Positions 1 to 64,000 of a stretch of 64,000 nucleotides of DNA are shown here, piece after piece. How positions within the stretch are numbered: position 1 is the first letter of the stretch; every line of letters starts with the position of its first letter. Source of the DNA: Candidatus Zhuqueibacterota bacterium. Lineage in GTDB: Bacteria > Zhuqueibacterota > Zhuqueibacteria > Thermofontimicrobiales > Thiofontviventaceae. Made by a program: the position numbers and the translations under genes. The notes beneath the pieces were generated by a model. It searched no databases, was not told the origin of the DNA, and saw only the letters and a list, made by a program, of their open reading frames with translations. Where the stretch lies: positions 1 to 64,000 of the forward strand of contig JAFGOE010000116.1 of the NCBI GenBank assembly GCA_016926625.1. The letters run 5' to 3'.

Positions 1-1
1 A

Positions 2-121
2 TCACATGCTGTCCGTTCTAAAAAACTACATCTGAATGAAAAATTCCTTGTAATTCCAGCCGCTAACCATTATATTATCCAAAATCATTCAATCGGTCAG
101 ATATTTGAAAGTCAACCTTAG
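2..121 (+). CDS. C-terminal end of an unidentified protein (partial)
   Basis: Reading frame 2 is open from the window edge to a TAG at 119-121 and gives about 39 residues, beginning SHAVRSKKLH and ending IGQIFESQP. The composition looks like real protein and the frame runs in the same direction as carAB, which begins 55 bases later, so it may be the end of an upstream gene in the same transcript. The fragment is too short for me to name a family. It could also be chance. Confidence 0.45.
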   Translation, partial: SHAVRSKKLHLNEKFLVIPAANHYIIQNHSIGQIFESQP

Positions 122-176
122 TTTTTATTGTACCGTGATCTAACCACACGAATCATTCGCTGGACCAGAATAATAC

Positions 177-1253
177 ATGATACAGCATCCACAATCAAGA
201 CCATCTACCCTTCGCCTGATCGATGGGACCTCGTTTGAAGGGATATCATTTGGGACCTATAAAAGCGTGGTTGGAGAAGTCGTTTTCAACACAGGCATGG
301 TGGGTTATCCGGAAACGATGACCGATCCTTCATATAGGGGTCAAATATTGGTCATGACATATCCGCTCATCGGCAATTACGGCATCCCGGGTGACGAACG
401 CCTGCACGGTTTACTGGAATATTTTGAATCGGACCATATCCATGTTCAGGGTCTAATCATCGGAAGTTATTCCCCACACTATTCTCATTGGAGCGCTGTT
501 CGGTCATTATCTGAATGGATGAGCGACCATGATATTCCGGGTATCTACGGAGTCGATACGCGCCTTATCACTCAAAAACTGCGTGAACATGGTACGATGC
601 TCGGCGTCATGATCGCCGATGAAGAATTAGATTTTAAGGATCCCAATACATCAAATTTAGTGCAAGAAGTCAGTGTTACCGATACCATCGAATATAACGC
701 AGGCAGCAAGAAAATAATATTGATCGACTGCGGTGTTAAGAACAACATCATCAGGGCTTTCGTAAAACGTAATATCACCGTGATTAGAGTCCCATGGGAT
801 TATCCTGTTCAGCAGGAGAAAGTCGATGGAATCGTCATATCGAACGGACCTGGAGATCCCAAGATGTGTGAGGCGACCATTGATAACATCCGAGAGTGTC
901 TGCAACGTAACACACCGATACTCGGTATTTGCTTAGGCTCCCAGATCCTGGCGCTCGCAGCCGGCGCGGATACCTATAAACTGAAATACGGACATCGCAG
1001 CCAGAATCAGCCGTGTATTGAAACCGGCTCCAGACGGTGTTTTATCACCACCCAGAACCACGGGTATGCGGTCTATTCAGAGACGCTGCCTGTGGATTGG
1101 CGTGAATGGTTTTTCAACAACAACGACGAAACGAATGAGGGTATCATCCACATATCCAAACCATTCTTTGGAACCCAATTTCATCCGGAGGCATCACCTG
1201 GTCCTGATGATACCGAATTGATTTTCGACATGTTCGTGAGAGCAATTCAATGA
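177..1253 (+). CDS. carA: Carbamoyl-phosphate synthase small subunit
   Basis: Glutamine-hydrolysing subunit of carbamoyl-phosphate synthase. It releases ammonia from glutamine for the large subunit, feeding pyrimidine and arginine synthesis in the cytoplasm. The 358 residues show the CarA N-terminal domain (about 12-140) and a class I amidotransferase domain (about 180-355) with nucleophile Cys252 in GICLGSQ and the His336/Glu338 pair in FHPEASPGP. Family members usually read GICLGHQ, so Ser256 replaces a common His, a position outside the triad. The stop overlaps the carB start by four bases (ATGA), which implies translational coupling. No clear Shine-Dalgarno precedes the ATG; I kept this start because it gives the normal N-terminus. 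Confidence 0.96.
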   Translation: MIQHPQSRPSTLRLIDGTSFEGISFGTYKSVVGEVVFNTGMVGYPETMTDPSYRGQILVMTYPLIGNYGIPGDERLHGLLEYFESDHIHVQGLIIGSYSPHYSHWSAVRSLSEWMSDHDIPGIYGVDTRLITQKLREHGTMLGVMIADEELDFKDPNTSNLVQEVSVTDTIEYNAGSKKIILIDCGVKNNIIRAFVKRNITVIRVPWDYPVQQEKVDGIVISNGPGDPKMCEATIDNIRECLQRNTPILGICLGSQILALAAGADTYKLKYGHRSQNQPCIETGSRRCFITTQNHGYAVYSETLPVDWREWFFNNNDETNEGIIHISKPFFGTQFHPEASPGPDDTELIFDMFVRAIQ

Positions 1254-4200
1254 AAAAACGTGTAACGAAAGTGCTTATTATCGGGTCCGGTGCCATTAAA
1301 ATTGGTCAAGCCGGCGAGTTTGATTACTCCGGCAGCCAGGCCATCAAAGCACTGCGCGAAGAAGGGATTAAGACTGTCTTAATAAATCCCAATATTGCGA
1401 CGATACAGACATCAGAACATCTGGCGGATAAAGTCTACTTTCTTCCTATCACCCCCTATTTTGTTGAACGAGTCATTGAAAAAGAACGTCCTGACGGCAT
1501 CTTGCTCAGCTTCGGCGGACAGACGGCGCTTAACGTCGGTGTTCAATTGGAAACAGACAAGGTCTTTGATCGATACGCGCTCAGCGTGTTGGGTACACCC
1601 ATCGAATCCATACTGAACACGGAGGACAGGGATCTCTTCATACAGAAACTGAGGCAAATAGGACTCAAAACCCCGATTAGCAAGGCTGCCGTAAACACCA
1701 GCGAAGCGCTGCTCATCGCCCGAGAAATAGGATATCCGGTCATGCTGCGTATCGCCTACGCACTCGGTGGACTGGGTTCAGGCATCGCCAATGATGATAA
1801 AGAGCTGAAAGCACTGGCTGATAAAGCTTTTTCCTATACGAACCAGATATTGGTTGAGGAATATTTAGGCGGCTGGAAGGAGCTGGAGTATGAAGTGGTT
1901 CGCGATAGGAGCAACAACTGTATCGTGGTGTGTTCGATGGAAAATTTCGATCCCATGGGAATACACACCGGTGAAAGTATTGTCGTCGCTCCGGTTCAAA
2001 CCTTATCCGCGCGGGAAAATTTTAAACTAAGGTCAATTTCCATCACTGCCATTCGGCATCTCGGTATCATCGGCGAATGCAATATTCAATTCGCGCTCGA
2101 TCCGTATTCGGATGACTACCGTATCATCGAGGTCAATGCGCGCCTCAGTCGAAGTTCTGCGTTGGCATCGAAAGCGACCGGCTATCCATTGGCCTTCATC
2201 GCCGCTAAGCTAGCCATCGGGTACACACTGACTGAATTAAAAAATAACGTCACCAAAGAGACGTCTGCCTGCTTTGAACCAGCGCTCGATTACATTGTCC
2301 TGAAATATCCTCGCTGGGATCTGCAAAAATTCCGAAAAGTGAGCATGAAGATCGGGTCTGAGATGAAATCTGTCGGTGAAGTGATGGCCATCGGTCGCAG
2401 TTTTGAAGAAGTGCTGCAAAAAGCCATTCGAATGTTGGATATCGGAGCCAGAGGTGTGGTCTGTAACGATTTTATTTTCAGCAACATCGAAGAGGAGCTG
2501 AGCCATCCGAGCGACAAACGCGTTTTCGCCATTGCCGAAGCATTCAAGACAGGTTATACGATCGAAAGAATTCATGAGCTATCCAAAATCGATAAATGGT
2601 TCCTCTACAAGATCCGAAATATAGTCGATAAAGAAATTCAAATCAAGTCGCACGAGCTCGATAGCATCGATAAAGCGACGCTTAAGGAAGTGAAACAGCT
2701 GGGGTTTTCGGACGAGCAGATCGCTCTCATGACCAATGAATCAGCGATCAGCGTAAGATCGTTTCGGATAAAGCAGGGTATAGTCCCCTGCGTGAAGCAG
2801 ATCGATACGCTGGCTGCCGAGTATCCTGCCAGAACGAATTATCTCTATCTGACTTACCACGGCGATGGAGATGATATCGAATTTACAAATAAACAGCAGG
2901 TCGCCGTGTTGGGGAGCGGACCCTATCGGATCGGATCGTCGGTCGAGTTCGACTGGTGTTGTGTGAACGCCGTGATGACGCTTAGAAAAATGAATTACGA
3001 AGCGATCATGATCAACTACAATCCGGAGACCGTAAGCACGGATTACGATATCTGCGATAAACTATATTTTGAAGAATTGACCTTCGAACGGGTGATGGAT
3101 ATCTACGACAAAGAACATCCACTCGGCTTTATCGTCAGCATGGGGGGACAAATTCCTAACGGACTCGCCTTGCTGCTCCACAAATCCGGAGTACCCATAT
3201 TAGGGACTTCACCCGTGGATATCGATCGGGCGGAGGACAGGCATAAATTTTCACAGCTCCTGGATGAGCTCGATATCGATCAGCCCGCATGGAGCGAACT
3301 ATCGAGCATCGAGGAGGCTGAGAAATTTGCCGTGAAGGTCGGTTTCCCTGTGCTGATCAGGCCCAGTTACGTTTTAAGCGGCGCGGCGATGAGTGTGGCA
3401 CTGAGTACGACAGAGCTCCGGGAATATCTTAAGAAGGCTTCTGAGATCAGCAAGGACTATCCCGTCGTCATCAGCAAATTCATCACCAACGCCAAAGAGA
3501 TCGAGATCGATGCTGTGGCCGATAAGGGGGAACTGTTTTGCTATGCTATCTCGGAACACGTGGAAAATGCCGGTGTTCATTCCGGTGACGCCACGCTTGT
3601 TCTGCCGCCGCAACGTACCTATCTCGAAACCATGCGTCGTGTTAAAGTCATCGCCAGAAAGATTGCCCGGTCGTTGAATATTACCGGCCCTTTTAACATT
3701 CAATTTATCGCCAAGAACAATGAAGTCAAGGTCATCGAATGCAATCTAAGAGTCTCACGCAGCGTCCCCTTTGCATCGAAGGTATTCAAACATAATTTTA
3801 TCGATATTGCGACACGATTGATCATGGGACAGGCTGTCCCCCGGATCGATCACTCGTCGTTCGATCTCGATTACGTGGGGATCAAGGCACCGCAATTTTC
3901 GTTTACCCGCTTGAAGGGATCTGATCCGGTGCTCAACGTGGAAATGACTTCCACCGGGGAGGTTGCCTGCCTGGGCGATAATTTTAATGAAGCTTTTTTG
4001 AAAAGCCTTATGGCCGTGGGATTTAGATTACCCGAAAAGTCGATACTGTTATCGACAGGGCCCATTGAGAGCAAGGTGGAATTACTCGATAGCATCCGAA
4101 AGTTGAAGGAAATGAAATTCGATCTTTACGCCACGGCTGGTACGGCCCGGTTCCTCGCCGACCATGGGGTCGAGGCGACCATCTTACACTGGCCCCTGGA

Positions 4201-4438
4201 CGCTCAGGAGCCCAATACCATAACCTATATTGCAGAAAAAAAGATAGACCTGGTTATCAACATCCCGAAGAATATCGAAAAGGAGGAGCTAGATAACGAC
4301 TATCTGATCCGCCGCAAGGCCGTCGATTACGATATCCCACTGATCACCAATCTCCAAATCGCTAAACGATTCATCGAAACGTTGTCGTCCACACTATTGA
4401 GCGACCTGAAGGTCAAGGCGTGGGATGAATATGAGTAG
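1250..4438 (+). CDS. carB: Carbamoyl-phosphate synthase large subunit
   Basis: Synthetase subunit that makes carbamoyl phosphate from bicarbonate, ammonia and two ATP. At 1062 residues it is close to the usual length of about 1070. Two ATP-grasp halves are visible: the first starts with KVLIIGSGAIKIGQAGEFDY and carries GGLGSGIA, and the second starts near residue 550 (VAVLGSGPYRIGSSVEFDW). An oligomerisation segment lies between them. A C-terminal MGS-like regulatory domain (LYATAGTARFLADHGV) follows from about residue 930. It overlaps carA by four bases and the two form an operon. The open frames on the opposite strand inside it are shadows. Confidence 0.97.
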   Translation: MKKRVTKVLIIGSGAIKIGQAGEFDYSGSQAIKALREEGIKTVLINPNIATIQTSEHLADKVYFLPITPYFVERVIEKERPDGILLSFGGQTALNVGVQLETDKVFDRYALSVLGTPIESILNTEDRDLFIQKLRQIGLKTPISKAAVNTSEALLIAREIGYPVMLRIAYALGGLGSGIANDDKELKALADKAFSYTNQILVEEYLGGWKELEYEVVRDRSNNCIVVCSMENFDPMGIHTGESIVVAPVQTLSARENFKLRSISITAIRHLGIIGECNIQFALDPYSDDYRIIEVNARLSRSSALASKATGYPLAFIAAKLAIGYTLTELKNNVTKETSACFEPALDYIVLKYPRWDLQKFRKVSMKIGSEMKSVGEVMAIGRSFEEVLQKAIRMLDIGARGVVCNDFIFSNIEEELSHPSDKRVFAIAEAFKTGYTIERIHELSKIDKWFLYKIRNIVDKEIQIKSHELDSIDKATLKEVKQLGFSDEQIALMTNESAISVRSFRIKQGIVPCVKQIDTLAAEYPARTNYLYLTYHGDGDDIEFTNKQQVAVLGSGPYRIGSSVEFDWCCVNAVMTLRKMNYEAIMINYNPETVSTDYDICDKLYFEELTFERVMDIYDKEHPLGFIVSMGGQIPNGLALLLHKSGVPILGTSPVDIDRAEDRHKFSQLLDELDIDQPAWSELSSIEEAEKFAVKVGFPVLIRPSYVLSGAAMSVALSTTELREYLKKASEISKDYPVVISKFITNAKEIEIDAVADKGELFCYAISEHVENAGVHSGDATLVLPPQRTYLETMRRVKVIARKIARSLNITGPFNIQFIAKNNEVKVIECNLRVSRSVPFASKVFKHNFIDIATRLIMGQAVPRIDHSSFDLDYVGIKAPQFSFTRLKGSDPVLNVEMTSTGEVACLGDNFNEAFLKSLMAVGFRLPEKSILLSTGPIESKVELLDSIRKLKEMKFDLYATAGTARFLADHGVEATILHWPLDAQEPNTITYIAEKKIDLVINIPKNIEKEELDNDYLIRRKAVDYDIPLITNLQIAKRFIETLSSTLLSDLKVKAWDEYE

Positions 4439-4452
4439 GACGACGTAGAATA

Positions 4453-4721
4453 GGGGATGTCGGGCGAGTACACACCTGGCAGCGCTTTTGCACTATAGTG
4501 GCAAGGGACGATATCGTTGTTGGGCAAAGCCACTGATGTGCCAGTCCCTCAAGTCAGGGCAAGATCCCGACATCCCCCTGAATCCCCCTTCAGAAGGGGG
4601 ACTTGTGGCGGAACACATGCGTCCGCCCATGCCACGCCGTGGTGGCAGACGATGGTGTTGCGTGCAGATGGCGCATGCAGCAGTTTCCCCCTTGTGAAGG
4701 GGGAACAAGGGGGATGTAGGG
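4453..4721. repeat. Palindromic intergenic repeat cluster with G/C runs
   Basis: The 330-base gap after carB has no credible gene. It holds three copies of a 12-base word: ggggatgtcggg at 4453-4464, its exact reverse complement at 4566-4577, and ggggatgtaggg at 4710-4721. Two short hairpins sit inside, CCCCCTTCAGAAGGGGG (4584-4600) and CCCCCTTGTGAAGGGGG (4687-4703), and the hairpin-bearing segments are inverted relative to each other. The layout resembles REP/BIME-like or MITE-like intergenic repeats. Short open frames across it on both strands reflect the palindromes. It may also act as a transcription end for the convergent carB and aldo/keto reductase genes. Confidence 0.75.
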
Positions 4722-4768
4722 AACGTGCATATTAAATACTAACGATCACTAAAAACGACACGTCGCTA

Positions 4769-5731
4769 TCAGTCCACAAACTTCTTCAGCACATCTTCAG
4801 GGATGGGCCCCAGGTCCGAACTGGCCGTATTCTCATGAACCTGTTTCGATGTCTTGGCGCCCGGTATGGCGGTATGGCATGCAGGATGTGATATACAAAA
4901 TCTCAGGCTCACCTGAGCCAAGCTCTGGTCAGGATAGTGCTCGAAGAATGGCTTATAGTTCTCCAGCTTCTGCAAATAAGTCCTGAGTTTCTCCGGGGAC
5001 AAATTCATCTTTCGATGGTCATCTTCTCCGAACGTTGTCGCTGAATTAAATTTACCCGTCAAAAGGCCGAAGAGGAGCGGGATGCGAACGATCACGCCGA
5101 TCCCGTATTGGATGGCTTTGGGAAATAGATTCTCCTCCGCCTCTCGTTCCAATAAATTGTAACGGACCTGGATACTATCCAGAATATCATGATGCAAGTC
5201 GAGCAGATGGGCCTGTTCATTTTCCTTGAACGACTGAATGCTGAGACCCGCGTGTTTAATCTTCCCATCTCTCTTGAGTTGCTCCAGCGCCAGCCAGGGT
5301 TCATCCTGTTCCAATTTTTCGAGATTGGGACTGTGCAATTGAAGAATATCCAGAGCTTCCACACCGAGACGCTTGATGCTGTTTTCGGCGGCAAATATTA
5401 AATACTCTTTGGTATAGGTTTGACGTATCGGGCCATAGCCCTTATCATCGTCGGTTGTCGCATTATAGAAATCATTGCCCGCCTTGGTGGCTATAATGAT
5501 ATTCCCTTTCCCCCGTTTTTTAATAACCTGTGAGATCAAGTCCTCAGAATGACCGAATCCATACACATCGGCGGTGTCGATCAATGTAACACCGCGATCG
5601 ATCGCCTCATTCAGCGCATTGATAGAAACCTCATCGTCGGTCTTGCCCCAGTTCATCCCTCCGATCGCCCATGCTCCGAAGCCCATGGTAGACACCATGG
5701 GTCCACGTTTACCCAGTCGTTGATACTGCAT
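4769..5731 (-). CDS. Aldo/keto reductase family oxidoreductase
   Basis: NAD(P)H-dependent reductase of carbonyl substrates; the substrate cannot be told from sequence. The 320 residues form one AKR barrel with the catalytic tetrad visible: Asp52 and Tyr57 (DTADVYGFG), Lys83 (ATKAG) and His133 (LQLHSP). The C-terminal part ends the fold with TAIPGAKTSKQV, the usual cofactor-phosphate region. I chose the ATG at 5731 over the GTG two codons upstream because AAAGGA sits seven bases before it. A sigma-70-like promoter (5764-5792) lies directly upstream, so it is probably its own transcript. Confidence 0.92.
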   Translation of the reverse strand: MQYQRLGKRGPMVSTMGFGAWAIGGMNWGKTDDEVSINALNEAIDRGVTLIDTADVYGFGHSEDLISQVIKKRGKGNIIIATKAGNDFYNATTDDDKGYGPIRQTYTKEYLIFAAENSIKRLGVEALDILQLHSPNLEKLEQDEPWLALEQLKRDGKIKHAGLSIQSFKENEQAHLLDLHHDILDSIQVRYNLLEREAEENLFPKAIQYGIGVIVRIPLLFGLLTGKFNSATTFGEDDHRKMNLSPEKLRTYLQKLENYKPFFEHYPDQSLAQVSLRFCISHPACHTAIPGAKTSKQVHENTASSDLGPIPEDVLKKFVD

Positions 5732-5763
5732 TCTCACGTCCTTTCATTCGTTTCAAAATGATT

Positions 5764-5792
5764 AGTTTATTCGTTCTGATTGAGAAGGTCAA
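5764..5792 (-). promoter_or_regulatory. Sigma-70-like promoter for the aldo/keto reductase
   Basis: On the minus strand TTGACC (5792-5787) and TAAACT (5769-5764) are separated by 17 bases, about 33 bases upstream of the aldo/keto reductase start. The match is good but not confirmed. The rest of 5793-6027 is A/T-rich and shows no further gene. Confidence 0.5.
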
Positions 5793-6027
5793 TAACTGAT
5801 ACCTGATTCTTTTAAAGAAAGGCATAAAAATTTTATAGAATAGTATTTGACCAATTTAAAGTTTACATAGAAAACAACTTAAATAAATATCTTCAGATTA
5901 TCTATGCTTTCCCCTGACCGTCCATATTGTATTCTTTAAATACGCATATTCATCAGCGATAGAAATAAATTAGATAGCTTACAGACGGTGTTTAGTTCAT
6001 TACATTATAAAATTTCATGATGCAAGA

Positions 6028-6201
6028 TTATTTCGGCTTCTGTACATTCCTTTTCGTTCTTACCGCAGCGGATACTACCACTGCAAGATGCGCATGAAAG
6101 AGTGAACATTTATCAGGACTGGTGCAGTTACATTCACGCAGATCTTTTTCATCCTTCTTGTCCCCCTTTTTCTCTCCGGACCTGAACACTTTTTTTATCA
6201 T
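6028..6201 (-). CDS. Short Cys-containing peptide, candidate substrate of the overlapping radical SAM enzyme
   Basis: A 57-codon frame with an exact AGGAGG five bases before its ATG (AGGAGG at 6212-6207). Its first 53 bases overlap the 3' end of the radical SAM-SPASM gene in another frame, so the two should be co-transcribed and coupled. The N-terminal half is highly charged (SGEKKGDKKDEKD, leader-like). A central Cys/His segment follows (ECNCTSPDKCSLFHAHL: Cys24, Cys26, Cys32, His36, His38), then LAVVVSAAV and a basic tail. Such pairing is typical of RiPP precursors next to radical SAM maturases, but I recognise no named precursor family. Part of the coding region is forced by the overlapping gene, so composition is weaker evidence there; the 120 bases beyond the overlap are free and stay open. 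It could instead be a small metal-binding peptide. Confidence 0.6.
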   Translation of the reverse strand: MIKKVFRSGEKKGDKKDEKDLRECNCTSPDKCSLFHAHLAVVVSAAVRTKRNVQKPK

Positions 6202-7726
6202 ATGGACCTCCTGGTATATAGTTATTTAAAATTGAATTAAATGCCTGATTATTCTTTTCTAAAACGTAAGCATATGTCTGTATTGATTGTTTGTAATAAT
6301 CTCTGCGAACTATGCATTCATCCTCCCTTGAAGTGCTATCAAGAGGATGACCTGAAAAAGCATCCAAAATACATTTCGAACAAAATCGCTGAGCCCAGCA
6401 TTCTTTACAAAAACTGTAAAAATAATTATAATGATCGAGCAGTATTTCCAATATTTTTCCATAATTTAATCCTTTATACACATCTCCTATGTCCACTGAT
6501 TCATAGATCCGCTCACAAGGATAGAGCATCCCGTCGCTATCGATAAACATCCTTAATTTACCGGGGATACATTGCCCTGTCGAGAACCTTAATTCATCAA
6601 GATTTGTCGTATTTCGATCCGCCAGGAACGAATAATTATTCCAACATAAATTTAATATAAATTTATCGAGATAATCGCCGTTTATACATCTCTGAATAAA
6701 CACATCGTATAATTCTTTTAGTTGTTTATTGTAAGAATTGATTATCTCACCGGTTAAAAGAGAGCTCATTTTTGGAGAATTGTATAAATCCAGACTCTGG
6801 ACATCTAATGTTAAAAATGAAATTGGGGCTTGATTAAAAAATTGTCTTAATCCTTGCAGATCAAAGGGTGGAATCAAAACACAATTAATACCGATGTGAC
6901 TGACAAAATAATCGGGATAATGATGATAAATAAAATTTATATTATCCCAAATAGTATAAAATGATCCCCCTCCATTTCTAAACTTTCGATATTTATCATG
7001 TATTTTTTGTTGTCCGTTCAAACTGATCAGCAGATAAATTTCATTTTTCACTAAAAATTTAACAACATCAGGATCCAAAAGAGTACCATTCGTCGTCATG
7101 TTAAAAAGACATTTTTTCCCACGATCATGGATCCTATCTACAAAATAATTTATAAGATCAAAATTCATCAATGGTTCGCCACCATAGAAGGTCAGGGAAG
7201 GCTCTGCAGTTTCAGCCGTCATTTTTAAAAAATATTCCATTGCCAATTCGGCCACTTGCCTGGACATACTCTTTTTGCTTCTATTTCTGGTATGAGGATA
7301 ACTTTTAGAATATATGCAATAACTACAATTTAAATTACAATCTTCTGTTATCGCCAAGCAGGTATTTTGATTTTTACCCTGGATCTCCTTTTTTAATTGA
7401 TCTTCAGATTGCAGCCAATTCGATTTTGAAACCCGATGTATAAACATCCCGTGTTCTATTGACCGACGGATCTCACGCAATGCATAAATTACTCTCTCCT
7501 CACCATATATCCCCAAAATTCTATCAATATCTAATCGCAAATTTTCTCTTTCTTCCGGGAGCAAATTCCATGCGACCTCATCCAATTGAAAGAACTCATT
7601 GGTGCCCGCATCATAGACATAGAAATTGTTATCGGTTCTGAATTTACAAATTAGAGAAGCATCTACTAGATTGAGAATTTTTAACTCATTCACAAACGTG
7701 ATGGATGTATTTGATTCAGCTCGCAT
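6149..7726 (-). CDS. Radical SAM/SPASM peptide-maturase-like protein
   Basis: 525 residues from the chosen start. An N-terminal segment (about 30-95, YVYDAGTNEFFQLDEVAWNL) resembles the recognition-type segment before the radical SAM core of several peptide maturases. The core holds CNLNCSYC (Cys130, 134, 137) and YGGEP (181-185). A SPASM region follows with Cys386, 404, 440, 443, 449, 452 and 471, enough ligands for auxiliary iron-sulfur clusters. Spacing such as CIPGKLRMFIDSDGMLYPCE and CKECWAQRFCSKC recalls the Cys-rich-peptide maturase group (CcpM-like); this is family memory, not a search. An upstream ATG at 7822 is in frame but would add a Phe/Ile-rich stretch lying at the predicted transcription start, so I prefer 7726. 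Neither start has a clear Shine-Dalgarno. The gene overlaps the small peptide gene downstream. Confidence 0.85.
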   Translation of the reverse strand: MRAESNTSITFVNELKILNLVDASLICKFRTDNNFYVYDAGTNEFFQLDEVAWNLLPEERENLRLDIDRILGIYGEERVIYALREIRRSIEHGMFIHRVSKSNWLQSEDQLKKEIQGKNQNTCLAITEDCNLNCSYCIYSKSYPHTRNRSKKSMSRQVAELAMEYFLKMTAETAEPSLTFYGGEPLMNFDLINYFVDRIHDRGKKCLFNMTTNGTLLDPDVVKFLVKNEIYLLISLNGQQKIHDKYRKFRNGGGSFYTIWDNINFIYHHYPDYFVSHIGINCVLIPPFDLQGLRQFFNQAPISFLTLDVQSLDLYNSPKMSSLLTGEIINSYNKQLKELYDVFIQRCINGDYLDKFILNLCWNNYSFLADRNTTNLDELRFSTGQCIPGKLRMFIDSDGMLYPCERIYESVDIGDVYKGLNYGKILEILLDHYNYFYSFCKECWAQRFCSKCILDAFSGHPLDSTSREDECIVRRDYYKQSIQTYAYVLEKNNQAFNSILNNYIPGGPYDKKSVQVRREKGGQEG

Positions 7727-7826
7727 ATCATTTGGGGGAAAGATGAGAAAAAATAATTTATCGATAAACAGCCTAATTGATATATCAATCTTAATATAAA
7801 ATAGTGGAAGGAAAAACATCATTTAT

Positions 7827-7856
7827 AATATAATTATGGTATACACAGAAAGTCAA
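7827..7856 (-). promoter_or_regulatory. Sigma-70-like promoter for the radical SAM/peptide pair
   Basis: Minus strand TTGACT (7856-7851), 18-base spacer, TATATT (7832-7827). The start of transcription would fall near 7820. That argues for a leader of about 90 bases before the ATG at 7726 and against use of the ATG at 7822. Confidence 0.5.
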
Positions 7857-7993
7857 CAGAAATTTTGTGAATAAACGCAATGAGCAATAATTAAACCAGC
7901 ATAATAAATAGATTATTCATTTTTATGATGGACTTAAAGAAAATTTGATTGATTTTACATATAATGATGATGACATCACCCACGGAATAAACA

Positions 7994-8022
7994 AACCCAA
8001 CGACCTTTGCGATCGTTGGGTT
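7994..8022 (-). terminator. Hairpin terminator downstream of the sigma/DUF4252 operon
   Basis: A perfect 10-bp stem (AACCCAACGA 7994-8003 and TCGTTGGGTT 8013-8022) with a 9-base loop. On the minus strand it is followed by TGTTTATT, a moderate T-rich tail. It lies about 180 bases past the last gene of the minus-strand operon. The remaining bases of the 7857-8199 gap are A/T-rich and show no gene. Confidence 0.6.
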
Positions 8023-8199
8023 GCACATTTGTTTCATATAGTCAGGTAGTTAATTAATTTTGGATTTTGAAGCCTATTCTAATTTACTCGAACGACGATA
8101 TTGTGTCCACTGACCAATAAATAAGCGACTATGAACTCCTTGAAAACCATTAAAAGTAGATACCATGCAAGAATCTGTCATTCGACTTAGTGTATGGCC

Positions 8200-8739
8200 C
8201 TAACTGATCCAATCCTCATGGTTCAACGACTTCTCCCTCAATGCCTCTTCGATCATATGCTCGAGATTACCCACGACTTCAACGATAACGACCTCCTCAT
8301 CGTGAAGGGACAGGACATACAAACTTATCTTTTCTTTTCCGAGCTCTTTAAACAGCACCACCACGTTCTCATCTCTCTCTTTGACGCGGACAAACACCTC
8401 CCACCCTGATTTTTTCAGTCTTTCGATGACGGCTGTTGGAACTTTGAGATCGATGTCCTTATCCTCTTCTGGTGAGAACTCATAAACACCCACCTGCACC
8501 TTACTGACATTCCTTAACTGCCGCTTCGCCATTTCGTCAGCATCGGTCAAGCTAACGACGCCACGGATAGTGGTTAAGCACAACGGACCGAAGCTGAATT
8601 TGAACCTGGTCTTAAGATGAGCGGGTTGGACCTGTTGCTTAATAGAACGCTCGATGTGATTGAACTCTTTATTGGTGCAACCCATTGCAATGAGACCGAG
8701 GAAAGAGAAGAGCAATAGCAATTTACACATGTTTTTCAT
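8200..8739 (-). CDS. DUF4252-like lipoprotein
   Basis: A 179-residue secreted protein with a signal peptide ending in GLIAMGC, a loose lipobox, followed by a soluble domain. The body resembles its upstream neighbour: both have a conserved run of the type VRVKE-D-E-V-VLFKE and a C-terminal segment ending in a NLE/GKID-type turn, as in the DUF4252 family of the FCB group, whose function is unknown. The start at 8739 is preferred over the ATG two codons earlier because GAGGAGGG lies six bases before it. It is last in the operon sigma, anti-sigma, DUF4252, DUF4252, so it is probably made with them. Confidence 0.75.
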   Translation of the reverse strand: MKNMCKLLLLFSFLGLIAMGCTNKEFNHIERSIKQQVQPAHLKTRFKFSFGPLCLTTIRGVVSLTDADEMAKRQLRNVSKVQVGVYEFSPEEDKDIDLKVPTAVIERLKKSGWEVFVRVKERDENVVVLFKELGKEKISLYVLSLHDEEVVIVEVVGNLEHMIEEALREKSLNHEDWIS

Positions 8740-8754
8740 GATCATCCCTCCTCT

Positions 8755-9336
8755 CTATTTTTTCTCTGTATTCGTATCGATTTTCACATCATTGAGTTCC
8801 GGGATATTTAATTTATCGCCCAATTTCCCCAGCTGCTCCGGATCTATTTTCCCGGCAATATTAATGAACACGGCTTCATGATCTCCGTTATCCAGTACCA
8901 TCAGGGTTAATCCCTGCATTTCATCGGCCTTGTCGAATAACGTGAATATCTCCACTCGCTCATCCTGCTCCTTAACCCTGACCATGGCTTCCCAGTTTTT
9001 ACTCGTTAATTTTTTTGATACATCCTTCATCAACGTTAATACCTTATTTTCATCCTTTCCTTCGAGCGAAAACACATTCACCTTGATCACGACGAGGTTA
9101 TCCAACAATTTGGACAAATCCGGATCCTCCTTCTGTGTCGCTTTTGACACAAACTTAAGCAATGGTCCCCGAATAAATACTTCTACCGTTTCCTCAGCAT
9201 CCATGAATCCTTCTAAATTACCAAAATCGACATACCCCGGATGATTTTTATAGGCATCGTCTGCGCTCGATAAGGCCGGAAAGCACAGCATGATGACTAA
9301 TAGAAATGTTATATTATAAACTAAAGTCCTTTTCAT
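8755..9336 (-). CDS. DUF4252-family secreted protein
   Basis: A 193-residue protein with a Sec signal peptide (MKRTLVYNITFLLVIMLCF, cleavage probably after SSA) and a DUF4252-like domain. Members are typically encoded beside ECF sigma factors in Bacteroidota and relatives and have no known activity. The start at ATG 9336 follows GGAGG with a five-base spacer. The gene begins inside the end of the anti-sigma gene (23-base overlap), so translation is probably coupled. Its partner lipoprotein is 15 bases downstream. Confidence 0.8.
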   Translation of the reverse strand: MKRTLVYNITFLLVIMLCFPALSSADDAYKNHPGYVDFGNLEGFMDAEETVEVFIRGPLLKFVSKATQKEDPDLSKLLDNLVVIKVNVFSLEGKDENKVLTLMKDVSKKLTSKNWEAMVRVKEQDERVEIFTLFDKADEMQGLTLMVLDNGDHEAVFINIAGKIDPEQLGKLGDKLNIPELNDVKIDTNTEKK

Positions 9337-9901
9337 TTTGTCCTCCATTTAACATGGTTTTGATGGTTATATCGAGTGATTGCTCCAGGGGCTTCAACAG
9401 CTTACCCGCCGGCACTCTCTCTTTTAACAGATTTTCTGTTTTACTTGAATAGCGATGAATATAAGCCAGAGCAAGATGGATGTCCTGTTTTGCCTTCTCG
9501 ATTTCAAGTTCCGTATACATACCTTGTACGTTTTGTTCGTGATGATAAACGTTATACATCATTAATGAGAACAACGCAAAAGCAACAGCGATCGTCGCAT
9601 ATTTAAGTTTCCAGGAAGTGACCTTATACCTATTAGTCAGCCAGTCAAAAAACTCTGCGATACGTGTTGACGAATTTGCCGTTCTGTGTTCGATGCGTTC
9701 CAAAACATCCCTGGTGACTCGATCAGGACATTTTAGACTCGGAAGTCTGCTCACCTGATTTCTCATTATCAACTGAATATCAAATTCGCGTCGGCAAGCA
9801 TCACAATGTCCAAGATGAAGATCTATCTCCTCCTTCAATGCATCGGTGATGTCACCATCCAGATAATCGATCAATTTCTCGAGACACATTATACAATTCA
9901 T
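9314..9901 (-). CDS. Zinc-finger anti-sigma factor
   Basis: A 195-residue membrane anti-sigma factor. The N-terminus carries a zf-HC2-type zinc site (CIMCLEKLIDYLDGD and, at about 29-36, HLGHCDAC). One transmembrane helix follows near residues 100-120 (YATIAVAFALFSLMMYNVY), and the rest, about 75 residues, should lie outside the cytoplasmic membrane. It is expected to hold the adjacent ECF sigma factor inactive. Its start lies four bases after the sigma stop codon, and its own end overlaps the next gene. The signal sensed is unknown. Confidence 0.9.
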   Translation of the reverse strand: MNCIMCLEKLIDYLDGDITDALKEEIDLHLGHCDACRREFDIQLIMRNQVSRLPSLKCPDRVTRDVLERIEHRTANSSTRIAEFFDWLTNRYKVTSWKLKYATIAVAFALFSLMMYNVYHHEQNVQGMYTELEIEKAKQDIHLALAYIHRYSSKTENLLKERVPAGKLLKPLEQSLDITIKTMLNGGQNEKDFSL

Positions 9902-9905
9902 TCTA

Positions 9906-10442
9906 TCACTCCGTTTGATACGCTTTCTTCAAAAAATTGATACGCTGCGCTAACGTTCTCCTTCCTCTGTGCAGGTATACTTTGATCGTGTTCACAGGCA
10001 GAGATAGAGTCTCTGCGATCAATTCATAAGGACAATCCTGAATATCCCTCATAATAAGAATTGTCCGTATTTTCTCCGGTAACTTCGATATCTCACGAAG
10101 GATATTTTCCTGAAAATCTTCGTAAATAACATATTGTTCCGGAGTGGGAGATGAGTCCTGAACATTTTCTAACAAGTAACTACCGTAATCATCATCACAT
10201 TCGGCATCAAGCAAGGTTTCCTTTTTCTTCCGGTACGAATCGATACAAAGGTTTCTGGTGACGCGGCACAACCATCCATAGACAGCCTTCTTATCGACTC
10301 GATCCGCATGATTCCACAGTCGCAGGAACACTTCCTGCACGATGTCCTCAGAATCTTGTTTCGAACCGGTAAAATAATATGCTTGCGTATAGATTTGATT
10401 CTTGTATCTATTCATTATATTTTTAAATTCATCCGTTCTCAT
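9906..10442 (-). CDS. ECF-type RNA polymerase sigma factor
   Basis: A 178-residue sigma-70 family ECF factor with region 2 (about 10-75, including DSEDIVQEVFLRLWNHA and the Trp/Arg-rich -10 recognition helix) and region 4 (about 115-170, PYELIAETLSLPVNTIKVYL, a helix-turn-helix that reads the -35). It heads an operon with its anti-sigma factor and two secreted DUF4252 proteins. GAGGAG sits directly against the ATG, which is unusually tight. A TATAAT on the minus strand lies just upstream of that, so a very short leader is possible. The true start could also be at Met10. Confidence 0.9.
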   Translation of the reverse strand: MRTDEFKNIMNRYKNQIYTQAYYFTGSKQDSEDIVQEVFLRLWNHADRVDKKAVYGWLCRVTRNLCIDSYRKKKETLLDAECDDDYGSYLLENVQDSSPTPEQYVIYEDFQENILREISKLPEKIRTILIMRDIQDCPYELIAETLSLPVNTIKVYLHRGRRTLAQRINFLKKAYQTE

Positions 10443-10507
10443 CTCCTCTATTATAACGGATAAAGGGGGGATAATGTTACAGGGGATTTTTTACTACTGA
10501 GAACATA

Positions 10508-10770
10508 GAGGGCACAACACCTCCTCTAAAAGCTTGGACACGAAGATGATGAAGGAAACGGAGGATAAAAAACCCTTACATATAACCGTTTGGAAGAAAA
10601 GCTTATTTTTTAATTAAAATAAAAATTAAAATCTAATGTTGAAGATAATGATTGAAATTATTATTAATCAATCATTACCTTCAGGTGGTGGGTGTGGGGC
10701 TTCGTGGGCTTCGTGTCCCAGCTTTTGAAGGGAGGTGCAAGGGGGCTCTGTGCCCTCTGTGCCCTCTGTG
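10508..10770. repeat. Imperfect inverted repeat with tandem TGTGCCCTC units
   Basis: The 364-base gap upstream of the sigma gene has no gene. Its left arm (10508-10545, gagggcaca ... agcttggacacgaag) is an imperfect reverse complement of the right arm (10709-10757, cttcgtgtcccagctttt ... tgtgccctc), enclosing about 160 A/T-rich bases. The right arm contains GGGCTTCGT twice in tandem (10698-10715) and TGTGCCCTC twice followed by TGTGG (10749-10770). This looks like a mobile-type palindromic intergenic element. I see no transposase. Confidence 0.65.
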
Positions 10771-10806
10771 GTAAAAATCTTTTGGAAAATGTTTTTCTAA
10801 ACTCCC

Positions 10807-12780
10807 TCATCGCAGTATGCACAACCTTTTGACGGCATGTTGATCCCCGGTCGACAGCTCATAGAGGTACACTCCGCTGGCCACCGGCAGACTGTTGACA
10901 TCCTGTCCATCCCATCCGAGACGGTGTTCACCCGCACTCAACTCACCGTCATAGAGTGTTCGTACCTCATGACCTAATAGATTGTAAATTCTTAAGCTGA
11001 CCTTCCCCGGGCTTTTCAGAGTGAATGGGATAGAGGTAGCCTGGTTGAAAGGATTCGGATAATTTTGATGCAGTGCAAACGTCTCCGGTTGCCGATTAGG
11101 CGGATTGGTGACCAACGTCGTTTCTTTATCGATATATTGTACGATTAATCGCGGATGGTTCATAAACCATTCATCATCGTCGTCCTCAAAATAAAAGTGA
11201 TCATTGTTCGGATAAGAATCCTCCTTTTCAAATAATAATCCGTTATTGCTCTCCGGATTATCGACCCATCCCTGCACGAGTTCGGGTGGCAATTCCACGG
11301 TACCGTCGAATTCGATCCCTTCTCCGTTTCCCTTGATGACGTACGATGCCAGCGGTTGTGGTGTTCGGTCGCTTTCTCCCCTGCATCCGGGGAGATCCCA
11401 CATCGTTCTGCCATGTCGTGCCGAATTCCAGGTGGCTTCATCATAATAAGCGGTTGAGTGACTTACGCCTCGTCCCTCTCGCCATGATTTTAAAATGGGG
11501 AAGATCTGAATAGAAGCTACATTTTGTTCCGTGGTGTACTCATCGACTCCTCCCGCGAAAATGAAGGTCAGTTTTGCCGATAGAATTTGCTTCCCTGTGA
11601 GATATTTTTCAATATCTTTGAACTGAACCAAACCCGAATTCCACCAGGTAAGCTCCAGTGTTGAAGCTCCCCGCGAACCGTAATTGCTGTCCGGATATTT
11701 CTGATACATAACCGTAGCTTCACAGGATTCGTAAACATCGTCTCCAATATTCAAGCCGTTTTGAAAAACGATGTGAGAACTTCCTCGCGGGACCACAGAA
11801 AGCACGACGTCATTTTCAAAGTCGGCTTTGACTGGATTATTCTTCAAGAGTGGATCAATCATACGACAACGAACGGCAAAATAGTGAGTACTTTCCGGAT
11901 CAAGTCCGTGAACGATCATTTCCAGATCTGAGCTAATCCACTCCGGAACGTTATAATCGATAGCAGCAGAATCCAGAGCATGATAGATCAAATATTCAAC
12001 CGGATTTTCTGTCTTTGCCGGCCACCATGATAGTCGCACGATGCCGGGCTTATCGGGATAACCGTGTAATTCAGATATGCCATGAAATACGCGCGGTACG
12101 ATGGTATTAAAGAAATTATGTAAAATCGCCGGTCCCCCTGAATTGGGATTGTTCATACTTTCGATATGTAATTGAGAACCATACAACGGCATGGATCTGT
12201 GTTTGATAAACGAAACGTAACACGTCTTCGTCCTCGCGAAAACATCGTAGCAATCCGGGACATCGACGATACTGTAACTGTGAGCTGCCCTGTCGTTATA
12301 CGGATTAGGGCAACCATCAAAGATTTCATCATCGCGGAATATATGGGCGTCCTCATTGCCATGCTCGCCGGATCTTCGGGCACATATTCCTCCCTGCGCC
12401 ATCAGAAGAAACTGCAATCCAGCGCAAAACCCGAAAGTCGGTCGACCCGGGTTTCTGAGAAGATCGACATACGAATCCAGACTTCCATCATAGAACGGGA
12501 TATCCGATGTGGATCCACCAGGGACAATAAATACATCCGCTTTTACTGAATCGGCTCGTTCCCGCGAGGCATAATACCAATTGTCAATCACTACATCACA
12601 CACATCCAGATTAAGATACCCATAGACCCGTAGCGGTTCCAACGAGGGTGGCTCGGTTGGCCTGGGACCATATTCCACACGGTAGATAAGCGGCTGTGCG
12701 GCTAATCGAAAGGCGTAACTCGAGATAATCATGTAACAGAAACAAATACTCAGCACTCGAATCCAAAAATTTCTTTTCAT
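10807..12780 (-). CDS. Secreted glutamine-amidotransferase-like / FN3 / DNRLRE protein with FlgD-like sorting domain
   Basis: About 657 residues. A signal peptide (MKRNFWIRVLSICFCYMIIS) leads to a class I amidotransferase-like domain (about 35-230) with a nucleophile elbow GFCAGLQ (Cys119) and LHIES (His205, Glu207), matching the Cys-His-Glu triad. A fibronectin-III-like domain follows (about 235-325), then a DNRLRE-type module (about 335-555, with YPDSNYGSR and TWNSARHG) and a Pro-rich linker. The C-terminal FlgD-like sorting/fold domain (about 575-657, FALHQNYPNPFN to VASGVYLYEL) is typical of secreted proteins in this group. An extracellular protein with an intact amidotransferase-type triad is uncommon; substrate unknown. 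An in-frame ATG at 12810 would add ten acidic residues before the signal, so I prefer 12780. Confidence 0.8.
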   Translation of the reverse strand: MKRNFWIRVLSICFCYMIISSYAFRLAAQPLIYRVEYGPRPTEPPSLEPLRVYGYLNLDVCDVVIDNWYYASRERADSVKADVFIVPGGSTSDIPFYDGSLDSYVDLLRNPGRPTFGFCAGLQFLLMAQGGICARRSGEHGNEDAHIFRDDEIFDGCPNPYNDRAAHSYSIVDVPDCYDVFARTKTCYVSFIKHRSMPLYGSQLHIESMNNPNSGGPAILHNFFNTIVPRVFHGISELHGYPDKPGIVRLSWWPAKTENPVEYLIYHALDSAAIDYNVPEWISSDLEMIVHGLDPESTHYFAVRCRMIDPLLKNNPVKADFENDVVLSVVPRGSSHIVFQNGLNIGDDVYESCEATVMYQKYPDSNYGSRGASTLELTWWNSGLVQFKDIEKYLTGKQILSAKLTFIFAGGVDEYTTEQNVASIQIFPILKSWREGRGVSHSTAYYDEATWNSARHGRTMWDLPGCRGESDRTPQPLASYVIKGNGEGIEFDGTVELPPELVQGWVDNPESNNGLLFEKEDSYPNNDHFYFEDDDDEWFMNHPRLIVQYIDKETTLVTNPPNRQPETFALHQNYPNPFNQATSIPFTLKSPGKVSLRIYNLLGHEVRTLYDGELSAGEHRLGWDGQDVNSLPVASGVYLYELSTGDQHAVKRLCILR

Positions 12781-12891
12781 CTCTAATGTCTCAATAGTTA
12801 ATAGGTTCATAAACTCAGCGATTTGATTGCGAATTGATGAGGCGATTCCTTCCCTGTCTTACAGATTTCACACGAATAGAGAGCGCTAAAT

Positions 12892-12940
12892 TGTTGCATA
12901 ATAGATACAAAATATTATCTAATGTTGCTTTTATGCAACA
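12892..12940. promoter_or_regulatory. Nested dyad upstream of the secreted amidotransferase-like gene
   Basis: A 10-bp perfect inverted repeat (TGTTGCATAA at 12892-12901 and TTATGCAACA at 12931-12940) encloses a second one (TAGATA 12902-12907 and TATCTA 12916-12921), about 110 bases upstream of the minus-strand gene start. The shape suits an operator for a dimeric regulator, or a hairpin in the leader. The surrounding bases 12781-13050 are A/T-rich with no gene. Confidence 0.4.
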
Positions 12941-13028
12941 CATTCATATCATAGTCAAGCACATCCAATATTATTTAACCTGTTGATTAATTGATAGTTA
13001 CTATTTCCTATAAAATCTTAGAAAAGTT

Positions 13029-13049
13029 GGTATGGAATTTGTATATAAT
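13029..13049 (+). promoter_or_regulatory. Possible promoter for the multi-hairpin RNA
   Basis: Plus strand. A consensus TATAAT (13044-13049) lies about seven bases before the first hairpin, but no good -35 box precedes it. The same stretch also fits a sigma-54-type element: GG at 13029-13030 and GT at 13041-13042, 12 bases apart, in TTGGTATGGAATTTGTA. It compares with the candidate at 21253 (TTGGCATAAATTTTGTA). Either reading puts the transcript start near 13054. Confidence 0.35.
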
Positions 13050-13053
13050 ACAA

Positions 13054-13290
13054 TCGAACATCCGATTTTGTTCGAAATAAATTGCTCTTTTTAACGAAGT
13101 ACAAAGAATAACCCGCCTCGAGAGTAAGTAATTCTATTCTGAGCGCTTACTCATCTCAATCGTTGATGTCAGGAATTCATTCCTGGCATCAGCGATTATA
13201 TCTAACATGTTTTTTATGCCACCAGTGTGACACTGTGGATACCTAAAAGGAAAGCCAGCATCATTTCGCCAGATGCTGGCTTTCTCTTAT
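13054..13290 (+). ncRNA. Candidate structured non-coding RNA with five successive hairpins
   Basis: No protein gene lies here on the plus strand, yet five stems follow one another: TCGAACA/TGTTCGA (13054-13075), GAGTAAG/CTTACTC (13122-13152), a 19-bp helix (13158-13176 with 13179-13197), a CCAC-AGTG/CACT-GTGG stem with one bulge (13219-13238), and a perfect 12-bp terminator hairpin (13251-13283) with a T-rich tail. The 19-bp helix pairs fully on the plus strand using two U-G wobbles; on the minus strand these become A-C mismatches, which favours plus-strand transcription. I recognise no known RNA family. The hairpins could also be independent elements. Confidence 0.45.
13251..13283. terminator. 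Bidirectional-type terminator hairpin
   Basis: A perfect 12-bp stem, AAAGCCAGCATC (13251-13262) with GATGCTGGCTTT (13272-13283), and a 9-base loop. On the plus strand TTTCTCTTATT runs from the end of the stem. On the minus strand the hairpin starts four bases after the histidine kinase stop and is followed by CCTTTTAGG. It can end both the kinase transcript and the proposed plus-strand RNA. Confidence 0.8.
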
Positions 13291-14855
13291 TCCATAGGTA
13301 GGTACAGCGTGACGATCGTACCTACTCCTTTTTCACTAACAATGGAAATGCGACCCTCATGTTCCTCGATAATTCGTTTAACGATCGACAATCCCAATCC
13401 CATGCCTCTTTTCTTGGTGGTGAAGTAGGGATCAAAAACCTTTTCCAGTGTCTCCGGCGGCATTCCCTCGCCCTCATCTTCTACAACGATCTCGACCATG
13501 TTCGTATCATCATGGGTTAGTGCGGTCCTGACATGAATGTTCCCATTTAATACGGACGCATCGACAGAATTTTTGAGCAGGTTCAGCAAGACGCGCTTTA
13601 TCTGTTCGCGATCGAATGGGAAATCAGGGACATTGAGTGCGAGTTCGTTTTTAATCTTCACCGGTTTGGCATCCCCCTCTATCAGAGGGGTGATAGTGCG
13701 GATCAGTTGATTGATATCATTCAGCTCGCGCTTAACCTGAGGCATGCGTGCGAATTGAGCAAACTCCTCCGATATTTTACGCAGCGATTCGACCTGTTCT
13801 TCGATTGCATTTAACGGATTGCTATCGAGCTGCATCTCAGCCTCATCGAATAGCGAACGGAGTCGGTACATCGAAATTTGAATAGGCGTCAACGTGTTTC
13901 TGATCTCATGGGAAACCCGGCGCGCTACATCCTGCCAGGCGGCTAATCGCTCGGCCTTCACCAGCTTCTGTTGACTTTCCCTCAGGTCGGTGGCCATTTT
14001 GTTGAACGAATCGATTAAAATCTTGAATTCATTCTTCGCTTCCACGTTGACTTTTGATTCAAGATCGCCCGTGGCGACGCGTTGCATGCCTTGCGCTAAT
14101 TCCTGAATTGGTCGACTGATACCGCGGGAGAGAACGCTTGCAGCATAGATGGCGATTATCGCCAAAATAATAATAAACAACGTCGCACCGGCCCAGATAA
14201 TATGATTTTCAATGACCGATTGATTAAATAGCGACAGGGATTTATAGAATTTGAGCGATTCTTCTATCTGTGTCTTTGCTCTGATGATCTCATCACTGAC
14301 ATCGAAAGCGACCACGCGAAGCAGCGAGTCTGCCGTAAATTCGTATACTTCACAAATCGACCGGTCGCCTGATTGAATGATAGCACTCGTCAAATTTTCC
14401 CTGACGATTTGAATGCGTTGATCATCCAGTATCATCGGACCAGGTGTGTCGGTCCTTGATACATCCAGAATTCGCAGTGAGCGATTATCGCGTATTATGA
14501 ATTGGCTCAAATAGAGCAATCCTTGTTCATCCAAATCCTGCTCATCAAGCCCACGCCAGTCGCCATGACTCTGGATAAAATCTTTGCCCTTATCTTCCAT
14601 CAAATACTTCATGATCTGAAGCGATGTGTCCAGGGACTCTTCCACGCCGGGCACCCGGAACATCGCCACTCCTCGTGTGATCAGCACGCTGACACCGAAA
14701 GTTAACGGTATGGCCGGGACAAGAACGAGCAGGAAAAACGTGATCGTTAATTTTGTCCGTAACCTGAAATTTTTAGGTGCTCTGCGTGAAATAATGAACG
14801 AATATACGGCAAAACCGACGATGATAATGATAATCCAGAATATAAATATTTCCAT
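13287..14855 (-). CDS. NtrY-like sensor histidine kinase
   Basis: A 522-residue membrane kinase that should autophosphorylate on His and pass phosphate to a response regulator not found nearby. There are two N-terminal transmembrane helices, an extracytoplasmic sensor region, a third membrane helix near residues 220-240, and a HAMP domain (SRPIQELAQGMQRVATGDLE). These are followed by the HisKA box with phospho-accepting His in RRVSHEIRNTLTPIQ, then the ATPase with N box LLKNSVDAS, G1 DEGEGMP and G2 GMGLGLSIV. The layout is like NtrY. I start at ATG 14855, where TAATG joins the preceding stop to this start, and not at the longer frame beginning 14945. A terminator follows directly. Confidence 0.92.
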   Translation of the reverse strand: MEIFIFWIIIIIVGFAVYSFIISRRAPKNFRLRTKLTITFFLLVLVPAIPLTFGVSVLITRGVAMFRVPGVEESLDTSLQIMKYLMEDKGKDFIQSHGDWRGLDEQDLDEQGLLYLSQFIIRDNRSLRILDVSRTDTPGPMILDDQRIQIVRENLTSAIIQSGDRSICEVYEFTADSLLRVVAFDVSDEIIRAKTQIEESLKFYKSLSLFNQSVIENHIIWAGATLFIIILAIIAIYAASVLSRGISRPIQELAQGMQRVATGDLESKVNVEAKNEFKILIDSFNKMATDLRESQQKLVKAERLAAWQDVARRVSHEIRNTLTPIQISMYRLRSLFDEAEMQLDSNPLNAIEEQVESLRKISEEFAQFARMPQVKRELNDINQLIRTITPLIEGDAKPVKIKNELALNVPDFPFDREQIKRVLLNLLKNSVDASVLNGNIHVRTALTHDDTNMVEIVVEDEGEGMPPETLEKVFDPYFTTKKRGMGLGLSIVKRIIEEHEGRISIVSEKGVGTIVTLYLPME

Positions 14856-15265
14856 TACTTCACATTGTCTTCTTGTTGTGATCTGTTTATATAGGTGGTT
14901 ACGACGAGCCCTATACCGACCGCGATGATGATCAACGGCCACCAACGATCGAGTCCGTAAATTCCCCCCGATCCGATCGCAACGAGTACCAATCCGCCCA
15001 GGAGTTTGGCCGTAAAGGGTGCTTTATACTTCGGATCGGACATCTTGATAAACGATTCAATCAGCAGAATAATACCTAATCCGACCAGTAAACAGGACCA
15101 CCAATCTCCGTCGTAAATCAGACCTATCTTCATTAAAAAGAGTGTAAGACCTAACCAGATGATCATCACACCGAACGAGATTCTTCCAATAAAGTCGATT
15201 TGTTTGTGTCGACTCATTTTGCCTGCTTCGGAGGCTACTGGTTTCTCATCTATCGTTTCTTCCAT
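14855..15265 (-). CDS. Small multi-helix membrane protein, LiaF/DUF5668-like
   Basis: A 136-residue protein with a polar N-terminus (about 25 residues) and four predicted hydrophobic helices (ISFGVMIIWLGLTLFLM, WSCLLVGLGIILLIESF, LLGGLVLVAIGSGGIYG, WWPLIIIAVGIGLVVTTY). The WWPLIIIAVGI motif is typical of the small transmembrane domain found in LiaF-like and DUF5668 proteins. The chosen ATG has GGAG nine bases upstream; the longer frame from 15346 lacks one. Its stop overlaps the kinase start by one base, so it may modulate that kinase. This role is inference. Confidence 0.8.
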   Translation of the reverse strand: MEETIDEKPVASEAGKMSRHKQIDFIGRISFGVMIIWLGLTLFLMKIGLIYDGDWWSCLLVGLGIILLIESFIKMSDPKYKAPFTAKLLGGLVLVAIGSGGIYGLDRWWPLIIIAVGIGLVVTTYINRSQQEDNVK

Positions 15266-15395
15266 GGGAACTATCTCCTTCCAAGTAAATAATTGCGTAC
15301 ACATTCGAAAAAATGCATAGTCTGTCCTCATTCGTTTGCTGTTCATTCATACGCATTTTGACGACGATTGTTACAGCAGATTTGATCGATGTGTC

Positions 15396-17120
15396 TCAGT
15401 GATACCGATTGGTAATGGGCATTCTTCGATCTTTACCGAACGCCTTCGGACTGATCTTAACACCCGGAGGTGCCTGCCTTCGTTTGTATTCACTCCTGTC
15501 GACCATGCGGATGATTCTTCTAACCAGAGCCTCATCATATCCGTATTGCACGATTCGATTCGCATCGAAATCCTTCTCGATATATAAATTTAGTATCGGA
15601 TCCAGCACATCGTACGGCGGCAGACTGTCCTCATCCTTCTGGTCCGGTCGCAATTCAGCAGAGGGTGGTTTAATGATGATGTTACGGGGGATAATCTCTC
15701 TGCCGCGGGTCGCATTAATATGATCAGATAACTTATAAACTAATGTCTTTGGCACATCCTTAATTACAGCGTATCCCCCCGACATATCCCCGTATAAGGT
15801 ACAATAACCTACACTTAATTCACTCTTATTCCCGGTAGTCAACGGCAGCCAGCCGTACTTATTTGAAAGAGCCATGAGGATATTCCCCCTGATCCGCGCT
15901 TGAATATTTTCCTCTGTGATGTCTTCAGGTGAATCGTTAAATATAGGACGCAACATCTGTTTGTACACCTCGAACGTCTGCTGAATGGGCACGGTGTACG
16001 TCCTGATTTCCAGGTTTTTAGCCAGCAATTCGGAATCCGTGATGCTTCCTGGCGATGAAAAACGTGATGGCATCATGACACCGATGACCGACTCCGGTCC
16101 AATGGCTTCCGCAGCGATGACGGCCGTCAAAGCCGAATCAATTCCGCCACTCAATCCCAGCACCGCCTGTTTAAAACCGTTTTTATACAGATAGTCCCTG
16201 GTGCCCAGGACCAGTGCCTGATAGATCTCTTCTGATTCAGATAGCTTCTCACGCAGCGAGGCTTCCTGAACATTAACTTCCTGCCGATGCGGATGGATGG
16301 GACCCAGATCGACGATCTCGATGTCGTGATCACATCGGTCATTAGTTTCAGGCATCGGAGAACGCTTTTTTATTTGCAAGACGGAAGGATCGAGATCGAA
16401 AACGATAAGTTCCTCCTTGAACTGAGCTCCTCTCAACAAAAATTTTCCAGTATCGGCGACGATCAGGCTATGACCATCGAAAACGAGCTCATCCTGTCCC
16501 CCTACCAGGTTAACGTAAAAAATATAGATACCGTTCTTCCGGGCACGATCGATGAGGATATCCTCTCTCTCACGAACCTTCTGATAATGAAAGGGAGAGG
16601 CGGAGATGTTAAATACGAACTGAGCGCCGCCATAGCGCACCTGATCTTCGGTCACACTATCCGGCATCCATATGTCTTCACAAATATTCACACCAAAGAC
16701 GACATCGCGATATTCGAAAACGAATCCTGTATTACCAGCCCTGAAATAACGTTGTTCATCAAACACATCATAATTGGGAAGATGTATTTTAGCATAGGTG
16801 CGCACTAAGTTACGGTCATGAATTACGGCAGCAGCATTCGATCTGGCCTCATGCTGATCCACAAATCCAAGGATCGCCACGATATCATCCGTATGGGGAA
16901 TGATTCTATTCAGGCTTGCCACACTATCGGTTATAAACTGTGGTTTGAACAGCAAATCCTCGGGTGGATAACCGGTGACTGCCAATTCAGGGAAAACGAC
17001 GATATCGACGTGTTTCCTCTTCGCTTCGTCGATATAATCGAGTATTTTTCTCGTATTGCCAGGGATATCACCTACCGTGGTGTTCACCTGTGCTAATGCA
17101 ATTCGTATTTTTTCGTTCAT
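15396..17120 (-). CDS. nadE: Glutamine-dependent NAD+ synthetase
   Basis: Makes NAD+ from deamido-NAD+, ATP and glutamine-derived ammonia, the last step of NAD synthesis. The 574 residues comprise an N-terminal nitrilase-type glutaminase (about 1-270) with Glu in FPELAVTGYP, Lys in KIHLPNYDVFDEQRYF and Cys in GVNICEDIW, then the synthetase domain (about 300-574) with the pyrophosphatase loop GLSGGIDSAL and a late TTGNKSE motif. It is full-length for the two-domain type. It lies between a HAD phosphatase region and the membrane protein/kinase pair on the same strand. Confidence 0.96.
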   Translation of the reverse strand: MNEKIRIALAQVNTTVGDIPGNTRKILDYIDEAKRKHVDIVVFPELAVTGYPPEDLLFKPQFITDSVASLNRIIPHTDDIVAILGFVDQHEARSNAAAVIHDRNLVRTYAKIHLPNYDVFDEQRYFRAGNTGFVFEYRDVVFGVNICEDIWMPDSVTEDQVRYGGAQFVFNISASPFHYQKVREREDILIDRARKNGIYIFYVNLVGGQDELVFDGHSLIVADTGKFLLRGAQFKEELIVFDLDPSVLQIKKRSPMPETNDRCDHDIEIVDLGPIHPHRQEVNVQEASLREKLSESEEIYQALVLGTRDYLYKNGFKQAVLGLSGGIDSALTAVIAAEAIGPESVIGVMMPSRFSSPGSITDSELLAKNLEIRTYTVPIQQTFEVYKQMLRPIFNDSPEDITEENIQARIRGNILMALSNKYGWLPLTTGNKSELSVGYCTLYGDMSGGYAVIKDVPKTLVYKLSDHINATRGREIIPRNIIIKPPSAELRPDQKDEDSLPPYDVLDPILNLYIEKDFDANRIVQYGYDEALVRRIIRMVDRSEYKRRQAPPGVKISPKAFGKDRRMPITNRYH

Positions 17121-17144
17121 ATCGTTTCATCTGCTATGTGTTAT

Positions 17145-17390
17145 TCATCTGGCGACCTCATCGCCGCCGCTAATTAAATCATCTCGCTCAATCATCAGTA
17201 GATTTCGATTATCGATGATTTCGAAGAAGTGGGTTAAACACACGTTGGGATCAGCTTCCTGTTCCGTGTTCTTCAATTCACCCACCTCCTCGCATAAAAT
17301 CGTTAATTCCGTCGTCAATTGATCATCATACAAATGTAATCCAGAGAGCGTCGCCTCGTCGATTCGCGGCTGAGCGAAAATTAAGCCCAA
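17145..17390 (-). CDS. Hypothetical acidic small protein
   Basis: An 81-codon frame starting at TTG, 15 bases after the HAD gene stop and ending 24 bases before nadE. It fits neatly in the gap, and the product is Glu/Asp-rich and protein-like (for example LCEEVGELKNTEQEADPN). There is no Shine-Dalgarno before the TTG, and a frame on the opposite strand covers part of it. I recognise no family. It may be a real small cytoplasmic protein in this operon or chance. Confidence 0.4.
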   Translation of the reverse strand: MGLIFAQPRIDEATLSGLHLYDDQLTTELTILCEEVGELKNTEQEADPNVCLTHFFEIIDNRNLLMIERDDLISGGDEVAR

Positions 17391-17405
17391 TTTAAAATAA
17401 TTTAT

Positions 17406-18095
17406 TTATAAAATTTCATATAATTGTTTTAAATCATCAATCTCATAATCTGGCGAAGGGGAACCTAAGGGTCGTCGAACATGTTTTCGGTTGATCCAAA
17501 TGACTTTAATACCGAAGGATCGAGCACCATAGACGTCGGAAAGTAAGGAATCTCCTATCATCACCATCGTATTTTTGTCGCAGTCCATCATTCCGAGAAT
17601 TCGATCGAATATGTCAGGTGCTGGTTTATAAGATCGCACGCTCTCTGAAGTTACGATTGCATCGAATGAGAAACCGTTACTCCCTAAAATTTTGATCAAA
17701 GGATCATCATTATCGGCGTTGGACAGCAGACCCATTTTATATGTGGAACCGATCCTTCTCAGCACCTCGGGAACTTCCGGATAAATACGACTTTTCCCCA
17801 TCTCGTGCCATAAATAGTCGACATCTTTGTCTACGTCTCTCGTGACATGAAACCTTTTATAAAACTTGCATAATCTTCTTCGATGAATATCGCGAATTTT
17901 AATGAACGGATTAATCTTATCCCATTGAAACAATTGATGTGTTAGTTCGTCGTAGAGGTGATAATACTCATCCATGGAAAAATCGGCTCCGGACTCTCTG
18001 AGTAATTTCCATATTCTTTCCCGAGGGAAGCCGCTGTCGTCCACTAATGTGCGATGCACATCGAATATCACACCTTTTGTACCGTTTAATTTCAT
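17406..18095 (-). CDS. HAD-superfamily hydrolase with altered motif I
   Basis: A 229-residue HAD phosphatase-like protein. Motif I is FDVHRTLVD: the nucleophile Asp is present but the second Asp, the usual acid/base in DxDxT, is His. Motif II is LLSNAD, motif III Lys is in SYKPAPDIF, and motif IV is GDSLLSDVYGA. The cap region (about 25-110) is helical, as in subfamily IA. The substrate is unknown. The His change may alter or weaken phosphatase activity, though variants at this position exist in the superfamily. Confidence 0.85.
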   Translation of the reverse strand: MKLNGTKGVIFDVHRTLVDDSGFPRERIWKLLRESGADFSMDEYYHLYDELTHQLFQWDKINPFIKIRDIHRRRLCKFYKRFHVTRDVDKDVDYLWHEMGKSRIYPEVPEVLRRIGSTYKMGLLSNADNDDPLIKILGSNGFSFDAIVTSESVRSYKPAPDIFDRILGMMDCDKNTMVMIGDSLLSDVYGARSFGIKVIWINRKHVRRPLGSPSPDYEIDDLKQLYEIL

Positions 18096-18221
18096 GAGGT
18101 TTGATGGGAATATAGTATCAAGGGAGTATTTTTTAAGCAGTCCTCACCCTGTAATCAGTTGATGTTAGCTCAATTTAACAAAAATATCATAAAAATCAAA
18201 TAGTTTTTATTAAAAATAGAA
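18096..18221. other. Divergent A/T-rich intergenic region
   Basis: The gap 18096-18524 separates the minus-strand HAD gene from the plus-strand NAD(P)HX gene. This first part is A/T-rich and holds no gene I can support; it presumably carries the HAD promoter. The remainder is described as the promoter and leader of the plus-strand gene. Confidence 0.4.
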
Positions 18222-18250
18222 TTGATTATCAGATCAAAATATATTATATT
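18222..18250 (+). promoter_or_regulatory. Sigma-70-like promoter for the NAD(P)HX repair gene
   Basis: TTGATT (18222-18227), exactly 17 bases, TATATT (18245-18250). Transcription would start near 18257 and give a leader of about 270 bases. The leader has a 6-bp hairpin, GACGGC-TCAAG-GCCGTC (18276-18292), within a longer TTCGTG/CACGAA pairing (18253-18258 with 18315-18320). The open frame 18256-18504 in the leader looks non-coding. Confidence 0.5.
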
Positions 18251-18524
18251 GGTTCGTGTGCTATAAACGATGTGCGACGGCTCAAGGCCGTCCCTTATCC
18301 ATTTTAATCGCAACCACGAATCTGTGTATGATCCCATATTTGTCTAATCATTATCGCGATAAAAGCAACATGACTCTGAAGACCCCGCTGCGGATAATCG
18401 ATCACCTTTTCAAAAAACAGATAAATAAGAATTCGGGTGCACCGTTCCAACCCGCTGAAACGTGTCATCGATATGATATTGTTCAACGATCTTCATATCA
18501 CTAATTTGTAGAATCGAGGTTAAG

Positions 18525-20105
18525 ATGAGAGTTACGAACGTCCACAAAATGAGAGAACTGGATCGCAAGGCCATTGAGACCTATGGGATCAGAGAGGAAC
18601 TCCTCATGGAGAATGCTGGCATCGCTGCGTTCGAACTCGTCTCAAGTATATGTGGTGGAAAAATAGCCGGGCGCACATTTACGATCATCTGTGGTGTGGG
18701 TAACAACGGTGGAGACGGGCTCGTCGTCGCCAGGAAAATTATTTCCATGAAAGGGAACGTGCAGGTGGCAATCGTTGGGGACATCGAGCGATTTCATGGT
18801 GCATCGCGATTAAATTATGAGATCATCGCCCAAATTTTAGACCACATGCACCACATTACCGAGGCACAGCAGCTTCAGGACTTGCTGAACGAATCGCACT
18901 TCATCATCGATGCGCTGTTCGGTACGGGACTTGACAGGAAAATCGCTGGTATTTACAAAACGATCATCGGCATGATAAATGATAGCGGAAAGCATGTGAT
19001 CAGTCTTGATATCCCGTCAGGGATCAACGGGGACACGGGGGAGGTCATGGGCGTTGCAGTCAATGCGACCCATACGGTAAGTTTCGGTTTACCCAAGATC
19101 GGGAACCTGTTGTATCCGGGATTTAAATATGGCGGAGAACTGTATGTCAGCCATATCTCTTTTCCGCCCGAATTGTACGAATCGGATGAACTGCATATTT
19201 CAATCAATCTTCCGCCACCACTGCGTCCGCGTGAACCCGACTCGCATAAGGGTGATTATGGGAAGATTCTGTTCATCGCGGGATCGGCCCAATATCTGGG
19301 TGCTCCATATTTTGCGGCCATGTCGTTTCTAAGAGCAGGAGGCGGATTATCTTACCTGGCGACTCCGGATCGCATATCCACACATATCGGAGCCAGGGGA
19401 AATGAGATTATTATCTTGTCTCAGCAGTCGACTCCCTCAGGCTCGATTGCGTACGAGAATAAGGACAGGCTGCTGACTGCAGCCGACTCGGCAACGATGA
19501 CGATTATAGGACCAGGCCTCTCCCTCGATGAAGAGACCCAGCAATTGACGCGCGAGCTCATCGCTGAAATCAAATCGCCGCTGCTCATCGATGGCGATGC
19601 CATCACCGCTGTCGCTGCCAATCCCGAAATAATCAAACAGAGACCGTCGCCCACGATTATCACACCGCACACGGGTGAAATGGCTCGCCTGTGTCACGTG
19701 AACATCGATTTCGTGTTAAAATCCAAAATCGACCTGTTAAAACAGACGTGTATGGATCTGCATTGCACCATCGTGTTAAAAGGCGCTCATACACTTATCG
19801 GCTTCAGCGATGGGAAGATAGTCATCAATCTCAGTGGCAATGCGGGCATGGCAACCGGTGGAAGCGGTGATGTGCTCACCGGATCCATCGCAGCCATGGT
19901 CGGTGCAGGTTACAGCACCGACGACTCCGTGAAGCTTGGTACGTTCATCCATGGTTTCGCTGGTGATCTTGCGGCAGACACTATCGGCATCGATGGGATC
20001 ATTGCATCCGATATCATGGACTATCTGCCCAGAGCATTGAGTTTGTATCGATCAAATCATGATTCATTAATTCATACATATTATCATAAATTAACCGTAA
20101 TCTAA
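18525..20105 (+). CDS. nnr: Bifunctional NAD(P)H-hydrate epimerase / ADP-dependent NAD(P)H-hydrate dehydratase
   Basis: Repairs damaged, hydrated NADH and NADPH: the N-terminal part (about 1-215) epimerises NAD(P)HX and the C-terminal part (about 225-505) dehydrates it using ADP. Visible motifs are GVGNNGGDGLVVAR and LFGTGLDRKIAG in the epimerase half and HTGEMARL, KGAHTLIG and GMATGGSGDVLTG in the ribokinase-like dehydratase half. The 526 residues match the fused bacterial form. GAGG lies upstream of the ATG. The previous gene block includes NAD synthetase on the other strand, which may be coincidence. Confidence 0.95.
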   Translation: MRVTNVHKMRELDRKAIETYGIREELLMENAGIAAFELVSSICGGKIAGRTFTIICGVGNNGGDGLVVARKIISMKGNVQVAIVGDIERFHGASRLNYEIIAQILDHMHHITEAQQLQDLLNESHFIIDALFGTGLDRKIAGIYKTIIGMINDSGKHVISLDIPSGINGDTGEVMGVAVNATHTVSFGLPKIGNLLYPGFKYGGELYVSHISFPPELYESDELHISINLPPPLRPREPDSHKGDYGKILFIAGSAQYLGAPYFAAMSFLRAGGGLSYLATPDRISTHIGARGNEIIILSQQSTPSGSIAYENKDRLLTAADSATMTIIGPGLSLDEETQQLTRELIAEIKSPLLIDGDAITAVAANPEIIKQRPSPTIITPHTGEMARLCHVNIDFVLKSKIDLLKQTCMDLHCTIVLKGAHTLIGFSDGKIVINLSGNAGMATGGSGDVLTGSIAAMVGAGYSTDDSVKLGTFIHGFAGDLAADTIGIDGIIASDIMDYLPRALSLYRSNHDSLIHTYYHKLTVI

Positions 20106-20149
20106 GCATATAAATTGCTCGTATAGCTAACCATTAACCGGAGGTTTCA

Positions 20150-21100
20150 ATGCGGAATATATTGGTGACCGGTGCACTGGGTCAAATTGGTTCAGAATTG
20201 ACATTAAAACTTCGTGAGCGTTATGGACATGACAACGTGATCGCATCCGATATCAAGCGTCTTCAAAACTCTGAGTTGGAAGAATGGCAACCCTATTATA
20301 TCGCGGATTGCACCCATGCAAATGAACTAGCCGACATCGTAAAAGAACAGCAAATCGATACGATATACCATCTCGCGGCAATCCTGTCCGCCGTGGCGGA
20401 GCGTGATCCCCTGAACGCCTGGAATATCAATGTCAATGGTTTATTGAACGTGCTGGAAGTCTCTAAGTCCTTCGGTTGCGCCGTATTCACTCCGAGCTCC
20501 ATCGGAGCATTCGGGCCCTCAACACCTTCGATCAATACACCTCAGGACACGATCCAGCGCCCGGAGACCATGTACGGGATAACTAAAGTATCCGGCGAAT
20601 TGCTGTGCGACTACTATCACAAGAAGTACGGTATCGACACGCGGGGTCTGCGCTATCCGGGACTCATCTCTTACAAAACGCTGCCAGGTGGTGGCACCAC
20701 CGATTACGCGGTCGAAATCTACTATGAAGCGATTCGCAAACAGAAATATACCTGCTATCTCAACCCCGGGACGTATCTGGACATGATGTATATGCCCGAC
20801 GCCATCAAAGCCGCTATCGAACTCATGGAAGCCAATCCGGACAACTTAATTCATCGTAACGCATTCAACGTTTCGGCGATGAGTGTTGCCCCTGAAGATA
20901 TTGCCAATGAGATAAAGACGATCTATCCTGATTTTAGTATCGAATATAAATCCGATCCGGTACGTCAGGCGATCGCCGATTCATGGCCCAATAATATGGA
21001 TGATTCCTGCGCTTGCGAAGAATGGGGCTGGAAACCATCGTTCAATCTAAAAACAATGACAAAAGACATGATCGAACATTTGACCATCAAACTCCATTAG
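20150..21100 (+). CDS. L-threonine 3-dehydrogenase, short-chain (epimerase-like) type
   Basis: NAD-dependent oxidation of L-threonine to 2-amino-3-ketobutyrate. The 316-residue extended short-chain fold begins with ILVTGALGQIGSEL (NAD-binding GxxGxxG) and has catalytic Ser/Tyr/Lys in PSSIGAFG and YGITKVSGE. The downstream blocks GLRYPGLISYKTLPGGGTTD, YLDMMYMPDAI and the late ADSWP/DDS/EWGWK segment are characteristic of the SDR-type threonine dehydrogenase and not of sugar epimerases. A clear GGAGG lies before the ATG and a terminator follows, so it probably closes the transcript begun by the NAD(P)HX repair gene. Confidence 0.92.
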   Translation: MRNILVTGALGQIGSELTLKLRERYGHDNVIASDIKRLQNSELEEWQPYYIADCTHANELADIVKEQQIDTIYHLAAILSAVAERDPLNAWNINVNGLLNVLEVSKSFGCAVFTPSSIGAFGPSTPSINTPQDTIQRPETMYGITKVSGELLCDYYHKKYGIDTRGLRYPGLISYKTLPGGGTTDYAVEIYYEAIRKQKYTCYLNPGTYLDMMYMPDAIKAAIELMEANPDNLIHRNAFNVSAMSVAPEDIANEIKTIYPDFSIEYKSDPVRQAIADSWPNNMDDSCACEEWGWKPSFNLKTMTKDMIEHLTIKLH

Positions 21101-21126
21101 ACCATATCCGCGCTTAGGCATTTTAA

Positions 21127-21179
21127 GGTTCATTATGCACCCATTAATTATCCATATGGGTGCACAATGAACCCTTTTT
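21127..21179 (+). terminator. Strong Rho-independent terminator
   Basis: A 17-bp stem (21127-21143 with 21157-21173) has one A-C mismatch and is followed by CTTTTTA. It ends the threonine dehydrogenase transcript and isolates the metal-cofactor island downstream. Confidence 0.85.
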
Positions 21180-21252
21180 ATTATTCTTCATTCACTGTTT
21201 AATTGTTTATAATTTATTGATATTATTAATCTTACAATATTATTTATGTAAT

Positions 21253-21268
21253 TGGCATAAATTTTGTA
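21253..21268 (+). promoter_or_regulatory. Sigma-54-like promoter before the NifX-like genes
   Basis: TGGCAT-AAATT-TTGTA: GG at 21254-21255 and GT at 21266-21267 are 12 bases apart, as in the -24/-12 consensus TGGCAC-N5-TTGCA. The -12 element has T in place of C. It lies 34 bases before the ATG of the first NifX-like gene and heads an island that encodes a sigma-54 activator, which supports the call. Confidence 0.5.
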
Positions 21269-21301
21269 TTGTTTAATGTTGAAAAATCAGGAGAATGAGT
21301 G

Positions 21302-21688
21302 ATGGCTTTGACATTAGCTGCTTATAATGATCGGATCGCATCGTTATTCGAATCGTCGAATCAGTTCATTTTTTTGGATTCTGAGGATCGAACGTTACAG
21401 GATGCACGGCGTGTTTCGGTACAACATAATTCAATACCCGAATTGCTTCATATATTAAATTCGAACCAGGCAACGACTCTGATTTGTGGTGCCATAAGCG
21501 GTCCGTTATTTCATTTACTGACGACGAATCAAATACAAGTCATTCCATGGATTACGGGAAAGCTGGACATTGTCGTTGCCGCGTATCGAAACAACGAATT
21601 GACGTCATCCTCCTATTTGATGCCAGGCTGCCGACGAAGAGGTCGACGTGGTTTCCATGGAAGACGAGGTCGGTTTCAATTTAATTAA
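21302..21688 (+). CDS. NifX/NifB-type molybdenum-iron cofactor-binding family protein, basic tail
   Basis: A 128-residue protein with the dinitrogenase iron-molybdenum cofactor biosynthesis fold: the alternating segment LICGAISGPLFHLLTTNQIQ followed by the turn WITGKLDIVVAAY is the usual second half. The C-terminus is a Gly/Arg-rich tail (MPGCRRRGRRGFHGRRGR) with one Cys and one His. The start ATG 21302 has AGGAG eight bases upstream; an adjacent GTG is a weaker choice. No nitrogenase genes are visible, so a role in nitrogen fixation is not implied. Related proteins bind iron-sulfur or metal clusters. Confidence 0.85.
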   Translation: MALTLAAYNDRIASLFESSNQFIFLDSEDRTLQDARRVSVQHNSIPELLHILNSNQATTLICGAISGPLFHLLTTNQIQVIPWITGKLDIVVAAYRNNELTSSSYLMPGCRRRGRRGFHGRRGRFQFN

Positions 21689-21716
21689 ACAACACATTAT
21701 CCGGAAGGAGTCATTT

Positions 21717-22085
21717 ATGAATTTATGTATTACAGCTTACGGAGCTGAACTTACCAGCAAAATCGATCCAAGATTTGGTCGTGCCGAATATTACATCTTT
21801 TATGATACAGATACCGATGATTTTAGAGCCCATCAAAATGTAGAGTCGAATACCATGCATGGTGCAGGTATTCAGGCAGGCCAGCTCATGAGTTCCAACA
21901 ATGTCCAGGCAGTCGTCACAGGCCAGGTAGGACCAAACGCATTTCAAACGCTTCAGGCAGCAGGGATTAAGATCTACCATGCCGGTGACATGACCGTAGC
22001 AGAAGCGATTGAGGATTTTAAGAACGATAAATTACCTTTGACGACGGATATGGGACCGGCTCATAGCGGTCTCAGAAATAGATAA
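21717..22085 (+). CDS. NifX/NifB-type cofactor-binding family protein
   Basis: A 122-residue single-domain protein of the same family: MNLCITAYGAELTSKIDPRF at the start, FGRAEYYIFYDTD, then HGAGIQAGQLMSSNNVQAVV and GPNAFQTLQAAGIKIY. These cover the conserved N-terminal, Gly-rich and second-half motifs. GGAAGGAG lies six bases before the ATG, so the longer in-frame start inside the upstream gene is not needed. It sits 28 bases after the first NifX-like gene and is probably in the same transcript. It presumably carries or senses a metal cluster; the cluster is unknown. Confidence 0.92.
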   Translation: MNLCITAYGAELTSKIDPRFGRAEYYIFYDTDTDDFRAHQNVESNTMHGAGIQAGQLMSSNNVQAVVTGQVGPNAFQTLQAAGIKIYHAGDMTVAEAIEDFKNDKLPLTTDMGPAHSGLRNR

Positions 22086-22279
22086 GTAGTCATCTACAAC
22101 GACTGATGAGGCTGCAATCCATTCTTTCTAATTGAAATTACCGAAGCAACTTCATCGCAACCAAATTGAATAAAATATGATAACTCATCCGATTCATATA
22201 AAAAAATATATCCATCCATTTCATGTATGGAGAATGGTTTGAATCGAAGTAATGAAATAAATCAATACAGGAGGTAATC

Positions 22280-22495
22280 ATGCCACGAAGAGATGGAACA
22301 GGGCCCGCTGGCGGTGGTGGCGGCGGTCGCGGAGGTGGCAGAGGACAGCGAGGCGGGGCCGGATTTGGCCAGGGCGCCGGAATCGGTGGTAATTGTGTGT
22401 GTCCGAAATGCGGAAACGTCATAACCCATCAACGAAGCGTGCCTTGCAATCAGATCACTTGTCCTAAATGCGGATCATTCATGGTGCGACAATAG
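22280..22495 (+). CDS. Small Gly-rich protein with a zinc-ribbon tail
   Basis: A 71-residue protein. It opens MPRRDGTGPAGGGGGGRGGG, the start typical of the MPGGDGTGP small-protein group found next to NifX and MinD-ferredoxin genes in anaerobes. It ends with two CPKCG knuckles (CVCPKCGN and CPKCGSF) that should bind one zinc or iron. An AGGAGG sits five to six bases before the ATG. A 194-base spacer separates it from the second NifX-like gene. The function of the group is unknown. Confidence 0.85.
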   Translation: MPRRDGTGPAGGGGGGRGGGRGQRGGAGFGQGAGIGGNCVCPKCGNVITHQRSVPCNQITCPKCGSFMVRQ

Positions 22496-22602
22496 CATGG
22501 ATCAAGATCACCAGTTTGACTATTCAGCGAATTAATTTGCTTACATCTCTGCAAATAAAAACAACAATAATTCTTTAATTAACTTAACCAGGAGGATGTA
22601 TT

Positions 22603-22956
22603 ATGCCAGGTGGAGATAGAACAGGTCCTACAGGGATGGGACCCATGACAGGAAGAGGCGCGGGGCTCTGTGCCGGGTACTCAGTACCGGGTTATTTGAA
22701 TCCTGGCGTCGGCTTCTATGGACACCGATTTTTCGGACGCGGTTTTCGCGGTGGCGGACACGGTCGGCGAAATATGTACTACGCAACCGGCCTGCCTTTC
22801 TGGGCACGCTACCCCGAACAAAGCGTCTATCCCGGAGAATTCAATCCCGAAAATGAGATGACGTTCTTGAAAGATCAAGCGAAATATTTTCAGTCGGCAC
22901 TGGATCAGATAAACAAACGAATCAACGAACTTGAGGATAAACTGGAATCAAAATAA
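22603..22956 (+). CDS. DUF5320-type Gly/Arg-rich small protein
   Basis: A 117-residue protein starting MPGGDRTGPTGMGPMTGRGA with a single early Cys, a Phe/Gly/Arg-rich middle (RFFGRGFRGGGHGRR) and a C-terminal coiled coil (about 90-117, LDQINKRINELEDKLESK). This is the DUF5320 layout, a family of unknown function that recurs beside NifX-like, Mrp and MinD-ferredoxin genes. CCAGGAGG lies about seven bases before the ATG. The N-terminus is shared with the preceding small protein, suggesting an old duplication with a different tail. Confidence 0.9.
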   Translation: MPGGDRTGPTGMGPMTGRGAGLCAGYSVPGYLNPGVGFYGHRFFGRGFRGGGHGRRNMYYATGLPFWARYPEQSVYPGEFNPENEMTFLKDQAKYFQSALDQINKRINELEDKLESK

Positions 22957-23056
22957 TTTTACAAAAAAAATTATAGGTATTCTGGTCAAATTTCCTTATA
23001 TTATTGATTTTAATCGGTATTTGATAGCTGATATTCACTTGAAAACATCCCTTTGT

Positions 23057-23121
23057 TTGCCCATTTAGCAGAAATCGTGTTGCTGAGATAAAGGCACATT
23101 TTCTGCTAATGGGCAACTTTA
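23057..23121 (+). terminator. Long stem-loop between the DUF5320 gene and the radical SAM gene
   Basis: Arms 23057-23074 and 23100-23116 pair over 17 bp with one bulged T, around a 25-base loop, and CTTTATT follows. It can act as a terminator, or as a processing/stability element, since the next gene begins 30 bases later on the same strand. Confidence 0.65.
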
Positions 23122-23146
23122 TTATGAACAATTTGAAAACGAGTTT

Positions 23147-24115
23147 ATGAAACAGCGATCTTTTAAACATCTGTTCGGACCGGTTTCGTCCCGGCGATTG
23201 GGCATATCACTTGGAGTGAATCTGGTAACACATAAAACATGCCCCTTCGACTGTGTCTATTGCGAATGTGGTGCAACGACTCATTTCACCACCAATCGAA
23301 GCGAATACGTCCCTGCTGAGGAAGTCATTAAGGAATTGGCCGACTACCTGAGCAACAAACCGATCCTGGATTACATCACATTTTCAGGATCAGGCGAGCC
23401 TACCCTCCATTCCAAATTGGGGACCATTGTCTCCTATCTGAAGAGTAACTATCCGAATTACAACATCGCTCTGATTACTAACGGAGCACTTTTGAGTCAA
23501 CCGGAATTGCTGGCTGAGGTTAAGCACATCGATCTGATCATCCCTTCTCTGGATGCAGTGAGTGAGGATATTTTTAGAAAAATCGACAGGCCTATTCGAT
23601 CTTTGAAGTCAGCTGACGTCATTCACAGTTTAATTCAACTGCGTCAACATTTTAAAGGACAGATCTGGCTGGAAATATTTATCATACCCGGTTTAAACGA
23701 TCACGATGACGAAATCGACAAATTTAATGATGTTTTGGAGCAAATAAAACCCGATCGAATTCAATTGAATTCGCTCGACAGGCCGGGCACCGAAGCATGG
23801 GTGAAAGAGGCTGAGCCCGAGCTGCTGAAGCGGATTGCAGAAAAGCTCAATCGAGACACTGAAATAATCTCCAGATTCAAATCAAAATCTTACATCGAAA
23901 ATAATCGTGCCTCCATTCAAGAATCGATAATCAATATATTAAAAAGACATCCGTATACCGTCGAAGATCTGGCATCAATGACCGGTTTACATACCGATGA
24001 GATTAGGCCATACATCGAAACCTTACTAAATGATGGCTGCCTTGAATTCGAACGACTCGATCATGGAGTTCTTCTTAGAGTAGCATCAGAACAAAAGCTA
24101 GCAGGTAGTTTATGA
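23147..24115 (+). CDS. Radical SAM protein with C-terminal winged-helix-like domain
   Basis: A 322-residue protein of the COG0731-like radical SAM group. The N-terminal GPVSSRRLGISLGVN block precedes the cluster motif CPFDCVYCECG (CxxxCxxC at about residues 32-39). FSGSGEPTLH is the SAM-binding GGE-like motif, and SLDA and IPGLND follow. The C-terminal 65 residues (HPYTVEDLASMTGLHTDEIR) look like a winged helix. The reaction is unknown; neighbours suggest metallo-cofactor or protein maturation. It overlaps the next gene by four bases. Confidence 0.88.
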   Translation: MKQRSFKHLFGPVSSRRLGISLGVNLVTHKTCPFDCVYCECGATTHFTTNRSEYVPAEEVIKELADYLSNKPILDYITFSGSGEPTLHSKLGTIVSYLKSNYPNYNIALITNGALLSQPELLAEVKHIDLIIPSLDAVSEDIFRKIDRPIRSLKSADVIHSLIQLRQHFKGQIWLEIFIIPGLNDHDDEIDKFNDVLEQIKPDRIQLNSLDRPGTEAWVKEAEPELLKRIAEKLNRDTEIISRFKSKSYIENNRASIQESIINILKRHPYTVEDLASMTGLHTDEIRPYIETLLNDGCLEFERLDHGVLLRVASEQKLAGSL

Positions 24116-24780
24116 CATGGATCGAAGATTCAGCCAGACATATCATCGACTCGTTACCTGACCATGTGACATTGGTCGCCGCAGCCAAAACACGGTCCGT
24201 CGATGAAGTAAGACGGGCTATCGATGCCGGGGTCAAAATCCTCGGTTACAACTACGTCCAGGAAGCGATGACTATGCGCGACTCGATCACTCAGGATGTA
24301 AAATGGCACATGATCGGCCATCTGCAAAGAAATAAAGTCAACAGAGCCGTACCGCTATTCGACATGATCGAGACGATCGATTCATTCGAACTGGCAAAAG
24401 CGGTGGACAGGCAATGTAAGAAAATCAATAAAATGATGCCTATCCTACTGGAGATCAACATCGGGCGTGAAGCTCAGAAATCGGGCATTTTACCCGAAAA
24501 CGTTCTGGCGCTGGCACAGCAGATCAGTACGCTACAGCACGTAGAGATTAATGGCCTGATGACGATGGGACCGGTTACGGTCGAACCCGGTGCATTAAGA
24601 CCATATTTTAAACTGACAAAGATCTTGTTCGATCAGATTGCGGCTGCGCGAATCCCCCATGTGGAGATGAAGTATCTGTCGATGGGAATGAGCGATTCGT
24701 ACGAAATTGCGATTGAGGAGGGCGCTAATATGATTCGTTTGGGCACCATACTGTTCGGTCCCAGACATGATAAAAGCTAA
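24112..24780 (+). CDS. YggS-family pyridoxal-phosphate homeostasis protein
   Basis: A 222-residue single-domain PLP-binding protein of the alanine-racemase N-terminal fold. The PLP Lys lies in VAAAKTRSVDEV near residue 25. Other motifs are the YNYVQEA and WHMIGHLQRNKV segments, INGLMTMGP and the phosphate-binding MGMSDSYEIAIEEGANMIR with the terminal RLGTILFG. The family binds PLP without known catalysis and affects vitamin B6 balance. The ATGA overlap with the radical SAM gene indicates coupling. The usual N residue motif GENYVQE reads GYNYVQE here, a small deviation. Confidence 0.93.
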   Translation: MTWIEDSARHIIDSLPDHVTLVAAAKTRSVDEVRRAIDAGVKILGYNYVQEAMTMRDSITQDVKWHMIGHLQRNKVNRAVPLFDMIETIDSFELAKAVDRQCKKINKMMPILLEINIGREAQKSGILPENVLALAQQISTLQHVEINGLMTMGPVTVEPGALRPYFKLTKILFDQIAAARIPHVEMKYLSMGMSDSYEIAIEEGANMIRLGTILFGPRHDKS

Positions 24781-25075
24781 AAATCTGACGCATCGACTCT
24801 ACTCGTCCATACTGAGAGAGTAAAGAATATTATAACAGACGATAAAGCGATCGATTTAGTGCATTCGACTCGCACATGACTACTCTTCAAAACGTTCTGA
24901 GAAGCTATTCAACCGCTTCGTCCGCTCTCAGCTTAGCGTTGTACCATGCGGAGTCAACACAGAGCCAACCGTTATGGATTGCCTTAAATATCATAACATA
25001 TCATTATCGGCCGTTGAATTAAATAAACTGTCAATTATTAACAGCAAGTAACCCAATGAACTGGTAAATATCGCT
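24781..25075. other. Intergenic region, nothing recognised
   Basis: These 295 bases between the YggS and DUF89 genes hold no open frame with a ribosome-binding site, no RNA gene and no strong hairpin that I can see. A promoter for the DUF89 gene could lie here, but I found no clear box pair. Confidence 0.4.
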
Positions 25076-25951
25076 ATGACCGGAAAAAAAAGTAAAATAA
25101 AGATGACATACGATTGTATTCCCTGTGCTATTGGCAGTTTACTCAACCTATTTAAAAAGGGAATCATTCCGAAGGCGCAACAGGATGCTACCATACGCGC
25201 GTTGTTAAAATTTTTAAGTGACATCGACCTTAACCAGTCCCCTCCGGCACTAGGTAGAGAGATGCATCAATTGATAAGAGACGTATTAGACGATCCTGAC
25301 CCTTATCTCCCACTCAAGGAGCATTACAATCGGCTTCTACTCGATAAATATTCTATTTTTAAACACGAAGTAGAGAACAGCAGCGACCCCTTTCAATTGG
25401 CCTTGCGGTTAGCAATTGCCGGTAACATCATCGATTTCGGTCCTAATCATGATTTCGATGTCGAGGCAACCATCAGCAAGGCGAAGCATGTCAAATTATC
25501 GATCGATCATTCGGCGCAGTTAAGAAACGATCTATCAAAAGCAGAAACGGTGTTATACCTGGGTGATAATGCAGGTGAAATCGTATTGGATCGCCTTTTT
25601 TTAGAAACCATAAATCACCGAAACGTCTATTTTGCCGTACGCGGGGGACCGATCATTAACGATGTCACCGAGACTGATGCGAGACAGGTTGGAATCGATA
25701 AACTGGCTCAGATTCTTTCGAGTGGCGATACGGCTCCGGGGATAATCCTGGAAAATGTGGATGAAAATTTTGAATCCTTTTTTACAAATTCTGATCTAAT
25801 TATCTCTAAGGGTCAGGGTAATTATGAAGGACTCTCAGGGACTCAGCAGAACATATACTTTATGCTGATGGCAAAATGTGATCATGTCGCCGAGCATCTT
25901 GGTGTAAGTAAAGGGGATATGGTCATTGTCAATGAACATTACGAAAAATAA
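25076..25951 (+). CDS. DUF89 family protein (metal-dependent phosphatase-like, ARMT1-type fold)
   Basis: A 291-residue protein of the DUF89 group. It has the N-terminal CIPC pair (DCIPCAIGSL), a helical domain (about 30-150), and a Rossmann-like core with VLYLGDNAGEIVLDRLF, an Asp/Asn metal-binding stretch near FAVRGGPIINDVTETDA, and ISKGQGNYEGLSG. DUF89 proteins are metal-dependent, and some members remove phosphate from damaged or reactive sugar metabolites. The Cys pair appears in the microbial subgroup and may bind metal. The substrate here is not known. Confidence 0.92.
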   Translation: MTGKKSKIKMTYDCIPCAIGSLLNLFKKGIIPKAQQDATIRALLKFLSDIDLNQSPPALGREMHQLIRDVLDDPDPYLPLKEHYNRLLLDKYSIFKHEVENSSDPFQLALRLAIAGNIIDFGPNHDFDVEATISKAKHVKLSIDHSAQLRNDLSKAETVLYLGDNAGEIVLDRLFLETINHRNVYFAVRGGPIINDVTETDARQVGIDKLAQILSSGDTAPGIILENVDENFESFFTNSDLIISKGQGNYEGLSGTQQNIYFMLMAKCDHVAEHLGVSKGDMVIVNEHYEK

Positions 25952-26177
25952 GTCGTGACAGCGCCCTGTCAATCGGTACCAGATCGATTGAAACATGTTG
26001 TTTTAATAATAGTTTAATTCCACAACAGATCGAATCGCCATGACAACTTAGATAGATGGTAACGTAAATATCGATTTGATGAGATAGAACAGACAGTCTA
26101 TCGGCTGCATCAATGAATTAAGTTATTACTTGATTATGATGTAATTTTTTAATAGTATAATAATATGGAGAGTGTAC
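25952..26177. other. Intergenic region with a short inverted repeat
   Basis: It contains TCAATCG (25969-25975) and CGATTGA (25985-25991), a 7-bp stem with a 9-base loop soon after the DUF89 stop, without a T tract. No gene is visible in the rest, which becomes A/T-rich before the thioredoxin gene. Confidence 0.4.
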
Positions 26178-26549
26178 ATGTTAGAACATTTGACCAAAGA
26201 GACGTTTTTACAGAAGGTATTTAATTATGAGCAGCATAATGAATGGAAATACGAAGGCGAATTGCCCTGTATTATAGATTTCTATGCCGATTGGTGTGGT
26301 CCTTGTAAGATGGTAGCACCTGTTCTCGAAGAATTAGCGCAAGAATACAAGGACGATATTGTCATATACAAGCTCGACACCGAAAAGGAGCAGGAACTAG
26401 CCGGAGCGTTTGGAATACAGAGCATTCCCTCATTGCTCTTTGTACCCAAAGAGGGTCAGCCTCAGATGGCTATGGGTGCGTTGCCCAAAGAGACACTAAA
26501 AAAAGTGATTGAAGATGTGTTGTTACATGATCATAAAGAGACTCAATAG
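26178..26549 (+). CDS. Thioredoxin-family protein
   Basis: A 123-residue thioredoxin with the redox motif WCGPC (in FYADWCGPCKMVAPV), the buried Asp/cis-Pro segment IQSIPSLLFVP and a normal C-terminal helix. The N-terminus is about 15 residues longer than in minimal thioredoxins (KVFNYEQHNEWKYEGELP). The ATG at 26178 has GGAG seven bases upstream and is chosen over a GTG two codons earlier. It should reduce protein disulfides in the cytoplasm. The sirtuin gene follows by five bases, so the two form one transcript. Confidence 0.93.
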   Translation: MLEHLTKETFLQKVFNYEQHNEWKYEGELPCIIDFYADWCGPCKMVAPVLEELAQEYKDDIVIYKLDTEKEQELAGAFGIQSIPSLLFVPKEGQPQMAMGALPKETLKKVIEDVLLHDHKETQ

Positions 26550-26554
26550 CGCGG

Positions 26555-27301
26555 ATGTGTGAATCTGATCTAATTGGCAAAGCCGTCGATTCGCTGCTTA
26601 ATTCAGACTATACGACAGTTTTCACCGGAGCAGGAATTTCGGTCGACAGTGGAATTCCTGCTTTTCGGGGAGAAGATGGATTGTGGTCGACTTACGACCC
26701 GATATTTCTGGATATTGGAAACTTTTCTCTGAATCCAAAAAGTTGCTGGACGTTGATCAAACAGATTTTTTATGATCATTACGCGGTTGCCCTCCCTAAC
26801 GAGGCTCATTACGCCATCGCGAAGTTAGAGCGTCTGAACATCGTTAGACAGATCATCACTCAAAACATAGACAATTTGCATCAGCGGGCAGGTAGCCAGA
26901 ACGTGATCGAGTTTCACGGGACATTAAATTCGCTTAAATGCATCTCCTGTAAAAAGATTTTACCTTATGAAGCTTCATTGCTCAGTACATTACCACCTCG
27001 CTGCAAGAGTTGTGGTGGTATATTGAAACCCGATTTTGTGTTTTTCGGTGAACCCATCCCCGAAACTGCCGCACAAGACTCTTTAAAAGCAGCCGAATTG
27101 GCAGATGTTTTTCTGATCATCGGTACGACAGGTGAAGTTCATCCTGCTGCTCAGCTTCCGATTCTTGCGAAACGTAACAACGCGAAAGTAATCGAAATTA
27201 ATGTTAAACCTTCGCTGTTCACTGATAAAATAACGGACCTGTTTCTGCAGGGCAGAGCGACCGATAAATTAAGGCTGATCGTGCAATCGATAGAAAACTG
27301 A
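26555..27301 (+). CDS. Sir2-family NAD-dependent protein deacylase
   Basis: A 248-residue sirtuin. Motifs in order: GAGISVDSGIPAFRG (NAD site), TQNIDNLHQRAG with QNID, catalytic His in IEFHGTL, a four-Cys zinc site (CISCKK and CKSCGG), PDFVFFGE and IIGTTGEVHPAA. It removes acyl groups from Lys using NAD and releases nicotinamide. It begins five bases after the thioredoxin stop and precedes a sigma-54 regulator. The usual GTSLxVxP reads GTTGEVHP, a moderate variant. A link to acyl regulation of metabolism is inference. Confidence 0.94.
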   Translation: MCESDLIGKAVDSLLNSDYTTVFTGAGISVDSGIPAFRGEDGLWSTYDPIFLDIGNFSLNPKSCWTLIKQIFYDHYAVALPNEAHYAIAKLERLNIVRQIITQNIDNLHQRAGSQNVIEFHGTLNSLKCISCKKILPYEASLLSTLPPRCKSCGGILKPDFVFFGEPIPETAAQDSLKAAELADVFLIIGTTGEVHPAAQLPILAKRNNAKVIEINVKPSLFTDKITDLFLQGRATDKLRLIVQSIEN

Positions 27302-27454
27302 TTTATAATTCTTTTGCCAAACAGGTTGAGTCGCATGTCTGTTGTATTTTCTTTCAATATCAGCAAGTATACGCTCTCGGGCAATAAACATGATGTAGTG
27401 AGTAGAAAGAGATGATGTGTAAACAGCAACATTTTTACAAATAGTAAACGAATA

Positions 27455-28798
27455 ATGGCTAAATCTACAGATAAAATAAACACAACCCATACCATCCTCG
27501 AGAGCATCGCCGATGGCGTCTTCACCGTGGATAAAAACTGGAAAATTACAACGTTTAACAGAGCTGCCGAGGAGATCACCGGAGTCCCCAGGGATGAAGC
27601 GATCGGGAGCACGTGCCGGGATGTATTTCATTCGAATGTGTGTGATGATAACTGCGTACTGAACCGAAGCATCAAAAACGACCAACCCATTATTAATGAA
27701 GCCATTTACATTGTAAACTCAGAAGGGCATCGCATACCGATCAGCATCAGTGCATCGCCTCTGAAAGATGCATCAGGTAAAATCATCGGAGGGGTTGAGA
27801 CATTTCGCGATCTCTCAGAAGTATTCGAGCTAAAAAAAACGTTGGAAAAAAATTATTCGTTTCAGGATATTATCAGCAAGAATGAGACCATACAGAAATT
27901 TTTCAATATACTTCCCGATATCGCAACGAGTGACAGCACGGTTCTGATCCAGGGAGAGAGCGGAACGGGCAAAGAATTATTTGCCAGAGCGATACATAAT
28001 TTGAGCAGGAGATCGCAGCATTCGTTGGTGACCGTCAATTGCGGAGCGCTGCCTGATACACTTCTGGAATCCGAATTGTTCGGTTACATGGCCGGGGCAT
28101 TTACCGACGCGAAAAAGGACAAACCGGGGCGATTCGAGCTGGCTGAAAACGGCACCATATTTCTCGATGAAATCGGAGATATCTCCCCCGCACTGCAGGT
28201 GAGACTTTTACGTGTCCTGCAGGAGAAGACATACGAACCTCTGGGTAGTACCACTACCAGAAAGGCTAATGTTCGGATTATCGCCGCCACGAATAAAGAT
28301 CTTCACGAACTGGTTCAAAAAAAATTGTTCCGTGAAGATCTGTATTATCGTATTAATGTAGTGAACCTTAATCTTCCACCACTGCGCGACAGAAAAGAAG
28401 ATATACCGCTACTTATCAACCATTTTCTCGATCGTTTTAACGCCATCAAAAACAGAAATATCCAGAAGGTATCTGACGAGGTGTTATCTATCTTGATGAT
28501 GTATGACTTTCCGGGAAATGTCAGAGAACTCGAGAACATTCTAGAATATTCATACATATTGTGTCGCGAAGACATCATTCAGGTGAATCACCTGCCTGAT
28601 AAGTTCAAACGGAAGACTTCAGGAAATAATGAGACAGATGAAGAACCGTTGACGCTAAAAGCGATACAAAAACGGGCGATCGAAAAGGTACTTATTAAAA
28701 ATAACTGGAAACGCATGGCCACTGCCAGAGAATTAGGGATCGACAAAGGGACTCTCAGACGGATGATCGAACGATTGAAAATTAAGACGCCGAAGTGA
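27455..28798 (+). CDS. Sigma-54-dependent transcription activator with PAS sensor
   Basis: 447 residues. A PAS domain (about 10-125) carries a Cys cluster, CRDVFHSNVCDDNC. The AAA+ activator domain (about 135-375) has Walker A GESGTGKE, the sigma-54-contact loop reading GAFTDA in place of GAFTGA, Walker B IFLDEIGD and the arginine-finger block. The C-terminal DNA-binding helix-turn-helix is near residues 405-445. No receiver domain is present, so it is probably controlled by its own PAS signal. It lies inside the metal-cofactor island whose first gene has a sigma-54-like promoter; control of that promoter is inference. No Shine-Dalgarno is obvious before the ATG. Confidence 0.93.
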   Translation: MAKSTDKINTTHTILESIADGVFTVDKNWKITTFNRAAEEITGVPRDEAIGSTCRDVFHSNVCDDNCVLNRSIKNDQPIINEAIYIVNSEGHRIPISISASPLKDASGKIIGGVETFRDLSEVFELKKTLEKNYSFQDIISKNETIQKFFNILPDIATSDSTVLIQGESGTGKELFARAIHNLSRRSQHSLVTVNCGALPDTLLESELFGYMAGAFTDAKKDKPGRFELAENGTIFLDEIGDISPALQVRLLRVLQEKTYEPLGSTTTRKANVRIIAATNKDLHELVQKKLFREDLYYRINVVNLNLPPLRDRKEDIPLLINHFLDRFNAIKNRNIQKVSDEVLSILMMYDFPGNVRELENILEYSYILCREDIIQVNHLPDKFKRKTSGNNETDEEPLTLKAIQKRAIEKVLIKNNWKRMATARELGIDKGTLRRMIERLKIKTPK

Positions 28799-28859
28799 TC
28801 GATTCCCCTGATTATTGCATTATCCTTATCATTACAAGATCAAAACATGGTTACGGCGA

Positions 28860-29834
28860 ATGGATACAGAATTTCAGGATATGAATGAGAAGATAATCGA
28901 TCATTTTCTCAATCCCAGGAACATTGGTGAATTGGAAAATGCCGATGGTATGTCAATGGTCGGAGATCCGTCATGCGGTGATTATATCAAAGTATGGATC
29001 CGTGTGCAAAACGAGACGATAGCCGACTTCAAATATAAGGTGTTCGGTTGTTGGGGTGCCATTTCAACCACAAGCATTGTGTCCGAGTTAGCGATAGGAC
29101 GACACTTGAAGGACGCGATCAAGATAACCGATGACGACGTGATGCGAGAACTCGGCGGTATCCCTGAAAACAAACAGCATTGCTCCTTGCTCGGCGTTCA
29201 AGGCCTGAGATCGGCGATAGCCGATTATCTGGTCAGGGATAACCATCGTAAATATCAACAACGCATCGATATTTTCAGATCGTACGGCTACGATATTCCC
29301 GCGATACGCGAAAGAATGACTCGAATAATCGGACAGCAAGGGGATCAGGCACGCATTCTCGACATCGGAACCGGTAAGGGTCATTTAGCGATCGCAATCG
29401 CGCAATCCGGCAAGAAATGCACGGCTGTCGATCTATCGCCTGGAGAATTATATATGGCACAACTGAACGCCGTCCATTTTCAGGTCGATGAACAAATAAA
29501 CTTTTTAGAAATGGATGCATACGATCTGCAATTAGAAGCCAACAGCTACGACGTTGTCATGTCCGCTCTGTTCATTCATCATCTTGAACATACGGAACAA
29601 TTTTTAGCGGAGATACGTCGTGTGTGCGTGCCCAATGGTTTGATCGTTCTCTCGGATATAAACGAACATGGCAAAGAAGTTATTCAGGAAATACACGCCC
29701 GGGAGGGGAAACAGCATGAGACCGTTGGTTGGTCGATTGACAGGGTAATCGACTGGTATAAGAGTCACAACAGCGAGTTGACTGTAATAAACGATGAATG
29801 TGAAACCATCATCTGTACACAAAACAGCAAATAG
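28860..29834 (+). CDS. NifU/IscU-type scaffold fused to a SAM-dependent methyltransferase
   Basis: A 324-residue fusion. The N-terminal NifU/IscU domain (about 8-130) keeps all the cluster ligands: Cys39 and Asp41 in GDPSCGD, Cys64 in VFGCWGA and His107-Cys108 in KQHCSLLG. The C-terminal methyltransferase (about 150-320) has the SAM loop ILDIGTGKGHLA, the acidic strand end TAVDLS and a DVVMSALFIHHLEH motif IV region. I start at ATG 28860; an in-frame TTG at 28815 and an ATG at 28881 are alternatives, none with a good ribosome site. It lies between the activator gene and Mrp. Confidence 0.85.
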   Translation: MDTEFQDMNEKIIDHFLNPRNIGELENADGMSMVGDPSCGDYIKVWIRVQNETIADFKYKVFGCWGAISTTSIVSELAIGRHLKDAIKITDDDVMRELGGIPENKQHCSLLGVQGLRSAIADYLVRDNHRKYQQRIDIFRSYGYDIPAIRERMTRIIGQQGDQARILDIGTGKGHLAIAIAQSGKKCTAVDLSPGELYMAQLNAVHFQVDEQINFLEMDAYDLQLEANSYDVVMSALFIHHLEHTEQFLAEIRRVCVPNGLIVLSDINEHGKEVIQEIHAREGKQHETVGWSIDRVIDWYKSHNSELTVINDECETIICTQNSK

Positions 29835-30037
29835 AATGTAGATGAAACATACCCAGGCGATCTTCCCCGAAAGCATGGATTCAGCAGTTGCACTATTCGA
29901 TATAGCAAAGAGCAGCAGGACGGAACGCTAACCGTTAACATGATATAGAAATTTTTAATAGATCATGACGCATCATACAGCGGATCAAATATCCGGACGT
30001 TGTATGAAAACCAATAGAACAATCGTGGAGGTTATCA
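29835..30037. other. Intergenic region before Mrp
   Basis: A 29-codon frame (29842-29931, MKHTQAIFPESMDSAV...) lacks a ribosome site and I do not call it. GTGGAGG at the 3' end is the Shine-Dalgarno for the Mrp gene. I see no terminator, so read-through from the fusion gene is possible. Confidence 0.35.
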
Positions 30038-30874
30038 ATGAACAATTCAACGACTGACGAAAGACAGCAGCAACAGTTACTACTCGACATGGCTATCCGT
30101 GAGAACATGAGTTTAATTAAACATAAATTAATCGTGATGAGCGGCAAAGGCGGCGTCGGTAAAAGCACGGTGTCAACAAATCTTGCATACGGACTTTCAT
30201 TTACAGGGATGGATGTGGGTATTTTAGATATAGACATTCACGGCCCATCGTTAGGTAAAATGATGGGTATCGAGGGGCAGTTTATTCAAAACAAAAGCGA
30301 GGGAGGAAAACTCATTCCCATCGAAGTAAATGGCTTGAAAGTCGTGACCATGGCTTCGCTCCTGAAGGACTCGGATACCCCTGTTATTTGGCGGGGACCA
30401 CTAAAGATGTCGGCCATCAAACAATTTCTAGGTGAAATTGAGTGGGGAGCATTAGACTATCTGGTGATCGATTCACCTCCGGGAACAGGCGACGAACCTC
30501 TGAGCATCTGCCAATTGATTCCGGAGACCGATGGATCCATCATTGTCACCACACCACAGGACGTGGCTTTGATCGATTCCAGGAAGACGGTCAAATTCTC
30601 GGAGGCCCTGAACATTCCTGTCATGGGTATTATTGAGAACATGAGTGGACTCAAATGTCCCCATTGCGGAGAGATAATCAATCTATTTAAAACAGGCGGC
30701 GGTGAGCAAGCAGCCGGGGCAATGAATGTACCGTTCCTCGGCAGAATACCCATTGATCCCAATATTGTTGAGGCGAGCGACAGCGGTAAGGCATTCATAT
30801 ACGATTTTTCGAATTCGGACGCAGGTAAAGCCATGCAGGAGATCGTGAATAAAATTATTGAAAAGACATCCTGA
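30038..30874 (+). CDS. Mrp/NBP35-family iron-sulfur cluster carrier ATPase
   Basis: 278 residues. A deviant Walker [16 protein letters not shown] near residue 34, the switch I/II segments [16 protein letters not shown] and [13 protein letters not shown], and a late CPHCGE (the CxxC that binds a bridging iron-sulfur cluster in the dimer). It lacks the N-terminal MIP18/DUF59 domain of longer Mrp proteins, which is the usual short form. GGAGG lies upstream of the ATG. It should carry or insert iron-sulfur clusters in the cytoplasm, and it stands between the NifU fusion and two MinD-ferredoxin ATPases. Confidence 0.94.
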
Positions 30875-30883
30875 AGCGTAATA

Positions 30884-30928
30884 CGTGAATCTGTCATCTG
30901 TTTATGACGCATAGTCAGATGATTCACG
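30884..30928 (+). promoter_or_regulatory. Stem-loop between Mrp and the first MinD-ferredoxin gene
   Basis: CGTGAATCTGTCATCTG (30884-30900) can pair with CAGATGATTCACG (30916-30928) over about 13 bp with a 4-base bulge. There is no T tract after it, so it is more likely a processing or stability element, or an operator, than a terminator. Confidence 0.35.
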
Positions 30929-30951
30929 AATAAACAAATATGGAGTAACAC

Positions 30952-31791
30952 ATGATTTTAAGTATAGCGAGCGGGAAAGGAGGCACAGGTAAGACGACGA
31001 TCGCGGTCAATCTCGGTCTCTCTCTGGATGCATCGGTGCAGTATCTCGACTGCGATGTCGAAGAACCCAATGGGCATATATTTCTGAACCCCAAAATCGA
31101 ATGCGAGCACGTGCAGCAGATACCGATTCCTGAGGTCGACAAAAATCTCTGTACCTACTGCGGTCAATGCGCTCAAATATGTCAATACAATGCTATCGTC
31201 GTTATTAAAGACAACGTTTTGGTGTTCCCGGAGCTATGTCATTCGTGTGCAGGTTGCTGGTTGGTTTGTCCGGAACATGCAATATCAAAAAAACCAAAAG
31301 ACATCGGACTGATCGAATACGGTTCTTCGAACGGAATCTTTTTCGTTCACGGAAAATTAAAATTAGGTGAAGTGCTGGCTCCGCCGTTGATTAAAGCAGT
31401 CAAGAAATATATTGACACAAATAAAATTAACATCATCGATGCCCCTCCGGGGACATCGTGTCCGGTCATCGAAGCTGTCAGGGAGTCCGATTTTGTACTA
31501 TTAGTAACCGAACCCACACCGTTTGGACTGAACGACCTGGAATTGGCCGTTGAGATGGTCCACAAATTAAACATCCCGTTCGGTGTGGTCATCAATCGCT
31601 GCGACATCGGTGATGATGCCGTTACCCAATATTGTCGGCAGGAAAACATTCCCATCATGCTGGAGATTAAGAACGACCGGTTCATCGCGGAAGCGTATTC
31701 GAAAGGGATACCACTCATCGAGATATATCCGGAATACAAGACTCTGTTCAGACAACTCTACTCTGAGATTGAAGGGAGGGTTTCCCGATGA
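30952..31791 (+). CDS. MinD-like P-loop ATPase with inserted two-cluster ferredoxin domain (copy 1)
   Basis: A 279-residue protein of the group of MinD-superfamily ATPases with an inserted ferredoxin. The deviant Walker A is GKGGTGKTTIAVNL at about residue 8. The 2x[4Fe-4S] insert (about 63-115) has CTYCGQCAQICQYNAI and CHSCAGCWLVCPEHAI. The ATPase then resumes with IIDAPPGTSCPVIEA and LLVTEPTPFGLNDLELA. GGAG precedes the ATG. It ends with a four-base overlap into the second copy. Such pairs are common next to NifX-like proteins in anaerobes; their partner is unknown. ATP-driven electron or cluster transfer is inference. Confidence 0.93.
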   Translation: MILSIASGKGGTGKTTIAVNLGLSLDASVQYLDCDVEEPNGHIFLNPKIECEHVQQIPIPEVDKNLCTYCGQCAQICQYNAIVVIKDNVLVFPELCHSCAGCWLVCPEHAISKKPKDIGLIEYGSSNGIFFVHGKLKLGEVLAPPLIKAVKKYIDTNKINIIDAPPGTSCPVIEAVRESDFVLLVTEPTPFGLNDLELAVEMVHKLNIPFGVVINRCDIGDDAVTQYCRQENIPIMLEIKNDRFIAEAYSKGIPLIEIYPEYKTLFRQLYSEIEGRVSR

Positions 31792-32648
31792 AAGAATTGG
31801 TGATCATAAGTGGTAAAGGCGGAACCGGAAAAACCACCATCACGGCAGCTCTGGCATCGCTCATCGAAAACAAGGTCATGGCCGACTGTGATGTCGATGC
31901 CGCTGATTTGCATCTGATCTTCAAGCCAACCATCGAACGGAAAATCGATTTCTTTGGGGGTAAAATCGCATCCATACGCGGCAAAGATTGTATCTCATGC
32001 GGTAAATGCATCGAGGTCTGTCAGTTTAATGCGATCTCCGATGATTTTACGGTTGATCCGATATCGTGCGAAGGCTGTGGCGTTTGTGTGTGGTTCTGTC
32101 CGGTCGATGCAATCGACTTTAAAGAGCATTTGAACGGACATCTGTATGTCTCCGACACGCGTTTCGGTCCTTTTGTGCATGCAAAGCTGGGCATCGCCGA
32201 GGAGAACTCGGGTAAACTCGTGACGCTCGTCAGAAAACAAGCAAAAGAGATCGCCGAAAAGCGAAATGCTCAATACATTGTGATCGATGGATCGCCCGGT
32301 GTCGGGTGTCCGGTTATCTCGTCTATTGCCGGGTCCAACGCCGTGCTCATCGTGACTGAACCAACGAAATCGGGTGTACATGACCTGCAGCGTGTGGCGC
32401 AATTATCAAGAGGGCATTTTAATATATTAACCTTTGTGTGCGTTAATAAATATGATCTCAACGAGGAGATCACCGACAATATTGAGGATTATTGTCTGAA
32501 CAATAATCTGGCATTTGCCGGGAAAATACCTTATGATGTAACTATCACCAGAGCCATGGTTGCAGGAGTCAATATTTTTGAATATCGTTCACCGGTGATC
32601 GAAGAGGCAATTCGTGCCATGTGGTCTACCATTCATCGGTTTTTATAG
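31788..32648 (+). CDS. MinD-like P-loop ATPase with inserted two-cluster ferredoxin domain (copy 2)
   Basis: A 286-residue paralogue of the preceding gene: Walker A GKGGTGKTTITAAL, insert CISCGKCIEVCQFNAI and CEGCGVCVWFCPVDAI, then VIDGSPGVGCPVISS and LIVTEPTKSGVHDLQR. Ligand spacing matches copy 1 but the loops differ (APPGTS versus GSPGVG), so the two probably form a heterodimer and are not recent duplicates. Coupled by an ATGA overlap to copy 1. Confidence 0.93.
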   Translation: MKELVIISGKGGTGKTTITAALASLIENKVMADCDVDAADLHLIFKPTIERKIDFFGGKIASIRGKDCISCGKCIEVCQFNAISDDFTVDPISCEGCGVCVWFCPVDAIDFKEHLNGHLYVSDTRFGPFVHAKLGIAEENSGKLVTLVRKQAKEIAEKRNAQYIVIDGSPGVGCPVISSIAGSNAVLIVTEPTKSGVHDLQRVAQLSRGHFNILTFVCVNKYDLNEEITDNIEDYCLNNNLAFAGKIPYDVTITRAMVAGVNIFEYRSPVIEEAIRAMWSTIHRFL

Positions 32649-32750
32649 CACCAATCCAAATAACGGTCTAATTTAACACGATGAACGTAACAATTGGAAC
32701 ATTGACACGATGAATAAGAAAATCATAAATTAGTGAAAGGAAACCTAACA

Positions 32751-33143
32751 ATGAAAATAGCCATTTCCACGGATAACGGTCGCGTATCTGCACATTTCGG
32801 ACGTTGTCCTGAATTTACTATTATCGACATCGAAAACAGCCAGATTTCAAACAAAGAAGTGATCGCGAATCCGGGTCATCATCCGGGTTATCTACCTGAT
32901 TTTCTGCATGAGAGGGGTGTAGAAGTCATGATAGCCGGTGGCGCTGGTACCAGAGCACAGATGTTATTCGAACAGAAAAATATACACATGATTCTCGGAG
33001 TCGAAGGCCAGATCGATATCGTCATCGATCAGTTGTGTAAAGGTGAACTAAAGGGTGGTGAGAGTCTCTGTAGTCCCGGAGCAGGCAAAGGGTATGGGCT
33101 CGATAAGGACGAATGTGACCATGACGAGGGGCATCATCATTAA
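32751..33143 (+). CDS. NifX-type cofactor-binding family protein with His-rich tail
   Basis: A 130-residue protein starting MKIAISTDNGRVSAHFGRCP, the canonical start of this family, with the GHHPGYLPDFLHERGVEVMI and GAGTRAQMLFEQKNI motifs. The C-terminus (CDHDEGHHH) is a likely metal-binding tail. AAAGGA lies upstream of the ATG, so I prefer it to the GTG six codons earlier. It closes the island: the next gene is on the other strand. The family binds metal clusters in transit, and here it may accept from or donate to the MinD-ferredoxin pair. Confidence 0.93.
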   Translation: MKIAISTDNGRVSAHFGRCPEFTIIDIENSQISNKEVIANPGHHPGYLPDFLHERGVEVMIAGGAGTRAQMLFEQKNIHMILGVEGQIDIVIDQLCKGELKGGESLCSPGAGKGYGLDKDECDHDEGHHH

Positions 33144-33281
33144 GCTAATCCACACGCAATTTCGCTCTGCCGGAATTCACGGATAATCGATACCCTGGTG
33201 CGACAAGCCTTCACATTCCATCGTGTCGATGGTGGCTACCATCTGGGGTTCAAAGTATGATTGATACGACGATCGAGCGGT

Positions 33282-33836
33282 TTAACTCTTAGCGCTTTTC
33301 TCCTTATTGAGGAAATCGTTGATAGCTGAGCCTAAATTTACAAAGAGATCTGGCAGAGCGTTCGGAATATTTCCAAGCGCTTTATAGATATCTTCTACAA
33401 GTTTTAAATCCAAATTCTTCGAGATGATATATTGATTCCTTCTGGTAATGGTCGCCAATTTATGTCGCCTTTTTTTCATTTTATTCAAAATTTTCTGGCG
33501 TTCTTTCACGTCTTTAACCGTGTTTCCCTGTACCTCATTCCAACGAATGTACTCTTCTTTAAAATCATCGAAAGCGGACATGATCGAACCACGAAAAAGG
33601 AAATCATCCGGAATTTCGCTCAATGAGAACGATATACTTTCAAGAGCATTCGTGATGATCTGACATTGCTCTGGTGTTATACCATTTTTTCTGAGACCAT
33701 ACAGATCATTCATCAGCTTGACCAGCGCATCCTGTTTAAATTTGTTAAATCCCCATATTGGAGTGCCCTGTACTGCGTAGTTCATCGGAATGATTTCCGG
33801 TTTGGCGACGCTGACTTCGTTTTTATTCTTGACCAC
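33282..33836 (-). CDS. Hypothetical helical protein
   Basis: A 184-residue protein with a GTG start eight bases after AAGGA. It is predicted to be mostly alpha-helical with a basic middle (KERQKILNKMKKRRHKLATI), has no signal peptide or membrane segment, and ends with Lys/Ser. I do not recognise a family. It is monocistronic by spacing, facing the island's last gene. Its composition is like its neighbours and the ribosome site is good, so I believe it is real. Confidence 0.7.
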   Translation of the reverse strand: MVKNKNEVSVAKPEIIPMNYAVQGTPIWGFNKFKQDALVKLMNDLYGLRKNGITPEQCQIITNALESISFSLSEIPDDFLFRGSIMSAFDDFKEEYIRWNEVQGNTVKDVKERQKILNKMKKRRHKLATITRRNQYIISKNLDLKLVEDIYKALGNIPNALPDLFVNLGSAINDFLNKEKSAKS

Positions 33837-34207
33837 GTTTCGTATCCTTATTCATTATGGGTTAATATCTGATCGGCTATCTCATTTCCTCATGCTTTTC
33901 TCATCCAATATTCGGAGAGTCGTTCACTTTCGACTATCACCGGATTTAGCAGAATCGAAAATGATTAGATTCATACATAAAATAAATATAATGCATCCGA
34001 TAAATAGATGCAAAGAAAATATTTAAAAATAAGAGAGATGCGAGATCTTTATCTCACTACCTAAGTCATCATGGTTACTTACATCATCGTTTTACCATAG
34101 AGGGTGAAGCTTTTCAGACTTAGTATCCGAAGCAACGACGCGTATAATCCGCATCTCATAACAGCAACATCAAATGTCCCGCATATCAAATGTGGACATC
34201 GAACATT
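33837..34207. other. Intergenic region, no gene recognised
   Basis: 371 bases between two minus-strand genes. It is A/T-rich with one 6-bp hairpin, TGCATC (33992-33997) with GATGCA (34007-34012), followed by A-rich sequence. It is the likely site of the promoter for the hypothetical gene. Short frames across it lack ribosome sites. Confidence 0.4.
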
Positions 34208-35077
34208 CTATATGATTTGAGCAAATATTTCAGGAGAGTAATCGACTACGAAAAAATGCCCTCCATTATCGATGACATGAGGGATGACGCTGTGGACGTT
34301 TCGGGTCATATAATGAAACAGATGAAAGGGTACAATGGAATCTGCCGTACCATGCCAAATGTGAATTGGCAGTTTGATTTCCGACACATTGAAACCCCAC
34401 GGTCTCAGTAACGTCGTGAGTTCATTTACAACCCCATCGCTGCCCTGCCTGAATGCCTCCGCAATATCGGTCTTAAACATCTGAATGATTTCAGGGGAAT
34501 CGAATATACGTTGATCCGATTCCGGTAGATGAGACATAAAAAAATTGAACGCATCCCCAGGTTTATTTTTAAAAAACCTGTATACTATCGATAAATATCC
34601 GCTGAGCAGTTTAGGATGCCTGTCAGCAATTTTAAAAATAAATTTGAGACGAGGGTCCAACTCTTTTAGATTGGATGGTACATCGATAGGGGCTAAACCA
34701 CTGATCAATGCGACATGACGGATAGATCGATATAACCTGAACGCGCATGCGAGAGCATATGGAGCACCACCCGATATACCCACGACACTGAACTGATCGA
34801 TATTCAAGCCGAGACAAAAATTTTCCACATCGTACGACCAGTCCAACACAGATCGATCTTCTTTTGCCGATGACAAACCGATGCCGGGTCTGTCGATCGA
34901 GTAAAGGCAAATAGACAGCGATTGGAGAAACATCAGGTTGGGAACGCGCTGCAATCTTGAACCAGGGATACCATGAAAGGATAAAACTGGTTGCCCTTCA
35001 GGGTCACCGTACACTGCATAGCCCAATTTCCTGCCATCGGGTAATTCGAATACTTCGTTATCCTTATCGACGATCAT
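34208..35077 (-). CDS. Alpha/beta-hydrolase
   Basis: A 289-residue alpha/beta-fold hydrolase with the oxyanion segment LSFHGIPGSR, nucleophile elbow VGISGGAP (Ser near residue 100), an acid in WHGTADSIVP and the final His in NGGHFFV. A lid of about 90 residues lies between. No signal peptide is present, so it should be cytoplasmic. Substrate unknown; ester or amide hydrolysis is the family norm. It is 12 bases after a penicillin-acylase-like gene on the same strand and probably part of one operon with it and the GWxTD gene. Confidence 0.9.
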   Translation of the reverse strand: MIVDKDNEVFELPDGRKLGYAVYGDPEGQPVLSFHGIPGSRLQRVPNLMFLQSLSICLYSIDRPGIGLSSAKEDRSVLDWSYDVENFCLGLNIDQFSVVGISGGAPYALACAFRLYRSIRHVALISGLAPIDVPSNLKELDPRLKFIFKIADRHPKLLSGYLSIVYRFFKNKPGDAFNFFMSHLPESDQRIFDSPEIIQMFKTDIAEAFRQGSDGVVNELTTLLRPWGFNVSEIKLPIHIWHGTADSIVPFHLFHYMTRNVHSVIPHVIDNGGHFFVVDYSPEIFAQII

Positions 35078-35089
35078 GTTTTACATTAC

Positions 35090-37381
35090 TCATTCTTGAT
35101 CTGCTTCAGAGGGTGTCAGTTTTAGTACAAAAGGGAACGCAGCCTGTACTGCATTTTTCATCATAGGAAATTTAATATAATCACCTTGCAACCAGAGGGG
35201 GACCTGATCTACGATATGGTCACTCCCTATCCATCCGTCCTGACCCCCAAGGAGGACGAAATAGTTCTCGTTGGGGTCATCCAATTTAGTGATCAGTCTC
35301 GAATTGGCGCCGTAGAATGAATTATGTCGTTGATCGGTCACGTTATGAGCAGTCTTCATGGCTGAATTGTAAGTACCGCCGATCGGATAATTGCCAAATT
35401 TGAATTTTTTACCGATGATAGGGATCATCCCGAGGGGATGAGCAACATTTAACCGGTGAAAATCGCCCCAATTTTCGTATTTATCACATTGTGTTGCCGC
35501 TTCGCTGATAGAATTGATCAGTCGCGGTTTAATTATCCCGCTCCATTCATTATCCAGATCTTCGAGCAAAAACGTATTGAGAAATTCCGAAGAGAGCAGC
35601 ATGTCCCTTACGGTCTCATCGTATCTCTGGGCGTAATAGTCCGAGGCAAAATAGTAACAGAGGAGTTGAAACGCCAGCGCACCTTTCGATTTTTTATCGT
35701 AATAACCATCCCATTGTTTTAATGTCTCCAGGTAGGATTTTTCCATATCAGTCCATGTCGCATCCGCCAGCAAATTGATCTTCTGCATCAATTTTCCATG
35801 TAATCGATAAGCGGATTCCACATAGGTATCCTGTTGAATGACCTTCAGGTCATCGAAATCCACGGGCGTTTTATCCGAGATGAGTTTCGAGATACGATCT
35901 ACCCGATCGTTAGCAGAGAAAAAATAGCCGATAGTCGGATTAGTTACCACCGGTCTGTTATTCGCTGATACGATATAACCGGAAGAAGGATTGTAGGTTT
36001 TGGGCAGTTCCGTCGCGTTGGTGAGTCCATACCATTGATGCGCAGGCAGGTCTGGATTCAAAACCAGGCTGTCCGGGCTGGAGTAGACCCTGTTCGGAAT
36101 TCTGACTGCGAGTACCATCCCAATATTGCCGGAGGTATCGGCGTACAGAAAATTTTGACCGGAGACCGCGTAGCTATCGAACGCGCGGACAAATTCATCC
36201 CAATTTTCCGCCTGATTCACTCTCAAGAACGTTGTAAACTCATCGGACGGCTGATGACCAACCCAGCGCATGGCCAGAATACGGTCGTCTGTGGTTTCGA
36301 TTAATGGTGAATCGGTAATGATAGGTCCAAGTTCCGACTTGCGGACGGTGATGGTACGATCGGACCACCATCGTACCTTCACTATCTCCTGATGCGATTC
36401 GATGGCTTCATGTTCTTCCTTCACCCGATACAGATCACTGCTCGCGCTCCTCATATTTGTTCCGCCCCAGGCAATAGCCGGGTTTCTGCCGAGAAGTACC
36501 ATCGGTATGCCCGGGAACATCAGCCCGATCACATGAAACGAGGGAGATTTATACCCGCCTATGATCCAGGTATTCGGGATGGTGAGACCCAGGTGAGGAT
36601 CACTCACCAGGTAGGCACTGTGGTCGGTTGTCATTTTATCGGATAGCACGAACGCATTGCTGCCGGTACGAGCGCTGGCCAACATAATTTCATCCGTTGG
36701 AGAGGTCATTACCTTGAAGCTGGGACTGGAATTACATCCGATGTCCACATACCGGTTCCATAACTCATGATAAAACGGCTTACCCTGCAACGGTAACCAT
36801 TGGAACCAATTCATCCAATTGATATCGATGCCGATTAATCGTCCGATCAGCAGAATATCGTCCACTGTCCAATCCTCATATTCGATCCCTAACAATTTCA
36901 TTTCGATGGGTCGTTGCGGGTTTCGTGATTGGTAAAAATTAATTCCGTCCTTGTAATCAGACAACCACTTTCTCGTCTCATCGGGCAGAATCATTTTGAT
37001 GCTATCGATTGCCTCCCCAAAATTCAAAATTCGAATAGTCTGATCAACCTTTGCGACCAGGGGACCGGCGCTCTCTGCGAATCGTCCCTGACCAACCCGG
37101 CGTATCAGGCTCATTTGTCCTAATCTCAAATGGGCATGGACCATGCCGAGAAGAAAAGCAGCATCATGATCAGTCTGTGCTTCGATAAACGGAATAAGGT
37201 GTTCACTCCAGTAGATCTCTGCACTCTGGTCAAGAGGAAGTGAAGTGACGGGAAAACGATCGATACGCTGATGCAACGATTGACTCGTGGGCATCATCGT
37301 TAGAAATCCTACACATGATACGCTGATGACAACGATGAGAATGATGATAACATATAGAATTCGTCGCAATATTTTCTTCAT
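35090..37381 (-). CDS. Penicillin-acylase-family N-terminal nucleophile amidohydrolase
   Basis: About 763 residues with an N-terminal membrane or signal helix (ILRRILYVIIILIVVISVSC). The family makes a precursor cleaved before a Ser that becomes the nucleophile: here the TGSNAFVLS segment (around residue 240). The following GGTNMRS and conserved Asn in the C-terminal half (NNRPV) fit the pocket. It should act outside the inner membrane on an acylated amide; quorum-signal or cell-wall-related substrates are possible but not shown. The start at 37381 gives the signal directly; the upstream frame overlaps the previous gene and is unlikely. It lies ten bases after the GWxTD gene. Confidence 0.9.
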   Translation of the reverse strand: MKKILRRILYVIIILIVVISVSCVGFLTMMPTSQSLHQRIDRFPVTSLPLDQSAEIYWSEHLIPFIEAQTDHDAAFLLGMVHAHLRLGQMSLIRRVGQGRFAESAGPLVAKVDQTIRILNFGEAIDSIKMILPDETRKWLSDYKDGINFYQSRNPQRPIEMKLLGIEYEDWTVDDILLIGRLIGIDINWMNWFQWLPLQGKPFYHELWNRYVDIGCNSSPSFKVMTSPTDEIMLASARTGSNAFVLSDKMTTDHSAYLVSDPHLGLTIPNTWIIGGYKSPSFHVIGLMFPGIPMVLLGRNPAIAWGGTNMRSASSDLYRVKEEHEAIESHQEIVKVRWWSDRTITVRKSELGPIITDSPLIETTDDRILAMRWVGHQPSDEFTTFLRVNQAENWDEFVRAFDSYAVSGQNFLYADTSGNIGMVLAVRIPNRVYSSPDSLVLNPDLPAHQWYGLTNATELPKTYNPSSGYIVSANNRPVVTNPTIGYFFSANDRVDRISKLISDKTPVDFDDLKVIQQDTYVESAYRLHGKLMQKINLLADATWTDMEKSYLETLKQWDGYYDKKSKGALAFQLLCYYFASDYYAQRYDETVRDMLLSSEFLNTFLLEDLDNEWSGIIKPRLINSISEAATQCDKYENWGDFHRLNVAHPLGMIPIIGKKFKFGNYPIGGTYNSAMKTAHNVTDQRHNSFYGANSRLITKLDDPNENYFVLLGGQDGWIGSDHIVDQVPLWLQGDYIKFPMMKNAVQAAFPFVLKLTPSEADQE

Positions 37382-37391
37382 GCAGGTGCTT

Positions 37392-39611
37392 TCAATAAAT
37401 TTTAATGACTCTTTCTTTTGCGACTGATGATGCATTGTTTCTGTCTCTGACGGTAACGCTTAATTTATAAAATCCTTTTGCCATATTAGACACATCCAAT
37501 GCGATGTATTCATTCGACCGTTCTGTTTCTCCTTCTCTCTGGATGGAGGTGGTGATCGATGTCTTCGGGTCCTTGCCGAAGACGTTAAGGATCGATGAAA
37601 AAAATGATTCATCAGCCTTTAATAATGTAAGATTATACTCAATTAGGAACTGAGTGTTTCCATCCTCGTCTATGTGTAAATTATAGATCTCAAAATAAAC
37701 GTACACCGGAGTCTCTCTCTCGAACGCAAGCTTCGGATTCGGGTAGATATATATGCCTTGCTTTTCATCATAATAGTCGCTGATTGATGTGGAGATGTCG
37801 AATGCTAACTGCAGATCGCTAATATTTAATGAATCATTCGAGGCGTAATCCGGTATGATGATCCTGAATTTATACCCACCGATATAGTCGGACTCAAAAA
37901 TATGGGCGTAGAGGGATACGACGTAGGAATCCGGATCGACACTGCTCCTGAAGGTGTCTGAATAATCATCGACCTGATCATTATAATGATTGCGTCGTAA
38001 CAGAGAATCGACTAAAGTCAGATCATAGTGTTGAATAGTGTAACCGTTTTCAAGATCAACGATTTCGCCTGATCGCGCCTTAGCAGAGCCCGGAATGTCA
38101 AAACCCTGATAGATTTCGAAAATTGTATCGACGGAATCGCCTTTAAAGCTGGCAGTATAGAACGACATTTCCAGCGGACGCGTGTCCTTGCTCCATGTAT
38201 GCCTGTCTCTATTCAACCCATCCAACAACGATTTTTGATTTTTCAAGGCCATTTCCTGTCGGATCGATAGTTGTTCCACATTCTGCGAATTAAGCATTCG
38301 AAAATAGATCTCATCCCAACCCAGGCGATCCTCCAGCATCACCGGATCTTCGATGATCGGTGTCACCCGCCAAAAATTCGGGGTGTTAAACAAGGTAAAA
38401 TGAAAAATCATTCGTGGGCTGTGGTTCGTCTCAAAATAGAGCCAGGATTCATTCGACGGTACTTCATCCCCAAACGAAACGACGCGATCATCAGGTTTCC
38501 CATGTCTTATATAGATCACACCTTTGTCGTTAAATTCTCTATTTAAAGCATATATTTTATTAAATTTAAAATATCCTAATCTATCCGGATTTGTAAACGC
38601 CGTTCGAAAACCATAGTATTCATAATATTTTTCTGCATAAACGATCCGATTAAAATGTTCGACGATTCGTGGATTAACGCGTGCTGCAGGTATAGGATTT
38701 CGTCTGCTCCAAAAATCAGACACAAATGATTGTAGTCCCGAAACCGTTTGCTGCGAAAGGAATTTACGCAGTTCATCGTCGGAAGCAATATATTTCAAAT
38801 CTTCAAAAACAAGGGTGGCGTCCACATAATTTCTTATTTCGGCGATCGATTTCCAATAGTAAGCAGACACGAGTCTCGGCTGGTCAGTTGCTATACAAAG
38901 GCGGCAAAAAGAGGAGTAGACTGGAATTTTAGATAATATCTGATCATCGGAGAGCAGTTTTTGAAAGGTTTCTGCGGCTAGTTTATATTTACCCTGTTTG
39001 CGATACAGTTCACCCATTGCGTAATTCGCCTCACTCTGCGAGGAACGTTTTTTTAACCACGAGAGAGCCTGTTTATATTTACGAGCGTTGATTAAATGTC
39101 GAAAAAACCGAAATATTTCAACCCTTGGCTCAACGAGGTTCGGTTTAATCGCAATCTGGCGATAGACCAGATCGATCGCGTCCTCATATCTTTCGCGATA
39201 CCGCAGCAACACGGCATATTGAAACACGACATCATCAAATGTGGAATCGCTTTCCAGGATACGTCCAAAATATTTTTCAGATCGATCCCAATCCAATTTT
39301 CTTAATAATAAAGCCTTGTGCTTACCGCTCTCCCTCAATTTGACAGCTTTATCCAAGATTTGACGGAGGGATGTCGAGTCCTCAGCTCCATTGAACCCAT
39401 GCCCGCTCAGAGGTTGAGTTGCTTCATCGCTCGCTGCATCATGGTTGATAAGAATGTCATTCGGAGCGGCATGTAAACAGCCATGTAGCAAATCGAACGT
39501 CGTCACAGGCAAGATGGTCATGAGCAAGATACAGACCAGTAAAAATTCAGCACCTGGTGCGAAAAATCGTTCTTGCGGTGAGTTAATATGACTGATTCCT
39601 ATTCTGAACAT
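37392..39611 (-). CDS. GWxTD-domain protein with TPR-like repeats
   Basis: A 739-residue secreted protein. A signal segment (FLLVCILLMTILPVTTF) is followed by a region of TPR-like helices (about 95-290), then the GWxTD core whose classic motif reads REFNDKGVIYIRHGKPDDR, followed by NESWLYFE. A long beta-rich C-terminal part has PNPKLAFERETPVYVYFEIY, as is usual in this family. It is widespread in the FCB group and of unknown function, often near envelope genes. It begins the operon with penicillin-acylase and alpha/beta-hydrolase genes. The GWxTD letters themselves are changed, so it is a divergent member. Confidence 0.88.
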   Translation of the reverse strand: MFRIGISHINSPQERFFAPGAEFLLVCILLMTILPVTTFDLLHGCLHAAPNDILINHDAASDEATQPLSGHGFNGAEDSTSLRQILDKAVKLRESGKHKALLLRKLDWDRSEKYFGRILESDSTFDDVVFQYAVLLRYRERYEDAIDLVYRQIAIKPNLVEPRVEIFRFFRHLINARKYKQALSWLKKRSSQSEANYAMGELYRKQGKYKLAAETFQKLLSDDQILSKIPVYSSFCRLCIATDQPRLVSAYYWKSIAEIRNYVDATLVFEDLKYIASDDELRKFLSQQTVSGLQSFVSDFWSRRNPIPAARVNPRIVEHFNRIVYAEKYYEYYGFRTAFTNPDRLGYFKFNKIYALNREFNDKGVIYIRHGKPDDRVVSFGDEVPSNESWLYFETNHSPRMIFHFTLFNTPNFWRVTPIIEDPVMLEDRLGWDEIYFRMLNSQNVEQLSIRQEMALKNQKSLLDGLNRDRHTWSKDTRPLEMSFYTASFKGDSVDTIFEIYQGFDIPGSAKARSGEIVDLENGYTIQHYDLTLVDSLLRRNHYNDQVDDYSDTFRSSVDPDSYVVSLYAHIFESDYIGGYKFRIIIPDYASNDSLNISDLQLAFDISTSISDYYDEKQGIYIYPNPKLAFERETPVYVYFEIYNLHIDEDGNTQFLIEYNLTLLKADESFFSSILNVFGKDPKTSITTSIQREGETERSNEYIALDVSNMAKGFYKLSVTVRDRNNASSVAKERVIKIY

Positions 39612-39856
39612 CGGCCAATACCTGTCTGACGCTATAAAGGTATGTATTTTATTGAGTTAAAAAGAATATTTTTCGGTCTGAACGTACTCCCCTTTCTTGC
39701 GAGGAATATCACTCAAAACTATTATAGCAAATATGAGGGGTAATTCCAAACTTTATTTATTCACGCGATTAAAGGGAGGACGGTGTGAGTGGTTAGCGGT
39801 TTATAAATCCGGGCGGAATTCTGATAATAAATTACCTTACAGCAGGATTGAGGGTA
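39612..39856. other. Intergenic region, nothing recognised
   Basis: 245 bases between two minus-strand genes, A/T-rich, with no frame carrying a ribosome site and no strong hairpin. It presumably contains the promoter of the GWxTD operon. Confidence 0.35.
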
Positions 39857-41062
39857 TTATCCTTCGGCGACTATTTTAGTTGAGAAAAATTTACTAATAT
39901 CCACCAGGTCACTTTCGAAGCCTGATTGCCTATCATTGTCGTAATTTTCAGTGATGTAAAGGAAGCCACCAATGTAATTATTCTGTTCATCGAACAGCGG
40001 ATTAAATTTAAACAGTAACTGTCTCTCCGCATAGATGACCTTAATAGCCGATGGTGTCAGATATCGTGTTTTTGCCTCCTGAAGTAATTTCCCCAGCCAA
40101 TGGAGACCTTTACCGAGCGGCAGCTTGAAGATCGTATTACCCAGGACAGCATCACGCGACAAGTCCAATAAACTCTCCGCTGTCTTATTGATGAGAACGA
40201 CGTTGTTAGAGGAATCGAAAAAGACGAAACCTTCGTTCATCCCTTCGAGCAAAGACGCGAGGAATGTCTGGTCGATCTTGTATTCGGTATTCTTATTTTC
40301 TTCATCGATGACCAGGTAAACCTGAACGATTGTATTGAATTCGTTATACGTAGGGAAGGCAGAAATATTAAAACGATTTTCCTTATTTTTTGATTGACCT
40401 TCAAAATAGTGTATTACATCAAAACGTTGACCGGATGATATCACTTGCTTCAAAGGACATGGTCGATTTTCATCATTGCACGGCCTGTCGCTTTTATAAA
40501 AAAACTCATAGCAATACCTTCCGATGACGTCGGTGGATTTCAATTTGTATTTCTTTAACACCTTATTATTAACGTTCCTGATGCGGTAATCGACACCAAC
40601 CGCAACGAGCTCTTCATGCATCGCATCGACAAGATTGGGTAAAAAGGATTTGGATATCCTGGAGGAGCTTAAAAACGGATCTCGACTCTCATCGATGATC
40701 CCTTTAATGACCTGAGTCAGGTTTTCGTAATAGTCTCCGTTTTTCAAAATCGTCTCAAACGATTCAAATCCAAATGAACTCAAAGTACTCCATTCCTCTG
40801 CACTCGCGATCAACACTGTTTTTAAGTTATCAACTTTTTTATAAGCTTCCCTTAAGGAAACGATATCATCAATTTCATTTAAATTTATGTTGAGGATGAT
40901 GATATTATAATTAGCGATATCCAACCGGTACAGGCTATCGCGAATCGATACAGCGAAATCAAAATCGAAATTATGTATTTTCCCGGCGAAAGAATTATTT
41001 ATTTTATTAATTTCCCAGTAATTAAAACCAATCGCTAACAATTTAATATTCGAGTCAATCAT
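39857..41062 (-). CDS. Two-PAS-domain protein with receiver-like N-terminus, no output domain
   Basis: 401 residues. The first 110 resemble a degenerate receiver domain (IKLLAIGFNYWEINKI, then YNIIILNINLNEIDD and VLIASAEEWSTLSSFG). The first PAS-like domain (about 150-260) carries CYEFFYKSDRPCNDENRPCP, a Cys-rich insertion seen again in the PAS domain of the activator at 27455. A second PAS domain (about 270-390) ends with a terminal helix. There is no kinase, cyclase or DNA-binding domain, so it probably acts by binding a partner. GGAG lies seven bases before ATG 41062; an in-frame ATG five codons upstream lacks this. Confidence 0.75.
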   Translation of the reverse strand: MIDSNIKLLAIGFNYWEINKINNSFAGKIHNFDFDFAVSIRDSLYRLDIANYNIIILNINLNEIDDIVSLREAYKKVDNLKTVLIASAEEWSTLSSFGFESFETILKNGDYYENLTQVIKGIIDESRDPFLSSSRISKSFLPNLVDAMHEELVAVGVDYRIRNVNNKVLKKYKLKSTDVIGRYCYEFFYKSDRPCNDENRPCPLKQVISSGQRFDVIHYFEGQSKNKENRFNISAFPTYNEFNTIVQVYLVIDEENKNTEYKIDQTFLASLLEGMNEGFVFFDSSNNVVLINKTAESLLDLSRDAVLGNTIFKLPLGKGLHWLGKLLQEAKTRYLTPSAIKVIYAERQLLFKFNPLFDEQNNYIGGFLYITENYDNDRQSGFESDLVDISKFFSTKIVAEG

Positions 41063-41323
41063 ACATAAACTCCGCATCGGCAGGTATTTAATAACTGGAG
41101 AGGATCAAAGAAGGCAGTGCAAAGAAGTTTTTGTCCAGTTGAGTACGTGTCCGTTAATAATCGAAATCTGATATCGCTTGACAAATTAATAATATCAATA
41201 ACCTTTTGAATTCTATATAAATAAAGGGGGAAGAATATATATTTTAATGACTAAAAAATAAAGAATTACGTAGATAAAAATAAATATTTAATACAAAATA
41301 GTCAAGTAATTTTTTGAATTTTA
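41063..41323. other. Intergenic region, nothing recognised
   Basis: About 260 A/T-rich bases between the THEP1-like gene and the PAS gene on the minus strand. I see no gene, RNA or strong hairpin. Confidence 0.35.
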
Positions 41324-41845
41324 CTATTTTTTCATTTCTTGTAAAATGTATTCATGCATCAAAGATCGATTTTTTTCCGTTACACCCCAAATGAGGGTAT
41401 CCTCGTGTATTGCGATCATCTCCTTGAACCATGATGCTCTTTGCTGAAAAACGCCGATGCACAACACGTCTGAGTTCAAGCATAAAGACAATGTCTGCTT
41501 GAAAATAGCCGCGTCTTTCTCGATCACACCGATTTCATCGATCACGATAAGATCGGATTCCTTTATCGATTGATTGAGTATCGCCGCGGCACAATCATCG
41601 AAAGCCGATACATCGATTCGATATTTATCGAACATCATATCGCTATCCAATTTGATGTGGGCGAAATTATAGGACATACCGTTCATATCTCGAATGGCAT
41701 AGCCGACAATCTGATGATTTTCAACGATTGGCATCGTAAAATATCCACCGATCACGAATCGATCCAGAGATTTCTGGCTCAAGATTCGTTTAATGATAGT
41801 CGATTTTCCGATCCTCATCGGACCTGTAATAAAAATATTTTTCAT
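41324..41845 (-). CDS. THEP1-like nucleoside-triphosphatase
   Basis: A 173-residue P-loop NTPase with Walker A GPMRIGKST (about residues 8-16), Walker B LIVIDEIGVIE and the RxGGYFTxP-like segment VIGGYFTMP that follows in the THEP1/NTPase family. The size matches the family (about 170-190). These enzymes hydrolyse nucleoside triphosphates; the biological role is unclear and may be linked to RNA-related work. Adjacent genes give no clue. Divergent from the S9 peptidase gene. Confidence 0.85.
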   Translation of the reverse strand: MKNIFITGPMRIGKSTIIKRILSQKSLDRFVIGGYFTMPIVENHQIVGYAIRDMNGMSYNFAHIKLDSDMMFDKYRIDVSAFDDCAAAILNQSIKESDLIVIDEIGVIEKDAAIFKQTLSLCLNSDVLCIGVFQQRASWFKEMIAIHEDTLIWGVTEKNRSLMHEYILQEMKK

Positions 41846-42024
41846 TGTTTGCGAGTAAGATATGACTCATGCATCTGCGTCTACTTATTATTATCTAATA
41901 TAGAAATTTGTAACATTCGTGTCAATATTTTTTACCATACAAAAAAAAGTTTCAATTAATACGACGAATTGAAAAATTAAAATAACTTTATTAAATTGAG
42001 CATGTTAATTAACTCAAAAAAATA

Positions 42025-42053
42025 TTGCTTATATGGACTAAAGTTAGTATATT
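42025..42053 (+). promoter_or_regulatory. Sigma-70-like promoter for the S9 peptidase operon
   Basis: TTGCTT (42025-42030), 17-base spacer, TATATT (42048-42053). The start of transcription would be about 50 bases before the ATG at 42111, which has a good CTGGAGG site. Confidence 0.5.
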
Positions 42054-42110
42054 ATTTACTTTGTAAATTCTTCCCCTTGAACAAGTGAATTTTTAACCTG
42101 GAGGCAACAG

Positions 42111-44138
42111 ATGAAACGATCTGTCCTATGTTTATTGTTCATTATTCTTTTCAATTCAGCGATGGTACATTCATCATCGAAGAAAACAATCGATGCTGAC
42201 GATCTATTTGCCATGCGACGCATCACAGAACTCGATATTTCGAATGATGGGAGATATGCTTCGTTCACCGTCACCCGTTTCAATATGCAGGACAATTCTC
42301 AGAATCGCGATGTCTGGATCGTCAACTTGAATAACGGTGACGTGAAACAGCTTACCACGCATCCGAAAAACGATTATCATGCGAAATGGTGTCCTGTGGA
42401 GGCAAAAATCGCATTTTTATCGAATCGCGACGGTTCGCCGCAGCTTTTCATCATTCCTGCGTTCGGCGGCGAGGCGCAGAAAGTGACAGACATCGAATCC
42501 GGCATCAATGACTTTGATTGGTCGCCCGATGGTCAATACATCGCCTACACTTCAGAGATCAATCCTTCCTCTGAAAATGTGTCATCTTTACCGGGTAAGG
42601 ATGCAGAGGAGAGTAAAGTAAGCGCCAAAATAATCGATGGATTATTCTATCGCTATTGGAATTACTGGTTAGACGGAAAACGGTCGCATCTGTTTTTGTA
42701 CGACATAAAAGAAGGAACGAGTATCGATCTATCACCAGGCGATCACGACACGCCTCCGCTCGACCTCGGTAGTGATAATGACTTCACCTTTTCACCCGAT
42801 AGTAAGGAGATTGCATTTGTAAGAAACATCGATCGCGTCGTTGCGGTTTCGACGAATAACGATATCTTCACGACCTCGATAGAAGGCGGCACACCTCTAA
42901 AAGTAACTGAGAATAAAGCGACGGATAATCACCCCATCTATTCACCGGATGGTAAATATATCGCATACCGGGCCATGGCCACACCAGGTTACGAAGCTGA
43001 CCAGTATGATATTGTTGTGCTGGAACGCGAGAGCAAGGAAAAGACCAACCTGACCGATGAGTTCGATCGATCTATCGGTTCCTTTGAATTTTCACCGAAT
43101 GGTGATTATATCTATTTCAACGCCTATAATGAAGGTCGCAACGTGATTTACAGATTACGAATGAAGGATAAAAAGATCTCCAAATTGATCACCGACAATT
43201 ATAATTCCGAATTTCGATTGGCGAAGAACGGCAAGATGATTGTATTTTTGTCTGAATCCATTAATTTACCTGCCGAGCTGTATGTTTCTGATGCGAACGG
43301 AAGAGGAATCAAGCAGCTTACACACTTTAACAAGGACGAATTGAATCGGCTCGTGATGAACGACGTCGAAGATTTCTGGTATGCGAGTTTCGACGAACGG
43401 CGTGTTCATGGATTGCTGTTGAAGCCCCCCTACTTTGAATCCGATAGCAAGTATCCACTGATACTTCTGATTCACGGCGGTCCCCAGGGGATGTGGGCGG
43501 ATCAATTTCACTATCGCTGGAACGCGCAGATGTTTGCAGCGCAGGGATATGTTGTCGCCATGATCAATTTCAGAGGATCAAGGGGTTACGGTAGTGAATT
43601 TTGCAAAGCGGTAAGCAAAGACTGGGGTGGTGGTCCCTATCAGGACCTGATGACCGGGCTCGATTATCTCATCGACAAATACGAATTTATCGATCGGGAG
43701 AAGCTGGCAGCTGCCGGAGCATCGTATGGTGGATTCATGATCAATTGGATCGCGGGTCATACAGACCGTTTCGATGCACTGGTGACGCATTCTGGTGTTT
43801 ACGATCAACGATCCATGTACGGAACAACCGAGGAATTATGGTTTCCTGAGTGGGAATTCGGTGGTACACCGTATGAAAATCCCGAATTATTCGAGAAATG
43901 GTCGCCATCAAACTATGCACGTTATTTTAAGACTCCTACATTGGTCATTCACGGTGCCAACGATTTCAGAGTCCCTGTAACCCAGGGTTTCCAAATGTTC
44001 ACAGCCTTACAACGGAACAATGTTCCATCGAGATTACTTTATTTCCCTGATGAAGATCACTTCATTCGTAAACCTCAAAACGCTAAATTATGGTGGAGAA
44101 CAGTTCACGAGTGGATTGCAGAATGGATCAATAAATAA
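42111..44138 (+). CDS. Secreted S9-family prolyl oligopeptidase / acylaminoacyl peptidase
   Basis: 675 residues. A signal peptide (MKRSVLCLLFIILFNSAMVHS) is followed by a beta-propeller (about 35-390) with repeated FSPDSKEIAF and YSPDGKYIAY motifs. The C-terminal alpha/beta-hydrolase domain (about 410-675) has nucleophile Ser in GASYGGFM, Asp in IHGANDFRVP and His in DEDHFIRK. It cleaves short peptides, probably in the periplasm. Closest in layout to dipeptidyl-peptidase 5-type enzymes. A good ribosome site and a promoter precede it. The next gene starts ten bases after its stop. Confidence 0.94.
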   Translation: MKRSVLCLLFIILFNSAMVHSSSKKTIDADDLFAMRRITELDISNDGRYASFTVTRFNMQDNSQNRDVWIVNLNNGDVKQLTTHPKNDYHAKWCPVEAKIAFLSNRDGSPQLFIIPAFGGEAQKVTDIESGINDFDWSPDGQYIAYTSEINPSSENVSSLPGKDAEESKVSAKIIDGLFYRYWNYWLDGKRSHLFLYDIKEGTSIDLSPGDHDTPPLDLGSDNDFTFSPDSKEIAFVRNIDRVVAVSTNNDIFTTSIEGGTPLKVTENKATDNHPIYSPDGKYIAYRAMATPGYEADQYDIVVLERESKEKTNLTDEFDRSIGSFEFSPNGDYIYFNAYNEGRNVIYRLRMKDKKISKLITDNYNSEFRLAKNGKMIVFLSESINLPAELYVSDANGRGIKQLTHFNKDELNRLVMNDVEDFWYASFDERRVHGLLLKPPYFESDSKYPLILLIHGGPQGMWADQFHYRWNAQMFAAQGYVVAMINFRGSRGYGSEFCKAVSKDWGGGPYQDLMTGLDYLIDKYEFIDREKLAAAGASYGGFMINWIAGHTDRFDALVTHSGVYDQRSMYGTTEELWFPEWEFGGTPYENPELFEKWSPSNYARYFKTPTLVIHGANDFRVPVTQGFQMFTALQRNNVPSRLLYFPDEDHFIRKPQNAKLWWRTVHEWIAEWINK

Positions 44139-44148
44139 GGATGCCGTC

Positions 44149-44748
44149 ATGAAATATTTAAGAGTATTCATTATTCCTATTATCATCATTATTGGTATAA
44201 TCTTGTATAAACTACCCATTTTTGAAAGTTGGCGTCAGTTTAATCATGCGGTAACTGCGTTCAAGGAAAACAATTTCAAATCAGCCGCAGCGTCGTTCAA
44301 GAAGGTTTTGGATCATTATGATGACCACCAACTCTATTATAACTATGGGATATCTGATTTTTCGTTTGCCAGGTCTGAAATAAACGCGGCCAGGAAGAAA
44401 TTTGATACGACCGCTGATCCGAAAGAGATCGAAAAGATCGATTCGTTAGCGTTCAACACGGTTCAAAGCCTAAACCGTCTTATCGTCGATCAAGCGACGA
44501 AACTAAAACCGGACGAATTAAGCACTCTCAATTATGTGAAAGGACTATTGCACCTGGAGCTTGAGCAAAAGGGTGAAGCACAAACATGTTTTCTGGAAGC
44601 CTTGAAACACGACAAAAAACAGGAACATGTTTTACTTGAGATAGCAAGATTGGAAGCAGAGAATGACTCATCGTATGTGACGCGACTCCTGCTGGCAGAA
44701 GCTGAATCGTACCCTGTAAACATTATCGAAGGGTGGAAACCTTTTTAA
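44149..44748 (+). CDS. Membrane-anchored TPR-like protein
   Basis: 199 residues with one N-terminal transmembrane helix (FIIPIIIIIGIILY) and a soluble part of paired helices typical of tetratricopeptide repeats (FKSAAASFKKVLDHYDDHQL and GEAQTCFLEALKHDKK). It probably serves as a scaffold at the inner membrane, soluble part outward. I start at ATG 44149, ten bases after the peptidase stop and with AAGG upstream; the longer frame from 44020 lies inside the peptidase gene. Co-transcription with the peptidase is likely, but no specific partner is known. Confidence 0.8.
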   Translation: MKYLRVFIIPIIIIIGIILYKLPIFESWRQFNHAVTAFKENNFKSAAASFKKVLDHYDDHQLYYNYGISDFSFARSEINAARKKFDTTADPKEIEKIDSLAFNTVQSLNRLIVDQATKLKPDELSTLNYVKGLLHLELEQKGEAQTCFLEALKHDKKQEHVLLEIARLEAENDSSYVTRLLLAEAESYPVNIIEGWKPF

Positions 44749-44779
44749 ATGATAACCTAATAAATACATGGAGCTCACG

Positions 44780-46201
44780 ATGAGTCATGATTTTAAAACC
44801 ATAAAACTGGACCAGATAGCTGACGTCATTCACCAAAAATTCAAATCGAAAGAACAGATCACCTGTTATCTCGGCTCAAATGCGGCTTCACCCACTGCTT
44901 CCATGGAAGCTTTGACCGAGGCCATTAGAAACCGGCGTCCGAAGCTTCCGTTTATGAAAATGGTGCACATACTCATGCAGGGGCCAGTACCCTATGTTGA
45001 AGAAGGATTACAGGACCGGGTGATGACATACTCGATCTTTTCCGCCGATCAGGTCAGAGATGCTGCCAACAAAGGGAGGGCCTACTATCTGCCTTGTTCG
45101 CTGGCTAATGTGGACAGTCTGATAGGTAAGGGAAGACGATATGAACCGGATGTGGTGATCTTCAAGGTCAGTCAGAATCCGATGACCGGTGAATTCAGCC
45201 TCGGTCTATCAGTGGAAGCCATACACACGGCTATCGATCATGCAGAACTGGTCATTGCTGAATTAGACAACAGCATGCCGTTTACGGTGGGTCAGAGCAT
45301 TATCGATGCACATTCTATCGATTTCCTGATAGAGGATGAGCGTATCAAACCGGTCTATGTGCTGCCTGCACCGGATTTCGATAATTTATCTCCTAAGGAG
45401 CGGCGAATCGGTGAACTAATCACCAGGCATTTCATCAGAGACGGGATTACGCTGCAGGTAGGAATCGGTAAAATACCCGACGCCGTGGTAGGTACGATAC
45501 GAGATGCGAACTACAACGATCTGGGCATTCAAACCGAGTTATACGGTGACGGTCTGATGTATCTGCAAAAATTAGGCGTCGTAACCAACAGAAGAAAAAG
45601 ACAAAACATGCGTTACAGTACAACCAGTTTGATTATGGGTTCACAGGAACTATACGATTTTGTCAACATGAGAGCGAGCGTTCAAATGAGAACCTGTGCC
45701 TTTACGAACTCGGCAGAGACCATCCGGCAAAACAGTCCGTTCATATCCATCAACACGGCGATGGGGGTGGATTTATACGGAAACGTCTGGGCTGATTTCA
45801 TCGATGCCCGACATTATTACAGCGGGGTCGGCGGACAGCCGGACTTCGTACGTGCTTTGAACGATCCTGAATACGGCACTCCAATTATCGCTTTAATGAG
45901 CACGACGCACCGCGGAGAATCAAAGATCGTGCCCGCACATCCAAAGGGTGTAAGTCTCACGGCTTCTGCGTACGATGGGGTGGTGATCGCCAACGAATAC
46001 GGGATCGCAGATCTACGGGGGTTAACGTCAGGAGAGAAAGCGTTGGCCGTAGCCAGTATAGCACATCCAAAATTTAGGGATAATTTTTTAAAACAAATAG
46101 TTGACGATCCGTTATTCACGAAACCAATGGGTTACTCTGTGGGAAAGATTCCTCACGGTGTCACCATGTATGACGGTAACATAAAGATCGACGAAGAATA
46201 A
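44780..46201 (+). CDS. Acetyl-CoA hydrolase / 4-hydroxybutyrate CoA-transferase family protein
   Basis: A 473-residue CoA-transferase of family I (Cat1/Cat2-type). The N-terminal half carries YLGSNAASPTA and the CoA-binding Gly-rich segments. The catalytic Glu is expected in GIQTELYGDG, preceded by LQVGIGKIPDAVV. The late segment GVGGQPDF and the terminal AHPKFRDN are typical. It moves CoA between short acids such as acetate, butyrate or 4-hydroxybutyrate; the exact pair cannot be told. GGAG lies before ATG 44780, so the ATG four codons earlier is not used. Confidence 0.92.
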   Translation: MSHDFKTIKLDQIADVIHQKFKSKEQITCYLGSNAASPTASMEALTEAIRNRRPKLPFMKMVHILMQGPVPYVEEGLQDRVMTYSIFSADQVRDAANKGRAYYLPCSLANVDSLIGKGRRYEPDVVIFKVSQNPMTGEFSLGLSVEAIHTAIDHAELVIAELDNSMPFTVGQSIIDAHSIDFLIEDERIKPVYVLPAPDFDNLSPKERRIGELITRHFIRDGITLQVGIGKIPDAVVGTIRDANYNDLGIQTELYGDGLMYLQKLGVVTNRRKRQNMRYSTTSLIMGSQELYDFVNMRASVQMRTCAFTNSAETIRQNSPFISINTAMGVDLYGNVWADFIDARHYYSGVGGQPDFVRALNDPEYGTPIIALMSTTHRGESKIVPAHPKGVSLTASAYDGVVIANEYGIADLRGLTSGEKALAVASIAHPKFRDNFLKQIVDDPLFTKPMGYSVGKIPHGVTMYDGNIKIDEE

Positions 46202-46246
46202 GATAATTATTTTCCAATCCGAACGATTAACTTATTTAATATTTAT

Positions 46247-49075
46247 ATGCCTGAAAAAGAGTTACTCATCATTAAGGGAGCACGAGAACATAATTTGAAG
46301 AATATTGATCTCGAGCTTCCTCGAAACAAATTAGTGGTCATTACCGGTTTGTCAGGGTCTGGCAAATCATCGTTGGCATTCGACACGATTTACGCTGAAG
46401 GTCAGCGTCGATACGTCGAGTCGCTTTCCGCTTACGCCCGACAATTCTTAGGGTTGATGGAAAAACCTGACGTCGACTACATCGAGGGATTGTCTCCTGC
46501 CATTTCGATCGAACAGCGATCGGCGAGTAAAAATCCACGATCGACGGTGGGGACTGTGACTGAAATTTATGATTACCTTAGATTATTATTCGCTCGCATC
46601 GGCACACCGTACTGTTATAACTGCGGGAAAAAAATTCAGCGGCAAACAGTTCAGCAGATTGTCGATCACGTCCTGAGCCTGCCTGAATCTACCAAGATAC
46701 AAATTCTCGCGCCACTGGTTCGTGGTCGTAAGGGGGAATATCGCGAATTATTTGAAGAAGCCCGCAAAGATGGTTTCGTGCGAGTGCGAGTCGATGGCAG
46801 CATCATTAATTTAGAAGAAGAAATTCGTCTGGATAAATACAAGAAGCACAAAATTGAAGTCATCGTCGATCGTCTGCAGATCGAATCCGACATCAAGACG
46901 CGATTGACGGACTCGGTTGAGACCGCGTTAGGACTCAGCAGTGGATACGTGATCGTCGACGTAATCGATGGGGACGAGCTGTTTTTCAGCGAACATTTCG
47001 CGTGTATCGATTGTGGCATCTCGTACGAGGAGCTGGCGCCCCGCATGTTCTCTTTCAATAGCCCGTACGGCGCGTGTCCTACTTGCAACGGATTAGGCAC
47101 CACGATGGAAATCGATCCCGACCTGGTTGTACCCGATAAGGGTCTCTCCATCAACCAGGGTGCTATCAAGCCATGGGGAGAATCCCGTGATGGATGGTAT
47201 TTCACGCAACTTGAATCGATCTCAGATCATTTTAAGATCGATCTTAACGCTCCCTTTGAAAAATTATCCAAAGCTCATCAGGATCTTATTCTTTATGGCA
47301 CGGGAAATCAGGAAATCACCATGCGCTATACCAGTGAAAACCGCAAGGCGGTTGCTGAGTTTACCAGGCCTTACGAAGGGGTGATCAAGAATATTAAGAG
47401 ACGATATCATCAGACATCTTCATCCTACATCCGCACGTGGATCGAACAATTTATGGATGTCAAACTGTGTTCAACCTGTGATGGTACTCGTCTGCGCCGA
47501 GAAGCGTTGGCGGTGCGCATTGATCATTATAATATCTACGAGATCTCTCAATTGTCGATAAAATCGATCCAAAACTTCTTTGAGAGTTTGAAACTGAATA
47601 AACGGGATGAAATCATCGCGCATCAAATACTTAAAGAGATCAAAGAGAGGTTGAGATTTCTGATCAATGTCGGACTCGATTACCTGACGCTTGATCGTGC
47701 TTCAGGCAGTCTCTCGGGCGGTGAAGCGCAGCGAATTCGCTTAGCGACTCAGATCGGGTCACAATTAGTCGGTGTTCTTTACATACTCGACGAGCCATCC
47801 ATCGGATTGCATCAGCGTGATAATCAGAGGTTAATCGATACGTTGATCACATTAAAAAACATCGGCAACACTGTTATAATCGTTGAACACGATCGGGAGA
47901 CCATCTTAAACGCAGATTATGTAGTCGATCTGGGTCCTGGTGCCGGCATCGGAGGGGGAGAGATCGTCGCCATGGGAACTCCTCAGGAGATTGTACAAAA
48001 TCTGAATTCACTTACAGGAGATTATCTGTCCGGGCGGAAAGAAATTGAAATGCCTGGCAAGCGAAGAAAGACCAATGGCCAATATCTCTCGCTCTATGGT
48101 GCCAGCGGAAATAATCTCAAATCGATCGACATTCAGATTCCCATCGGTGTTTTTACCTGTGTGACCGGTGTATCCGGCTCGGGGAAAAGCACACTGATTA
48201 ATGAAACGCTTTATCCTATCCTGTTGCAGCATTTCTATCATGGTAAAAAGAAACCTTTGAGTTATAAAGACATTAAAGGCATGCACTTAATAGATAAAGT
48301 CATTAATATCGATCAATCACCGATCGGCAGGACTCCGCGTTCCAATCCGGCTACGTACACCGGGGTATTTACGTATATCAGAGAACTATTTTCTAATCTT
48401 CCTGAAGCAAAGATCAGGGGGTATAAATCGGGTCGCTTCAGTTTCAATGTTAAAGGTGGCCGATGTGAAGAATGTCAGGGAGATGGCATCATCAAGATTG
48501 AAATGCATTTTTTACCTGATGTATACGTCACCTGCGAAACGTGTAAGGGCAAACGATACAATAGGGAGACTCTGGAAATTAAGTACCGTGGCAAGTCGAT
48601 CGCCGATGTGCTCGATATGACGGTCGATGAGGCGCTTGAATTTTTCAGGAAAATACCCAGGATCAACTCCAAGCTGCAAACGCTGCACGACGTCGGATTG
48701 GGTTACATCCATCTGGGTCAACAGGCGACAAAATTATCAGGAGGTGAGGCACAACGGGTGAAGCTCTCCACCGAATTATCTAAAGTAAGCACCGGTCGCA
48801 CATTCTATTTACTGGATGAACCGACAACAGGACTGCATTTCGAAGACATCAAGATGTTATTGAACGTACTCAATGAGCTTGTGAACCGAGGGAATTCGGT
48901 GGTGGTCATCGAGCATAACATCGATGTCATTAAAACGGCCGACTACATCATCGATCTTGGCCCTGAAGGTGGGGATAGCGGCGGCCAGATCGTTGCCTGC
49001 GGCACACCCGAGGAGATAGCAGAGGTTGAAAATTCATTTACCGGCCAATTTCTGAAGAAGGAATTGCAGAGTTAG
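46247..49075 (+). CDS. uvrA: UvrABC excision nuclease subunit A
   Basis: Damage-recognition ATPase of nucleotide excision repair. 942 residues, normal length. Two ABC ATPase modules: Walker [10 protein letters not shown] with signature [16 protein letters not shown], and Walker [10 protein letters not shown] with signature [14 protein letters not shown]. Zinc modules are present: CYNCG/CIDCG/CPTC-type knuckles in the first half and [19 protein letters not shown] in the second. The position after a CoA-transferase gene with a 45-base gap is not an obvious functional unit. Confidence 0.98.
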
Positions 49076-49136
49076 TACAGGTGGAAATTTACTGTAATCA
49101 ATACACTGAATGGGATTAGTTTTATAAGGAGGTTCT

Positions 49137-51041
49137 ATGACCAAAGGATCAACTGATACGAAAAAATATAAATTTAAGGCAGAAATAAGCCAGTTACTCG
49201 ATATTCTGGTTCATTCGCTCTACACCAATCGGGACATATTTGTCCGCGAATTGATATCCAATGGTTCCGATGCGCTGGATAAGGTGCGATTCGCTGAAAT
49301 TCGGGGCGAAAAGATCGTTGATTCAGAATTGCCATACGAGATTAATATTACACTGGATAAAGATCAAAAGAAATTTATTATAGCCGATACAGGCATCGGT
49401 ATGACAAAAGATGAACTGATAGCCAACATCGGTACGATCGCGCACTCGGGATCATCGGAGTTCATCAAGAAAATGACCGAACAAAATCAGGAAGGTCCTG
49501 AGCTAATCGGCAAGTTCGGAGTCGGATTCTATTCGGTCTTTATGGCCGGGAAAGAGGTCGCGCTGACCACTAGATCATACCTTCCTGAAGAGAAAGCATG
49601 CCAATGGCAGAGCGATGGTACAGGCAGCTTTACGATATCGACGGTGGAAAATATTCCGCGAGGTACAAAGATTGAAGTATCCCTCCGTGATGACGCCACA
49701 AAATTTGCGGAAACGACGATTATCGAAAACGTCATCAAGAAATATTCAAACTTTGTACCCTTTCCTATCAAAATCAACGGGAAACAGGTCAATACCATCT
49801 CAGCCATTTGGAGGGAGCCGAAATCATCGGTAACTGATGAGCAGTATAAAGAATTCTTTAAGTTCATCACCAACAGCTCTGAGGATCCCATCAGCCATCT
49901 TCATCTGAAGGCTGATGTGCCGATTCAGTTCAGTGCTCTGCTATATATGCCGAAAACTAATCTGGAAATGTACGGATTTGCACCGCGGGAAATTGGTGTG
50001 AATTTATTTGTCAAACGAGTGCTTATTCAAGAGCACTGTGAGGACATACTGCCTCAATATCTCCGATTTTTACGCGGTGTGGTCGATTCAGAGGATCTAC
50101 CGCTTAATATTTCACGAGAAACACTTCAGGAAAATTCGGAGATCATACGGATCAAAAACGTGTTAGTAAAAAAAATCTTAACGCATCTGACCGAATTGGC
50201 CGAGAGTAATCATGAGACATATCTCGAGTTTTGGAAAGAGTTCGGACGCATTTTTAAAGAAGGCTACATGGACTTCCAAAATCGCGATAAATTCGCCGAG
50301 TTGCTGCGTTTCAATTCTTCGAAAATGGAGAAATCCGACGATTTAACCTCACTGCGTGATTATGTTAGCCGAATGACGACCGATCAGAAAGAGATCTATT
50401 ATTTATCAGGCACGAGTCGAGATGTGATCGAACAAAATCCGCATCTTGAGATCTTTAAAAAGAAAAATATTGAAGTCCTCTACCTCTATGAACCGATTGA
50501 TGAATTTGTATTGAGCGGACTCGAGAACTACAGTGAAAAGAAATTAAAATCGGTTGATCAGGTCGACCCGTCGACGCTGACGAGTGACGAAAAAGAGGAA
50601 GAAACTAAAGACGAGGACGTCGCCATAAACGAAAGAGATCTTGGCGACCTCTGCACACGAATCAAAAACATTCTCGGTGACCAGGTCACCGAGGTCAAGA
50701 TCTCGAAACGATTAACCGATAGCCCGGCGGTTCTGATCAATCCGGATGGTACGATGTCGACTCAAATGCAAAAAATCTTTCAGACGATCAATCAGGATAT
50801 TAAGATCACGCCTAAAATAATGGAAATTAACCCTAAAAACGAATTGATTCAAAATTTATTGACCATTTACAAACAGGATCCGACAGATGAGTTTCTCACT
50901 CGATCCGTCAACAATTTATATTACAGCATCGTGATTCTCGACGGGTATTTACCGGATGTACACAAAATGGTCTCCGGTATGCAGGACCTATTAAAGGAAT
51001 CCAGCAGTCTCTACAGTTCGAAGAATAGTGATGTTAAATAA
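49137..51041 (+). CDS. htpG: HSP90 chaperone HtpG
   Basis: 634 residues, standard for bacterial Hsp90. The GHKL ATPase (about 1-220) has LDILVHSLYTNRDIFVRELI with the catalytic Glu, ADTGIGMTKDEL and FGVGFYSVFM. The middle domain (about 235-500) includes RGVVDSEDLPLNISRE. A shorter C-terminal dimerisation domain follows after an acidic linker (SDEKEEETKDEDV). GGAGG lies before the ATG. It folds client proteins in the cytoplasm. Confidence 0.98.
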   Translation: MTKGSTDTKKYKFKAEISQLLDILVHSLYTNRDIFVRELISNGSDALDKVRFAEIRGEKIVDSELPYEINITLDKDQKKFIIADTGIGMTKDELIANIGTIAHSGSSEFIKKMTEQNQEGPELIGKFGVGFYSVFMAGKEVALTTRSYLPEEKACQWQSDGTGSFTISTVENIPRGTKIEVSLRDDATKFAETTIIENVIKKYSNFVPFPIKINGKQVNTISAIWREPKSSVTDEQYKEFFKFITNSSEDPISHLHLKADVPIQFSALLYMPKTNLEMYGFAPREIGVNLFVKRVLIQEHCEDILPQYLRFLRGVVDSEDLPLNISRETLQENSEIIRIKNVLVKKILTHLTELAESNHETYLEFWKEFGRIFKEGYMDFQNRDKFAELLRFNSSKMEKSDDLTSLRDYVSRMTTDQKEIYYLSGTSRDVIEQNPHLEIFKKKNIEVLYLYEPIDEFVLSGLENYSEKKLKSVDQVDPSTLTSDEKEEETKDEDVAINERDLGDLCTRIKNILGDQVTEVKISKRLTDSPAVLINPDGTMSTQMQKIFQTINQDIKITPKIMEINPKNELIQNLLTIYKQDPTDEFLTRSVNNLYYSIVILDGYLPDVHKMVSGMQDLLKESSSLYSSKNSDVK

Positions 51042-51061
51042 ATAGATCAGGAGTTTCTAAA

Positions 51062-51715
51062 TTGATTGAAGCCGTTTTCTTTGATTTCGATGGTGTCATT
51101 GCCAGGACGCTTCCGTATCATTTGCACGCATGGCAAATTGCATTGAAACCACTAAAACTCAGACTGAAAATAAGTGAAATAGCGGTTGAAGAGGGAGCGA
51201 GAGCCAGGGAGATCATAAAAAAAATATTTTCTGATAAACAGATCGTGATGGATGATCATGAGATCGATCAACTGGTGAAGCGAAAACGACAGATATATCA
51301 ACAAACATCGAAATCGGCAATGTACCCGGAAGTACCAGAATTTTTAAACTGGATCAAACAAAATGTGCCGAAGATAGCGCTCGTCACAGGTGCTGTAATT
51401 GCAGACATCAGGAAGGCGGTCAACGATGATTTACTGGATCACTTCGATCTGATCATTACATCCGAGGATGTCACTCATGCGAAACCTGATCCTGAACCTT
51501 ATTTAGCGGCAGCGAGCAAATTAAACATAGTTCCGCAGCATTGTCTGGTGTTTGAAAACGCCCCGCTTGGTATTCGCTCTGCGAAACAGGCGGGTATGAA
51601 GGTGATCGCTTTAAGGACGACGATCCGCGATGAAAAAGTGCTCGGCGATGCAGATTACATTGTCACGGGACTCCGTGATATCCGTCTAAACGATATATTG
51701 CAGGATTTAATTTAG
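51062..51715 (+). CDS. HAD-family hydrolase, beta-phosphoglucomutase-like
   Basis: A 217-residue HAD phosphatase of subfamily IA with the full motif I FFDFDGVIARTL, a helical cap, motif II TGAV, motif III Lys in THAKPDPEPY and motif IV VFENAPLGIRSAKQAG. The start is TTG with AGGAG eight bases upstream (at 51049-51053), so the start choice is supported in spite of the rare codon. It follows HtpG by 20 bases. Substrate unknown; sugar phosphates are common for this group. Confidence 0.92.
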   Translation: MIEAVFFDFDGVIARTLPYHLHAWQIALKPLKLRLKISEIAVEEGARAREIIKKIFSDKQIVMDDHEIDQLVKRKRQIYQQTSKSAMYPEVPEFLNWIKQNVPKIALVTGAVIADIRKAVNDDLLDHFDLIITSEDVTHAKPDPEPYLAAASKLNIVPQHCLVFENAPLGIRSAKQAGMKVIALRTTIRDEKVLGDADYIVTGLRDIRLNDILQDLI

Positions 51716-51839
51716 TCGCATAACTCAATATATTATTTATAATTAAACTATTTTCAACAAGATGACGTGCAGGAACTTTTTAAATTAAGTCGCATAAAAC
51801 AAATACATAATTTTAAATCAGTTCGTTAAAGGACTTTTC

Positions 51840-52988
51840 ATGAAACGATACATTTTTTTTGCTCTCCCTTTGTTGTTACTCTTCGCGAATTGTGATGATG
51901 AAAATCCGATAGAACCGGTCGGTAAAAAGCCGTTCTTATCTGATCTCACAGCCCCTTCTTCCCTGTACATCCGGTCGGATATAAAACACATCATATCCGT
52001 TGAGGTTTCAGATCCTCAGGGCATAGAGGACATTGGTTGTGTCGAGGTCGATATATATCTTGATCAAATCATTCAACGCGACACGCTTATTGATAGCGGA
52101 TCGGATGGAGACATCATCCCTCTGGATGGAGTTTACACAAAATCATACACTGCTGACTTCGCCAGGGGAGTCGCTGGGGAGTACACGTTTGTCTTCAAAG
52201 CTACCGATAAAGCCGGCAATCAGAGCGAGACACTGTCTCATCAGCTGATGGTGATCGATGATGTTGAGAATACATCCCCAACCATTTCCAATGTTACAGC
52301 ACCAGACGAGATCGATACAAAAAATAATCTCAGCTACCTAATCACAAGTTCAGTGAACGATGCACAGGGAGCAACCGATATTGCTCAAGTTTCACTGGAT
52401 ATTTATGCACCGACGAACACGACCCCGAACTTCTCTGCATTACTCTATGATGATGAGAGCAACGGCGACTTGCGTGCAGGTGATGGCATCTATTCGTATG
52501 CTCTCAGCTCAAAATTTTCACGCAATGTGATCGGAAAATTTACCATTCGAATTCAGGCGCATGATAAAGCAGGTAACAGCAGCCATCCATGGACCGCTGT
52601 GATCGACGTAATTCAATCGGATAATGATCCCCCGATCCTCTTTAATCTTGTCGCACCGGATACAATGCGGCTATTAAAAAATAAATCGGCATTAGCAACG
52701 CTTCAGATCTCGGTTTCTGATCCGCAGGGACTTAATGATGTCCGCGAAGTATATTTTAACAGTTACAAACCAGATGGTTCTCCATCGTCCGGAAATCCGT
52801 TTAAGCTTCTCGATGATGGTGATACTGAAGACAACGGGGATGAAACCGCAAATGACGGTCGTTATTCGATCATCATTTCGTTACCATCGAACACCCCCAC
52901 CGGAGATTACCTGTTCGTTTTCGAGGCAGTCGATTTACAAAACTTCAAGAGTGAACCAAAGGAACATGTAATTACAGTTGCGAATTAA
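51840..52988 (+). CDS. Lipoprotein with three Ig-like repeats
   Basis: 382 residues. A lipoprotein signal ends LLFANC, and the mature N-terminus CDDENPIE is acidic, as in surface-exposed lipoproteins of the Bacteroidota side. Three repeats of about 115 residues follow, each with a PxIxNVxAPDxI-like start and a GxYTFxFxAxDxAGNxSE-like end (for example VFKATDKAGNQSE and RIQAHDKAGNSSH). The role is probably binding or scaffolding at the cell surface. It begins a plus-strand block with a beta-propeller protein and two PorV-like proteins. A 10-base direct repeat AGTCGCATAA (51714-51723 and 51788-51797) lies upstream. Confidence 0.88.
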   Translation: MKRYIFFALPLLLLFANCDDENPIEPVGKKPFLSDLTAPSSLYIRSDIKHIISVEVSDPQGIEDIGCVEVDIYLDQIIQRDTLIDSGSDGDIIPLDGVYTKSYTADFARGVAGEYTFVFKATDKAGNQSETLSHQLMVIDDVENTSPTISNVTAPDEIDTKNNLSYLITSSVNDAQGATDIAQVSLDIYAPTNTTPNFSALLYDDESNGDLRAGDGIYSYALSSKFSRNVIGKFTIRIQAHDKAGNSSHPWTAVIDVIQSDNDPPILFNLVAPDTMRLLKNKSALATLQISVSDPQGLNDVREVYFNSYKPDGSPSSGNPFKLLDDGDTEDNGDETANDGRYSIIISLPSNTPTGDYLFVFEAVDLQNFKSEPKEHVITVAN

Positions 52989-53010
52989 TCGATTTTAAGG
53001 ATTGCATGCA

Positions 53011-54501
53011 ATGAGGAAATATTTTGGACTAATCTTAATAATTTTACTGGTTGATCAGGGCCACACACAGGTGCTATTGAAAAATACCTGGATCATGGAC
53101 CAACCGCAGCCATACACAGAACTAAGAAGCAATGGGATCAGTAATATGTTGGTTCAGGAGTTCGACGACAGTTCACTAATCTGGCTGGGTACGGGTTCTG
53201 GTCTGAGCAAATATAATACGGCGACTCAACAATGGACGACATTTAGCCAGAAGCATGGTCTGGGAAAAGGCGGAGTATCGGCATTTTGGGTGGAACGCGA
53301 CGTGATCTGGGTGGCCACGGTTTTCGATACGACCACATCGCTGGGAAGCTTTCAGGCAGGGGGAGGGTTATCCTATAGTCTCAACGGAGGCTTAAACTGG
53401 AAACATTTAGCACAGCCAGGTAATACGCCGGTTCAGAACACGACCTGGGACATTGTCGTCGTCGACTCGTCCGTCTGGATCACCAGTTTCGGGGGCGGAC
53501 TGCGTGTAACGGGGTCCGATTGGAATGATCCTGACTGGTTATCGCCCAATTTCGACGTCGTTTGGCAAACGATCACACCGGATGAATACAATTTTGATCC
53601 GCTGGAGTACCTGAATCATCGACCATTCTCCGCTTCATATGAAGACGGTGTCCTCTGGATAGGAACTGCGGGCGGAATTAACAAGTCGCTGGATCAAGGC
53701 AACACCTGGGTTAATTTCAATCATCAAAATCAGGATTCTCCGATTTCAGGTAACTGGATTCTTGCGATTGCACATCAGAAATATGATGACAAAAACATTA
53801 TCTGGGCTGCCACATGGGAGACGACCAGTGAATCCGAGGATACTTCGGAATTCAGAGGGGTCTCGAAATCCGAGGATTTCGGCTACACCTGGAAGACCTG
53901 TTTACGTGGTGAATCGGTTTATAATTTTGCATTTCAGGACTCCGTGGTGTATGCATGCGCCATCAATGGGCTATTCAAGTCAATTGACGGTGGCGAGACC
54001 TGGGCAGTATTTCCGCCCATTGTGGATTACGAAATCGATGAACGCATCTATTCGAATGAAGTGTATTCAGCCGGGGTGTCCAAACCCGGCGTGCTGTGGG
54101 TAGGTACTGGTGACGGACTCGCCTCGACCGGGGACGATGGATTTACATGGAAAATTTACAGAGCCTTCAAACGCACCGGTGTCGAAGGAGAAGTCAGGAC
54201 TTACGCCTATCCCAATCCATTCTCACCTTTAAGGCATAATCAACTGGGTGGTGATGGTCATGTGCGGTTCCAGTATAACACGCTAAATTCAACCCGTGTA
54301 ACACTGCGGATCTTTACCTACGCGATGGAGCTTGTGACAACGGTGGTAGAAAATAAATCGCGTCCCGGTAATTCAGATTTCACCGAAATTTGGAATGGTA
54401 AAACAGCCGACGGCAGGCTCGTAGCCAATGGTGTTTATTTTTATCAACTCATCTTAGAGGACGATGGAACACATTGGGGCAAATTGCTCATATTTGACTG
54501 A
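53011..54501 (+). CDS. Secreted beta-propeller protein with FlgD-like sorting domain
   Basis: 496 residues. A signal peptide (MRKYFGLILIILLVDQGHT) is followed by a long propeller with repeated ...WLGTGSGLSKYN, VLWIGTAGGINKSLDQGNTW, FKSIDGGETW-type blades, like two-component-regulator or sialidase-type propellers. The C-terminal 95 residues (AYPNPFSPLRHN to VANGVYFYQLILEDDG) form the FlgD-like/sorting domain used for type IX-like secretion. It sits directly upstream of two PorV-like outer-membrane proteins. I start at ATG 53011, nine bases after AAGGA; an ATG three codons earlier is an alternative. Confidence 0.9.
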   Translation: MRKYFGLILIILLVDQGHTQVLLKNTWIMDQPQPYTELRSNGISNMLVQEFDDSSLIWLGTGSGLSKYNTATQQWTTFSQKHGLGKGGVSAFWVERDVIWVATVFDTTTSLGSFQAGGGLSYSLNGGLNWKHLAQPGNTPVQNTTWDIVVVDSSVWITSFGGGLRVTGSDWNDPDWLSPNFDVVWQTITPDEYNFDPLEYLNHRPFSASYEDGVLWIGTAGGINKSLDQGNTWVNFNHQNQDSPISGNWILAIAHQKYDDKNIIWAATWETTSESEDTSEFRGVSKSEDFGYTWKTCLRGESVYNFAFQDSVVYACAINGLFKSIDGGETWAVFPPIVDYEIDERIYSNEVYSAGVSKPGVLWVGTGDGLASTGDDGFTWKIYRAFKRTGVEGEVRTYAYPNPFSPLRHNQLGGDGHVRFQYNTLNSTRVTLRIFTYAMELVTTVVENKSRPGNSDFTEIWNGKTADGRLVANGVYFYQLILEDDGTHWGKLLIFD

Positions 54502-54555
54502 TCAGCGCCAGCATTATCTGGTCGTCGATATTATTAACCATAGAGATAGAGAAGT

Positions 54556-55545
54556 ATGAATATGAAACAGTTACTACGTATTACTCTGATTGCACTTTGT
54601 ACTGCATCAGTAACTCTGACAGCAGCTGCACAATCAAACGACGGTGTATTTACAGGTGCCTTTTTGAGAATGGGAGTCGGGGCGCGAGCCATGAGTTTGG
54701 GAGGAGCTTTTACCGCTATCGCCGATGGACCTGAAGCCTCTTTTTATAATCCTGGTGGTATGCCGTTTCTTGAAAAGCATCATTTCATGGCCAGCTATCG
54801 CATTTTATCACTCGATAGAACATACGGTTTTCTCGGGTATGCACAGAGTATTCGTCCTAAAGTCGATCCCGATTCAGATGAACAGCCTTTTAATGCAGGT
54901 CTCGCCATCAACTGGATTTACGCCGGGGTCGATCATATCGACGGACGCGGGTTGAACGGACAGTCGATAGGCGAATTTTCAAATGATGAAAATGCGTTCA
55001 CCATGTCCTTCGGTATCAGTCCCGCCAAATTTTTGGGAATAGGGATAACAGGTAAGGTGCTGTACAATCGATTTCCAAAATTAAAAGTTGATGATTCTGC
55101 CATCACCGATAAAAGCTTCGGGATGGATTTTGGAATATTAATTAAACCAAGCGACTATATAACACTTGGATTTCAGATAAAAGATATCAACGCTAAGTAC
55201 GACTGGAAGACCGATGAAGTATGGGATAAAGACATCGATAAGATCGATCATTTCCCGCGAACATATCGGGGTGGTGTGGCGCTAAGATGGCCGGCGAAAA
55301 ACGTACTGTTAGCGTTCGATTATGCGGATAACGATCAACTCGAAGGACAATATCATCTTGGAATAGAAGCATTACCGATCGATAAGGTCTCGCTCAGGAT
55401 GGGATTAAATAATGGCAACTTTTCAGCCGGAGCAGGCTACCTCTTCAGCTTGTTTGGTAAAGCTTCAAAAATCGAATACGCGCTCGTTACCCGAGATTAT
55501 GATATTTCCAGCGAACACGTGATGAGTTGGTATTTTATTTTTTAA
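54556..55545 (+). CDS. PorV/PorQ-family outer-membrane protein (copy 1)
   Basis: 329 residues, signal peptide (MNMKQLLRITLIALCTASVT) and the PorV/PorQ-type N-terminal block FLRMGVGARAMSLGGAFTAI with YNPGGMPFLEKHHF. It should be an outer-membrane beta-barrel; PorV is the shuttle that carries cargo in type IX secretion. The gene follows a cargo-like protein with a C-terminal sorting domain. Whether it works as PorV cannot be read from sequence, because the family also contains proteins of unknown role. Confidence 0.88.
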   Translation: MNMKQLLRITLIALCTASVTLTAAAQSNDGVFTGAFLRMGVGARAMSLGGAFTAIADGPEASFYNPGGMPFLEKHHFMASYRILSLDRTYGFLGYAQSIRPKVDPDSDEQPFNAGLAINWIYAGVDHIDGRGLNGQSIGEFSNDENAFTMSFGISPAKFLGIGITGKVLYNRFPKLKVDDSAITDKSFGMDFGILIKPSDYITLGFQIKDINAKYDWKTDEVWDKDIDKIDHFPRTYRGGVALRWPAKNVLLAFDYADNDQLEGQYHLGIEALPIDKVSLRMGLNNGNFSAGAGYLFSLFGKASKIEYALVTRDYDISSEHVMSWYFIF

Positions 55546-55644
55546 ACCGGAGCAAAACCTGCTCGAAGTTTGAATTGGGACGTGACATAATCCTAAACAA
55601 GATCCATTAGACAGATATGTAACCATGACGAGTGAGAACGAACA

Positions 55645-56556
55645 ATGACGAAGATTAAATTTTTTATATTCATCCTACTTTCTTTTTATGTTGTGGCTTC
55701 GAGTTCAGCCGAAGTAAATTCTGGAAACACGGGCCTGGCCTTTTTAAAGATCGGGGCCGGCAGTCGTGCCATCGGAATGGGTGAAGCGTTCACCGCACTA
55801 TCTGACGATGCGAGCGCAACCTATTGGAATCCTGCTGGATTAGCATCTCTGCAAAAAGCTCAGTTTATGTTCACGCATAACACCTGGTTCCAGGATATTA
55901 CACATAGTTGCATGGCCTACACCTTCGGTGTGAAGTCGCATCATATAGGACTGAGTTTCGTCTCCACACATGTCGATGGCATCGAGAGAAGAGTAAATCC
56001 GACTACTGATCCGCTCTATACCATCGATGCCCATGATATCATGGTAGGTATATCCTATTCCAGGAAATTTCGGGACGATGTTCATTGGGGGTTAACGCTG
56101 AAATATTTATACGAAAAAATATATCTCGAGAGCAGCTACGGAGTCGCTGCAGATATTGGAATCCTCTATCATACCCCGATACAGGGATTGCATCTCGGTG
56201 CCGTCATCCAAAACATCGGTAAAATGTCTGAATTTAAAGAGGAAAGTACGACTTTACCAACCTGGGCAAAAGCTGGCGTTGGGTATTCTTTACCATTGAA
56301 TGCATACGGCCGTTTCACCGTGGTCGCCGATTTCATTCAGGTATTTGATGCAGCATTTCATGCTCATTTCGGATTGGAATATGAAATAAGAAGGTTATTC
56401 GCTTTTCGTATCGGATACCTGACCGGCTATGAGGAACGTTCTCTGCAGGGAGGATTTGGTATGAAATTAAAACGCTATCTAATCGATTACGCCTATGTTC
56501 CGTTCACTTCCGATCTGGGTAATTCGCACCGCATATCCTTTGGTATAAATTTTTAA
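55645..56556 (+). CDS. PorV/PorQ-family outer-membrane protein (copy 2)
   Basis: 303 residues, signal peptide (FFIFILLSFYVVASSSA) and a close relative of the preceding protein: FLKIGAGSRAIGMGEAFTAL and TYWNPAGLASLQKA. The beta-barrel ends in DLGNSHRISFGINF with the aromatic final residue usual in outer-membrane barrels. The gap to copy 1 is 99 bases, and a terminator follows. The two copies differ outside the N-terminal block, so they may serve different cargo. Confidence 0.9.
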   Translation: MTKIKFFIFILLSFYVVASSSAEVNSGNTGLAFLKIGAGSRAIGMGEAFTALSDDASATYWNPAGLASLQKAQFMFTHNTWFQDITHSCMAYTFGVKSHHIGLSFVSTHVDGIERRVNPTTDPLYTIDAHDIMVGISYSRKFRDDVHWGLTLKYLYEKIYLESSYGVAADIGILYHTPIQGLHLGAVIQNIGKMSEFKEESTTLPTWAKAGVGYSLPLNAYGRFTVVADFIQVFDAAFHAHFGLEYEIRRLFAFRIGYLTGYEERSLQGGFGMKLKRYLIDYAYVPFTSDLGNSHRISFGINF

Positions 56557-56574
56557 ACACCATTTCATTGAACA

Positions 56575-56613
56575 GGCTGCCGTTTAAACTTCATCTCAAG
56601 GCAGCCTTTTTTT
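56575..56613 (+). terminator. Rho-independent terminator after the PorV-like genes
   Basis: GGCTGCC (56575-56581) pairs with GGCAGCC (56600-56606), a 7-bp stem with an 18-base loop, followed by TTTTTTT (56607-56613). A small frame that runs through it (56568-56765) is not coding. Confidence 0.88.
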
Positions 56614-56794
56614 ATGCCCCTATCTTCACTGATTATCTCCATCTGCCCTGCCTCAGATTAATCTGTTTAATGTTCGTTACATTAATGTTGGGATTTAATA
56701 ATCTGTTTATCATCAAATTTATGCAACTATATCTACTCCTTTTCGTAATAAGAGATGAAGATTGAGCTGTGGAATTGATGATGAGAGGTGAGTC

Positions 56795-57586
56795 ATGAAA
56801 ATTAAAAATATATTGATCGGTCTTATATTATTAAGCCTTTCGATTCCGACATATGCCGATACGGAAAAGAAAGAGTACAGGGAAACGATCGATTTTAAGC
56901 CTGAGGGCAGTGTCTATATACAGAGTACAAACGGAAATATCGAATTACAATCGTGGGAAAAAGATCAGGTCGATATTTACGCTGAAATTATCGTAACGGA
57001 ATCGACCAGCAGAGAAGCCAGGCAACTACTGGACACGATCGATATCGCTATCGAAAAATCGGGTGATCGATTATCGATTGTGCCTGTGTGCCCTTCACAG
57101 AAAAGTGGAACAAATTTTTGGGATTGGATATTTGGTTCACATAATCCTCCGGTCATTAACTTTAGAGTAAAAGTACCGTTGAATACAGATACAGAACTCG
57201 AATCGATGAACGGAAGCTTAGTCGTAGAAAATGTCAGCGGTTCTACAAAAGCGAGTACGATTAATGGCAAAATTCGTTTAATGCGATCAGCTGGTTCTAT
57301 CGATGCTCGTACCACAAACGGGTGCATCGAGGCCACACTCAAATCATTAGACGAGAGTGAGGAAGTAAAGATGAGAACCGTTAACGGAAGCATAGAATTA
57401 CGTTTATACGAAGAGATAGCAGCATCTGTCCATGTTTCCACGATTAACGGGGCCATTAATACGGATTTACCGCTTACAATTAAAGGGAAGCTGTTAAAGA
57501 AGAACATCGAGGGAGATATCAACGGAGGCGGCGGGAAAATCGGTTTATCAACGGTGAACGGAGGGATCTCAATCAACAAATATTAA
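56795..57586 (+). CDS. DUF4097 beta-helix-type secreted protein
   Basis: 263 residues with a signal peptide (MKIKNILIGLILLSLSIPT) and a body of beta-strand repeats each centred on a Thr/Ser-x-Asn-Gly motif (STNGNIELQSW, SMNGSLVVENV, TINGKIRLM, TTNGCIEATL, TVNGSIEL, TINGAINTDL, TVNGGISI), the mark of DUF4097 proteins. These are widespread in the FCB group and have no proven role. The location is likely periplasmic or on the surface. It is its own transcript, between a terminator and the convergent tryptophanase gene. Confidence 0.9.
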   Translation: MKIKNILIGLILLSLSIPTYADTEKKEYRETIDFKPEGSVYIQSTNGNIELQSWEKDQVDIYAEIIVTESTSREARQLLDTIDIAIEKSGDRLSIVPVCPSQKSGTNFWDWIFGSHNPPVINFRVKVPLNTDTELESMNGSLVVENVSGSTKASTINGKIRLMRSAGSIDARTTNGCIEATLKSLDESEEVKMRTVNGSIELRLYEEIAASVHVSTINGAINTDLPLTIKGKLLKKNIEGDINGGGGKIGLSTVNGGISINKY

Positions 57587-57809
57587 GATATCATGCGATT
57601 AAACTTTGGGTACCCGAGAATTGGTGAAGATAATAACAAGGTAATCCTGTAGTATGCTTCGGCACGGTAAGTTACTCAGCCTCCTGTGCATAGTGACCCA
57701 TTACCTGCTACTGGAGGGGGACATTTCTTCCGATCAAGGATCTACGTCAGAGGTTTCGAATACGCTCGACCGAGAAACGAAATTAGATGCAGGACATTGA
57801 GGAGTCGAA
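57587..57809. other. Convergent intergenic region
   Basis: It lies between the DUF4097 and tryptophanase genes. A 48-codon frame (57654-57800, MLRHGKLLSLLCIVTHYLLL...) with a hydrophobic start has no ribosome site and I do not call it. No strong terminator hairpin is visible. Confidence 0.35.
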
Positions 57810-59183
57810 CTACACCTTTTCGAATTGTGCGGTAAAATGCCGCAGCATGGGTGCTTCGTAAGTGAAACGGAAACCTCGTAATTGATCTCTTTTTTCGAAC
57901 ACCTTTCCAATGACCTCGACGGTATAATCAAAATGACTCTGAGTATATACTCGTCGAGGGAATGCTAAACGAACCAATTCCATATCCGGGCCGATATGTG
58001 ATTTCGTCAATGGATCTGTTTTCCCGAACATGATACTTCCGATCTCACACGATCGTATGCCCCCATCGAGATATAACGCGCAGGCGATCGCCTGTCCAGG
58101 AAATTGCTCTGGCGGTATATGAGGAACGAACTCTTTCGCATCAAGATAAATAGCATGACCGCCTGCAGGTTTTAGATAAGGGACACCTAATCGATCCAAC
58201 TGTTCTGCCATGTACTCCACGGTGCGGATTCTGTAGTGCAGGTAATCTTCGTCCAGCACCTCCTGTAATCCCTGTGCAATGGCCTCCAGGTCTCTGCCAG
58301 CCAATCCCCCGTACGTAGGAAAGCCTTCTGTCACAATCAAGACATTCCTCGCTTTAGTCGCAAGGGTATCGTCATTCAATGCCAAAAAACCCCCGATGTT
58401 GACCAAAGCATCCTTTTTTGCACTCATCGTACATCCATCGGCATAAGAGAACATCTCCCGTGCAATATCGATGCACAATTTATCACCGTAGCCCGGTTCG
58501 CGTTTCTTAATAAAATAAGCATTTTCCGCAAAACGGCAGGCATCTAAAAACAATGGAATCTTATATCGTTCAAGCAGTCGTTTCGTGGCTCGGATGTTTT
58601 CTAACGACACCGGTTGTCCCCCTCCTGAGTTATTCGTCACGGTGAGCATACAGATGGGGATGTTATCAGGATCCGTATCATCGATAAACTTTTCGAGACG
58701 TGTGAGATCGATATTCCCCTTAAACGGATGGATCACCTTCGGATCCTTACCCTCTGGTATGACCAGATCGACGGCGTTAGCATTATGATACTCAATATTG
58801 GCACGAGTCGTATCAAAATGAGTATTCGAAGGAAAATAGGTGCCAGGCTTGGCAATGATTTCAAACAGGATACGCTCTGCTGCCCTGCCCTGATGAGTCG
58901 GAATGATATGTTTAAAACCGGTGATCGCTTGAACAACATCGAAAAATTTATAAAAGCTTCGTGCTCCTGCATACGATTCATCACCTCGCATGATACAAGC
59001 CCATTGAGAATCGCTCATCGCTGCAGTACCAGAGTCAGTCAAAAGATCGATTAAAATATCGTCGCTCTTGATCATAAACAGATTGTATCCGGCGTTCAGC
59101 AGGATTTCCTCTCTCTCGGCAGGTGTTGTCATGCGGATCGGTTCGACTACCTTAATTCGAAATGGTTCAATGATCGTTTTCAT
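57810..59183 (-). CDS. tnaA: Tryptophanase
   Basis: PLP enzyme that splits L-tryptophan into indole, pyruvate and ammonia. 457 residues with the fold-I core: THQGRAAE (about 96-103), FLDACRFAENAYF, the PLP Lys in SYADGCTMSAKKDALV and the C-terminal LRHFTAQFEKV. Two residues separate it from tyrosine phenol-lyase: Asp124 in FDTTR (Thr there in tyrosine phenol-lyase) and His449 in LRHFTA (Phe there). Both match tryptophanase. GGAG lies before the ATG. It suggests amino-acid fermentation and indole release. Confidence 0.93.
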   Translation of the reverse strand: MKTIIEPFRIKVVEPIRMTTPAEREEILLNAGYNLFMIKSDDILIDLLTDSGTAAMSDSQWACIMRGDESYAGARSFYKFFDVVQAITGFKHIIPTHQGRAAERILFEIIAKPGTYFPSNTHFDTTRANIEYHNANAVDLVIPEGKDPKVIHPFKGNIDLTRLEKFIDDTDPDNIPICMLTVTNNSGGGQPVSLENIRATKRLLERYKIPLFLDACRFAENAYFIKKREPGYGDKLCIDIAREMFSYADGCTMSAKKDALVNIGGFLALNDDTLATKARNVLIVTEGFPTYGGLAGRDLEAIAQGLQEVLDEDYLHYRIRTVEYMAEQLDRLGVPYLKPAGGHAIYLDAKEFVPHIPPEQFPGQAIACALYLDGGIRSCEIGSIMFGKTDPLTKSHIGPDMELVRLAFPRRVYTQSHFDYTVEVIGKVFEKRDQLRGFRFTYEAPMLRHFTAQFEKV

Positions 59184-59359
59184 CCGATATCTCCATTGAT
59201 TCAGATATTATCAGGAGGGTGTGCGTTGTTACACCCCAATGTTGTGGTTTATGGTGGTGCGTCATGTATTCAGCCATCCTGAGGAAATTTAAATATAACA
59301 TATGATACGCTTTTAGGCGAATACAAATTACATCTTGTCAGTTCGATCTTTTGTATACG

Positions 59360-60220
59360 CTATTGGCTGATGTGGATTTTAAATACATGAACTTTATTCT
59401 CGTCAAGCACGAACACTCTGTTTTTTATGACGACAATATCTTTAGGATTGATGAAACTGTTATATATATCGATGCGATTGGTTCGACCGTGAAGATCTCC
59501 ATACGAAGAGAATATAAAAATTTCTTTTAACGTCACATCAGAGATCCAGATCATGTCTTCATTATCAATAAAAATACCATAAGGTTTCGCCAGAACCGAT
59601 GTGCCCAGTTCGCACAAATAGTTACCAAAATAATCGTAACAGATGATTTTACCCGCTGCACGATCGGTTACATAGATCATGTCTTTACTATTGATATCGA
59701 TTTGTGCAGGATCATCCAATTTCCCTGAACCGCCTGCAAAATCGCCAAAGCTTAATTCTGATTCACCGAATGAATTGATCTTGATTAGTCGATTGTTATC
59801 CGAATCGATAATGATCAATTCGCCATGTTGAGAAATGGAGACCGCTGAGGGGTATCCGAACGTCATATTAGGGTCCCCCGAATCGGAGGGATACAAGGAA
59901 GAAATGTAATTTAAATCCTTATCGTAACGTTCAATTCTTTGATTATTAAAATCAGCGATAAATACATCGAGAAGTGATTTTGCACATATATCGAGGGGTG
60001 TATCGAATTGTTCTTTTCCCCATCCAAAGCCTCCGACTATTGTCAGCGGAGTACCGTCTACTTTCAATTTCAATATACGGTTATTATCGGTATCGGCAAT
60101 ATACAAATTCCCTTCAATATCGACAGAAATGGATTGAGGATTATTGAGGCGATTGCCATCGATCGCTTCATTACCAATAGAGAAAAGATAGATTAATGTG
60201 ATCGTTATTAAGGATTTCAT
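59360..60220 (-). CDS. NHL-repeat beta-propeller protein
   Basis: 286 residues with a signal segment (MKSLITITLIYLFSIGNEA) and NHL-type repeats (NPQSISVDIEGNLYIADTDN, PLDICAKSLLDVFIADFNNQ, YPSAVSISQHGELIIIDSDN, and PYGIFIDNEDMIWISD), which fold as a propeller in the periplasm or at the surface. It has no catalytic motif. Such proteins bind protein or sugar partners. It diverges from the SpoIIE phosphatase gene and shares a 100-base promoter region with it. Confidence 0.9.
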   Translation of the reverse strand: MKSLITITLIYLFSIGNEAIDGNRLNNPQSISVDIEGNLYIADTDNNRILKLKVDGTPLTIVGGFGWGKEQFDTPLDICAKSLLDVFIADFNNQRIERYDKDLNYISSLYPSDSGDPNMTFGYPSAVSISQHGELIIIDSDNNRLIKINSFGESELSFGDFAGGSGKLDDPAQIDINSKDMIYVTDRAAGKIICYDYFGNYLCELGTSVLAKPYGIFIDNEDMIWISDVTLKEIFIFSSYGDLHGRTNRIDIYNSFINPKDIVVIKNRVFVLDENKVHVFKIHISQ

Positions 60221-60320
60221 CCTGATAAATTAAATGATTTTTGGATAAGAATCAATGTTTTTTTCTGAATTGTATAAATTTCCACTTGACTAATTTACAA
60301 AATATATTAACTTTGTTTTA

Positions 60321-62546
60321 ATGAACTCGATGCAATTCATATCCGTCATCTACCTGACAATGGGTGTACTCATTCTATTGTTGGGTATACTGATCTTCAG
60401 AGACAACCCGAATCGGCGATTAAACCGGGTCACAGGTTCGATGATGTTTTTTACCGCCATAGTGCCGATTATGATATCGTTTAGTTTGCTTATTCAGCAG
60501 GTTCCAGCAGCAAGTGAATTTGATCTTTCTCTGTTTCATAAAATCTTTCTCATTTGGGAATTTTTCTTTCCGCAGTTGCTGCTTTTCTCTATGCTATTTC
60601 CTAAAGAGAATCAACTTGTTCAATATTACTATAAAATCACCCCTTTACTGTTCTTACCTCATTTAGTGAGAATGACAATCGTACTCATTTTTAAAAGTCC
60701 CGAATCGATTCTTGCGTTGATTGAGTTAACCAGCGGAGGCTCACGGATATTTTTACAGCCTATTTTCCTCGTATTTAATTTAATATTATCGTTGTTGAGT
60801 TATATTTACGAATTTCAAAAACTAATCTTCTCCTTTATTAATATTGTTTACTTCATCCTTGCGGCATTTATTATGTATCGGGGTTACCAGGAGATAAAAA
60901 GTCCTCCACTTCATCGCCGGGCCAAAGTCATCTTCTGGGGAATCATTATAAGCGTGGGTCTTTACATCATCGGAATCGCCGTGCCTCAACTACTGGCTAT
61001 AGAAATCGCTGATTTCTGGATGCACGGTGTTATTCTTCTCGCACTAATCATAGGACCCGTTGCCATAATCCTATCGATAATTAAATATCAATTTTTAGAT
61101 ATCACCATGTTTTTTCGAAGAGGAATTATATTTTCAATCACTTCGGGTTTGGTGGTGGGTATTTACCTTCTCATATACGGACAGGCGAAGCATATTTTCA
61201 ATTCACTTTTTGGTGTTAATGTTCCGGCAATAGAAATTATATTTCTTATTTTGGCAATCATTTTCTTTCAACCTGTTCTCAGCTATCTGGAGAGGATTGT
61301 CCAAAAGCTATTCGAACAAGAAAAGACCGATAACAGAAAAATTCTACAAGAACTTTCCCATGATTTACTTCACATCATCGAGATCGATGAACTAAAGCAC
61401 AAAGTCATCTCGAACCTCAAACAGATGATGAAGCTTGAGCAAGTACGATTGATCCTGAGCACGAGAGAATCGGAGTATATCGTCGAACCGCCTTTATCGG
61501 ACAAACCCAATGAAAACATCTTCGATAAAAACAGTCCGTTCATCTCCTTAATGACCTGCATTAAAGAGCCATTAAGCGCCGATGAAGTCGATCTGAACTT
61601 AGTCGACCAGAGAGAATTTGCTATTATAAAGAATATTAATGCAGAGTTATTCTTCCCGCTCTGTCATCATAACGCATTAAACGGTATATTGTGCATTGGG
61701 AAAAGGGTAGACGATACAAAATTTTCAACTGAGGATATTACAAGTCTCAAAGCGCTCTCTGATCAGATATCCATCGCTCTGGAAAACTCAGAATTACATG
61801 AACAAAAATTAGAAAAACAGCGTATTGAAGAAGAACTCGCCTTGAGTAGCGAAATTCAGAGGATGTTGTTGCCTCATTCGATTCCGCAGGGCACATTATT
61901 CGAGATATCCGCACTAAACGTCCCATCGAAGGAAGTCGGTGGCGATTATTACGATTTCATCATGATCGATGATCATAGGCTTGGGATAGCGATCGGAGAT
62001 ATCTCTGGTAAAGGTATACCAGGTGCTCTTTTAATGTCGAATTTGCAAGCGACATTCCGTTCGATTGCAGCGAATAGCACAAACACGTCGGATGTCACAT
62101 CAAAAATAAATAATCAAATTTCTAAATCGACATCGGCTGAGAAATTTGCAACCTTTTTTTATGGTATTCTCGATTTTAAAAAATATACTTTTACTTATAC
62201 GAATGCAGGACATAATTATCCCATCCATCGGCAGTCGGATATAACCTGCAGCTATCTTACGCAAAGCGGTTTGGTAATTGGGGTGCTTCCTGATTATGAT
62301 TACGAAGAGAAACGAATCAAAATCAGGAGAGGAGACTTTCTAGTCCTGTACACCGACGGTATTACAGAGGCAATTAACATTCAACGCGATGAATTTAGCG
62401 AGCGGCATCTGCTTGATATCGTCTGCAAATCGCATGCTAATTCTGCCGAGGAGTTGAGGAATCAAATTTATGAAGAGCTGATCGATTTTACCCATGGCAT
62501 CAATCAATACGACGATATCACGCTCTTAGTTGTACAATTGATCTGA
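60321..62546 (+). CDS. Membrane SpoIIE/PP2C-type serine phosphatase with GAF domain
   Basis: 741 residues. The N-terminal third has about eight hydrophobic helices (7TM-receptor-like module, to about residue 320), followed by a linker coiled coil, a GAF domain (about 340-490, with LFFPLCHHNALNGILCIGKR) and a C-terminal PP2C-type SpoIIE phosphatase domain with KEVGGDYYDF, GIAIGDISGKGIPGAL and LVLYTDGITEA, which hold the metal-binding Asp residues. It should dephosphorylate a partner such as an anti-sigma-factor antagonist; none is encoded in the window. The signal is unknown. Confidence 0.93.
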   Translation: MNSMQFISVIYLTMGVLILLLGILIFRDNPNRRLNRVTGSMMFFTAIVPIMISFSLLIQQVPAASEFDLSLFHKIFLIWEFFFPQLLLFSMLFPKENQLVQYYYKITPLLFLPHLVRMTIVLIFKSPESILALIELTSGGSRIFLQPIFLVFNLILSLLSYIYEFQKLIFSFINIVYFILAAFIMYRGYQEIKSPPLHRRAKVIFWGIIISVGLYIIGIAVPQLLAIEIADFWMHGVILLALIIGPVAIILSIIKYQFLDITMFFRRGIIFSITSGLVVGIYLLIYGQAKHIFNSLFGVNVPAIEIIFLILAIIFFQPVLSYLERIVQKLFEQEKTDNRKILQELSHDLLHIIEIDELKHKVISNLKQMMKLEQVRLILSTRESEYIVEPPLSDKPNENIFDKNSPFISLMTCIKEPLSADEVDLNLVDQREFAIIKNINAELFFPLCHHNALNGILCIGKRVDDTKFSTEDITSLKALSDQISIALENSELHEQKLEKQRIEEELALSSEIQRMLLPHSIPQGTLFEISALNVPSKEVGGDYYDFIMIDDHRLGIAIGDISGKGIPGALLMSNLQATFRSIAANSTNTSDVTSKINNQISKSTSAEKFATFFYGILDFKKYTFTYTNAGHNYPIHRQSDITCSYLTQSGLVIGVLPDYDYEEKRIKIRRGDFLVLYTDGITEAINIQRDEFSERHLLDIVCKSHANSAEELRNQIYEELIDFTHGINQYDDITLLVVQLI

Positions 62547-62754
62547 TGATAAGTGCGGTCCTGCTTTTTGATATGATTCTAGACGCCAAATAACGTATCA
62601 GAATCCTTCATGATGACCCATAGACTTTAAGCAATTGACCAAAATCGATCCTGCATCGTGTCATTATTCTTCAGCAAGATATCTCTGCAATGAGAGGGCA
62701 CAGGAGGGTTCCAGTTAAATATTATACACCGATCGATGAAGATAGGAGTTGTTT

Positions 62755-63630
62755 ATGAAACAGATAATGGCAATAACGCTCAGCCTGTTTTTCCTCGTAC
62801 ACATGTTTCACTGTGAAAAAAAATCTGAAACAGTGTCTGATCAAAACATAGTCGCCACGAACTGGCTCGTGATTGATGATATAGGCCCGGAGCATGAAGC
62901 CCATCATGTTCAGCATTGGGATAAATTTGGAAAATATGTACGCAATTTTAACAACGGTATCAATGAAGCTATCCTGAAGGGCATTGATATCGTCCAGTCG
63001 CACGCACCGGATGGGGGTAAGTATTTCACCGGGATACACGCTGTTCCTACCGAATCACCTGTCAATTATAATTTAAAACTATTTTGTAAAGAGCTAATTA
63101 AAATGCCGAGGAGTTCCAGCTATTGTAGTGGTGCCACATATGCCGCCTTTATTGAGGCTCTTAATATTCTATTATCCCGGCAAGCTGATCGTCTCTCTCC
63201 CGAACGATTTGAAGCATTGAGGATGCAGGAGCCAGATGGAGGAAGACGAGAAGATTGTATCAAATTCTGGGGATACTGGAACGCAGACGGATTCGGCAAC
63301 CACTTCGCACTTTGTCAATATGCCACCATGGGTGAGGTCATATCCCCTCGTGAAGCAAGGCCTGGCGATTTTGCAAATATTTCGTGGAGCAAAGGGGGCG
63401 GACATTCAGTTATATTTTTAGGCTGGACTGTCGTTGAGGGGGATAAGAAGATGATTTACTGGTCGAGCCAGACGGGTACGAACGGCTACGGTGATCAGGT
63501 GATATCGCTGCAACGGATCAAATCAATCAAAATTGTACGGCTGGTCAAGCCAGACCATGTTTTCGAGTTCGACATCAATTCAGACGTCGATATTAATATT
63601 CCGGGCGACACAATCGATTGGACTGAATGA
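62755..63630 (+). CDS. Putative lipoprotein with a cysteine-peptidase/amidase-like domain
   Basis: 291 residues. The N-terminus MKQIMAITLSLFFLVHMFHCEKK is hydrophobic, with a Cys where a lipoprotein Cys would stand though the preceding residues are not typical. The domain contains SSSYCSGATYAAFIEAL, a helix-start Cys in an NlpC/P60- or CHAP-like place, and GGGHSVIFLGW about 110 residues later, which places a His in the same style, with YWSSQTGT after. These suggest a papain-like amidase acting on cell wall or peptide, though I do not recognise the family. AGGAG is six bases before ATG 62755. Confidence 0.65.
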   Translation: MKQIMAITLSLFFLVHMFHCEKKSETVSDQNIVATNWLVIDDIGPEHEAHHVQHWDKFGKYVRNFNNGINEAILKGIDIVQSHAPDGGKYFTGIHAVPTESPVNYNLKLFCKELIKMPRSSSYCSGATYAAFIEALNILLSRQADRLSPERFEALRMQEPDGGRREDCIKFWGYWNADGFGNHFALCQYATMGEVISPREARPGDFANISWSKGGGHSVIFLGWTVVEGDKKMIYWSSQTGTNGYGDQVISLQRIKSIKIVRLVKPDHVFEFDINSDVDINIPGDTIDWTE

Positions 63631-63684
63631 TGTCTCGTTATTCAATCATCATTAATTAATCAATCATGATAAACAGAGTCACTC

Positions 63685-64000
63685 ATGATGACTAAAAACA
63701 AACATTTTATTATCGACTTCGATAGTACCTTTATACAGGTAGAAGCTCTCGAAGAACTCGCCAGGATAAGCCTTCGGAACAATCCTGATAAAAAAAATAT
63801 TCTGAAGGAGATAAAACGAATAACTGACATGGGCATCGAGATGAAGATGTCCTTTTCTGAATCACTTTCAAAGAGGATAAGATTATTAAACGCGAATCGA
63901 AGTCATATCGAACTTCTACATAAGAGGTTAAAAAATAAGGTTTCGGTTTCCATCTCCAGGAATAAGGAATTCTTTAGAAACTTTCGTGAACACATTTACA
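63685..64000 (+). CDS. Phosphoserine-phosphatase-like HAD protein, N-terminal part (runs off the window)
   Basis: The first 105 codons of a gene continuing past the window. It starts MMTKNKHFIIDFDSTFIQVE: motif I is DFDST, and the following helical region (EALEELARISL and MKMSFSESLSKRIRLL) matches the SerB-type phosphatase, subclass IB. In FCB bacteria this form can continue into a phosphoglycerate dehydrogenase; that part would lie beyond the edge. Role: serine synthesis. Confidence 0.75.
   Translation, partial: MMTKNKHFIIDFDSTFIQVEALEELARISLRNNPDKKNILKEIKRITDMGIEMKMSFSESLSKRIRLLNANRSHIELLHKRLKNKVSVSISRNKEFFRNFREHIY

Follow-up and report, generated by a model that had tools for sequence, protein, structure and literature searches.

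A putative minimal RiPP pair: a CcpM-like radical SAM/SPASM enzyme gene overlapping the gene of a short CxC peptide

A radical SAM/SPASM enzyme gene whose 3' end overlaps a 57-codon open reading frame (ORF) raises the question of whether the short frame encodes the substrate of the enzyme and, if so, which modification that substrate would receive. We addressed this question for one such locus, located in a 64 kb stretch of DNA (64,000 nucleotides, hereafter “the window”) from a Candidatus Zhuqueibacterota bacterium.

The enzyme ORF is open on the minus strand from 7822 to 6149 and encodes 525 aa if it is started at the ATG at 7726 (Table 1). The true start is uncertain: an ATG is also present at 7822, and a clear Shine-Dalgarno sequence is absent at 7726. 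A promoter-like sequence lies upstream of the gene; the regional count of such sites was not clearly higher than in shuffled sequences. The peptide ORF begins in the context ACC-AGGAGG-TCCAT-ATG, which agrees with the exact AGGAGG and five-base spacer reported in the first-pass annotation. That annotation also described the peptide gene as nested. It does overlap the 3' end of the enzyme gene, but “nested” is an overstatement because the overlap spans just 53 nt (17 codons), and approximately 70% of the gene, with all of its Cys and His codons, lies past the enzyme stop. The relatives' enzymes described below stop soon after the position of NNQAFNSILNNY in the window enzyme, and the final ~16 residues of the latter have no counterpart in them. 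Inside the overlap, the codon score of the peptide frame was 0.235 versus -0.189 for the last 20 codons of the enzyme. This is most simply explained by an enzyme frame that has extended into the gene of the peptide. No special role of the overlap is supported, as it covers the non-homologous enzyme tail only and the two genes are separate in all four relatives, where gene order differs among loci.

Table 1. Positions of features at the window locus and of the peptides at the four related loci (L030 to L033).
Feature	Position	Strand	Remarks
Radical SAM/SPASM peptide maturase	6149..7726	-	525 aa; TIGR04068 285 bits, PF04055 E 5.8e-15
RRE-like N-terminal segment, ~residues 25-94	7445..7654	-	predicted three strands then three helices
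Radical SAM motif CNLNCSYC (CxxxCxxC; C130, C134, C137)	7316..7339	-
SPASM cysteines C386, C404, C440, C443, C449, C452, C471	6314..6571	-	two putative auxiliary Fe-S clusters
Promoter-like TTGACT-18-TATATT upstream of enzyme	7827..7856	-	10/12 match
Shine-Dalgarno AGGAGG of peptide	6207..6212	-	5-base spacer
Putative precursor peptide, 57 aa, MIKKVFRSGEKKGDKKDEKDLRECNCTSPDKCSLFHAHLAVVVSAAVRTKRNVQKPK	6028..6201	-	basic leader, CxCx3D core
Enzyme/peptide overlap, 53 nt	6149..6201	-	enzyme non-homologous C-terminal tail / first 17 peptide codons
CNCTSPD (CxCx3D) motif, Cys24-Asp30	6112..6132	-
Cys24; Cys26; Cys32 of window peptide	6132-6130; 6126-6124; 6108-6106	-
Alternate-frame ORF, 34 aa, four Cys, MFTLSCASCSGSIRCGKNEKECTEAEIILHHEIL	6005..6109	-	overlaps peptide 3' half and runs beyond
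L030 peptide	3102-3245		78 nt upstream of enzyme gene
L031 peptide	10128-10292		61 nt downstream of enzyme gene
L032 peptide	6110-6268		~1.9 kb upstream of enzyme gene
L033 peptide	206-391		cluster's first gene, ahead of propeller and enzyme

The locus is flanked by an aldo/keto reductase gene on one side and a DUF4252/anti-sigma/ECF-sigma set on the other, and the reported lack of protease and transporter genes nearby was confirmed. The latter set (8200-10442, minus strand) comprises two DUF4252 proteins, an anti-sigma factor and an ECF sigma factor, and resembles the GFO_1088/GFO_1090 families in NCBIfam. Positions 5800-8000 form an AT-rich island that coincides with the enzyme gene and fits recent horizontal acquisition, since its GC content is ~34% versus 43-50% in the flanks.

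The enzyme carries both the CxxxCxxC motif and the seven SPASM cysteines expected of radical SAM/SPASM peptide maturases, and all ten of these residues are invariant in the five homologues. Its Pfam SPASM match (17.9 bits) lies just under the 21.5 cut-off. All of its best NCBIfam matches were RiPP maturases, including the lachnocin maturases, and none reached its own cut-off (CcpM, E = 7.8e-85; RumMC, 1e-63; TIGR04148, 1e-53; PapB, 4e-48). A structure model built from five sequences (low confidence overall, mean pLDDT 52) predicted strands at residues 26-30, 35-39 and 44-48, followed by helices at 50-55, 60-74 and 76-91 (local pLDDT ~61-81). CteB is a maturase carrying an RRE. It was the top solved relative by both profile search and fold search, is titled as a thioether-forming SCIFF maturase, and aligned with the enzyme profile (5wgg) starting at its own N-terminus. 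The low-confidence model and the CteB profile match suggest a beta3-alpha3, RRE-like topology for residues 26-91. The enzyme features named in the first-pass annotation (CxxxCxxC, seven late Cys and an N-terminal recognition-like segment) were therefore all found, and these data support its assignment as a SPASM protein of the peptide-maturase type whose N-terminus is RRE-like.

A search of 82 genomes of the phylum yielded four full-length enzyme relatives with 28-31% identity, which scored 274-342 bits against TIGR04068 (cut-off 500). With a joint profile that was built including these members, the five enzymes matched at E < 1e-200 and the next match was at 1e-43, which sets them apart as a clearly delimited family within the phylum. 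An enzyme scan of genome contigs gave one weak match (L024), and in viral contigs it gave just more distant SPASM proteins, none of the four inspected being beside a comparable peptide. A relative close enough to the window locus for a selection test was not found. Six-bladed beta-propeller-like proteins occur in the loci of all four relatives (they match DUF5128 or NHL, those of L031 and L032 weakly), and ABC exporters, in which a peptidase domain was not recognised, occur in two. These partners suggest that the product is an exported peptide. Neither partner is linked to the window locus, nor is any other export gene, and the propeller family PF17170 had no match in the genome that the window comes from (85% complete; the model is weak for these proteins).

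Two other loci were noted. At L003:1423-4054 (minus strand) a different SPASM maturase lies directly 3' of a 382-aa protein in which CxxC-like repeats (CDGYCEVCEDCEGC...) follow one another over a long stretch. The end of this protein resembles a secretion sorting tail, and such a large Cys-repeat protein is a possible maturase substrate. On the viral-collection contig L053, several consecutive ORFs at 5019-8236 (plus strand) are radical SAM-like, and 361-528 holds a small ORF rich in Cys.

To compare peptides among the five enzyme loci we considered small ORFs that are preceded by a Shine-Dalgarno sequence and encode CxC and three or more Cys. One such peptide (47-61 aa) was present within ~2 kb of the enzyme at each of the five loci, while the same definition returned a single ORF from background loci totalling 910 kb, a rate that is approximate because this background mixes phylum and viral-contig DNA. 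The peptides begin with M-I/F-K/E in all five cases, followed by K/N-V/I in four. As a family marker the N-terminal motif was rejected: its DNA pattern also hits unrelated proteins in their signal peptides, which makes the motif non-specific when used alone. CxC occurs in all five peptides and CxCx3D in four (CNCTSPD, CGCSEDD, CTCLSGD and CTCSHAD), CX3D being absent from the L032 peptide. Recurrence of CxCx3D was significant by permutation, both for the motif itself (p = 0.0015) and with any residue and offset allowed (p = 0.03); “CX3D/E somewhere” was not (p = 0.14), and only the CxCx3D register is significant.

Outside these motifs the window peptide resembles the others little. The relatives' peptides contain nothing that corresponds to its tail past Cys32, and a profile built from those four ranked it 17th of ~2100 ORFs (E = 11), so that its homology is unproven by sequence alone. 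In the other leave-one-out profiles the L030, L031 and L033 peptides were near the top and the L032 peptide was 19th of ~2100-2200. We therefore place the window peptide in the family by position and motif. It has no family match in NCBIfam or Pfam, and a search of the 82 genomes found no peptide homologues beyond the five (remaining matches E 0.002 or worse; three inspected were dissimilar). The proposed conservation of Cys24, Cys26, Cys32, His36 and His38 held in part: CxC is kept in all five peptides, but Cys32 and the two histidines do not recur, which removes the “3-Cys/2-His core” as a conserved element. Downstream of the L033 enzyme (4323-4535, plus strand) there is also a Cys-rich 70-aa peptide that begins like a signal peptide (MKKVFLTLFLIFTMIALMSQ...), a candidate second substrate or exported small protein.

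A short leader-plus-core precursor beside a maturase, recurring in related loci, is the arrangement by which RiPP systems are recognised, and it was found here. Because comparable peptides accompany all four enzyme homologues, the window peptide is very probably the substrate of its enzyme, as had been proposed.

We suggest that the two genes constitute a RiPP unit that is minimal and probably bicistronic. The enzyme would recognise the peptide by its basic N-terminus (MIKKVF...) through the N-terminal RRE-like domain and, with SAM and two auxiliary Fe-S clusters, would oxidise a core residue within CNCTSPD and join it to the sulphur of a cysteine, so that one or two thioether rings result. 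Expression of the two genes may be coupled by the overlap, which the chemistry itself would not need. We consider this reading probable as a whole: the peptide is very probably the substrate, leader recognition is a prediction, and formation of a Cys thioether is likely, although less certain than the substrate relation. The bond type and the place of the ring are a reasoned guess, Cys26 to Asp30 falling a little short of even: CX3D is the documented PapB cross-link motif for the Cys-Asp thioether (PMC9413430), and Cys26 to Asp30 is the most plausible position because PapB makes this thioether in CX3D.

One alternative is that the same pair carries out sactipeptide chemistry, in which sulphur would be joined to the alpha-carbon of another acceptor residue; this linkage is assigned to RumMC-type systems and assumed for CcpM/SacP23-like ones. 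TIGR04068 and RumMC outscore PapB for the enzyme, and the L032 peptide lacks CX3D. However, CxCx3D recurs in the other four peptides and the enzyme stays well below the curated cut-offs of both CcpM (500 bits) and RumMC (720 bits); we regard this alternative as possible, at perhaps one chance in four.

Another possibility, compatible with the other explanations, is that the peptide is real but shifted, its true core continuing in the alternate frame through an indel (biological or in the assembly) or ribosomal frameshifting, which would add four Cys and two CX3E motifs. This frame is open for 34 codons and lacks a Shine-Dalgarno sequence of its own. Just 5 of 157 open 30-codon wrong-frame stretches in window genes (~3%) had at least four Cys, and the frame-0 tail HLAVVVSAAVRTKRNVQKPK is without parallel. 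On the other hand, the joined reading matches the relatives no better than frame 0, a slippery site was not recognised by eye, and codon scores fail to separate the frames. The Cys-rich frame may reflect coincidence, an indel or frameshifting; a shifted core is rather unlikely, although it leaves the C-terminus of the peptide uncertain.

It could also be speculated that the 57-codon ORF arose by chance and that the enzyme acts on a substrate encoded elsewhere in the genome. The weak leave-one-out score is in line with this, as is the codon usage of the peptide, which at 0.056 per codon is intermediate between coding sequence (mean 0.17, SD 0.07) and wrong frames (mean -0.04, SD 0.07). Of 18 GGAGG-N4-10-ATG sites in the window, 10 begin ORFs that reach 57 codons or more, and the nine besides the peptide ORF look like ordinary genes for proteins. 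Against a chance origin stand the exact AGGAGG, the position of the gene, the presence at all five enzyme loci of ORFs that are otherwise rare, and the failure to find another homologue of the peptide in its own genome; we consider it very unlikely. Finally, C.C.....C...H.H could bind metal, but a small metal-binding or regulatory protein that is co-expressed with the enzyme and is not its substrate is highly improbable given that Cys32, His36 and His38 are not kept in the relatives' peptides, that the nearest enzyme families are peptide maturases and that an RRE-like domain is present.

With the minimal RiPP pair as the preferred reading, the five loci might, tentatively, represent an undescribed RiPP family thinly spread in one phylum. 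Its enzymes, SPASM proteins like CcpM, would introduce a Cys-Asp thioether of the PapB type into CxCx3D cores. The window would then hold the most stripped-down member of this family, just two genes that overlap in their reading frames and have no export genes linked to them. These results define five enzyme-precursor pairs whose precursors are recognised by no NCBIfam model; the CxCx3D motif predicts a specific cross-link, and the window unit is small enough for direct co-expression testing.

Among known systems, CcpM (TIGR04068) is the closest named maturase family and matches the window enzyme over nearly its full length, although at 285 bits against a cut-off of 500. CcpM systems likewise have a short Cys-containing precursor next to the enzyme, an example being SacP23 of Paenibacillus polymyxa, with a CLI_3235-class precursor (PMC10731318). 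TIGR04065, the model for that class, gave background-level matches only and none at the peptides, and the CcpM companions TIGR04066, TIGR04069, ABC transporter and subtilase are absent from the genes flanking the window locus. The PapB/PapA ranthipeptide system has a SPASM maturase as well, whose substrate is a peptide with a leader and with CX3D in its core (PMC9413430). The CX3D/E that characterises PapB substrates is present in the window peptide as CTSPD, and CX3D in four of the five peptides; however, PapA has six CX3D and the window peptide one, and the enzyme scores 164.5 bits against the 340-bit cut-off of PapB (NF047865). RumMC-type and Apre_1838-type sactipeptide loci (NF035951; L130 and L131) have a similar enzyme (E = 1e-63) and a directly adjacent precursor, but the window enzyme scores 215 bits against 720, and the plasmid locus L130, unlike the window, has ABC transporter genes on both sides. 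The SCIFF maturase CteB (PDB 5wgg, 5why) has the same RRE, radical SAM and SPASM architecture, whereas the window precursor has no SCIFF match and the enzyme reaches 125 bits of the 425 set for TIGR03974. The TIGR04148 maturases (GG_samocin_CFB) are similar at E = 1e-53, but the score is 183 bits against 300, and no GG-type leader was recognised by eye in the five peptides. The earlier view that the system is unlike any nameable family was thus too strong, as the enzyme falls among the CcpM, RumMC and PapB-type maturases, and the window pair looks like a pared-down variant of known SPASM-maturase RiPP systems rather than something categorically new.
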